This document shows positions 1 through 34,814 of a stretch of DNA of 34,814 nt, in pieces. The stretch comes from Desulfotomaculum sp. (GTDB lineage Bacteria; Bacillota; Desulfotomaculia; Desulfotomaculales; Desulfallaceae): positions 1-34,814 of the forward strand of contig JAENYQ010000033.1 in NCBI GenBank assembly GCA_016841675.1, given 5' to 3'. Each line of letters opens with the position of its first letter. Position 1 is the first letter of the stretch. Position numbers and translations under genes: made by a program. The notes under the pieces were generated by a model. That model saw nothing but the letters and a program-made list of their open reading frames with translations. It ran no database searches and was not told the DNA's origin.

Positions 1-230
1 GATTCGTTTATCGTGGTGCGGGCGCGCGTGAAAAATTGCTATGAATACAACAAATTTGTCATTCTGAGCGCAGCGAAGAATCTTAAAGCCCAGATCCTTC
101 GCTACGCTCAGGATGACAAGCTTAATCTTGACGAAGGTAGATTGTATTCGTTTATCGTGGTGCGGGTACGCGTTGCAATTCTGTACTAAGTGAAGAATCT
201 AGATCCTTCGCTAACGCTCAGGATGACAAC
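1..230. repeat. Tandem copies of a palindromic intergenic repeat
   Basis: Two related units lie head to tail. The segment TTCGTTTATCGTGGTGCGGG occurs at about 3-22 and again at 147-166, each time followed by an arm AGATCCTTCGCTACGCTCAG (92-111; near-identical at 201-221). In the first unit the arm at 59-84 is the inverted complement of 92-117 with 23 of 26 positions matching, so it can fold into a long hairpin. The second unit keeps only a worn left arm. A piece of the same arm (GAGCGCAGCGAAGCATCT) reappears at 14378-14395. No ORF explains this; it looks like a dispersed REP/MITE-type element. Confidence 0.75.
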
Positions 231-293
231 GACGGTTTTCCCAAAAGTCTATTTTTAGGACAGTAACAAATAAATAATTATGGGGATGAGAAT

Positions 294-980
294 ATGAATT
301 ACAAAATACTTTATCAGGGTGCTTTTCCATTAGTGCAGGCATATCTGCAGCAGGGTGAAACGATTAAGGCTGAATATGATGCTATGGTGGGTATGTCGAA
401 TACCATTGATGTGGAAGGTAAGATGGATGGCGGCCTGTTGGGTGGAATTAGCCGCATGATTGCCGGGGAAGGTTTTTTCTTTCAGACCCTTACTGCACGC
501 AGGGGGCCCGGGGAGGTTTTATTGGCCCCTTCCACCCCCGGGGATATTATTGACATAGAGCTTGATGGTTCATACAGTATGCTTGTTCAAAAGGATGGTT
601 TTTTGGCCGGCTCGGCGGAACTTGTTGTGTCTACTAAAATGCAAAACCTGGCTCAGGGGATATTTTCCGGGGAAGGTTTTTTTATAGTTAAGATCAGTGG
701 TAAAGGGATTGTATTCATCAATACATATGGTGGTATTCATATGATTAATCTGGAACCTGGACAGGAATACGTTATAGACAACAGCCACCTGGTTGCCTGG
801 CCAGATTATATGCAGTACACCATCGAAAAGGCATCCAAGGGCTGGATTTCATCTTTTACTTCAGGTGAAGTTGCGGTTTGTCGGTTCAAGGGGCCGGGTC
901 CCATCATTATTCAAACAAGAAATCCCAGGGGCTTTGGTAATTGGATCCGCAATTTTATCCCCCAAGGAAAACGTTCCTGA
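294..980 (+). CDS. AIM24 family protein
   Basis: A 228-residue protein made of beta-rich, glycine-rich segments typical of the AIM24/TIGR00266 family, whose bacterial members are about 220-260 residues and of unknown biochemical role. Family-like features are the early DAMVGMSNTIDVEGKMDGG stretch with GGLLGGISRMIAGEGFFFQT after it (residues about 29-66), a second GEGFF motif near 128, and the late SGEVAVCRFKGPGPIIIQTR segment. There is no signal peptide or membrane segment, so it is probably cytoplasmic. The ATG has a GGGGATGAG ribosome site 2-3 bases upstream. It stands alone on its strand, between palindromic repeats and a degraded region. The family call is firm; the function is not known. 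Confidence 0.88.
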   Translation: MNYKILYQGAFPLVQAYLQQGETIKAEYDAMVGMSNTIDVEGKMDGGLLGGISRMIAGEGFFFQTLTARRGPGEVLLAPSTPGDIIDIELDGSYSMLVQKDGFLAGSAELVVSTKMQNLAQGIFSGEGFFIVKISGKGIVFINTYGGIHMINLEPGQEYVIDNSHLVAWPDYMQYTIEKASKGWISSFTSGEVAVCRFKGPGPIIIQTRNPRGFGNWIRNFIPQGKRS

Positions 981-1027
981 GGGATACGAGCAAACACTTG
1001 CGAAAAAAAGTAAATAGAAAATAGGTG

Positions 1028-1120
1028 ATGGTGTTGTCGGTAACTGTTATGAGGGGACAAAAGACTGATCTGACCAAAAAGTATCCCGGTCTGACCGAAA
1101 TTATTATTGCCATGCCTTAA
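1028..1120 (+). pseudogene. TerD-like N-terminal remnant
   Basis: A 30-codon reading frame starting ATG GTG TTG encodes an N-terminus containing RGQKTDLTKKYPGLTEIIIA. This resembles the start of TerD/TerE tellurium-resistance-type calcium-binding proteins (pattern L-x-K-G-Q-x-x-x-L-T-K-x-x-P-G-L). It stops at TAA where the family continues for about 160 more residues. A second frame at 1123-1239 encodes about 38 sensible residues ending in QAGRK-stop and may be another worn fragment, but I do not recognise it. Assignment rests on one short motif. Confidence 0.4.
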
Positions 1121-1240
1121 TTGAAAATGTCAATAACGAAACCTTTAGCGTTGAACGTTTAGTTAAGTATTTCACGGGACATCGCGATATGGATCAAGCT
1201 TTTGGGTGGGGGATGCGCTGGCAGGCCGGTCGTAAATAAG

Positions 1241-1660
1241 GAAACCAAACAACATCCAGCCATCTTCCGTTCTTAAACAAAGAAAGGACAACGTGTTGAT
1301 TAAACTGCCAAAAAAAATTTTCCATGCCGATTAACACTGGGGTTGGGGTGGTTTGCTTTATTATTTAAATAATTTCTCGTAATATGTCCTGCGCTCTCTT
1401 GTGATTTTAAAAATTTGATTCCGTTGGGTAATTGTGATAGTGAATATGAGTGCCGTGATCAGTGATGTCAAAATTAATTCACCCAAGGTTAATCACCTGC
1501 CTGACACCTTAATAGTTTAATATATGCATTTCATAGATATTGGTGAGAGTAAGGGGCAGGCTTGAATATTGAATTATTTTAGGCTTAACGTCCGGACATC
1601 CCGATTCAATATAGCCAGGACTATTTTATGAGATTTGGCAGGGTTATTAATGGAAAACAA
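1241..1660. other. Intergenic stretch without a recognisable gene
   Basis: About 420 bases of AT-rich sequence lie between the TerD-like remnant and the promoter of the liv leader. I see no ORF with a ribosome site, no strong hairpin and no similarity to the repeats elsewhere in the window. Confidence 0.5.
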
Positions 1661-1666
1661 TTTTTC

Positions 1667-1695
1667 TTGACCACTAATTGCGTAGATGATAAAAT
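1667..1695 (+). promoter_or_regulatory. Predicted sigma-A promoter of the liv operon leader
   Basis: TTGACC at 1667-1672 and TAAAAT at 1690-1695 are separated by 17 bases, close to the sigma-A consensus. The predicted start lies about 10-15 bases before the first base-paired strand of the T-box leader, which is where a leader transcript should begin. Confidence 0.65.
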
Positions 1696-1714
1696 AAGTG
1701 GCAAGTAAATATGA

Positions 1715-1992
1715 TAAAGGTAATGAAGGGGAAAAGTAGACGGTACCCAGCTTTTCAGGGAGGAAGCGTCGCGACTGAGAGCGCTTCTAAGGCATGAATC
1801 GTTGAAGTTCTCCCCCGAACTGTCGGACTGAACAACTTGGAAAGTAGGCCCGACCGGAAACTTCTACCGTTAAAAGGAAGGGGGTATAAGGAACATTTTC
1901 CCGTACCCTGCCTACGAGTGGACCTTGATGGTCAACAAGGGTGGTACCGCGAGAGTAACTTTTCGTCCCTAGGGATGAAAAGTTTTTTGTTT
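1715..1992 (+). promoter_or_regulatory. T-box leader (tRNA-sensing riboswitch) of the liv operon
   Basis: The hallmark T-box sequence AGGGTGGTACCGCG is at 1938-1951. It can pair with CGTCCCT (1964-1970) as antiterminator. The competing terminator is AACTTTTC...GAAAAGTT (1958-1985) followed by a T-rich run. Stem I is seen as a basal helix 1715-1722/1865-1872, an AGTA motif at 1735-1738, and an upper helix CGGT/ACCG (1741-1744/1853-1856). The specifier strand is then GAAACTTC (1857-1864). With the usual GAA-N-NNN-N spacing the specifier is CTT (1861-1863, leucine); TTC (phenylalanine) is the alternative. The TGGT bulge fits a tRNA with an A discriminator base. Leucine agrees with the downstream branched-chain amino-acid importer. 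Confidence 0.88.
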
Positions 1993-2040
1993 TTTTAAAG
2001 CACCTTTGCAGGCAGGCTGATACGATGTGTTACAGTACCC

Positions 2041-2127
2041 TAAAGAAGAGGGTTCTTTATGAAACCAAACGGGGTGGTACCGCGGAAGGCCACAGCTTTC
2101 GTCCCCACGAAAGCTGTGGTTTTTTTA
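2041..2127 (+). promoter_or_regulatory. Second T-box antiterminator/terminator unit
   Basis: A second T-box core GGGGTGGTACCGCGG lies at 2071-2085 and can pair with CGTCCCC (2100-2106). The terminator arms CCACAGCTTTC (2090-2100) and GAAAGCTGTGG (2109-2119) are followed by a run of T. Only about 80 bases separate it from the first terminator. That is room for a small stem III-like hairpin (ACCCT...AGGGT, 2037-2053) but not for a second Stem I with its own specifier. Antiterminator pairing covaries between the units (AGGG/CCCT against GGGG/CCCC), which argues both are functional. Confidence 0.82.
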
Positions 2128-2229
2128 TTTGTGGTTAAACCCGGGGGTGATAGGAATAAGCTTCAACGTATGAATGTTTCCAATGTATGGAATGTCTACA
2201 ATTACAAGTGAATTTCTGGGAGGATTAAA

Positions 2230-3429
2230 ATGAATAAATCGATAAGAAAAATAAGTTTGGCATTGTTATTAATACTAGTATTAACTGCAGTTGTACTGAT
2301 GAGTGGATGCGCTTCTGAGAAGCAGGATAGCACCGGGAGTAGGGATCAGGGGAAAGAGCCTTATAAAATAGGCGCAGTTCTTGAAACTAGTGGAAATTCT
2401 TCTTCTCTAGGCGTGCCTGAACGGGATACGTTACTGATGCTGGTTGAGAATCTTAATCAAAATGGCGGGATTGACGGCCATCCGGTGGAATTAACTATCC
2501 TTGATAATAAAAGCGACGAGACTGAAGCGGTGATGGCAGTTAAAAAGTTAATTGATATGGAAGTGCTGGCTGTCCTCGGGTGTGCCTCCAGCGGCCCATC
2601 CATGGCCATGATCAATACAGTCCAAAACGAAAAAGTGCCCATGGTATCCATGGCTGCGGCCAGCAGCATCGTTGAACCTGTAAATGAACGGCAGTGGGTG
2701 TTTAAAACTGCCCAAAGTGACATTGTTACAGTTAAGAATATCATCGCTTACCTTCAGGGGCAGGGTCTGACTAAAGTGGCATTCCTGTATATGAACAACG
2801 CTTACGGGGACGGGGGAAAAGTGGCATTTACAGCTGCTGCTAAAGAAAGCGGTATTGAAGTTGTAACGGAAGAGAAATTTGAAGCCAGTGATAATGATAT
2901 GACACCACAGCTCACCAAAGTTAAGGCCAGCGGGGCACAGGCTGCTATTGTATGGGCCATTCCCCCGTCCGCATCGATTATCACTAAGAATTTTAGGGAT
3001 CTGGGACTGTCTATTCCACTTATACACAGTCACGGTGTAGGTAATCAGAAGTTTATCGAACTTGCCCAGGGGACTGCAGATGGGGTTATTTTACCCATTG
3101 GTAAGTTGGCTGTGGTTTCACAAATCCCTGATAGCGATCCTCAGAAAGAAGTGCTCGAAAGTTATATCGCAGATTATCAGGCTAAATATAATACGCCCCC
3201 GAATTCCTTTGGCGGGTACGCCTCGGACGCGTTTAACCTGGTAGTTAATGCTATTGAAAAAGCCGGTCCGGACCGGATTGCCATTCGCGACGAGCTTGAG
3301 AAAAACACCAGCGGATTCATAGGAGTATCTGGCGTATTTAACATATCGCCTCAGGATCATAACGGCCTTGATGTAGATTCCATGGTGCTGGTACAGATAG
3401 AGGGTGACCAGTGGAAACTTATTGATTAA
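2230..3429 (+). CDS. livJ: Branched-chain amino-acid ABC transporter, substrate-binding lipoprotein
   Basis: A 399-residue type 1 periplasmic-binding protein of the LivJ/Peripla_BP_6 family. It captures an amino acid outside the membrane and delivers it to LivHM. The N-terminus is a lipoprotein signal: positive MNKSIRKIS, a hydrophobic stretch, and lipobox LMSGC with lipidated Cys27. The mature part opens with the typical YKIGAVLETSG strand and contains LGCASSGPSMAM and PMVSMAAASS ligand-loop motifs, then VAFLYMNNAYGDGG at the domain hinge. Length is normal for the family. A GGGAGG ribosome site precedes the ATG. It is the first gene after the T-box leader, 15 bases ahead of livH. Exact ligand (Leu, Ile, Val or a related compound) cannot be read from sequence, but the likely Leu specifier favours leucine. 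Confidence 0.93.
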   Translation: MNKSIRKISLALLLILVLTAVVLMSGCASEKQDSTGSRDQGKEPYKIGAVLETSGNSSSLGVPERDTLLMLVENLNQNGGIDGHPVELTILDNKSDETEAVMAVKKLIDMEVLAVLGCASSGPSMAMINTVQNEKVPMVSMAAASSIVEPVNERQWVFKTAQSDIVTVKNIIAYLQGQGLTKVAFLYMNNAYGDGGKVAFTAAAKESGIEVVTEEKFEASDNDMTPQLTKVKASGAQAAIVWAIPPSASIITKNFRDLGLSIPLIHSHGVGNQKFIELAQGTADGVILPIGKLAVVSQIPDSDPQKEVLESYIADYQAKYNTPPNSFGGYASDAFNLVVNAIEKAGPDRIAIRDELEKNTSGFIGVSGVFNISPQDHNGLDVDSMVLVQIEGDQWKLID

Positions 3430-3443
3430 GAGGTGTTCTCCTT

Positions 3444-4319
3444 ATGTCAGATCAGTTATTACAGCTTCTCTTTACAGGGCTTACCCTGGGCAGCATCTAT
3501 TCCTTAATTGCTTTGGCATTGGTTACCACATTTAAAGTTACTGGTATCCTAAATCTTGCCCAGGGGGAGTTCGTAGCCATCGGGGCGCTGCTGGCAATCA
3601 GTCTGTATGCAACCGGAATCCCAATGTTTGCTGCGTTTATTTTAGCAATAATCCTGGTGGCAATTATGGGAGGGTGTTTGGAGCGGGCTGCTATCCATCC
3701 CGCCCGGCGGGCATCGGGGCTGACCCTGATCATTATCACCCTTGGTCTGTCCATCTCTCTGCGCGGTCTGGCATTATTAATCTGGGGCACAGACACCTAT
3801 TCCCTGCCCGCCTTTTCCCAGGGCGGGCCCCTTATAATCGGGGGAGCGGTCCTAAATCCTCAGAGTTTCTGGATTCTGGGGCTTGCTGTCATAACCTTGT
3901 CGGTACTTTACGCCTTTTTGGGGTTAACCTACGCAGGTAAGGCTGTAAAAGCCGCCGTCATCAACCGGACGGCGGCCAGATTAGTGGGTATCAACCCCAA
4001 TACCATATCCTTTTGGGCCTTTGTGGGAAGTGGAGCGCTGGGCGCGGCAGCAGGTATCTTCATTGCCCCTGTTACCATGTCAACGTATGATATGGGATTC
4101 ATGCTGGCGATTAAGGGTTTTGTGGCTGCAGTTATAGGTGGGCTGAACAATATCGGCGGCGCTGTACTGGGCGGGCTTCTGCTGGGTGTTTTGGAGTCAT
4201 ACAGCGCCGGCCTGATTTCCTCCGGGCTGAAAGATGGTTTGGCCATAATCATTCTTTTGGTAGTTCTCATGGTCAAGCCGCATGGTATTTTAGGGCTGCT
4301 GGGTGAGCGCAAGATTTAG
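3444..4319 (+). CDS. livH: Branched-chain amino-acid ABC transporter permease LivH
   Basis: A 291-residue polytopic membrane protein with about eight hydrophobic segments, the usual LivH size. The N-terminal LLFTGLTLGSIYSLIALALV and VTGILNLAQGEFVAIGA motifs and the C-terminal GFVAAVIGGLNNIGGAVLGG coupling region are characteristic of the family. It pairs with LivM to form the channel of the importer. AGAGGTG just upstream is the ribosome site for the ATG. It is 14 bases after livJ, so co-transcribed. The 144-base gap to livM is larger than normal within a liv operon. Confidence 0.94.
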   Translation: MSDQLLQLLFTGLTLGSIYSLIALALVTTFKVTGILNLAQGEFVAIGALLAISLYATGIPMFAAFILAIILVAIMGGCLERAAIHPARRASGLTLIIITLGLSISLRGLALLIWGTDTYSLPAFSQGGPLIIGGAVLNPQSFWILGLAVITLSVLYAFLGLTYAGKAVKAAVINRTAARLVGINPNTISFWAFVGSGALGAAAGIFIAPVTMSTYDMGFMLAIKGFVAAVIGGLNNIGGAVLGGLLLGVLESYSAGLISSGLKDGLAIIILLVVLMVKPHGILGLLGERKI

Positions 4320-4354
4320 AAAAGGTATGAGCATAAGCAGGGTAATAAAAAGTC

Positions 4355-4375
4355 AATTAATATGGCAAATAGCCA
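4355..4375 (+). repeat. Short dispersed repeat (AATTAAnATGGCAAnTAGCCA)
   Basis: AATTAATATGGCAAATAGCC in the livH-livM gap matches AATTAAGATGGCAAGTAGCC at 15230-15250, just after the stop codon of the minus-strand ABC-F gene, with two differences. Both copies are intergenic. The short length limits what can be said. Confidence 0.4.
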
Positions 4376-4463
4376 CGATTGTCACTTAGTTTCATTCAAA
4401 ATGACTCGGACCTAAGCTTTTTCAGGAGCCTTTGAAAAAAAGTATTGTCTCAGAGGTGTTGTT

Positions 4464-5444
4464 ATGTGGAGTAAATCACTTTTATGGCCGGCGGTTATCC
4501 TACTTTTTCTTGCTCTGCCGTTTGTGATTGACAGCAATTATTATCTCAGCATTTTAATTGTGATTGGCCTTTACACAATTATAGTGCAGGGGCTGGGAAT
4601 TTTAATGGGTTATGCGGGCCAGGTATCCTTCGGCCACGCCGGGTTTTTTGGCCTGGGGGGCTACACGGTGGCTATTCTGACTACCCGCTTTGATTGGTCT
4701 CCGGTTTTTGCGCTTATTGCCGCAGTTATTTTGCCGGGGCTAATTGCAGCCATTATCGGGCGGCCAACGCTCAAACTGCGTGAGCTATACCTGGCCTTAG
4801 GTACAATGGGTTTTGGAATATTAATCCATACACTATTTAATGAGGGCAGGGAACTGACCGGAGGCCCGTCGGGAATTTCGGGAATTCCTTACCTTTCTAT
4901 TGGCGGATTAAGTTTTGACAGTGATATCAAGTTTTTCTATCTTGTTTGGGCGGTGGTCCTGCTGGTTTTGATCGGAATTAACAATTTAATTCGTTCGCGG
5001 GTGGGCAGGGCGCTCCGCGCCATCAGTGAAAGTGAGCACGCTGCTGAAACCGCCGGGATAGATACCGGCAAGCTGAAATTAAAGGCCTTTATTTTCAGCG
5101 CCCTACTCGCAGGGCTGGCTGGCGGGCTTTACGCCTTTTACATAACCTTTATCAGTCCCTCACCATTTGGTTTCCATACCTCGGTGCAATTTGTACTGAT
5201 GGCTGTGGTCGGAGGTTTGGGCACTTTTCTCGGTCCTCTGCTGGGAGCGGCGCTGGTGGTGTTGCTGGGAGAGTTACTGCGCTGGGTGATCCCGCTGGTA
5301 ATACCCGGTGCCGGCGGCGAGTATGAGATTATCTTTTTCGGACTGATATTGGTGTTTTTGATGATCTTTCGCCCCAAAGGTCTGGGGGCCTTTGGCAAAA
5401 ATTTAAAACCACCTGCGGTTAAACCGTCTGTCGCACCGGAATAA
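4464..5444 (+). CDS. livM: Branched-chain amino-acid ABC transporter permease LivM
   Basis: A 326-residue membrane protein with eight to ten hydrophobic segments, the second channel subunit of the importer. Family motifs are GYAGQVSFGHAGFFGLGGYT near residues 50-70, the loop RSRVGRALRAISESEHAAETAGID (about 176-199), which contacts the ATPase, and VQFVLMAVVGGLGTFLGPLLG near the C-terminus. The ATG follows a CAGAGGTG ribosome site. It lies between livH and livG in the same direction. The Pro-rich C-terminal tail after FRPKGLGAFG is short and probably cytoplasmic. Confidence 0.94.
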   Translation: MWSKSLLWPAVILLFLALPFVIDSNYYLSILIVIGLYTIIVQGLGILMGYAGQVSFGHAGFFGLGGYTVAILTTRFDWSPVFALIAAVILPGLIAAIIGRPTLKLRELYLALGTMGFGILIHTLFNEGRELTGGPSGISGIPYLSIGGLSFDSDIKFFYLVWAVVLLVLIGINNLIRSRVGRALRAISESEHAAETAGIDTGKLKLKAFIFSALLAGLAGGLYAFYITFISPSPFGFHTSVQFVLMAVVGGLGTFLGPLLGAALVVLLGELLRWVIPLVIPGAGGEYEIIFFGLILVFLMIFRPKGLGAFGKNLKPPAVKPSVAPE

Positions 5445-5448
5445 GGAT

Positions 5449-5530
5449 AGGGGACACATCTGCTGAAGCTTGGGTAGTTCTCCGGGGACAGGACCACAAG
5501 TATGGGGTCGAGGAATGTCTCATGTATGAA
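5449..5530 (+). repeat. Degenerate relative of the livF palindromic element
   Basis: The livM-livG gap contains AGGGGACACATCTGCTGAAG near its start and GAGGAATGTCTCATGTATGAA near 5511-5530. These match the left and right ends of the 42-bp unit found three times inside livF (AGGGGACACACCTCC... and GAGGAATGTCCCCAACGTAT), with about 40 extra bases in the middle. I read it as an older, expanded copy of the same element. Confidence 0.5.
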
Positions 5531-5576
5531 TGTTCACGATGAACGGAAAGCGGTTAGGTGAAGGGGGTTTCCAATT

Positions 5577-6344
5577 TTGCTCTTGGAAGTGCAAGGTCTT
5601 ACAAAACATTTTGGTGGTGTTGCCGCAGTTAGAGATGTTGGGTTTGAAGTATCCGAAGGCACAATATTTGCCCTAATCGGTCCTAACGGTGCCGGCAAAA
5701 CAACGGTTTTTAATCTGATTACCGGTATACTTAGGCCCGACAGCGGATTCATCCATTTTTTGGGTAAACCCCTTGACGGACTTAAACCGCATCAGGTTTC
5801 TGCAGCAGGTATCACCAGAACCTTTCAAAACCTACAGCTGTTTAATGGTATGACTGTGTTGGAAAACGTAATGACCGGTGCTTACTTAAACGGCAAAACA
5901 GGCTTTGTTAGATCATTACTTCGCATGCCCGGTATAAACGCAGAAGATAAACTGATTAGTAAGCAGGCCCTGACACTGCTCAGTGAGGTTGGTTTGGAGA
6001 GTGTTGCCGATATCCCTGCTGCAGCGCTTCCCTTTGGGCAGCAAAGACTACTGGAAATAGCCAGGTCACTGGCTTCCGGACCACGATTAATCCTGCTGGA
6101 TGAACCTGCTGCGGGGTTAAACAGCGCCGAAACAAAGACCCTGGCTATTTTTCTTAAAAAGCTGAAGCAAAACGGTTTGTCCATGGTTTTGGTGGAACAC
6201 GATATGGAAACTGTTATGGAAGTGGCTGACCGTATTTTAGTCTTAAACTTCGGTGAAGGAATATCTGAAGGTACACCGGCGGAGATTCAGGCTGACCCGG
6301 AAGTAATCAGGGCTTACCTGGGGGAGGATGATCAGATTGCTTAG
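5577..6344 (+). CDS. livG: Branched-chain amino-acid ABC transporter ATPase LivG
   Basis: A 255-residue ABC ATPase, normal LivG length. Walker A is GPNGAGKTT (about residues 35-43). The Q-loop region is GITRTFQNLQLF, the signature is LPFGQQRLLEIARSLA, Walker B is LILLDEPAAGLN, and the switch histidine is in LVEHDMETVM. It powers import through LivHM together with LivF. The start chosen is TTG at 5577, preceded by GAAGGGGG at suitable distance; no ATG fits as well. Its last 17 bases overlap the start of livF, which suggests translational coupling. Confidence 0.94.
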   Translation: MLLEVQGLTKHFGGVAAVRDVGFEVSEGTIFALIGPNGAGKTTVFNLITGILRPDSGFIHFLGKPLDGLKPHQVSAAGITRTFQNLQLFNGMTVLENVMTGAYLNGKTGFVRSLLRMPGINAEDKLISKQALTLLSEVGLESVADIPAAALPFGQQRLLEIARSLASGPRLILLDEPAAGLNSAETKTLAIFLKKLKQNGLSMVLVEHDMETVMEVADRILVLNFGEGISEGTPAEIQADPEVIRAYLGEDDQIA

Positions 6345-7209
6345 AATAAAAGGGCTGGATGTTTATCACGGATATGTGCAGGCAGTTCGGGGATTGTCCA
6401 TGCATGTAAAAGAGGGTGAATTGCTGGCAATTCTTGGTTCCAACGGGGCCGGTAAGAGCTCCCTGCTTGGTACGCTGGCCGGTCTGAATAAACCGGCCAA
6501 GGGGGATATATTGTTGAAGAGGAAAGGGGACACACCTCCTTCAGAGGAATGTCCCCAACGTATGAAAGGGGACACACCTCCTTCAGAGGAATGTCCCCAA
6601 CGTATGAAAGGGGACACACCTCATTTAGCGGAAACAGAGGAATGTCCCCAATCATATCAAGCAATAACCGGGAATTCTCCTGAAAAAATGGTGCGTTTGG
6701 GCATAAGTTTGGTGCCGGAACGAAGGGAAATCTTCGGCTCTTTGAACGTATTGGATAACCTTATGCTTGGCGCCTATCATCGTTACCGCAGTGATAAAGC
6801 AATAATTCCAAGTGACATCCGGGAAGTTATGGAGTTCTTCCCTGCGTTAAAGGACCGTGAAAATGAGTTGGCGGGAACATTAAGCGGAGGTCTTCAACAG
6901 ATGCTTGCCATCGGAAGAGCACTGATGGCCCGTCCCAAACTGCTGCTCCTGGATGAGCCGTCGGTTGGTCTGGCTCCGCTGGTGGTGCGGGAGATTATGT
7001 CTATTCTGGCCCAGCTGAAAAACACCGGTGTAACAATTATGCTGGTGGAACAGAACACAAGGGCTGCCCTGAAAGTAGCGGACAGGGCACTTGTTATGGA
7101 AAGAGGCACGATTACTATCAGCGGCAGTTCGGATGAGCTAATGTCTGATGTCAAGGTGCAGCAGGCCTATCTGGGGCGCGCTCGCGTCCAGGCAGCTGTC
7201 GCGTTGTAA
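6328..7209 (+). CDS. livF: Branched-chain amino-acid ABC transporter ATPase LivF with in-frame repeat insertion
   Basis: A 293-residue ABC ATPase; typical LivF proteins are about 235. Walker A GSNGAGKSS (37-45), signature LSGGLQQMLAIGRALM, Walker B LLLLDEPSVGL and LVEQNTRAAL are all intact. Residues 66-79 and 80-93 are two identical copies of KGDTPPSEECPQRM, followed by the variant KGDTPHLAETEECPQ (94-108). They split the normal strand-to-helix segment between GDILLKR and AITGNSPEKMVRLGI, a surface region ahead of the LVPERREIF loop. All three units are multiples of three bases, so the frame survives. I expect a folded ATPase with a roughly 43-residue hydrophilic, cysteine-bearing loop. The ATG follows GGGGAGG inside the livG end. 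Confidence 0.9.
   Translation: MIRLLRIKGLDVYHGYVQAVRGLSMHVKEGELLAILGSNGAGKSSLLGTLAGLNKPAKGDILLKRKGDTPPSEECPQRMKGDTPPSEECPQRMKGDTPHLAETEECPQSYQAITGNSPEKMVRLGISLVPERREIFGSLNVLDNLMLGAYHRYRSDKAIIPSDIREVMEFFPALKDRENELAGTLSGGLQQMLAIGRALMARPKLLLLDEPSVGLAPLVVREIMSILAQLKNTGVTIMLVEQNTRAALKVADRALVMERGTITISGSSDELMSDVKVQQAYLGRARVQAAVAL
6523..6650 (+). repeat. Three tandem palindromic units inside livF
   Basis: Units at 6523-6564 and 6565-6606 are identical 42-mers; a third, 6607-6650, has nine extra bases in its centre. Each contains GGGGACA...CTC and GAG...TGTCCCC as inverted arms, so each can form a hairpin. Ends and behaviour recall palindromic elements that insert into genes in frame, as described for Rickettsia; no sequence relation to those is claimed. 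Confidence 0.85.
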
Positions 7210-7226
7210 AGATTTGATTCTTTAGA

Positions 7227-7264
7227 AAGAAGACCCTTGCTGTTTAAACAGCAAGGGTCTTCTT
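7227..7264 (+). terminator. Terminator of the liv operon
   Basis: A perfect 38-bp palindrome, AAGAAGACCCTTGCTGTTT and its complement, lies 18 bases after the livF stop. The ending GGGTCTTCTT gives a strong stem with a short T-rich tail. It probably ends transcription of livJHMGF. Confidence 0.85.
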
Positions 7265-7593
7265 AACGGGTACGCATAATAACTTTTATTATCTTGGATT
7301 GGTGTAGATTGCCCCAGTGCTGTTACGTGGGTCGCTGAGATACTCTGGCAGGTGCCTTCGGGCACCCTGGGCCGCGTTTTATTGTTGCATGCCTAAACAG
7401 TACTTGTGCCAAGTCCGAGGAAATACTTGTGGTTCGAAATAATCGTTAAACTACGACAACTATAGCGCAGGGATAATAATGCAAGTGTCTAATATAATAA
7501 ATACCCGTTTACTAGCGGGTTTGGGAAGAGTTGATGCACCACCACGAGGGGTAACTAACCAGCCATAAATTTTAGCAAAAGCTTTAAAATGGA
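7265..7593. other. Upstream region of the diguanylate cyclase gene, some hairpins
   Basis: About 330 bases without a credible ORF. They contain a stable UUCG-type hairpin CAGGTGCCTTCGGGCACCCTG (7349-7369, arms only are paired), a direct repeat TACTTGTG near 7403 and 7427, and a hairpin ACCCG...CGGGT (7503-7520). I compared the stretch with c-di-GMP-I and -II riboswitch cores and found no match. It could be a structured leader or a small RNA, but I cannot name one. Confidence 0.35.
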
Positions 7594-9171
7594 ATGAGGA
7601 TTAAAAATATCGCTATGCAACATGAAAATGCGGTTTATATTATTGCGTTGTTTATGGCGGGCGGGATAACCTGCCTTATATCCCTTTATGCTGTCATTCG
7701 CCATACCAGAGCCGGTGCTGTAGCATTTGCCTGTCTTATGTTGGCGTCGACAATTTATGCGTTTGGTTATGCCCTTGAACTTACCAATACGACGTTGCTT
7801 GGGATGCTGTTTTGGATCAAGGTGGAATACCTCGGCATATCTGTGTTGCCGGCGCTGTGGATTATCGTGGTACTCCAGTATGTCGGCAAGGGCCAATGGC
7901 TTTCTCCCTTCAGAATTGCCCTCTTATTAATTATTCCAGCCATTACACTCGTTTTAACTTATACTAACGAATACCACCACCTCTACTATGGCGCTGTCAG
8001 CGTGAACAAAGGCGGGCCGTTTCCGCTTCTTTTAATCAAAGGGGGACCATGGTACTGGGTTCAATCAGCTTACTTCAGTACATCTTTTTTGATTGGCAGT
8101 TACCTTTTATTAGAGACGTGGTGGCGGGTTAAATCATCATACCGCCGCCAGATTGTCGTCATGCTGGCCGGTTCCCTGGTGCCGTGGCTTAGCCATATCG
8201 TCTATATAACGGGAAAAAGCCCGTATGGTCTGGATTTAGCCCCTTTTACTTTTATGGTCAGCGGATTGATTTTTTCTTGGGGTCTGTTCCGGTATCAAAT
8301 GCTGGAAATCGCACCCATCGCCCGTGATATAGTGTTTGAAGGTATGCGAGACGGGGTATTGGTTCTGGATACACAAAACCGGGTGGTTGATTACAATCAT
8401 ACTGCTCAAAATATTATCAATAATCTTTCACCGGCTCGAATTGGTTGTTCGGCACAAGAAGTACTTAAAGCATATCCGAATTTACTGGATCAGATATTTT
8501 CTGATCCGGACAACCAGGTTGAACTTCAGATTTACCGGGGGGATAAGCGTTACTATTATAATTTTCGTATTTGGCCCATTATAGACCGCCGCAATCTGCT
8601 GCTGGGCAAGACCATTGTCCTTATTGATATAACGGAACAGGTGATGCTGCTTGAAAAACTGCGCACCATGGCCACCATTGACAGCCTTACCGGTGTTTTT
8701 AACCGCAGTCATTTCATTGAACTGTGCAGTAAGGAGATTGACCGCGCGAATCGATACGGAAGAGCTATATCTTTGATTAGCATGGATTTAGATCTTTTTA
8801 AAGAAATCAACGATACCTACGGACATGAGGCGGGAGACTACACCCTCAAGGCTGTCGCCGATACATGCAGGAATTGTCTTCGCCATAACGACATTTTCGG
8901 CCGTTATGGCGGTGAAGAATTCACCATATGTTTACCGGAAACTTCTTCGGATATAGCATTGGAGGTAGCTGAGCGCCTGCGTAAAAAAATAGCCGGCCTG
9001 CACCTGGCAGTGGACAATAACGAATTTACGGTAACAGCGAGCTTTGGTATTATTGGTGTACAAGAAGCTGGAGATGTGGAACTGGACGACTTGCTTAAAA
9101 AAGCCGATCAGGCTTTGTACAAGTCTAAGGAAGCGGGTCGGAACCAGGTTTGGAATGAGCACAATGTTTGA
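7594..9171 (+). CDS. Membrane-bound diguanylate cyclase (7TM-PAS-GGDEF)
   Basis: A 525-residue protein that should make cyclic di-GMP from two GTP. Residues about 15-235 hold seven hydrophobic segments of the histidine-kinase N-terminal 7TM type. A PAS-like domain follows (about 245-350; VLDTQNRVVDYNHTAQNII). The GGDEF domain starts at TIDSLTGVFNRSHF and carries GGEEF at 439-443, an active-site variant compatible with activity. R430-H-N-D433, five residues before it, is a product-inhibition I-site. The ATG at 7594 has a poor ribosome site; ATG 7615 with GAGGAT upstream is an alternative that changes only seven residues. It sits alone between the liv terminator and the next gene. The signal it senses is unknown. 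Confidence 0.93.
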   Translation: MRIKNIAMQHENAVYIIALFMAGGITCLISLYAVIRHTRAGAVAFACLMLASTIYAFGYALELTNTTLLGMLFWIKVEYLGISVLPALWIIVVLQYVGKGQWLSPFRIALLLIIPAITLVLTYTNEYHHLYYGAVSVNKGGPFPLLLIKGGPWYWVQSAYFSTSFLIGSYLLLETWWRVKSSYRRQIVVMLAGSLVPWLSHIVYITGKSPYGLDLAPFTFMVSGLIFSWGLFRYQMLEIAPIARDIVFEGMRDGVLVLDTQNRVVDYNHTAQNIINNLSPARIGCSAQEVLKAYPNLLDQIFSDPDNQVELQIYRGDKRYYYNFRIWPIIDRRNLLLGKTIVLIDITEQVMLLEKLRTMATIDSLTGVFNRSHFIELCSKEIDRANRYGRAISLISMDLDLFKEINDTYGHEAGDYTLKAVADTCRNCLRHNDIFGRYGGEEFTICLPETSSDIALEVAERLRKKIAGLHLAVDNNEFTVTASFGIIGVQEAGDVELDDLLKKADQALYKSKEAGRNQVWNEHNV

Positions 9172-9414
9172 ACAAACAACTATAAGCAATATGGTATTGC
9201 CGAATCGTTTTAGTTACAGATTACATTTCCATGAGCCGCCCGTTAATCAGGGAACCTAATTTAATTAACCGTTGGAAATCCGGTGATCGCAGCAAAGCGG
9301 AATGCATATCGGATAATAAATGTTTCAGGGCAGCTATATCTGGTAATGGAGTATGTTGTGAAGTGCAAAAATAACAAAGCATCGGGGAAAGACTGTGGTA
9401 GAAACAGCGGAATA

Positions 9415-11190
9415 ATGACTAAAGTAGGTGATGGATTGGGCAGAACAGTTACTGAAATTCAGGAGATTTTAGCGGTGGCTGGTGGAAAAGCGGCAGCTGA
9501 CCTATATATAGAGGGAGGTTTGCTGGTCAACGTATATACTGGAGAAATATATCCGGCTAATGTAGCGGTTTTTCAGGGAAAAATAGCCTATGTTGGGAAT
9601 AGTCGTAAAATGGTGGGTCCCCACACTGAAATAGTAAACGCATCGGGGTGCTATCTGTGCCCGGGTTTTATCGAAGTACATACTCACCCGTGGATGGTGT
9701 ACACTCCGGCTAATATGGTCAGAGTTAATTTGACCCTTGGAACTACCACTTTTTTATGCGACAACTTGTTGGGTTATGTTTATTTGGGTGCTGATGGCTT
9801 TATAAAAATGATTAAGGCCCTGGAAAAACTTCCTGCCCGTCTCTACTGGGGGGCCCGGATAATGCACCAGTCCCCCGACCCAGACGAGGATGAATTATTT
9901 TCACTTACCAACCTGGACAAGGTCTTTAATGATCCCCGCGTCATTAAAATAGGCGAAATCACCCGCTGGCCTTTGGTGGTTGATGGAAATGAGTCCGTCA
10001 TCCAGAGGATTAGCCTGGCCGCGGAGCGGGGGCTGGGATTTGAGGGACACGCGGCCGGCTGCTCCTACGAAAAACTAAATGCGGTGGCTGCGGCTGGTGT
10101 GGAGTCCTGTCACGAGGCTATCACAGCCGAGGATGTGGTGTCTAGGCTTCGCCTGGGCCTTTGGGCTATCCTTCGCCATAGCTCGCTCAGGCCTGATTTG
10201 CTTGAACTGTTGAGGGCGGTAACCGAGTATAAGGTGCAGACCCAAAGAATGCTTTTTACCACTGATGGTTCGGCGCCTGGATTCTTAACGCGTGAGGGTT
10301 GGATTGATGGGATGGTAAGAACGGCGGTTAAGGTTGGTCTGGAACCGATCACTGCCATCCAGATTGCCACTATCAATGCGGCCACTTATCTTGGGCTGGA
10401 CAAAGAAATTGGCGCCATTGCCCCCGGCATGCACGCAGACATCCTCCTTTTACCGGACCTGCAAAACTTCAAACCCCGCATGGTTATAGTGGGGGGAAAG
10501 GTGCTGGCTGCAGATGGAGAATTATGTGCGCCTATTCCGGAGCCAGACTGGGTTTCCTTGGGCTTCAAAACCAAACTGTCGCCCCGCGAACTGGTAAGCG
10601 ACCCCAACCTGTTTGGTGTTCCCGCGGCCAGTGCCACCGTCTTTCCCGTCATTGAGGTAATATCGGCGGCGATTACCCGATTAAAGGAAACGACCCTGGA
10701 TTCCCGGGATGGGTTTTTAGAACGTAAGGAAGACCTGCTTTACTGTGCTTTGGTTGACCGGCGGGGCAAATGGGTGACCAACGGGTTTATTGAGGGTTTT
10801 GGGCATATGGAAGCTTTGGCTGCTACATTTTCAACGTCGTTTGACCTCCTGGTTATGGGCCGAAGCCGTTCAGCCATGGCAGCGGCGGCTGCAGAGGTGG
10901 CCGATATGGGAGGGGGTATTGTACTGTTTGATGGTATAAATAATGTGTTTAAAATGCCACTGGTATACGGTGGGATTATGAGCGCCGACCCCTTTGAAGT
11001 TTCGTTGGAGAAGGTCTACGAATTGGAAAAGAGGGCCCGTGCATGCGGTTACCCATATAATGACATTTTATATACTCTGTTATTTCTAGTCTGCGATTTT
11101 CTTCCCGGACCACGGATTACAGCTGCCGGAATTATTGATGTAAAAACCGGCAAAACCCTGTATCCTTCCAAATCGCTAAGGCCACAATAA
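9415..11190 (+). CDS. Adenine-deaminase-family amidohydrolase, YerA-like
   Basis: About 591 residues of the adenine deaminase (AdeC) superfamily, which use metal-bound water to deaminate a purine-type base. An early LYIEGGLLVNVYTGEIYPANV strand leads to PGFIEVHTHPW, then GTTTFLCDN, EGHAAGCSYEKLNA, LFTTDGSAPG, INAATYLGL and IGAIAPGMHADILLL, followed by the C-terminal adenine-deaminase domain with DGFLERKEDLLYC. HTHPW replaces the H-x-H-I-E-S-S metal motif of classical adenine deaminases. This and the overall pattern match the YerA branch, so deamination of adenine is not assured. The frame is open back to GTG 9283, but ATG 9415 gives the family-like N-terminus; ribosome sites are weak at all candidates. 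Confidence 0.8.
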   Translation: MTKVGDGLGRTVTEIQEILAVAGGKAAADLYIEGGLLVNVYTGEIYPANVAVFQGKIAYVGNSRKMVGPHTEIVNASGCYLCPGFIEVHTHPWMVYTPANMVRVNLTLGTTTFLCDNLLGYVYLGADGFIKMIKALEKLPARLYWGARIMHQSPDPDEDELFSLTNLDKVFNDPRVIKIGEITRWPLVVDGNESVIQRISLAAERGLGFEGHAAGCSYEKLNAVAAAGVESCHEAITAEDVVSRLRLGLWAILRHSSLRPDLLELLRAVTEYKVQTQRMLFTTDGSAPGFLTREGWIDGMVRTAVKVGLEPITAIQIATINAATYLGLDKEIGAIAPGMHADILLLPDLQNFKPRMVIVGGKVLAADGELCAPIPEPDWVSLGFKTKLSPRELVSDPNLFGVPAASATVFPVIEVISAAITRLKETTLDSRDGFLERKEDLLYCALVDRRGKWVTNGFIEGFGHMEALAATFSTSFDLLVMGRSRSAMAAAAAEVADMGGGIVLFDGINNVFKMPLVYGGIMSADPFEVSLEKVYELEKRARACGYPYNDILYTLLFLVCDFLPGPRITAAGIIDVKTGKTLYPSKSLRPQ

Positions 11191-11208
11191 ACGAATACGA
11201 CTTACCGT

Positions 11209-11450
11209 GTTGTATTCATAACAATGACTATTTTAGCGTCCCGGGAAAAAGGCCAATTGTAGGGAACGCCCCCTGTGGCGTTCCGTCCACAGGTCAGCGA
11301 TGTCGTTGGAACGGAACGGCACAGGGGCCGTTCCCTACGACCCTGCCACGGCGGAGATAATACAAGCCTTGAAGACAAACGGATAAAACATCGGTTACCG
11401 GTTATATTCATAGTAATGACAGGATTGTGTATTCATAGCAATGACAGGAT
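11209..11450. repeat. TATTCATAGCAATGAC dispersed repeats
   Basis: Close variants of TTGTATTCATAGCAATGACAG occur at 11210-11227, 11402-11422 and 11429-11447. Reverse-oriented copies occur at 35-51 (ATTGCTATGAATACAAC) and 34767-34785 (GTCATTGCTATGAATCCAA). All lie between genes, two of them at the extreme ends of the window. The last two copies on the plus strand are in tandem with a 26-base period. Confidence 0.55.
11259..11338. repeat. 80-bp near-perfect palindrome between convergent genes
   Basis: The left arm 11259-11286 (GTAGGGAACGCCCCCTGTGG...) and right arm 11311-11338 are inverted complements with 26 of 28 positions matching and a 24-base loop. The element lies between the convergent yerA-like and P-type ATPase genes. 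It could act as a two-way transcription stop, but no T-run follows either arm, and its G+C-rich character differs from its surroundings. A mobile palindromic repeat is the better reading. Confidence 0.75.
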
Positions 11451-11477
11451 TAGTGTATTTATGAAAAATTATTGTAT

Positions 11478-14204
11478 TTAGTCAGGAATCTTTTTCGCAA
11501 AGGCCTCTTTTCTTTTTAAGATTACCATCCGCCTAAGGGCTTTTTCACCCTCTACGGCCAGCAGGACAGTTGTGGCCACTATGGTAACCATGGCCCAGTC
11601 GTCTACCCCTAGAGCAGAGGTGCGAAATACAAGTTGAAAAGACGGCACGTAAATAATGGAGATTTGGGCTATTATCGAGGCCACGACACTGTAGAAAAGA
11701 AATGGGTTGGACAACATTTTAATTTGGAAGATGGATAAACCTTCAGAGCGCACGTTAAAGACGTTAAAAAGCTGAAACAAAACTATTGTCGTCAGGGCTA
11801 CGGTGCGGGCGTGGTCGAGGTTATACCCCCGGTGTAAGGCCCAGGTAAAAGTAAACAGGGTCCCGGCCGCAATAACCACACCGATAATTAACAGCCGCTC
11901 GGCCATAAGCCTTGATATGACCGGCTCATCCCGCCTGCGGGGAGCCCGGTTAATCAGTCCCTTTTCGCCGGGCTCAAAAGCCAGGGCCACATCTTGCAGC
12001 CCGTTGGTAACCAGGTTTAACCACAAAATTTGAGCGGGCAGCAGCGGCAGGGGCATTAAAACCACCAGCGCGGTAAGGATCAGTATAATTTGGGCCAGGC
12101 CGGTGGAAAGCAGGAACAAAATAACTTTGCGAATGTTATCAAAGACCACCCGACCCTCTTTAACTGCCTCAAAGATGCTGGCGAAGTTATCATCGGTTAC
12201 AATCATATCCGAGGTCTCCTTGGCTGCATCCGTACCGCCTTTACCCATGGCTACTCCGATATGAGCCGCCTTTAGCGCGGGTGCGTCATTGACCCCGTCG
12301 CCTGTCACGGCAACCACATCGCCTCTTTTGATTAGCTGCTGCACGATTCTTAACTTGTGCAAAGGGGCGACCCGGGCAAATATATTTACATAACGCACCT
12401 TGTTATACAATTCCTCGTCCGTCATTTCTTCTAGATCCTTACCAGTTAAAGTGGGGATGTTATCTCCCGACACCATGGCTAGTTTTTTAGCAATGGCTAT
12501 GGCTGTTACTTGGTGATCGCCCGTAACCATAATTACACGTACCCCAGCCCTTTTGGCCTGAGCCATGGCATGGAAAACTTCTTCCCGGGGCGGATCCATC
12601 ATCCCCTGCATTCCTATTAGGGTCAAGCCTTCCTGAAGTTTGGCAGGGTCAATTGCAGTTGTGCTTGCGGGCTCGCGCCGGTAAGCTAGAGCGAGCACCC
12701 TCAGCCCTTCCCTGGCCAGGTTATGGTAGTGCTGTAAAACGGCCTCCCGGTCTTCCAGGGGCTTTTCGGTACCTGCGGTACCGGTTATGACCGTAGAGCA
12801 CATTTGCAGTACCCGCTCGGGTGCACCCTTTACAAAAACCAGGTTTTCACCGTTCTTCTTGTTTTGTTGTAAAGAGGCCATGTACATGAGGTCTGATTCA
12901 AAGGGAATCTCATCCAGGTTGTTATAAACATCATTAAGGATCTCGGTGTCCAGACCGGCCTTATTGGCGGCCACGATTAATGCCACCTCGGTGGGGTCTC
13001 CCTCAGGGTAATAGTGCCTTTCCGGGCTAAAACCCAGTTTTGACTCGTTGGCCAGCAGCCCGGCCCGCAGGCAAAGTTCCAGTGCCTGGTGCTCCTTCAA
13101 TTTTACCCGTTCCCCTGTGGAGTCGTAAATCTCACCTATGGGTTCATAACCTACTCCGGATACCTGATAAAGATTGTCACCGATGACAATGGACTGGACA
13201 GTCATTTCATTTTTAGTCAGGGTGCCGGTTTTGTCGGAAGCAATTACGTTGGTGGAACCAAGCGTTTCTACTGCGTTCAGACGGCGCACAATGGCGTGGC
13301 GGCCCGCCATGCGGTTAACCCCGATGGCCAGGGTAATGGTTACCACGACGGGCAAACCTTCGGGGATGGCACCGACGGCCAGGGCAATGCCAATCAGCAC
13401 CATATCGGGCAGCGGGCGCCCCAAGGCAAGCCCCAGCAGCACAGCCAGGGTGGAAATAGCCAGAATGCCGTAACCAAGCCAGCGCCCGAAGCGCCCTAGT
13501 TGCACCTGCAGCGGCGTTGGTGCGGGCTTGACTTTTTGCACCTGCTCGGAGATTTTACCCAGTTCGGTGGCCTGCCCTGTGGCCACCACCAGCCCTTTGG
13601 CCCGGCCCGATATTACCAAAGTGCCCATGAATGCCATGTTGCGCATGTCTCCCAGGGCCGGGTGGTGCTCCATTATGGGACCTGTTTCCTTAATCACGTT
13701 GAAGGACTCGCCGGTGAGGGCAGATTCATCAATCTCCAGCCTGTTTGTTTCAAAAAAGCGCAGGTCGGCCGGAATGCGGGCACCCGAGGCAAGGGTGACA
13801 ACGTCTCCCGGCACAAGTTCGGCGCTGTCCAGTTCAATTTTTTGCCCGTTACGTATCAGGTTGGCCCGGGGGGCGGAAAGGGCCACCAGAGAGCGGATAG
13901 CCTGCTCGGCCTTCATTTCCTGGGTAAAACCGATGACAGCGTTAACAATAACCACCGCCAGGATCACCCACATATCTATGTAATGCTGAATGAAGGCGGT
14001 AAATGCGGCCGCTATCAGCAGAATATAAATAAGGGGGTCGGCAAACTGGCGCAGTAGTGTTTTGAGCGGGCTGGTCCTTTCCTCGGCTTCAAGGGAATTG
14101 GGGCCGTATTTTTCCAGCTTCTTGGCAACTTCTTCGTCTGTAAGCCCATTGGGGCTAGAATTAAATTCCTCAAATATTTCTTCTATGTTTTTTCGATGGT
14201 ACAG
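11478..14204 (-). CDS. P2-type cation-transporting ATPase (Ca2+-ATPase-like)
   Basis: About 908 residues. The frame extends 77 codons before the first ATG (13973) and encodes the expected cation-ATPase N-domain (EEIFEEFN, GLTDEEVAKKLEKYGPNSL, FADPLIYILLIAAAF). The last codon before an in-frame TGA that could start it is CTG 14204, with AAGGTGG eight bases upstream. Alternatively GTG 14211 is the start and an extra A in GTGAAAACTG breaks the frame. Catalytic motifs are complete: TGES, phosphorylated D324 in DKTGTLT, MVTGDHQVTA, and VTGDGVNDAPAL. The TM4 IPEGLP motif fits P2 pumps. TM6 reads NLVTNG where calcium pumps have NLVTDG, so the ion is uncertain. Confidence 0.88.
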   Translation of the reverse strand: MYHRKNIEEIFEEFNSSPNGLTDEEVAKKLEKYGPNSLEAEERTSPLKTLLRQFADPLIYILLIAAAFTAFIQHYIDMWVILAVVIVNAVIGFTQEMKAEQAIRSLVALSAPRANLIRNGQKIELDSAELVPGDVVTLASGARIPADLRFFETNRLEIDESALTGESFNVIKETGPIMEHHPALGDMRNMAFMGTLVISGRAKGLVVATGQATELGKISEQVQKVKPAPTPLQVQLGRFGRWLGYGILAISTLAVLLGLALGRPLPDMVLIGIALAVGAIPEGLPVVVTITLAIGVNRMAGRHAIVRRLNAVETLGSTNVIASDKTGTLTKNEMTVQSIVIGDNLYQVSGVGYEPIGEIYDSTGERVKLKEHQALELCLRAGLLANESKLGFSPERHYYPEGDPTEVALIVAANKAGLDTEILNDVYNNLDEIPFESDLMYMASLQQNKKNGENLVFVKGAPERVLQMCSTVITGTAGTEKPLEDREAVLQHYHNLAREGLRVLALAYRREPASTTAIDPAKLQEGLTLIGMQGMMDPPREEVFHAMAQAKRAGVRVIMVTGDHQVTAIAIAKKLAMVSGDNIPTLTGKDLEEMTDEELYNKVRYVNIFARVAPLHKLRIVQQLIKRGDVVAVTGDGVNDAPALKAAHIGVAMGKGGTDAAKETSDMIVTDDNFASIFEAVKEGRVVFDNIRKVILFLLSTGLAQIILILTALVVLMPLPLLPAQILWLNLVTNGLQDVALAFEPGEKGLINRAPRRRDEPVISRLMAERLLIIGVVIAAGTLFTFTWALHRGYNLDHARTVALTTIVLFQLFNVFNVRSEGLSIFQIKMLSNPFLFYSVVASIIAQISIIYVPSFQLVFRTSALGVDDWAMVTIVATTVLLAVEGEKALRRMVILKRKEAFAKKIPD

Positions 14205-14377
14205 TTTTCACGCCACCTTTTATCAGCTTAAAATTATTGTTAACATTTTATTAGAATGACAAGCAGCGTTAAAAATATACGGCACATCATAAAGACAAAT
14301 TTTTTTCAGGTGGAAAGGGCAAAAAAAAAGCCAGGCACCTGGGTACAACTGAAAAATTCTAAGTCCGTGTCACTTTT

Positions 14378-14395
14378 GAGCGCAGCGAAGCATCT
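14378..14395. repeat. Fragment of the 5' palindromic repeat arm
   Basis: GAGCGCAGCGAAGCATCT matches the left arm of the element at 59-84 (GAGCGCAGCGAAGAATCT) apart from one base. It directly abuts the 56-bp hairpin repeat, so two different repeat families have met here. Confidence 0.5.
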
Positions 14396-14451
14396 AAAAG
14401 GGGACAGGCTACTTTTTTCGGTTTTTGAAAAAAGATGCCTGTCCCCTTTTT
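14396..14451 (-). repeat. 56-bp hairpin repeat, copy 1; likely terminator of yhhQ
   Basis: AAAAGGGGACAGGC at the left end is complementary to GCCTGTCCCCTTTT at the right end; an inner stem CTTTTTTC/GAAAAAAG continues it past a two-by-two mismatch. Copy 2 at 32633-32688 differs at two positions only. Here it lies 12 bases after the yhhQ stop on the minus strand and ends in T on both strands, so it probably doubles as a two-way terminator. Confidence 0.8.
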
Positions 14452-14463
14452 GGTTTGTAAAAA

Positions 14464-15138
14464 CTAACCAATATCTTTAAATGAAACACGAAAGGGATTG
14501 AAATTGGTGTCTTTGTCAAAGTGGTCAACGGACTCTACTTTTTTTACATAGCCAACTGCCGCATAGGTCAGAGGGGTGGCTAATACCTCAAAGGCTGTTT
14601 TAAAAATGTAATTTGACAGGATCATGTATAACAACAAGTTCCCCGGTATAACCCCTGCAAATGCGATAACGACAAAAATTACTGTATCTACACCCTGCCC
14701 AACTATGGTAGACCCGATGGTTCTGCTCCATAGATAGCGTCCCCGGGTAGCTACCTTCATCTTCGCCAGTATATAAGCGTTAATAAATTCTCCGCACAAA
14801 TAAGCAGCCATACTGGCGGTTACTATCCTGGGCGTTTGGCCCAAAATGGCCATATACGAGCTTTGGGCGGACCAATCCTCGGCAGAAGGCAATATGCCAA
14901 CCAGCCAGTAGATAAATGACATGATTATGCAGGCTAAAAAACCGGTCCAAACAACAACTCTGCTGCGCTTATAGCCATAGACTTCGGTCAATATGTCGCC
15001 GAAGATATAGGCTATTGGGAAAAGGATTGTCGCCCCGTCAAAATAAAAAGGGCCAATATGGGTTATCTTTACTGCCACCGTGTTTGATACCAGTAATACT
15101 GTTACAAACAAGGCCATGATGATAGGGAATAAACGCAA
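14464..15138 (-). CDS. yhhQ: Queuosine precursor transporter (YhhQ/VUT family)
   Basis: A 224-residue membrane protein of the COG1738 (DUF165, VUT) family, which imports the queuosine precursors preQ0 or preQ1. About six hydrophobic segments are visible. Family motifs are DGATILFPIAYIFGDILTEVYGY (residues about 34-56), RSRVVVWTGFLA, the AAYLCGEFINAYILAKMK segment, and the STIVGQGVDTVIFVVIAF segment. The start is TTG 15138, nine bases after AAGGAGG; no ATG is available. That ribosome site is the 3' part of a preQ1-I riboswitch, which independently supports the substrate. It lies downstream of the ABC-F gene on the same strand but has its own regulator. Confidence 0.93.
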   Translation of the reverse strand: MRLFPIIMALFVTVLLVSNTVAVKITHIGPFYFDGATILFPIAYIFGDILTEVYGYKRSRVVVWTGFLACIIMSFIYWLVGILPSAEDWSAQSSYMAILGQTPRIVTASMAAYLCGEFINAYILAKMKVATRGRYLWSRTIGSTIVGQGVDTVIFVVIAFAGVIPGNLLLYMILSNYIFKTAFEVLATPLTYAAVGYVKKVESVDHFDKDTNFNPFRVSFKDIG

Positions 15139-15147
15139 AATTATCTT

Positions 15148-15184
15148 CCTCCTTGTTTTGTTAATCCGGGTGGTCTGCGACCGG
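15148..15184 (-). promoter_or_regulatory. preQ1-I riboswitch (type II-like)
   Basis: Read on the minus strand, CCGGTCGCAGACCACCCGG forms the P1 hairpin and is followed by ATTAACAAAACAAGGAGG. The A-rich strand and terminal AAGGAGG make the pseudoknot. From memory it is close to the Thermoanaerobacter tengcongensis preQ1-I aptamer (GGGUCGCAG...UUAACAAAACAAGG). Because the ribosome site is inside the aptamer, ligand binding should block translation of yhhQ directly, with no terminator needed. Confidence 0.93.
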
Positions 15185-15229
15185 AAATCTATATAAAAAA
15201 GATAAGGTTTTACGAGGGCACTGAAAAAT

Positions 15230-15251
15230 TAATTAAGATGGCAAGTAGCCA
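15230..15251 (-). repeat. Short dispersed repeat, second copy
   Basis: AATTAAGATGGCAAGTAGCC directly follows the stop codon of the ABC-F gene and matches the copy at 4355-4375. Confidence 0.4.
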
Positions 15252-15253
15252 AG

Positions 15254-16843
15254 TTAATGACTCATTTTTTCCAAGTATTCATCGTAGGTTAACCGCTGAT
15301 CTATTAACCCGTTGGGGGTAATTTCGATGATTCTATTGGCAATAGTTTGAATAAACTGGTGGTCGTGGGATACAAAAAGGATGGTCCCACCAAATGCTAT
15401 TAGTCCATTATTGACTGCGGTTATCGATTCCAGGTCCAGGTGGTTGGTTGGCTCATCTAGAATTAAAACATTGGCGTTGCTTAACATCATCATGGTAAAC
15501 ATTAAGCGCACCTTTTCCCCGCCTGAGAGAACACTGACCTCCTTAAGTGCCTCATCTCCCGAAAATAGCATTCGGCCCAGAAAACCCCTGACAAAGGTTT
15601 CGGTTAAATCTGTAGAGAACTGGCGCAGCCAGTCAATTAAATTTAACTCAACATTGTTAAAGTAGTGGGAGTTATCCTTGGGAAAATAAGATTGCGATGT
15701 GGTAACTCCCCATTTATATGATCCGCTGTCAGCCTCTAGTTCACCCATTAGAATTTTAAATAAAGTGGTTTTAGCATTTTCATCCGGGCCAACAAAAGCT
15801 ATTTTATCGCCTTTGTTTACTGTAAAGCTAATATTGTCTAAAACTTTATGGCCATTGACTGTTTTACAAAGACTATCAACGGTTAATAAATCGTTCCCTG
15901 CTTCTCGCTCCGGCTTAAACCCAACAAAAGGATATTTTCTTGAAGATGGTTGGATATCCTCTAAAGTAAGTTTCTCTAATTGTTTTTTGCGGGAAGTTGC
16001 TTGCTTTGATTTAGAAGCATTGGCACTGAATCGCTTAATGAATTCTTTTAAATCATTGGCCTTTTCTTCCAGCCTCTTATTCTTGTCCCTGGCTAGCTGA
16101 AGTATTAGCTGGCTGGATTCATACCAGAAATCATAGTTGCCGACAAATATTTTAATTTTACCAAAATCTATATCCGCAATATGGGTACAAACCTGATTTA
16201 GAAAATGCCTATCGTGGGAGACCACAATAACCGTGCCGGCAAAGTCATGTAGAAAATTTTCCAGCCAGACAATAGATTTTATATCCAGGTGGTTTGTTGG
16301 CTCGTCTAATAGTAATATGTGGGGATGGCCAAATAATGCTTGGGCGAGTAACACTTTTACCTTTTCGGTACCTTTTAATTCTTGCATTTTTTTTCGATGC
16401 AGAGCTTCGGAAATGCCTAATCCAGAAAGCAGGAATGCCGCCTCATATTCTGCATCCCAGCCGTTTAGTTCGGCAAACTCACCCTCTAATTCAGAAGCTT
16501 TAAGGCCATCGGCATCAGAAAAGTTTTCTTTGGCGTATAATTCATCTTTTTCCAGCATAATGGCGTAAAGCCTGGCGTGTCCCATGATTACAGTTGACAG
16601 CACGTCATATTGGTCAAATGCAAAGTGGTCCTGTTTTAATACCGCCAGCCTTTCACCGGGTGTAATGCTTACATCCCCCGTGCTGGGTTCCAAATCCCCG
16701 GAAAGGATTCTTAAAAATGTGGATTTGCCTGATCCATTGGCACCTATTAATCCGTAACAATTGCCAGGAGTAAACGTTATATTAACATTGTCAAATAGTT
16801 TTCTGTCACCATATCTTAAACTTACATTGTTTGTACTGATCAA
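15254..16843 (-). CDS. ABC-F family ATPase, YkpA/YbiT-like
   Basis: A 529-residue soluble protein with two ABC ATPase domains and no membrane segment. Members of this family bind the ribosome and influence translation. The first Walker A is GANGSGKST (about 33-41); its signature is degenerate (LKGTEKVKVLLAQAL), as is usual in the YbiT/YkpA branch. The linker between domains is rich in Lys, Ser and Arg (about residues 240-300). The second Walker A is GPDENAKTT, retaining the lysine, with signature LSGGEKVRLMF. Both Walker B motifs read LDEPTNHLD. The ATG is right for the family (MISTNNVSLRYGDRKLF). It stands upstream of yhhQ on the minus strand with a 70-base gap before that gene's riboswitch. 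Confidence 0.92.
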   Translation of the reverse strand: MISTNNVSLRYGDRKLFDNVNITFTPGNCYGLIGANGSGKSTFLRILSGDLEPSTGDVSITPGERLAVLKQDHFAFDQYDVLSTVIMGHARLYAIMLEKDELYAKENFSDADGLKASELEGEFAELNGWDAEYEAAFLLSGLGISEALHRKKMQELKGTEKVKVLLAQALFGHPHILLLDEPTNHLDIKSIVWLENFLHDFAGTVIVVSHDRHFLNQVCTHIADIDFGKIKIFVGNYDFWYESSQLILQLARDKNKRLEEKANDLKEFIKRFSANASKSKQATSRKKQLEKLTLEDIQPSSRKYPFVGFKPEREAGNDLLTVDSLCKTVNGHKVLDNISFTVNKGDKIAFVGPDENAKTTLFKILMGELEADSGSYKWGVTTSQSYFPKDNSHYFNNVELNLIDWLRQFSTDLTETFVRGFLGRMLFSGDEALKEVSVLSGGEKVRLMFTMMMLSNANVLILDEPTNHLDLESITAVNNGLIAFGGTILFVSHDHQFIQTIANRIIEITPNGLIDQRLTYDEYLEKMSH

Positions 16844-17143
16844 TTGAATACCGCCTTAATATATTTTTTGTGTGTTAAAACTACCACAGCATTATATCAC
16901 ATAAGAGTCTAGTAATTGATGTTGATAAAGGATGTCTGATCATTATTTTGCGGCAAAATGCTAAAATTAAGACATGCACAATATCACTACGAAATTTGAT
17001 AAAAATTTAGCCAATTGTAGTTAGACAAATATAGTAGTGACAACCAATGCAACAAAAAGGTATATTAGTGTTAGTATAGCTTGTAAATTTCCATGGAAAT
17101 GAAGGCGCCGTATTACTTCAACCGCGCTAAAGGAGTTGCCAAT
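16844..17143. other. Divergent intergenic region with probable promoters
   Basis: The stretch between the divergent ABC-F and MFS genes is AT-rich. On the minus strand TATAAT (near 16891-16896) sits about 50 bases before the ABC-F start and is a probable -10 element, with no clear -35. On the plus strand TATACT-like sequence is not clear. No ORF or strong hairpin was seen. Confidence 0.4.
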
Positions 17144-18340
17144 TTGTCAGAATTGCCTAAACGCTTATGGACAAAAAATTTCATTTTACTTATAGCAGCT
17201 AACTTTGCAGTATATGTTAGTTTCTATATGTTGATACCCTCGCTGCCTGTCTACATTAAAGAAATAACTGGAGAGGATGCCCTAACCGGTTTGGCAATGG
17301 GTGTATTCCTTCTGTCTGCCGTGCTGTTCCGTCCCTTCGCCGGACGCTTAATTGACACTGGTAAACGTAAGAGTGTTTTTTTGTCCGGTTCGGCCATCTT
17401 TTTATGCAGTAATCTGGCCTTTAATTTGGCACCCACCCTATTGGTCCTTTTGCCGGCCCGTTTTGTGCAGGGTCTGGGCTGGGCTTATTGCAACACAGCC
17501 GCCGGCACTCTGGCCAGCGACATTATCCCTAAACCGCGTTTAGCTGAAGGGATGGGTTATTATGGTCTGTCCCTAAGCGTAGCAATGGCGCTGGGTCCCG
17601 CTTTAGCTCTTTTTCTAATGCAGCGTTACAGCTTTCAGTTCATGTTTTATGTCTGCTCTGGATTTGTGTTATTATCTTTCTTATTTGCACTATTAATAAA
17701 TAATCGAAACGAAAACCAAGTGGCCAAAGCTCCAGCCGCGTTAAAGACGCTTTTGGAAAAAAGAGCCCTGCCTCCTTCACTGATGATGTTTTTTGTTGCA
17801 TTTAGTTATGCAGCTATTATTTCATTCCTGGCCCTGTACGGCCAACTCCGCCAAGTAAATGATATCGGTCTTTTTTTTATAGTATACGCTATTAGTATTG
17901 CCGTTTCCCGCCCCATTTTAGGCCGTTTGGCCGACCGCCATGGATACGGTATTGTTATAATTCCCGGGTTAATACTTTGCAACTTGACTTTGGTAATTAT
18001 CTTTTTAGCTCATACTTTGCCTGTATTTATTTTGGCCGGCGTGGTTTACGGAGTCGGTTTCGGTGCCGTCCAACCCACTACGCAGGCTCTTTCCGTTTCT
18101 TACGTACCGCCGGAACGGCGCGGGGCTGCCACCGCTACTTACTTCTTATTTCTAGATTTAGGTTTGGGTCTGGGCTCAGTTTTGTGGGGTTTTGTTGCCC
18201 AATACCTCGGTTACGAATTAATGTATCTGACGGTAATTATCCCGTCGACGCTTGCCCTTGTCGTTTACCTGCTTTTTGCTCGACAAGCTAAAAGTCAGCA
18301 GAGCCTTAAACCAACGATGAATTTTCCGGCATCAAAATAA
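17144..18340 (+). CDS. MFS transporter
   Basis: A 12-segment major facilitator, about 398 residues from TTG 17144, probably an exporter of a drug or other small molecule. The start is chosen because AAAGGAG (17129-17135) lies eight bases upstream and because the family begins with the RLWTKNFILLIAANF segment. The frame is open to ATG 17093, which lacks a good ribosome site and would add 17 residues. Family motifs are FRPFAGRLIDTGKRKSVFLSG between TM2 and TM3 and SRPILGRLADRHGYG in the second half. PARFVQGLGWAYCNTAAGTLASDIIP is typical of the TM4-TM5 region in YfkF/YfhI-type carriers. No regulator gene adjoins it; substrate unknown. Confidence 0.88.
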   Translation: MSELPKRLWTKNFILLIAANFAVYVSFYMLIPSLPVYIKEITGEDALTGLAMGVFLLSAVLFRPFAGRLIDTGKRKSVFLSGSAIFLCSNLAFNLAPTLLVLLPARFVQGLGWAYCNTAAGTLASDIIPKPRLAEGMGYYGLSLSVAMALGPALALFLMQRYSFQFMFYVCSGFVLLSFLFALLINNRNENQVAKAPAALKTLLEKRALPPSLMMFFVAFSYAAIISFLALYGQLRQVNDIGLFFIVYAISIAVSRPILGRLADRHGYGIVIIPGLILCNLTLVIIFLAHTLPVFILAGVVYGVGFGAVQPTTQALSVSYVPPERRGAATATYFLFLDLGLGLGSVLWGFVAQYLGYELMYLTVIIPSTLALVVYLLFARQAKSQQSLKPTMNFPASK

Positions 18341-18450
18341 TTTTTCTATCAGATATAAAATAGTGGTTATGGTAGCCTGGACGTATTTTTCCCAGAACGG
18401 GCATAATGTGGTACAAGGCTGTGGTAGTAGTTAATAGACGATGCATAAAT

Positions 18451-18484
18451 TAAGCCCTTGACACCTGGATGGCGCAAGGGCTTA
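18451..18484 (+). terminator. Probable terminator after the MFS gene
   Basis: A 10-bp perfect stem TAAGCCCTTG/CAAGGGCTTA with a 14-base loop lies 110 bases after the MFS stop. The following AATAGTGCTTTACTTTT is only loosely T-rich, so the assignment is moderate. Confidence 0.45.
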
Positions 18485-18665
18485 AATAGTGCTTTACTTT
18501 TATGTAAAAATTATATATAATAAATTTTATGGCTTAGTAGTTAACTGTGCACATTCTACATAGTAATGTTATCACATATTATTATGTATGTCAAGGAGTG
18601 AAAGAAAAAAACACCTAAAAGAGTACAAATATAACAATATTTATTATAAATAGCTCTTAGGCTAG

Positions 18666-18840
18666 GGTTTGGTGTTATCTACAGGATGCCACTCGCTTTT
18701 ATACTTGAACGAGCTCATTCGCTTACGGACGCCGGAGAACTCGCGCCCTGCGGGCACGAAAGTCTAGCTCCGGCGCTTTTCCTCCAGCTCTCTCGCTCTT
18801 TGAATTAAGCTCCTATGCATCCTTCCGATAACACAAAACC
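18666..18840. repeat. 175-bp MITE-like element with imperfect inverted ends
   Basis: The left end GGTTTGGTGTTATCTACAGG (from 18666) and right end CCTTCCGATAACACAAAACC (to 18840) are inverted complements apart from four or five positions over 24 bases. The interior holds further paired segments (CGCCGGAG near 18732 with CTCCGGCG near 18770). It encodes nothing and is more G+C-rich in the centre than its flanks. It resembles a non-autonomous mobile element. I did not see a clear target-site duplication. Confidence 0.55.
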
Positions 18841-18926
18841 TCACCGAAATTGAGTTTTTCAGTGGGAACTAGCTAGAATCATTGCTTCTCATTAGCCTTT
18901 AAACTTTTGGAAAGCGGGGAATCAAT

Positions 18927-20966
18927 ATGTGCGCTATTAAATCACAGTTACCATTTACATATCACGGTAAACACGATTTTACGGCTAGGCTTACGGAGTG
19001 GATTGGACAGGTATTTTATGATATTCTGCCGGGCTGTGGATATGAAATCCGTGAGGAGCAAGTTTATACGGCTTTTCAGCTTGCCGAGGCCGTTTGTAGA
19101 GGAAAGGTGCATTTTGCCGAAGCCGGACTGGGTACCGGCAAAACCTTTGCTTATTTACTTACCGCAGTTGCTTATGCCCGTTTTAAGGGACAGCCCGTTA
19201 TAATAGCCTGCGCTTCCACGGCGCTTCAGGAACAGCTTGCCGGGCCCAAGGGAGATATCGAAAAGCTGTCACGCTTGCTGGGCCTGGAAATCGATGCTCG
19301 CATGGCCAAGGACCCACGCCAGTACATTTGTGACGTAAAAGTAAACGAATCTCATAATCCCCTCTTTGCCCGGCCAAGCAAAGCGCTAACCAGTGTGCTG
19401 CATTGGGCAGGAGAAACCGGGCGGGGTGAACGCTCCGAGATGCCCCACGTACCGGACCGGGTGTGGACACAGGTGGCCTGGGATGAGGCCATGTCCTGCG
19501 ATACGTGTCCCTCCCGGGGGTTCTGTAGGCTGGTCAAGGCCAGGCAGCATTACCGTGCGGCTGTGGACCTGATTGTATGCGATCACGGTATTTTCTTTGA
19601 TGACCTGTGGACGCGGGACGAGCGGGAGGCTGACGGTAAGCTGCCCCTACTGCCTAATTACTCGGCGGTAATCTTTGATGAAGGGCATAAGGTGTTGCTT
19701 CCTGCAGCGTTAAGAGCGGGTCGGCAGGTGGTTCAAGAGGATATTGACGGTATGCTCTCCGCCATTGAGCAGGTCCAGGGAGCTAGAACCTCTCTGATTT
19801 CCATTGTCTTTGCCATGGATAAGGCGAACTCGCAGTTTTTCAAGCTCCTTTACCGGTCAGCCAGCGGGGATGAGCGAACGGACCGGCTGACTGTGCAGAT
19901 TAGTGATGAGTTGCTAAAAGCAGCAGATACCCTGCGGAGTGCTCTGGTAACCTTGCATTTCGAACTGCAGAATGAACAAGAACTGCATATCCAATCTCTT
20001 TCATATACCTGCATGCAGGCATATGAGGCGATGGTGGAACGGGCAATGCTGGCCCTGGAACGTTTTTGCATCAACGAGGGTAAAGATGTTATTGTCTGGG
20101 CCGACCGGGATGAACAGAGTTTCTGGGTGGTGCCCAGGGATCTCAGCGGTATGTTGAATAAGCACCTTTTTGCCAGGAAGCAGCCTGTGGTGTTTTCTTC
20201 GGCCACCATCAGCACCGGAGGAGATTTCAGTTACTTTGCGCGCACCCTTGGTGTGCAGGAGCCGTCAAGCTCGTCTGTGGGCAGTTCCTTTGACTTTGAT
20301 AAGCAGGTTTTAGTCTATCTGCCGCACCGGCTTCCTAAAGGCGACGCCCAAAACTGGTTCCCCAAGGCCTTGAAGCGGCTGGCTTCTTTATTGCGGCTGG
20401 CCCGGGGGCGAGCGTTGGTGCTGACCAATGCTCCTTCCGATGTGCGTAAAATTCGGTCCGGACTAAAAGAATACCAGTTGCCCTATGAATTTCTCTGGGA
20501 AGATAGTGCGGAGCGGGGATATCTGGTCCGAAAATTCCGGGAAGAAGTCTCGTCGGTGCTGGTTGGATCCGGGTTCTGGGAGGGCATTGATGTGCCCGGT
20601 GAAGCACTGTCCCTACTGGTAATCTGGCGGCTGCCTTTTCCGCCGCAGGATCCATTGCTCGAAGCCCGGAGGCGCGAGGCGGCTGAACAGGGGCTTGACC
20701 CGGTGATCGCGGTGGACTATCCCGAAATGGGCCTCAAATTAAAGCAGGGGTGCGGCAGATTGATCCGGACTAAGGATGATCGAGGCGCCATAGCTATTCT
20801 GGAATCAGTACTGGGCACACCGTGGGAGCAGGTTGTCATGGGAGCTTTACCGGTAGGAGCTAAAGTGGTCCGTAGTTTGGATGGTCTTGACATCTTAAGA
20901 CCACGCTCTTTGTCTGAGCAGAATCACCTTGACCAGGCTGCCGCAAATATAACTCCTCATTTATAA
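18927..20966 (+). CDS. DinG/XPD-family ATP-dependent helicase with Fe-S cysteines
   Basis: A 679-residue superfamily 2 helicase of the DinG/YoaA/XPD group, which unwinds DNA in repair. Walker A is GLGTGKT (67-73), Walker B is DEGH (251-254), and ACASTALQEQL is motif Ia. Four cysteines between them (YIC, then SCDTC and RGFC) form the expected Fe-S cluster site. The C-terminal half has VVFSSATI (motif III), ALVLTNAPSDV (motif IV), GSGFWEGIDVPGEALSLLVIWRLPF (motif V) and QGCGRLIRTKDDRGAI (motif VI). Family length is normal. ATG 18927 has AAAGCGGGGA upstream. No exonuclease domain is present, unlike Bacillus DinG. It stands alone. Confidence 0.93.
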   Translation: MCAIKSQLPFTYHGKHDFTARLTEWIGQVFYDILPGCGYEIREEQVYTAFQLAEAVCRGKVHFAEAGLGTGKTFAYLLTAVAYARFKGQPVIIACASTALQEQLAGPKGDIEKLSRLLGLEIDARMAKDPRQYICDVKVNESHNPLFARPSKALTSVLHWAGETGRGERSEMPHVPDRVWTQVAWDEAMSCDTCPSRGFCRLVKARQHYRAAVDLIVCDHGIFFDDLWTRDEREADGKLPLLPNYSAVIFDEGHKVLLPAALRAGRQVVQEDIDGMLSAIEQVQGARTSLISIVFAMDKANSQFFKLLYRSASGDERTDRLTVQISDELLKAADTLRSALVTLHFELQNEQELHIQSLSYTCMQAYEAMVERAMLALERFCINEGKDVIVWADRDEQSFWVVPRDLSGMLNKHLFARKQPVVFSSATISTGGDFSYFARTLGVQEPSSSSVGSSFDFDKQVLVYLPHRLPKGDAQNWFPKALKRLASLLRLARGRALVLTNAPSDVRKIRSGLKEYQLPYEFLWEDSAERGYLVRKFREEVSSVLVGSGFWEGIDVPGEALSLLVIWRLPFPPQDPLLEARRREAAEQGLDPVIAVDYPEMGLKLKQGCGRLIRTKDDRGAIAILESVLGTPWEQVVMGALPVGAKVVRSLDGLDILRPRSLSEQNHLDQAAANITPHL

Positions 20967-21084
20967 GCAAGCTGCAATGGTACGCCTTGCCTTTTGTTTA
21001 GTGTGTGATTAAAATGACCCCGGGTAGCGCCGCTTGTGCAAGGGGTATTACAGTTCTATAACATTAAGACCTAAGGAGCTTGCG

Positions 21085-22110
21085 ATGAGAGCCTGGTTTG
21101 CCCTGATAATGGTTATATATATTCTTGTAAGCTGGTTGATTGCCAGGCAGCTCCATGACTTATTGAGGATTAATGTGATAGCTTTTACGCTGATTTTTAG
21201 TATTCTTGCCGCCACACCACTTTTAAGCCGGGTTGGACATTTCGGTTTGCTCGAACTAGTGGGCAACTATTGGTTGGTGTTTTTTTATTACGCAGCTATT
21301 GTTGCGGTGCTGGGCATCATAATTGAGTATAAACCTGTGCTTATCGGTTGCTATTTGCTCATCATAATCATTATTATTGTTGGCTCAGTGCAGGCTAAAA
21401 AAGTGCAGTTAGTGTCTTATGAAATAGAAATTCCCAAAAATGCAGCCAGCCTTCATGCAGTCTTGCTTTCCGACACCCATATCAACAAAACCAAGGGCAG
21501 CGGCTACGTGGCCAATATGGTTGAGGATATTAACAGCCTTAATCCGGATATTGTGTTCTTGGCCGGAGATATCTTTGATGACCGGGATATAAATGTTCTT
21601 AGAAAGGAAAAAGAAACATTAAAGGGCATTCAAACCAAATATGGTGTTTATGGTGTGGTGGGAAACCATGAATATTACAGCAATAATCTAAGTGAGAGTT
21701 TGGCCGTTTATGAAGAAGCGAATATCAAGATACTTATAGATGAAGCAATTCAGTTGGAGAGCTTTTATATAGTGGGCCGGGATGACGTTCATAACAAACG
21801 TAAAGGTTTGCGTGAGCTAATGCAGGGCGTGGACAAGAATAAGCCCATTATATTATTGGACCATCAACCTGTATCGCTGGCGGAAGCAGAAGACAACGGT
21901 GTTGACCTGCAGCTCTCCGGTCATACTCACAAAGGTCAGTTCTTTCCCAACCGGTTGTTCACCAAAAGGATTTTTGAGGTGGACTACGGGTATTTGGCCA
22001 AGGACAGCCTGCAGGTAATTGTCACCTCTGGTTACAGTACGTGGGGTCCGCCCGTCCGGATAGGCACACAATCGGAGATTGTAGATTTGTACATTGATTT
22101 TGATCAATAG
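21085..22110 (+). CDS. Membrane-anchored metallophosphoesterase
   Basis: A 341-residue protein with four hydrophobic segments in the first 105 residues, then a calcineurin-like phosphoesterase domain. Metal-binding motifs are in order: LLSDTHINKT (D-x-H), FLAGDIFDD, VVGNHEYYSN (G-N-H-E), ILLDHQP and LSGHTHKGQFFP. The set matches the YkuE/YaeI type, some of which hydrolyse lipid-linked phosphoesters such as UDP-diacylglucosamine; the substrate here is unknown. ATG 21085 is chosen for AAGGAG six bases upstream; the frame opens earlier at GTG 21034 without a good ribosome site. The catalytic domain probably faces the cytoplasm or wall side depending on topology. Confidence 0.9.
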   Translation: MRAWFALIMVIYILVSWLIARQLHDLLRINVIAFTLIFSILAATPLLSRVGHFGLLELVGNYWLVFFYYAAIVAVLGIIIEYKPVLIGCYLLIIIIIIVGSVQAKKVQLVSYEIEIPKNAASLHAVLLSDTHINKTKGSGYVANMVEDINSLNPDIVFLAGDIFDDRDINVLRKEKETLKGIQTKYGVYGVVGNHEYYSNNLSESLAVYEEANIKILIDEAIQLESFYIVGRDDVHNKRKGLRELMQGVDKNKPIILLDHQPVSLAEAEDNGVDLQLSGHTHKGQFFPNRLFTKRIFEVDYGYLAKDSLQVIVTSGYSTWGPPVRIGTQSEIVDLYIDFDQ

Positions 22111-22135
22111 TATTCTGTTGAAGAACCAAATTCCC

Positions 22136-22305
22136 CATCTTCTGAGCCTGCACTGTTGGTGCGGCTCATTTTTTGTTTAATTCCCAATGCATATCAATGC
22201 TATTTGATGATTGGCGGATATTGGTGCGCTCAAGCAGGTAATCTGTGGTGCTCACCTGGTTCTCTTTACGCCCTGGCGTACATTGGAGCAAATCTATAAT
22301 CAGCG
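22136..22305 (-). pseudogene. Internally deleted copy of the S24 repressor gene 3' region
   Basis: Plus-strand 22136-22195 matches 24569-24628, the end of the repressor gene and what follows it. Then, across a shared AATGCATATC, 22186-22248 matches 25231-25293. The 612 bases between are missing, exactly 204 codons. The joined frame reads DYLLERTNIRQSSNSIDMH then WELNKK-stop, against DYLLGRTNIRQSLNNIDMH and LDMHWELSKK in the intact gene. Farther upstream (to about 22305) a weaker match DLLQCTPGRKENQ may be the worn end of the HTH domain. There is no start codon and no HTH, so it is a gene relic. Confidence 0.8.
22143..22174 (+). terminator. Terminator of the metallophosphoesterase gene, supplied by the repressor relic
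   Basis: TGAGCCTGCACTGTTGGTGC followed by GGCTCA and six T forms a hairpin with arms TGAGCC-GCAC and GTGC-GGCTCA. It lies 32 bases after the metallophosphoesterase stop. The same sequence at 24576-24607 overlaps the end of the intact repressor gene. Confidence 0.75.
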
Positions 22306-22550
22306 GAGAATTTAACCGCCCCGCTCCGAAGTGCGATGGTAAAATAATCCTTCCTAACAGTGGCGGGTTTTTGTTGTGGAAATATTTTTCTAAGATAGTT
22401 CAAAAAATGGCCCTATTTTGAATAAATCTGGGAGTCAACACTGGCTAATCAACGTTAAAAACAACTATTTCAGTAACCAAAAGGTTACTATTTCATAATA
22501 TAAATAATGGATTAAATAGAAAAATATACCTTAAAAGGGAGGATCTTTAA
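22250..22550. other. Intergenic region upstream of the haloperoxidase-like gene
   Basis: About 300 bases. AGTAACCAAAAGGTTACT (22472-22489) is a perfect 18-bp palindrome with a four-base A-rich centre and is a reasonable operator for the following gene, about 60 bases from its start. The remainder shows no clear gene. Confidence 0.45.
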
Positions 22551-24152
22551 ATGAGCGATAATTTCTTGTTAGCTCATGAAACAAAAGATATTAATCTAGT
22601 AGGAGCAGCAAATACGAACTTAAATCTGGAAGAATCATGCGAAATAGGACCGACAAGTGCGCGTAAACGTCGTCAAGAGGCATTTTTAATTCGCCAGAAT
22701 GCAGCTCTTTTTCAAAAAAATCTCCCACTTCCGGGGCATCCATGTAACGGTGATGAATTCCTGTACCCCAATAAGATTGCCAGTTTTTCCAAAGGATTAC
22801 CGCACAATCACCTCGGTGAAGTTAACCTCAATGCTTATAGGGACTTGATTAGGGCTTTATCAACCGGTGACCCGGACGATTTTGAATTTATACCCTTGGG
22901 TGGTGTCACCAAGTTAGCCAATCCCCAGGCTGCTTATGCTTTCGAGTTGGCGGGGCCAGATTCCCATCATTTGGGCATGCAGGTGCCGCCGCCTTTTAGC
23001 AGTGCCTGGAGTGCCGGTGAGGTGGCCGAACTTTACTGGCTGGCCCTAACAAGGGATGTGCCTTTTGCACATTACGATACCAATGTGCTGACTCTCGCTG
23101 CAGCAGCTGATCTATCAAACTTCTCGGACTTTCGCGGTCCAAAGAACAATGGCATGGTTACTACGGAAACCCTTTTCCGCGGGAATACACCCGGTGATTT
23201 GGTGGGACCTTATATTACACAGTTCTTGTGGAAGGATATACCCTTCGGGGCCACTACGATTATCCAGCGATATCGCACTACAGCGGCAGGCGTCGATTAC
23301 ATGACAGATTATCAGCAATGGTTGAACACCCAGAACGGAACTTCTCCGGCCACTCCGAATGAATTCGACCCCACGCCTCGTTATCTTCGTAACGGTCGCG
23401 ATCTTGGTGAATGGAATCACCGCGATTTCACCTTCCAAGGTTTTCTTGGCGCAGCTCAAATTCTGCTTAGTTTTGGACCGGCGGCACTGGCTCCAACCAA
23501 CCCCTACCTGCGTTCGGCAACCCAGAATGCTTTTGTCACCTTCGGTGCCCCACATATTTTAGACTTTGTAGCCCGGGCGACCCGGGCAGCGGACGAGGCC
23601 GCTTGGTTCCAAAAATGGCTGGTCCACCGCCGGCTTCGGCCCGAGGAGTTTGGCGGACGGGTTCATAATGTCTTGACTGGCGCCGCCAGCTACCCAATTA
23701 ACCAGGAATTGTTTGACTCCCAGGCGGTTGCCGATGTATTCAGCAAATATGGTTCCTACCTTTTGCCCCAAGCCTATTCAGAGGGCTGTCCCACCCATTC
23801 GGCCTATCCCGCCGGCCACGCTTGCGTTGCCGGGGCGGGAGCAACCATGCTAAAAGCCTTTTTCAAGGAATCGTTCATTATTCCCAATCCGGTCACGGCC
23901 AGTGCTGACGGTCTTTCGCTGCTTCCTTATACCGGACCACCTCTAACGGTGGGTGGGGAACTGAACAAGCTTGCCGCCAATGTCGGTCTTGGCCGTAATG
24001 CCGCAGGTGTACACTACCGCTCCGACGGAGAAGGGCTATTGCTGGGTGAATCTGTAGCAATAGGGATCCTGCAGGATTATAGGAAAACCTACAATGAAGA
24101 TTTTAGCGGCTTCTCATTAACAAAATTTGACGGGACTACTATAATAATCTAG
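22551..24152 (+). CDS. Vanadium-dependent haloperoxidase-like protein
   Basis: A 533-residue protein of the vanadium haloperoxidase/PAP2 superfamily. In characterised members a vanadate ion bound in this site uses hydrogen peroxide to oxidise halides; relatives are acid phosphatases. Vanadate-site residues can be placed: K355 and R361/R363 in QKWLVHRRLRPEEFGG, G422-H423 in HSAYPAGHACVAGAG, and R482 and H488 in LGRNAAGVHYRSDG. The residue before Gly422 is Ala421, where canonical enzymes have Ser; many bacterial relatives also differ here. There is no signal peptide, so it is probably cytoplasmic. AAGGGAGG precedes the ATG. Substrate is unknown. It is the only gene in its transcription unit. 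Confidence 0.9.
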   Translation: MSDNFLLAHETKDINLVGAANTNLNLEESCEIGPTSARKRRQEAFLIRQNAALFQKNLPLPGHPCNGDEFLYPNKIASFSKGLPHNHLGEVNLNAYRDLIRALSTGDPDDFEFIPLGGVTKLANPQAAYAFELAGPDSHHLGMQVPPPFSSAWSAGEVAELYWLALTRDVPFAHYDTNVLTLAAAADLSNFSDFRGPKNNGMVTTETLFRGNTPGDLVGPYITQFLWKDIPFGATTIIQRYRTTAAGVDYMTDYQQWLNTQNGTSPATPNEFDPTPRYLRNGRDLGEWNHRDFTFQGFLGAAQILLSFGPAALAPTNPYLRSATQNAFVTFGAPHILDFVARATRAADEAAWFQKWLVHRRLRPEEFGGRVHNVLTGAASYPINQELFDSQAVADVFSKYGSYLLPQAYSEGCPTHSAYPAGHACVAGAGATMLKAFFKESFIIPNPVTASADGLSLLPYTGPPLTVGGELNKLAANVGLGRNAAGVHYRSDGEGLLLGESVAIGILQDYRKTYNEDFSGFSLTKFDGTTIII

Positions 24153-24188
24153 TTAAGATAATTTAGTACGTAAACGTCTAATCCATTG

Positions 24189-24218
24189 AAAAGTCAGTTT
24201 AAACAGCTGACTTTTTTA
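24189..24218 (+). terminator. Terminator after the haloperoxidase-like gene
   Basis: AAAAGTCAG and CTGACTTTT form a stem with a nine-base loop and a run of T, 36 bases past the stop codon. Confidence 0.88.
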
Positions 24219-24232
24219 TCTGATGATTCCTA

Positions 24233-24274
24233 AACTACTGAACTCCAACTTATATAAGTTGGAGTTCAGTAGTT
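24233..24274. repeat. Perfect 42-bp palindrome
   Basis: Half-site AACTACTGAACTCCAACTTA (first 20 of 21 bases) is followed by its exact complement with no loop. It begins 14 bases past the plus-strand terminator and ends two bases before the stop codon of the minus-strand pseudogene. It would make a very stable hairpin or cruciform, but neither side has a T-run, so it is not a standard terminator. Confidence 0.85.
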
Positions 24275-24275
24275 G

Positions 24276-24571
24276 TCATTCAATTTCAGATAGCCTAGTA
24301 AACAGTTGCTCTTTTGTCATCAGAAGGCTGTTTTTCTGGTATGCCGGAACGATTTGCCCTTGTGAACGGGCAATAATTATTCCGGCCTCATTTTCCGTAA
24401 TAAATTCATAAATAAATTCGATACGGGTCACCGGCAGTTTGGAGAGTTCTTTTGAATATCCAATTGTTGGTTCGTTTATTAATTCTTCTATGGGGTGTTC
24501 CGCTGTTCTATGATGGATAAAATGAGCAGGAAATCTCGGGTGGGCGAGTGGTATGCATTATTTTCCGGCAT
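24276..24571 (-). pseudogene. Frameshifted small gene downstream of the repressor
   Basis: ATG 24571, 28 bases after the repressor stop on the same strand, opens a frame MPENNAYHSPTRDFLLILSI and on to EQRNTP, then TAG. In the -1 frame translation continues from there as IEELINEPTIGYSKELSKLP and runs, with normal-looking composition, to ...QLFTRLSEIE-stop at 24276. The two parts join in a run of four C. I infer one protein of about 98 residues broken by a single-base change. The ACC-CCA context is not a convincing slippery site, so programmed frameshifting is less likely. I do not recognise the family. Confidence 0.6.
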
Positions 24572-24598
24572 CTTCTGAGCCTGCACTGTTGGTGCGGC

Positions 24599-25474
24599 TC
24601 ATTTTTTGCTTAATTCCCAATGCATATCCAGTATGGCTTTGACTTTTTCCGGTTTTATACTGTAGGTTCCGGCTGCTTCAATAATTTCAACCCACTGCTT
24701 GTTATTGGTACGTTTTAGCTGCAGCATGTTCAAGTAATCTCCCAAGCAGGGTGTCTGTTCCCTGATTAGGCCCACCATGACACCGACGATGCGGTGTTGG
24801 GGGCCAAACTCGATGTCCTCGTAGTCAGGGTTTGCCGAACGAAGCAAAACCTGCTCTTCCTTTTGTATGTACAACTTAAGATATGCATTCCAGACGGTAT
24901 CTTCTATGCCGACGGCCACAATTTGACCGTTTTGGGCGATCGAGCTCTGTTTAAATAGGGCCAAGTCGCCGGAGTTGATCCCTGCATAAATCATACTGTT
25001 GCCGATAACGCGAAGGACAAAGTCGACCTTTTGGTGCGAAGGTATTTCTACCTGGCTTTCCCAGTTTTGTTCGGCCAGTATGGGTATGCCGGCGTGTATT
25101 TGACCCAGAACTGGCTTTAACGTTTGAAAGATTGCCGGGTTTTCCAGCGCTCGCAATACGGCAAGGCGTTGTTCCTGTGAAAGCGGAACTTCACCTACGC
25201 TTAACCGAATGTTTTCATTGCGGATAATGTAATGCATATCAATGTTATTTAATGATTGGCGGATATTGGTGCGCCCAAGCAGGTAATCTATGGACACCCC
25301 AAAAAAGTCTGCGAAGTTGCCAAGTGTTTCAAAGTCAGGTTTGCGTTTTCCCTGCTCGTAATTGGCAATTTGACCCCGTGAGTACATGAGTAATTCAGCC
25401 AGCTTGTACTGGCTGATGTTTTTTTCTTTTCGTAAAGCGGCTAGACGTCGACCGAAAACATTATCTTGTAACAT
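24599..25474 (-). CDS. Self-cleaving XRE/S24 repressor (LexA/CI type)
   Basis: A 291-residue DNA-binding repressor. Residues about 8-66 form an HTH_3 domain (RLAALRKEKNISQYKLAEL). A linker contains HAGIP with a probable A128-G129 cleavage bond. The S24 domain has nucleophile S160 in VIGNSMIYAG and base K200 in VWNAYLKLYI. RecA-stimulated self-cleavage, as in lambda CI and LexA, is therefore expected. About 55 residues follow the usual end of the S24 fold (QTPCLGDYLNMLQLK...WELSKK), an unusual tail. AAGGTGAT lies seven bases before the ATG. It is divergent from a Cro-like gene, with three operators between them. Confidence 0.92.
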   Translation of the reverse strand: MLQDNVFGRRLAALRKEKNISQYKLAELLMYSRGQIANYEQGKRKPDFETLGNFADFFGVSIDYLLGRTNIRQSLNNIDMHYIIRNENIRLSVGEVPLSQEQRLAVLRALENPAIFQTLKPVLGQIHAGIPILAEQNWESQVEIPSHQKVDFVLRVIGNSMIYAGINSGDLALFKQSSIAQNGQIVAVGIEDTVWNAYLKLYIQKEEQVLLRSANPDYEDIEFGPQHRIVGVMVGLIREQTPCLGDYLNMLQLKRTNNKQWVEIIEAAGTYSIKPEKVKAILDMHWELSKK

Positions 25475-25500
25475 TTTTTTATCACCTTACAGTATTATAA

Positions 25501-25571
25501 GAAACAATCAGTTTCCATTCCACTAAAGAAACAATTAGTTTCTAATAGTATTGACAGAAACATGATGTTTC
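25501..25571. promoter_or_regulatory. Three operators (GAAAC-N5-GTTTC) between repressor and Cro-like gene
   Basis: GAAACAATCAGTTTC (25501-25515), GAAACAATTAGTTTC (25528-25542) and GAAACATGATGTTTC (25557-25571) are 15-bp inverted repeats spaced 27-29 bases apart centre to centre. The third occupies the spacer of the Cro-like promoter; the first abuts the TATAAT (minus strand 25494-25499) of the repressor promoter. Confidence 0.88.
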
Positions 25572-25580
25572 TAGTAACAT
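25551..25580 (+). promoter_or_regulatory. Promoter of the Cro-like gene, covered by an operator
   Basis: A perfect TTGACA (25551-25556) and TAACAT (25575-25580) are 18 bases apart, and operator 25557-25571 fills the gap between them. Occupancy would exclude RNA polymerase. Confidence 0.78.
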
Positions 25581-25618
25581 AAGAAATGGGAGTCTTGGAT
25601 TAAAGAAGGAGGGGTTAT

Positions 25619-25807
25619 ATGGGTGAAAGGGTGGTGCTTATAAAACTCCGAGGTGACAGGCCACGGTCAAAAGTGGCAAAGCAACTGGGTATAACGCCGC
25701 AGATGTTGGGTGCCATAGAAAGAGGTGTCAGGTCACCGTCACTAATGCTGGCAAAAAAAATAGCCGTTTATTATGGGGTTCCTTTAGATGATATCTTTAA
25801 AGACTAA
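25619..25807 (+). CDS. Small Cro-like XRE helix-turn-helix protein
   Basis: A 62-residue protein that is only a helix-turn-helix domain: SKVAKQLGITPQMLGAIERG then PSLMLAKKIAVYYGVPLDDIF. It probably binds the same GAAAC...GTTTC operators as the divergent repressor, as Cro does in lambdoid phages. AAGGAGGGG precedes the ATG by five to six bases. It is divergent from the repressor and reads toward a zinc-ribbon protein gene. Another operator copy starts two bases after its stop codon. Confidence 0.88.
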   Translation: MGERVVLIKLRGDRPRSKVAKQLGITPQMLGAIERGVRSPSLMLAKKIAVYYGVPLDDIFKD

Positions 25808-25808
25808 G

Positions 25809-25823
25809 GAAACATGATGTTTC
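25809..25823. promoter_or_regulatory. Fourth operator copy upstream of the zinc-ribbon gene
   Basis: GAAACATGATGTTTC is identical over 15 bases to operator 25557-25571 and lies 120 bases ahead of the next gene. I see no obvious promoter overlapping it. Confidence 0.8.
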
Positions 25824-25943
25824 TTTGAGGTTCATATCATTTTAACGTGTTGGCTACTTCCATACAAGAATATAAATTGTTCCCGGTCCAGTCTAAACTG
25901 AACCATAAATAATAATGAACGTAGAGTAAAGGAGAGGTTAGAG

Positions 25944-26768
25944 ATGGTCAAAAAGAAGTGTCCAAATTGTAATCAGGATAGCTTTAGCGCTACCGTATCC
26001 GGTAAATGGATTTGTCCGCATTGTAAAACCGACCTAACAAAGGTACCATCAAATGATATAAAATCGGCCACTATAGACGCCTTGACCGGGTGTTTAATTG
26101 ATACCTTCGGTACAAATATGGACGCAGCAGCAATAAATAATAACCTTCTCAAACCGGATAAAGGGGATGTGCCCTGTTCAGTATCGGGTACGGGTTTGAA
26201 CAGGGATGAGGCTTTAAATCGGGGTCGAAAAATTCTTGGCTTTTTAAACTGGCCATATGAAGTTGTTCAAGTTAAAAAAAAATTCTTGGACTGCAAAAAC
26301 GGTTTAGGAGTTGATTTGTGGGAATTGCGTTTTGCGGGTAAACTTGGTGAAGCTCATATCAGGCTGGACGGCGGCAACGGCGAGGTATGGTTTATTAACT
26401 GCGATTCTAACGATACGCTAGAAAATGCCACCATACCATCGTTGGAAAATTTGGATTCCCACGCGAACCACTTACTTGAGATTTGCCTACCCCACCGAGT
26501 CGGACGCATGGTTCAACTGGAATGCGCCCTGCCCCGTGATTATAGGAAAACTATCACATCCGTTACGCCCCTGCCCGGCGCAAAATGGAGTCAGACTTAC
26601 ATTTATATTGAAACTGTCAACGGAATACCGGTACTTAACAACCAGGTAACCATCACCCTCTGCGGCAACACAGGACGCCTGCAATCTCTAAACCGCCACT
26701 GGCTTGCGAGCGATACATTTTTTCCCGACAATTCAAGACTGACCCCTACTTTTCAGTGGGAAGAATAA
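25944..26768 (+). CDS. Zinc-ribbon protein with YcdB-like C-terminal region
   Basis: A 274-residue protein. C6, C9, C24 and C27 (CPNC...CPHC) form a zinc ribbon at the N-terminus. Two later segments, DEALNRGRKILGFLNWP with WELRFAGKLGEAHIRLDGGNGEVW, and TYIYIETVNGIPVLNNQVTI with NTGRLQSLNRHW, resemble the PepSY-like/YcdB repeat pattern (V-N-G-I-P-V ... G-x-x-x-x-x-x-x-W). That similarity is recalled from sequence pattern only. There is no signal peptide or membrane segment, although YcdB-type domains are usually extracellular. It ends soon after the second domain, perhaps shortened. AAAGGAGAGG precedes the ATG. The upstream operator suggests control by the repressor. Confidence 0.65.
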   Translation: MVKKKCPNCNQDSFSATVSGKWICPHCKTDLTKVPSNDIKSATIDALTGCLIDTFGTNMDAAAINNNLLKPDKGDVPCSVSGTGLNRDEALNRGRKILGFLNWPYEVVQVKKKFLDCKNGLGVDLWELRFAGKLGEAHIRLDGGNGEVWFINCDSNDTLENATIPSLENLDSHANHLLEICLPHRVGRMVQLECALPRDYRKTITSVTPLPGAKWSQTYIYIETVNGIPVLNNQVTITLCGNTGRLQSLNRHWLASDTFFPDNSRLTPTFQWEE

Positions 26769-26963
26769 CTTAATTATATCTTAAGAAAAATGTCATGTTT
26801 AAATAATTATTAATGTTTATAATAAATGCTTAGTAGCTTTTTTTTTATAGCCTCTAGGCTCTCGAATGTGAGCAATATCAAAGCATCCGGTAGCCATAGC
26901 CATTAAACTATTTACATATGATATAACCTGGTCAAGACTTTTCCAGATTGGAGGGGTTTAGTG

Positions 26964-27785
26964 ATGAAAATAATTGTTCTGATCAAACAAGTACCCGGAA
27001 CAGCAAATACCCGCATGAATCCTGAAACAGGGGTAATGATCCGTGATGCGGGCGAAACCATATTGAACCCGCTGGATGAACATGCCGTTACCGAAGCTGT
27101 TATGATCAAGAAAAAACACCCTGGTACCGAGGTTATAGCCCTAACTATGGGCCCACCTTCTGCGCAGAAGGTGCTACGGGAGGCCTGCGCCAGGGGTGCT
27201 GATAGAGGAATCTTGCTTTCGGACAAAGCCTTTGGCGGGTCGGATACCCTGGTCACTTCCCGGGTCCTGGCAGCGGCGATACGTAAAATCGGTGATACTA
27301 ACCTGATTCTGGCCGGGGAGAAAGCTACCGACGGGGAAACCGGGCAAACCGGTCCCATGACAGCAGCGCTGCTGGACATGCCGGTGCTCACCTTTGTACA
27401 CCGGCTAGAAGTTAATGATATGCATATTATTGCCCGGCGCATGGTGGAGGACGGCATCGAAGAGATTAAGGCAGATTTGCCGGCACTGGTAACTGTGGTC
27501 AAGGACATCAACAACCCGCCCCTGCCTACGATAAAAGGCTATATCTTGGCCAAGAAACAAAAGTTTCCTGTGTGGGGACCTGTAGACCTGGCCCTTGAAG
27601 ATGGTACAATGGGCTTAAAGGGATCACCAACCCGGGTGGTCAAGATATTCACCCCCAAACTGTCCAGACAGACTACCTTTTACACCGCTGATACCAAAGA
27701 ACAGCTGCCCGGTGCGGCCGAGGCTATTATCAAGGTGCTTAAGAGCCGTAGTTTGACAGAAAAAGGTGATCGCTATGGAGTCTAA
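26964..27785 (+). CDS. etfB: Electron transfer flavoprotein beta subunit
   Basis: A 273-residue EtfB. The MKIIVLIKQVPGTANTRMNP start and the flavin/nucleotide loop GEKATDGETGQTGP are typical; characteristic LNPLDEHAVTEAV and LPALVTVVKDINNPPLPTIKG motifs follow. With EtfA it forms a flavoprotein that shuttles electrons between a dehydrogenase and a carrier. ATG 26964 fits GGAGGGG at 26950-26956; GTG 26961 is also possible. It overlaps etfA by 11 bases. The loop reads TGQTGP rather than the common TAQVGP. Whether this Etf bifurcates electrons cannot be told from the sequence alone. Confidence 0.94.
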   Translation: MKIIVLIKQVPGTANTRMNPETGVMIRDAGETILNPLDEHAVTEAVMIKKKHPGTEVIALTMGPPSAQKVLREACARGADRGILLSDKAFGGSDTLVTSRVLAAAIRKIGDTNLILAGEKATDGETGQTGPMTAALLDMPVLTFVHRLEVNDMHIIARRMVEDGIEEIKADLPALVTVVKDINNPPLPTIKGYILAKKQKFPVWGPVDLALEDGTMGLKGSPTRVVKIFTPKLSRQTTFYTADTKEQLPGAAEAIIKVLKSRSLTEKGDRYGV

Positions 27786-28782
27786 GCAGAGTGTGATGAT
27801 ATTGGCGGAAATACGCAGCCAACAAGTGCACGACTTGACTTGGGAGATGCTTACCTGGGGTAGAAAGCTCGCCGACAAGCTGGGCGTACAGGTTGACTGT
27901 GTAGTGCTGGGCATCGAACAGGGAAATTTTCAAGAGCTAATCCATTGGGGCGCGGACCGCGTATTGGCGGTGACTAACGGCAGGCCGGACGGTATTCTGG
28001 CCACCCCTGCAGCTCGTCTACTGGTGGAGATTATCCGCGCCGAACAGCCCGGCATAGTGATCGCTCCGGCGACCACCTTTGGCAGAACTATTATGCCCAT
28101 AACAGCTGCCAGGCTGGCCACGGGACTGACCGCAGATTGTACGGAACTGGATATAGATCCCAAAGACAACTTGCTATTGCAAACCCGCCCGGCCATCGGC
28201 GGCAATATCATGGCCACCATAAAAACCGCCCGCACTAAGCCGCAGATGGCCACTGTCCGGCCGCGTTCTATAAAACCTGACGGATTTGACCATACCAGAC
28301 AAGGTGAAGTGATGATTAAGCAATATGATACCGCTAATGCGTGGCCGGAAACCTTGCTATCCTTCAGACACAATGAAGAAAACGATATTAACCTGGAAAA
28401 TGCCGATCTTGTTGTTGCCGGTGGTAAAGGGATGAAGAGTAAAGAGAATTATCAGCAGTTGGAAGAGCTGGCCGTTTTGCTGGGTGCCGGACTGGGTGCT
28501 ACCAGGGATGCTGTTGAGGCCGGGTGGGCACCATTCGCCCGCCAGGTAGGTCTGACAGGTAAAACAGTATCCCCGAAAGTATATATCGCGGCCGGAGTAT
28601 CCGGTAAAATACAGCACCTGGCCGGCATTCTCACCTCCGAGTACATCATTGCCATCAATGAAGACGCCGATTCCCAAATCTTTAAAGTGGCCGATCTTGG
28701 TATTATAGGCGACGCGCCTACAGTGGTGACCCAATTAATACAGGCCCTCAAGGACTTAAAAACAGACGGGAAGGAGCATTAA
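27775..28782 (+). CDS. etfA: Electron transfer flavoprotein alpha subunit
   Basis: A 335-residue EtfA. The N-terminal domain has IVIAPATTFGRTIMPITAARLATGLTADCTEL, and the C-terminal FAD domain carries VVAGGKGMKSKENYQQLEELA, GAGLGATRDAVEAGWAPFARQVGLTGKTVSP, YIAAGVSGKIQHLAG and IIAINEDADSQIFKVADLGIIGD. It binds the FAD that accepts electrons. ATG 27775 is chosen for AAGGTGAT at good distance. It lies inside the end of etfB and runs one base before the following oxidase gene, so all three are one operon. No 4Fe-4S ferredoxin extension is present. Confidence 0.95.
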   Translation: MESKQSVMILAEIRSQQVHDLTWEMLTWGRKLADKLGVQVDCVVLGIEQGNFQELIHWGADRVLAVTNGRPDGILATPAARLLVEIIRAEQPGIVIAPATTFGRTIMPITAARLATGLTADCTELDIDPKDNLLLQTRPAIGGNIMATIKTARTKPQMATVRPRSIKPDGFDHTRQGEVMIKQYDTANAWPETLLSFRHNEENDINLENADLVVAGGKGMKSKENYQQLEELAVLLGAGLGATRDAVEAGWAPFARQVGLTGKTVSPKVYIAAGVSGKIQHLAGILTSEYIIAINEDADSQIFKVADLGIIGDAPTVVTQLIQALKDLKTDGKEH

Positions 28783-28783
28783 A

Positions 28784-29872
28784 ATGGCTGAGAAACTAGC
28801 TTTGATAACCCAACAGCTTATATCCCTGCTGGGTGAACCAAATGTTACTACGGGTAAGGAAAGCATTGTAGCCAGGCCGTCTTCAAGCGAAGAAATAGCC
28901 GGCATATTTGCGCTGGCTGCGCAGGCGGAATTGATTGCTAAAGCAGTTGGGTATACAGTGGGCCCTACTACTGAGGCTGTTGGTCAAACGGATATTTTGA
29001 TATCGCTGGAGAGAATGAATCAAATTAAATTTGACCGTGAAAGTGGTACCATCACTGCCCAGCCAGCGGCCGGAATGGACCAAATAATTAACGCGACCCA
29101 AGAAACAGGTTGTAGATTTCCAGGGGTGAATTGCCGGCATAAAAATGCAACCGTTGGCGAGAATGTTGCTGCTTGTTTCAATGAAGGTGAACCGGATTTT
29201 AAATGCCCTACTGCCTGCCTGTACGGTCTGGAACTTGTGCTGGCTGACGGCAGAATCATCACCGTGGGGGAGCGGTCCGCAAAAGATTTGGATAATTACC
29301 AACTTACCTACATTCTGGGGGGGTATAAAGAAGAAAAAGCGGTCCTGGGCGGCATTTACCTGAGGCTGTTGCCCGTGGAGCAGGACCAATATTGGCTAAT
29401 CACAACCTTTAACGATCTGGATATGTTCCCCGGGATTTGGCCGTCCCTGATGCAAAAATACCGCCGCGAACTTGGCGCCGTTGTTGTTATTAAACTGGCC
29501 AATTACCCTGAATTGGCGGGTATAATGAGCCAATGGATACCGGATCTCAATGAAGTTGACCATCCATCAGCAGCCTGTATGCTAGTGTCAATAAATTGCC
29601 ACCCGGGTGAATTGGAACCATTTTTGGAGCTGCTTACCGGAGACTTATATGAGAGCAGTCCTTCCAATACTTATATAGCTGGTGGTACATATCAGAAGCT
29701 TGTAATATCAACTTTTTACAGCAATTTGTTGAGGGACCTTAAAGCCAACCCGCGATTTTCTACCGTTAGTATTGATGAACAGGATTACAATCAACAAATT
29801 AATGTCGGGCGGATAAATGCAGTTTACTGGTTTAAAGAAGAAAGAAAGGTTCATTTGTTTTATGAAGGTTGA
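28784..29872 (+). CDS. FAD-linked oxidase, GlcD/GlcE-like, degenerate flavin loop
   Basis: A 362-residue protein of the FAD-binding type 4 (PCMH) family, GlcE-sized. Recognisable parts are IVARPSSSEEIAGIFALAAQAELIAKAVG, an ISLERMNQI segment, ATVGENVAACFNEGE, YGLELVLADGRIITVGERSAKDLDNYQLTYI and EEKAVLGGIYLRLLPVE. The usual pyrophosphate loop (RGGGT) is replaced by AVGYTVGPTT, and the GG of ATIGG is absent. Four cysteines cluster near residues 110-148. It probably oxidises or once oxidised an alpha-hydroxy acid and hands electrons to EtfAB, as with GlcD-type lactate dehydrogenases that pair with Etf. It starts one base after etfA in the same operon. FAD binding is uncertain. Confidence 0.78.
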   Translation: MAEKLALITQQLISLLGEPNVTTGKESIVARPSSSEEIAGIFALAAQAELIAKAVGYTVGPTTEAVGQTDILISLERMNQIKFDRESGTITAQPAAGMDQIINATQETGCRFPGVNCRHKNATVGENVAACFNEGEPDFKCPTACLYGLELVLADGRIITVGERSAKDLDNYQLTYILGGYKEEKAVLGGIYLRLLPVEQDQYWLITTFNDLDMFPGIWPSLMQKYRRELGAVVVIKLANYPELAGIMSQWIPDLNEVDHPSAACMLVSINCHPGELEPFLELLTGDLYESSPSNTYIAGGTYQKLVISTFYSNLLRDLKANPRFSTVSIDEQDYNQQINVGRINAVYWFKEERKVHLFYEG

Positions 29873-30234
29873 ACCTGGATTATCCTCTAGTGCTTCAGAC
29901 ACTGCCTAATGATTAAACAGATGGTTTATTGGTTTTAATGAGTATATCCATTTGCAGAACCAAAGGTGTATTTGCTTAATACTTCTTTTGGTTTAGGCGA
30001 TAGTATATAGCTGCCAGGAGCCAGAATATAAAAGAGTTGAGATATTCCAGAATTAGGGTTCTGGCTTAGCTTATTGACCTTTTGTGAAAAAGCCAATAAT
30101 TTTAAATTAATTTGATGAAAAGAAAGCCATTTTAATAAATAATTGAGTCCCACAGGGCATGGGAGTTATGTTCTCTTAAAGCCTTTGAGGTAATTTGATA
30201 TAATGATAAGATATATCTTAAAGGGGGAATTGGT
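29873..30234. other. Intergenic region before proA
   Basis: About 360 bases. TATAAT (30199-30204) is a plausible -10 element for proA with only a weak -35. TAAGATATATCTTA (30207-30220) is a perfect palindrome over the expected start of transcription. A 72-codon minus-strand frame at 29935-30153 lacks a ribosome site and I do not call it. Confidence 0.4.
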
Positions 30235-31524
30235 ATGAGCATGAATGATTTGGCCCGCCGGGTAAAGGAAGCTTCCATTAAATTAGCCGCCGCTGAAACG
30301 GAATTAAAGAATAAAGCCCTGGCTCAAATAGCAGAGGCCATAGAATACAGTAAGGAAGCAATTATCAGGGCCAATGAAGAAGACTTATTAAGAAGTGAAA
30401 AAGAACAACTGGCTGCGCCCCTTTTAAAGAGGTTAAAATTTGACGAGGCCAAAATCCAGGATGTGGTTGACGGAATCCACAGCCTGATTGAACTAGAGGA
30501 TCCGGTCGGTAAAACCCTTCTTTCCACCGAACTGGATGACGGTCTGGAATTGTACAAGGTGACCTGCCCTATCGGGGTAATCGGGGTGATTTTTGAGTCC
30601 AGGCCCGATGCCCTGGTGCAGATATCCACGCTTTGCCTGAAAAGCGGGAACAGCGTACTGTTAAAAGGGGGGTCCGAAGCCAGGGAGACCAACCGAATTC
30701 TGGCTGAGATTATTGTCAAGGCTACGACTGAAGCAGGCATTCCGGCTAACTGGCTGGCGCTGCTGGAAACGCGTTTAGACGTTAACGAGATGCTTAAAAT
30801 GGACCGGTATATCGACCTGATCATTCCTAGAGGGTCCAATGATTTTGTTCGTTATATTATGGATAACTCAAGCATTCCGGTGATGGGCCACGCTGACGGC
30901 ATTTGCCACTGTTACGTGGATCAGGACGCAGCTCTTGAAATGGCGGTTAAGATTGCCGTAGACTCTAAAACGCAGTATGTGGCTGTTTGTAACGCCACGG
31001 AGACCCTGCTGGTGCACGAAAAAATAGCCCCGGCTTTTTTACCTGAGCTTAAGAAGGCACTGGATAGCAAAAATGTAGAATTATTCGGCTGTCCTAAAAC
31101 GGTGGCGGTTATTCCGGCCCATCCGGCTTCGGAAGAGGACTGGAAAACCGAATACCTGGACTATAAGCTGGCCGTAAAAGTGGTAGCAGGGCTGGACGAG
31201 GCTATTGACCATATCAATACTTACGGTTCGGGACATACCGACGGCATCATCACCAGGGATAAACAAACAGCGGCCCGGTTCATGGACTACGTCGATTCAG
31301 GGAATGTGTTATGGAACTGTTCCACCCGTTTTAGCGACGGGTTCCGGTATGGATTCGGGGCTGAAGTGGGGATAAGTACCAGTAAAATCCACTCCAGGGG
31401 CCCGGTAGGCCTTGAAGGGTTGGTTATTTACAAGTACAAGTTAATCGGCAACGGCCACCTGGTAGAGGATTATACCAGCCGTAAAAAAAGCTTTAAACAC
31501 AAAAAGATGAACAAGGAGTTCTGA
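30235..31524 (+). CDS. proA: Glutamate-5-semialdehyde dehydrogenase (gamma-glutamyl phosphate reductase)
   Basis: A 429-residue NADPH-dependent reductase, second step of proline synthesis, converting gamma-glutamyl phosphate to glutamate semialdehyde. Catalytic C252 is in YVAVCNATETLLVH. PIGVIGVIFESRPDAL, GGSEARETNRIL, NTYGSGHTDGIIT and FGAEVGISTSKIHSRGPVGLE are family motifs. The stretch RGSNDFV...IPVMGHADGICHCYVD resembles the reductase half of plant and animal P5CS more than the RGG-type of Escherichia coli. AAAGGGGG precedes the ATG by six to seven bases. No proB adjoins it. The C-terminus is Lys-rich (SRKKSFKHKKMNKEF). Confidence 0.94.
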   Translation: MSMNDLARRVKEASIKLAAAETELKNKALAQIAEAIEYSKEAIIRANEEDLLRSEKEQLAAPLLKRLKFDEAKIQDVVDGIHSLIELEDPVGKTLLSTELDDGLELYKVTCPIGVIGVIFESRPDALVQISTLCLKSGNSVLLKGGSEARETNRILAEIIVKATTEAGIPANWLALLETRLDVNEMLKMDRYIDLIIPRGSNDFVRYIMDNSSIPVMGHADGICHCYVDQDAALEMAVKIAVDSKTQYVAVCNATETLLVHEKIAPAFLPELKKALDSKNVELFGCPKTVAVIPAHPASEEDWKTEYLDYKLAVKVVAGLDEAIDHINTYGSGHTDGIITRDKQTAARFMDYVDSGNVLWNCSTRFSDGFRYGFGAEVGISTSKIHSRGPVGLEGLVIYKYKLIGNGHLVEDYTSRKKSFKHKKMNKEF

Positions 31525-31607
31525 AGGGGGTGGTTAACGACGACAAATGTAATTGCCGACGTTACTATTGTTAGTACAAATTGGTAAATTGTATGGAAAG
31601 TTGTTTA

Positions 31608-32504
31608 CTATGATGCTCCCGGTTCTTCAGTCAGGTCTTTTAAAAGAGGCACAAGTTTCTCCCTGGTGGGCAGCAGGGCTAAATTAACCTCATTTAATGA
31701 CCGGGCAGATCCTGCCGCAGCCAAAAGGCACTCCTGCAGGAAGTTTAGCAGGCAGTACTGGGATGACTGCACACCCTGCAGCAGGTTTTCCAACTGAAGG
31801 ATGTTTTCCAGCCCTTGGCTGCCCCGGTTTTCTGCCGCCTCATTGACCAGGGCCATGTAGGCCACCGGGTCCTGGTTCAATAAGCTCATGAATTCATCAA
31901 AAAAATCTTCTTCAGCAAAAAGCCACAAGTTGGCCAGGCAGAGATTAACCCCGCCGGGGCCCCGCAGGCAGCGGTGCCACGCATTAGCCTCGGCTGACAG
32001 GGTTTCTACCACAAAAATGTTCATGTAACTGCTGCTGTTGGCTTTAAATGTACCCCCACCGGACATATTTAAAATTAACTCTGCCTTTAATGACCGGCAA
32101 TTTTCTTTTGTTTTTCTGAAACATTTGGTCAGCCACACCAGGTCTGTCGGGCTTTCAGTATCCGACTGCCAGCGTAGTAATGAAGACCTAAGCAAAGACA
32201 AAAGTTCTGTCCACTTATTAGCTTTGCCCAGTTCGTCTGCAATTTCTTCCCGGTCATGGCAGTATTCAATGTGCAGGGGTTGCTGTTTCTCATCAAGGCT
32301 GGCCAGGGCCGTGATCAGAGGCATTCTTTTCGGCAAGGCCTCTTCTTCATACACCATGGCGGCCAGGCTCAGGGACAGCCAGTGCCGACAGCAGGTTACA
32401 TCAGCATTCTGTACCAGCAGTTCTTTGGCCATTCGGCTGAGCTCAGAGATATTGCCAGACTTAAATAACTCTCTTATTCTTGCAATGATTTCGTGTTTAT
32501 GCAC
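31608..32504 (-). CDS. Unrecognised helical protein
   Basis: About 298 residues from GTG 32504, where AAAGGGTG lies about six bases upstream; the frame opens at GTG 32513, three codons earlier. The protein is soluble, Leu-rich and dominated by amphipathic helices, with repeated pairs such as KHEIIARIRELFKSGNISEL, ANKWTELLSLLRSSLLRW and LENILQLENLLQG. These could form a TPR-like solenoid, but no signature motif is clear. Ten or so cysteines are scattered (CC, C-x-RH). It is convergent with proA, 84 bases from its stop, and divergent from the Uup-like gene. I do not recognise a family or function. Confidence 0.65.
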   Translation of the reverse strand: MHKHEIIARIRELFKSGNISELSRMAKELLVQNADVTCCRHWLSLSLAAMVYEEEALPKRMPLITALASLDEKQQPLHIEYCHDREEIADELGKANKWTELLSLLRSSLLRWQSDTESPTDLVWLTKCFRKTKENCRSLKAELILNMSGGGTFKANSSSYMNIFVVETLSAEANAWHRCLRGPGGVNLCLANLWLFAEEDFFDEFMSLLNQDPVAYMALVNEAAENRGSQGLENILQLENLLQGVQSSQYCLLNFLQECLLAAAGSARSLNEVNLALLPTREKLVPLLKDLTEEPGAS

Positions 32505-32632
32505 CGGTGTCACCCTTTCGGAAAATAATACTGACTCTTTTCCATTGCGTGATAGTGTAGTAAAGTTTATTTTATACTTAGAATTGCATTCCTGCCAGGG
32601 ATGTTTTTTTTATTGTTAAGGAAAGTATACCC

Positions 32633-32688
32633 AAAAGGGGACAGGCTGCTTTTTTCGGTTTTTGAAGAAAGATGCCTGTCCCCTTTTT
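32633..32688. repeat. 56-bp hairpin repeat, copy 2
   Basis: Same structure as 14396-14451, with A-to-G changes at two positions, one of which would turn an A-U pair of the inner stem into G-U. Here it lies between divergent genes, 129 bases before the next start, where a terminator has no evident job. That supports a mobile repeat rather than a gene-specific terminator. Confidence 0.8.
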
Positions 32689-32799
32689 GTTTTTGATTGG
32701 CAGAAGCTGTTGTTAAAATAGGGCCAAAAGGTGTTAAAATTATAGATGTGGCATAATATCATCAGGAATGATGGGGAGTAAGTGCAGAAAGGGATACCC

Positions 32800-34689
32800 A
32801 TGCATATATTGAGTGCTGAAAATATATTTAAAAGCTACAGTGAAAAAAAACTGCTTAGCAATATCAATCTTGGTCTAAATGAAGGGGATAAAATAGGCCT
32901 GATCGGGATTAATGGCACGGGCAAATCCACGCTGCTGCAGATCATCGCCGGGGTGGAAAGAGCAGACGCGGGCAATATAATTAAGGGCAAGGCAGTTAGA
33001 ATAGCATACCTGCCCCAAAACCCGGTTTTTGATCCCGAGGCTACGGTACTGGAGCAGGTATTTAAAGGGAACTCCAAGATAATGAAGTTGATTAGGGAGT
33101 ACGAAGAGGCCATCAGCAGACCGGATCCGGCAAGCGATATAATGGCGAATCTTACGCACGAGATGGAAGTAATGGGTGCCTGGAATATCCAAAGTGAAGC
33201 AAGAGCTATTCTGACAAGGCTGGGCAGTTCGGATCTTAATGCCCAAGTAGGTACCTTATCCGGGGGGCAAAAAAAGAAAATCGCTCTGGCCGCCGCATTG
33301 GTAAACCCTGCTGATTTACTTATTTTGGATGAGCCAACAAACCACCTGGACAATGACACCATTGACTGGCTGGAACAATATCTAAATAAGAGAAAAGGTT
33401 CGCTGCTGATGATTACCCATGACCGGTATTTTTTGGATCGGGTGGTCAATCAAATCGCTGAGTTAGAAAATGGCCATCTTTATTTATATCAAGGTAATTA
33501 TAGTTATTTCCTGGGTAAAAAAATTGAGCGGGTAGAAATAGCGGAAGCGAGCGAGATAAAAAGACAGCGGTTGCTAAAAAAAGAGCTGGCCTGGATTAAG
33601 AAGGGCGCTAAAGCCAGAACCACCAAGCAGAAAGCCCGCATCGACCGTTTTAACAAGTTAAGTGAACAGGATGGGACTCCCATAGATGAAAAACTACAAA
33701 TATCAGTGGCTTCCAGCCGCCTTGGTAAGAAAATAATTGCCTTGGAGAATATAAGTAAATCCTATAATCACATGCAGGTAATAGATAATTTTAGTTATTC
33801 GTTGCTCAGGAATGACCGGGTTGGTATCGTCGGGCCAAACGGATGCGGTAAGTCGACCCTTTTAAATATCATCTGCGGTAAGCTTAAGCCCGACAGTGGT
33901 ACGGTAGAAGTGGGGGAAACAGTAAAGATTGGCCTGTACTCCCAGGAAGTGCAGCCTATTGATGACAGTCTAAGGGTTATAGAGTATATCAAAGAAACGG
34001 CTGAGTATTTAAGCACCGCCGATGGGTATCAGATAAGCGCATCGCAGATGCTGGAGAGGTTTTTATTTTCTCCTGCATTACAGTGGTCTTTAATCGAGAA
34101 ACTCTCCGGTGGGGAAAAAAGAAGGCTAATGCTGCTTAAAGTACTTATGGAAGCGCCCAACATACTGCTGCTGGATGAGCCAACCAACGACTTGGATATA
34201 GAAACACTGGCTGTTTTGGAGGATTACCTTGAAGATTTTAACGGAGCTGTTATTGCTGTTTCTCATGATCGATATTTCCTAGACCGGATGGCTGAAAAAA
34301 TATTTGCCTTTGCCGGGAACGCAAGCATTGTGCAGTATCCGGGGAATTATACCGATTTTAAAGAAAAGAGTGTTGATAGCCAAATTAATGTCGCCGCTAA
34401 TAAAATTGCGGATAAGGATAAGGTCAAAAATGTCGCCGTTAAAACAAAGGAAAAGCCGTTAAAGTTCACTTATAATGAACAAAGAGAATATGTAGAAATA
34501 GATACTATCATTGCTGAGATTGAGGCCGAGATTAAGAATTTGAAAGAGAAAATTGATCGAGAATTTGACAACTATGTACTCCTGCAGCAATTATTAGCAG
34601 AAAAGGATGGTCTGGAAAAACATCTGGAAGAAAAAATGGAAAGATGGGTTTATCTCAATGAGCTGGCCGAAAAAATATCTAAGGGATAG
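32800..34689 (+). CDS. ABC-F family ATPase, Uup-like
   Basis: A 629-residue soluble protein with two ABC ATPase domains, a charged linker and a C-terminal coiled coil, the Uup layout. First domain: Walker A GINGTGKST, signature LSGGQKKKIALA, Walker B LLILDEPTNHLD. Second: GPNGCGKST, LSGGEKRRLMLL, LLLLDEPTNDLD. The linker EIKRQRLLKKELAWIKKGAKARTTKQKARI is typical. A coiled coil lies near residues 560-625 (IIAEIEAEIKNLKEKIDREF...). Uup proteins act in translation and in DNA recombination or repair; which applies here is unknown. ATG 32800 is preceded by AAAGGG; GTG 32782 in frame is an alternative. Its neighbour gene is divergent and unrelated. Confidence 0.93.
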   Translation: MHILSAENIFKSYSEKKLLSNINLGLNEGDKIGLIGINGTGKSTLLQIIAGVERADAGNIIKGKAVRIAYLPQNPVFDPEATVLEQVFKGNSKIMKLIREYEEAISRPDPASDIMANLTHEMEVMGAWNIQSEARAILTRLGSSDLNAQVGTLSGGQKKKIALAAALVNPADLLILDEPTNHLDNDTIDWLEQYLNKRKGSLLMITHDRYFLDRVVNQIAELENGHLYLYQGNYSYFLGKKIERVEIAEASEIKRQRLLKKELAWIKKGAKARTTKQKARIDRFNKLSEQDGTPIDEKLQISVASSRLGKKIIALENISKSYNHMQVIDNFSYSLLRNDRVGIVGPNGCGKSTLLNIICGKLKPDSGTVEVGETVKIGLYSQEVQPIDDSLRVIEYIKETAEYLSTADGYQISASQMLERFLFSPALQWSLIEKLSGGEKRRLMLLKVLMEAPNILLLDEPTNDLDIETLAVLEDYLEDFNGAVIAVSHDRYFLDRMAEKIFAFAGNASIVQYPGNYTDFKEKSVDSQINVAANKIADKDKVKNVAVKTKEKPLKFTYNEQREYVEIDTIIAEIEAEIKNLKEKIDREFDNYVLLQQLLAEKDGLEKHLEEKMERWVYLNELAEKISKG

Positions 34690-34814
34690 GTGCCCATGCC
34701 GTATTTGCGGCACCATCAGCGGGATTAAAATTTATTATCAGACAATCTTATGTCAACGTAGTTTTATGTCATTGCTATGAATCCAACCACTGTATGGGCG
34801 CATTTAACTAGGGG

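Follow-up and report, generated by a model that had tools for sequence, protein, structure and literature searches.

An in-frame palindromic array in livF as a probable insertion site of a large, self-nesting repeat family in Clostridia

Introduction

How does an array of palindromic repeats come to lie, in frame, inside a conserved transporter ATPase? The question is raised by livF in the window, the whole 34,814-nucleotide stretch of DNA analysed here, which is contig 78 of a 3.84-Mb draft genome of Desulfotomaculum sp. (G000 in the genome comparisons). The answer we favour, with a probability of about 0.82, is that the array lies at one of the sites where a large family of palindromic, non-autonomous mobile elements has inserted. 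The locus contains the following features.

6328..7209, + strand: livF, branched-chain amino acid ABC transporter ATPase, 293 aa, carrier of the insert (NCBIfam model, orthologues, dN/dS)
6516..6657, + strand: inserted DNA, approximate extent, ~46 extra codons net (protein and DNA comparison with the empty G004, G013 and G015)
6522..6563, + strand: unit 1, 42 bp; hairpin 6526-6556, left box 6526-6538, right box 6544-6556
6564..6605, + strand: unit 2, copy identical to unit 1; hairpin 6568-6598
6606..6657, + strand: unit 3, longer; hairpin 6610-6649, with AGCGGAAA in the loop
~5448..5528, + strand: decayed long-loop copy between livM and livG (compare L067 and L114)

The livF array forms hairpins and is read through

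Much of a preliminary description of this array was confirmed. Units 1 and 2 (6522-6563 and 6564-6605) match at 42/42 positions and are followed by a longer third unit; each unit forms a hairpin in which GGGGACA/TGTCCCC and CCTC/GAGG pair around a CA/AA internal loop. Single units fold with z of about -4.3 to -4.5 and the whole array with z of -7.7, and none of 200 shuffles was as stable as the latter. The array is also stop-free and in frame, as had been proposed: the livF ORF is open throughout 6328-7209, Walker A, the LSGGLQQ signature and Walker B (LLLLDEP) share one frame, and the peptide KGDTPPSEECPQRM is found twice. The protein exceeds its empty orthologue in G004 by ~46 residues (293 aa vs 247 aa). 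The relative in the livM-livG gap, described as short, exists but is a decayed long-loop copy. Both ends of the insert appear only approximate from the sequence comparison.

The LivF protein matches the NCBIfam LivF model in two stretches around the insert (E 1.8e-61). In an AF2 model the core has a pLDDT of ~94 and residues 68-104 fall below 50; the modelled fold superposes on the Thermotoga ABC ATPase 1ji0 with an rmsd of 1.3 A. The insert is thus predicted to be a disordered loop on an intact ATPase fold. The AGCGGAAA in the loop of unit 3 is the usual left flank of a nested unit and is probably a scar left by an inner layer that was lost. We also found, at 1714-1973 (+) of the window and thus upstream of the liv operon, a T-box leader (RF00230, 116 bits), which suggests tRNA-controlled expression of the transporter.

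The unit belongs to a dispersed repeat family

The proposal that the unit is a dispersed palindromic element was borne out, with copies found genome-wide, both in genes and between genes. The exact 13-base left box GGGGACACACCTC occurs 99 times in the 3.84-Mb genome (reversed control, 0), a number well above chance, and the exact right box GAGGAATGTCCCC 75 times (reversed control, 1); the G000 copies group into 99 clusters. The consensus of the unit reads AGGAAA-GGGGACACACCTC-(3-30 nt loop)-GAGGAATGTCCCC-AAnnnATG. Two subtypes were distinguished, one with a short loop (mostly 5 nt) and one with a long loop (~20-30 nt, with GGGTC motifs), which have in common both boxes and the flanks AGGAAA on the left and AAnnnATG on the right (468 copies). 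The unit measures ~42 bp in the short subtype and ~63 bp in the long one (tandem periods of 42 and ~61-64). The view that units are always a multiple of three therefore holds for the short subtype, with its period of 42, but not for the long-loop subtype, with tandem units of 61, 62 and 64 bp. The hairpin is stable, its CA/AA internal loop is conserved and some covariation is seen at the fourth CCTC pair. The box sequences were not found printed in the literature searched, and the family is apparently undescribed so far.

The family is dispersed over Clostridia. Box pairs are present in 12/16 genomes of the family Desulfallaceae and are sparse in Bacillota at large (20/398 genomes). Among the matches listed, carriers include Desulfoscipio geothermicus and Desulfotruncus alcoholivorax (Clostridia, Desulfallaceae), Desulfocucumis palustris, Pelotomaculum, Desulfosporosinus, Dethiobacter, Sedimentibacter and Candidatus Formimonas. 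Viral contigs gave 4 matches and the plasmids searched gave none, so the family is essentially chromosomal.

Exact tandem growth was also seen outside G000. In G111, from elsewhere in Bacillota, six identical long-type units follow one another with an exact 60-bp period (contig 17, 1106571-1106919), and a second array nearby has a period of 61 bp. The tandem periods of 42 and 63 bp (window 6522-6647 and other tandem arrays) correspond to 4 and 6 helical turns at 10.5 bp/turn, possibly by coincidence.

Genic copies are in frame and nearly always sense

Genic sites were taken from simple greedy ORF calls on the stretches around copies in six genomes, plus family searches. The same element was found in frame in many other genes, the support that the preliminary description had looked for. 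In-frame sense copies were found in these hosts:

MurG, PurL, TreY, Mfd, LigA, TopB, StiP, RACo, SpoIIE and LivF
a bPH protein, the tail of a NuoE-like protein and a few unnamed ORFs
an AddA-like UvrD helicase, at two sites of 220 and 255 bp
RsmB (identity read from conserved motifs)
an Orn/Lys-type decarboxylase (identity from residues; no NCBIfam match)

After removal of shared sites, one false match and one doubtful N-terminal case, ~21 distinct in-frame sense sites stood against 2 antisense sites in the six genomes (p 7e-5), a count in which frame-breaking insertions are under-represented because in-frame genic copies were recognised by their open ORF. L299, at first sight a genic copy, proved to be a ferredoxin cysteine motif instead of an element and was excluded by hand. 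Intergenic copies whose two neighbours are transcribed in one direction showed a mild codirectional excess (47 vs 31, p 0.09), and the genic and intergenic sets differ in orientation (Fisher p 0.005). Conserved genes have thus been entered in frame and nearly always in the sense direction. The only two clear antisense genic copies are L113 2501-2578 and L319 3560-3588, both in ORFs that look like UDP-GlcNAc 2-epimerase.

The sense bias does not come from stop codons, since sense and antisense frames of the other copies are open almost equally often (262/507 and 266/507). Sense peptides are more hydrophilic than antisense ones, with GRAVY values of -1.33, -1.77 and -0.68 vs 0.38, 0.04 and -0.12. 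The reading RGHTS..GGMSP dominates (21/29 rows); nested layers rotate among all three frames, for example in AddA and TopB. We infer that antisense and hydrophobic readings are weeded out by selection once a copy has inserted, and such a filter would produce both the frame and the sense bias. The coding copies are probably translated as hydrophilic, disordered loops at tolerant surface positions.

Occupied sites are shared between genomes and remodelled

The insert had been thought to be possibly confined to this strain, and it is not: related inserts occupy the same LivF site in G006, G007 and G008, from two other genera. Their forms differ: G006 has two layers, one nested in the other, G008 has two units in tandem, and G007 has only the left half. 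The site is empty in G004, G013 and G015, which read LLNGKSIAG or similar, and all more distant LivF paralogues compared lack the insert. Among the insert-bearing LivF orthologues dN/dS is 0.07-0.24, which indicates purifying selection on livF genes that carry the insert. The suggestion of recent amplification stands in part: the exact 42-bp duplication looks recent, but the livF insertion itself is older and not strain-specific, and the duplication appears to be the sole demonstrably recent event at livF. The closest carriers of the insert belong to other genera, and same-genus genomes have no close LivF; horizontal transfer of the liv operon is therefore possible. Given such transfer among genera, the age of the insertion may be uncertain; it predates these operon lineages, transfer or not.

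Sites in three further genes were compared between G000 and its relatives. RsmB carries inserts in G000 and G001 that differ inside and are present in 0/14 of the other family genomes. In LigA, G000 has 28 additional residues and G001 a scar of 6 residues; the 14 others have neither. In AddA, whose loops vary in length, no such insert was found in either loop in 14/16 family genomes. Comparison of G000 with the empty relatives at RsmB, LigA and AddA shows that the copies are insertions and not ancestral sequence. At AddA site 1 the nested layers number two in G001 and four in G000, and the outer spacers GGCAGCGGAAA, AACTTAAG and AACGTATG (also given as AACGTATGAAA) are common to both; site 2 of G000 is six layers deep, with an array of up to 255 bp (85 codons). 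As the sister species share outer layers and differ inside, the arrays gain or lose layers at the loop. Occupied sites are thus common to related genomes and are remodelled by gain or loss of tandem and nested units.

Nesting of units inside one another, which was absent from the preliminary description, is the dominant feature of the family. The pattern L-L-L...R-R-R is frequent and reaches six levels. The numbers of L and R arms per array are correlated, both in G000 (rho 0.55, p 3e-6) and elsewhere (rho 0.58, p 2e-15). Such joint growth of unlike arms agrees with one unit inserting into another's loop, and it does not fit plain slippage. The usual G000 spacings, pooled over genic and intergenic arrays and less tidy outside the family, are 25 or 22 nt for L-L and 17 or 14 nt for R-R, so that most layers (25+17 or 22+14 nt) add a multiple of three. 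No obvious target duplication was seen at LivF, RsmB or LigA against the empty sites, where the boundaries are blurred by divergence; a net replacement of 6-9 nt is possible at LivF and RsmB. In a decarboxylase-like gene of G000 and G001 (L084/L303), the right box of the first unit is cut at AATGTC and the left flank of the next unit follows at once, a possible clue to the insertion point.

Alternative origins of the array

Tandem duplication or slippage in a tolerant LivF loop, with no mobile element, would explain why units 1 and 2 are exact tandem copies, and tandem LRLR arrays do occur. However, the 13-mer boxes lie in 99 clusters genome-wide and are found in other genera, the relatives have empty sites, and two arms with periods of 25 nt (L) and 17 nt (R) expand together. 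Slippage is refuted as a full account by the dispersed copies and as such is very unlikely, although for the last 42-bp duplication it is the likely process. The insert could also be an ancestral part of LivF throughout the family, as three orthologues from two other genera carry related residues at the site. Against this, G004, G013, G015 and the distant LivF paralogues are without it and the inner structure differs among the shared inserts; a family-wide ancestral feature is refuted, and we give it next to no chance.

Selection for a functional RNA or regulatory hairpin (an mRNA stabiliser, attenuator or protein-binding site), the coding copies being incidental, is unlikely, though the stable hairpin, its conserved CA/AA loop, the covariation at the fourth CCTC pair and the mild codirectional excess between genes all speak for it. 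On the sense strand, G.T (28 vs 30) and A.C (78 vs 74) mismatches do not differ in frequency, which gives no sign of an RNA-strand constraint; in addition, no Rfam family matched, a large number of copies have decayed and orthologous sites are occupied in a patchy way. A strong hairpin inside essential, conserved genes might instead be taken out of the RNA or the protein, in the manner of an intron, an intein or a bypass element. Such an element could do without an open frame, but arrays as long as 255 bp (85 codons, six layers) are open; the elements sit in length-variable loops such as those of AddA, and no splicing or intein features were seen, which leaves removal barely credible. Insertion of a dispersed element, followed by remodelling in place, remains our preferred reading.

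Relation to known palindromic elements

Rickettsia palindromic elements (RPE) are, as far as their description in PMC2229807 goes, 105-146 bp long and Rickettsia-specific (Ogata et al. 2000, in PMC2229807). The likeness to RPE, again within that description, is that a hairpin repeat lies between genes and also in frame in conserved protein genes, where it is read as an extra peptide (PMC2229807). The clostridial unit of ~42 or ~63 bp, often nested in itself, is set apart by the length and host given there, in agreement with the earlier suggestion of an RPE-like but separate family in Clostridia. Rickettsia was not among the matches listed in the genome scan. Insertion in non-coding RNA genes, a habit of RPE, was not found in the 60 G000 loci scanned; 6S RNA adjoins one G000 copy and does not surround it.

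REP sequences (REP/REPtron) are 20-60 bp palindromes in high copy number and in clusters, with GTAG and CGTC superfamilies (Di Nocera et al. 2013, PMC3733652). Intragenic REPs are biased to DNA repair genes, namely UvrD/RecB-type helicases and DNA ligase (PMC3733652), and the clostridial copies also favour DNA repair genes. In contrast to REPs, the clostridial units are arranged head-to-tail and nested, not as head-to-head dimers, and have no adjacent RAYT; no GTAG or CGTC tag was found at the hairpin foot in 468 copies, where the flanks are AGGAAA and AAnnnATG. The conserved CA/AA loop recalls the stem bulge that is needed for recognition of E. coli REP (PMC8266576). The self-inserting palindromes of Volvox organelles (PMC2670323) are organellar, intergenic and unrelated in sequence to the clostridial element.

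The tests of unit length, tags and RAYT give no grounds for placing the clostridial family in RPE or in REP. What is new about this family is its nesting, its breadth and the run of intermediates seen at coding sites that genomes share. To our knowledge, palindromic elements that code for protein have been well documented in Rickettsia alone, apart from scattered REPs within genes. Here a large family in environmental Clostridia displays its intermediates (empty, single, tandem, nested, scar) at shared sites in essential genes, which makes two questions directly testable, namely how the element moves and how protein loops are born from selfish DNA. LigA, AddA, TopB, RsmB and LivF offer natural libraries of tolerated insertions. 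For annotation, loops encoded by the element should not be taken for functional domains.

A candidate mobiliser

REP and TIR/TIRYT elements, which have this shape, are believed to travel as folded single strands under the action of Y1/HUH transposases. We suggest tentatively that the clostridial family is likewise moved in trans by a hairpin-recognising enzyme, most plausibly a Y1/HUH (RAYT- or TIRYT-like) transposase acting on single-stranded DNA; this stays somewhat short of even odds because the cognate gene was not found. New units probably enter mostly at existing copies, either in the hairpin loop (nesting) or adjacent to it (tandem). We hold the transposase proposal slightly more firmly than the idea that the hairpin is self-targeting, inserts by preference in loops of existing copies and thereby gives rise to concentric, base-paired arrays, with coding sites as permanent growth points. 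If so, occupied coding sites would yield new disordered loops in essential enzymes over evolutionary time.

The ACACCTC box was an inverted repeat of a Y1_Tnp gene at 0/68 loci (from G000, six relatives and six further Bacillota), while 30/68 had inverted repeats of their own. TIR/TIRYT repeats have a GGGGWSAS motif (PMC3733652), which the start of the left box, GGGGACAC, fits; given the 0/68, the TIRYT link is limited to these first eight bases. No Y1_Tnp gene lay close to copies in the stretches examined around them, and in an all-against-all protein comparison within 600 bp of copies the genes that recurred were common metabolic ones, with no mobility gene among them. The G417 draft, which is 90% complete, carries four copies but gave no Y1_Tnp match. 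Insertion on the lagging strand gained no support, since the replication-strand bias in the single-contig G012 was not significant (14 vs 8, p 0.29).

Y1_Tnp genes in carrier genomes have the inverted repeats GGGGTCAG, GGGGACAG or GGGGACGG. A resemblance between the long-loop core and GGGGTCAGGCTT, an inverted repeat of resident Y1_Tnp genes, was rejected as too weak (20/323 loops). The window also contains two hairpins of a different family, GGGGACAGGCT..GCCTGTCCCC, at 14400-14446 and 32637-32683; these look like non-autonomous copies, because their arms match the repeat that flanks a Y1_Tnp gene (L036, G000 contig 83).
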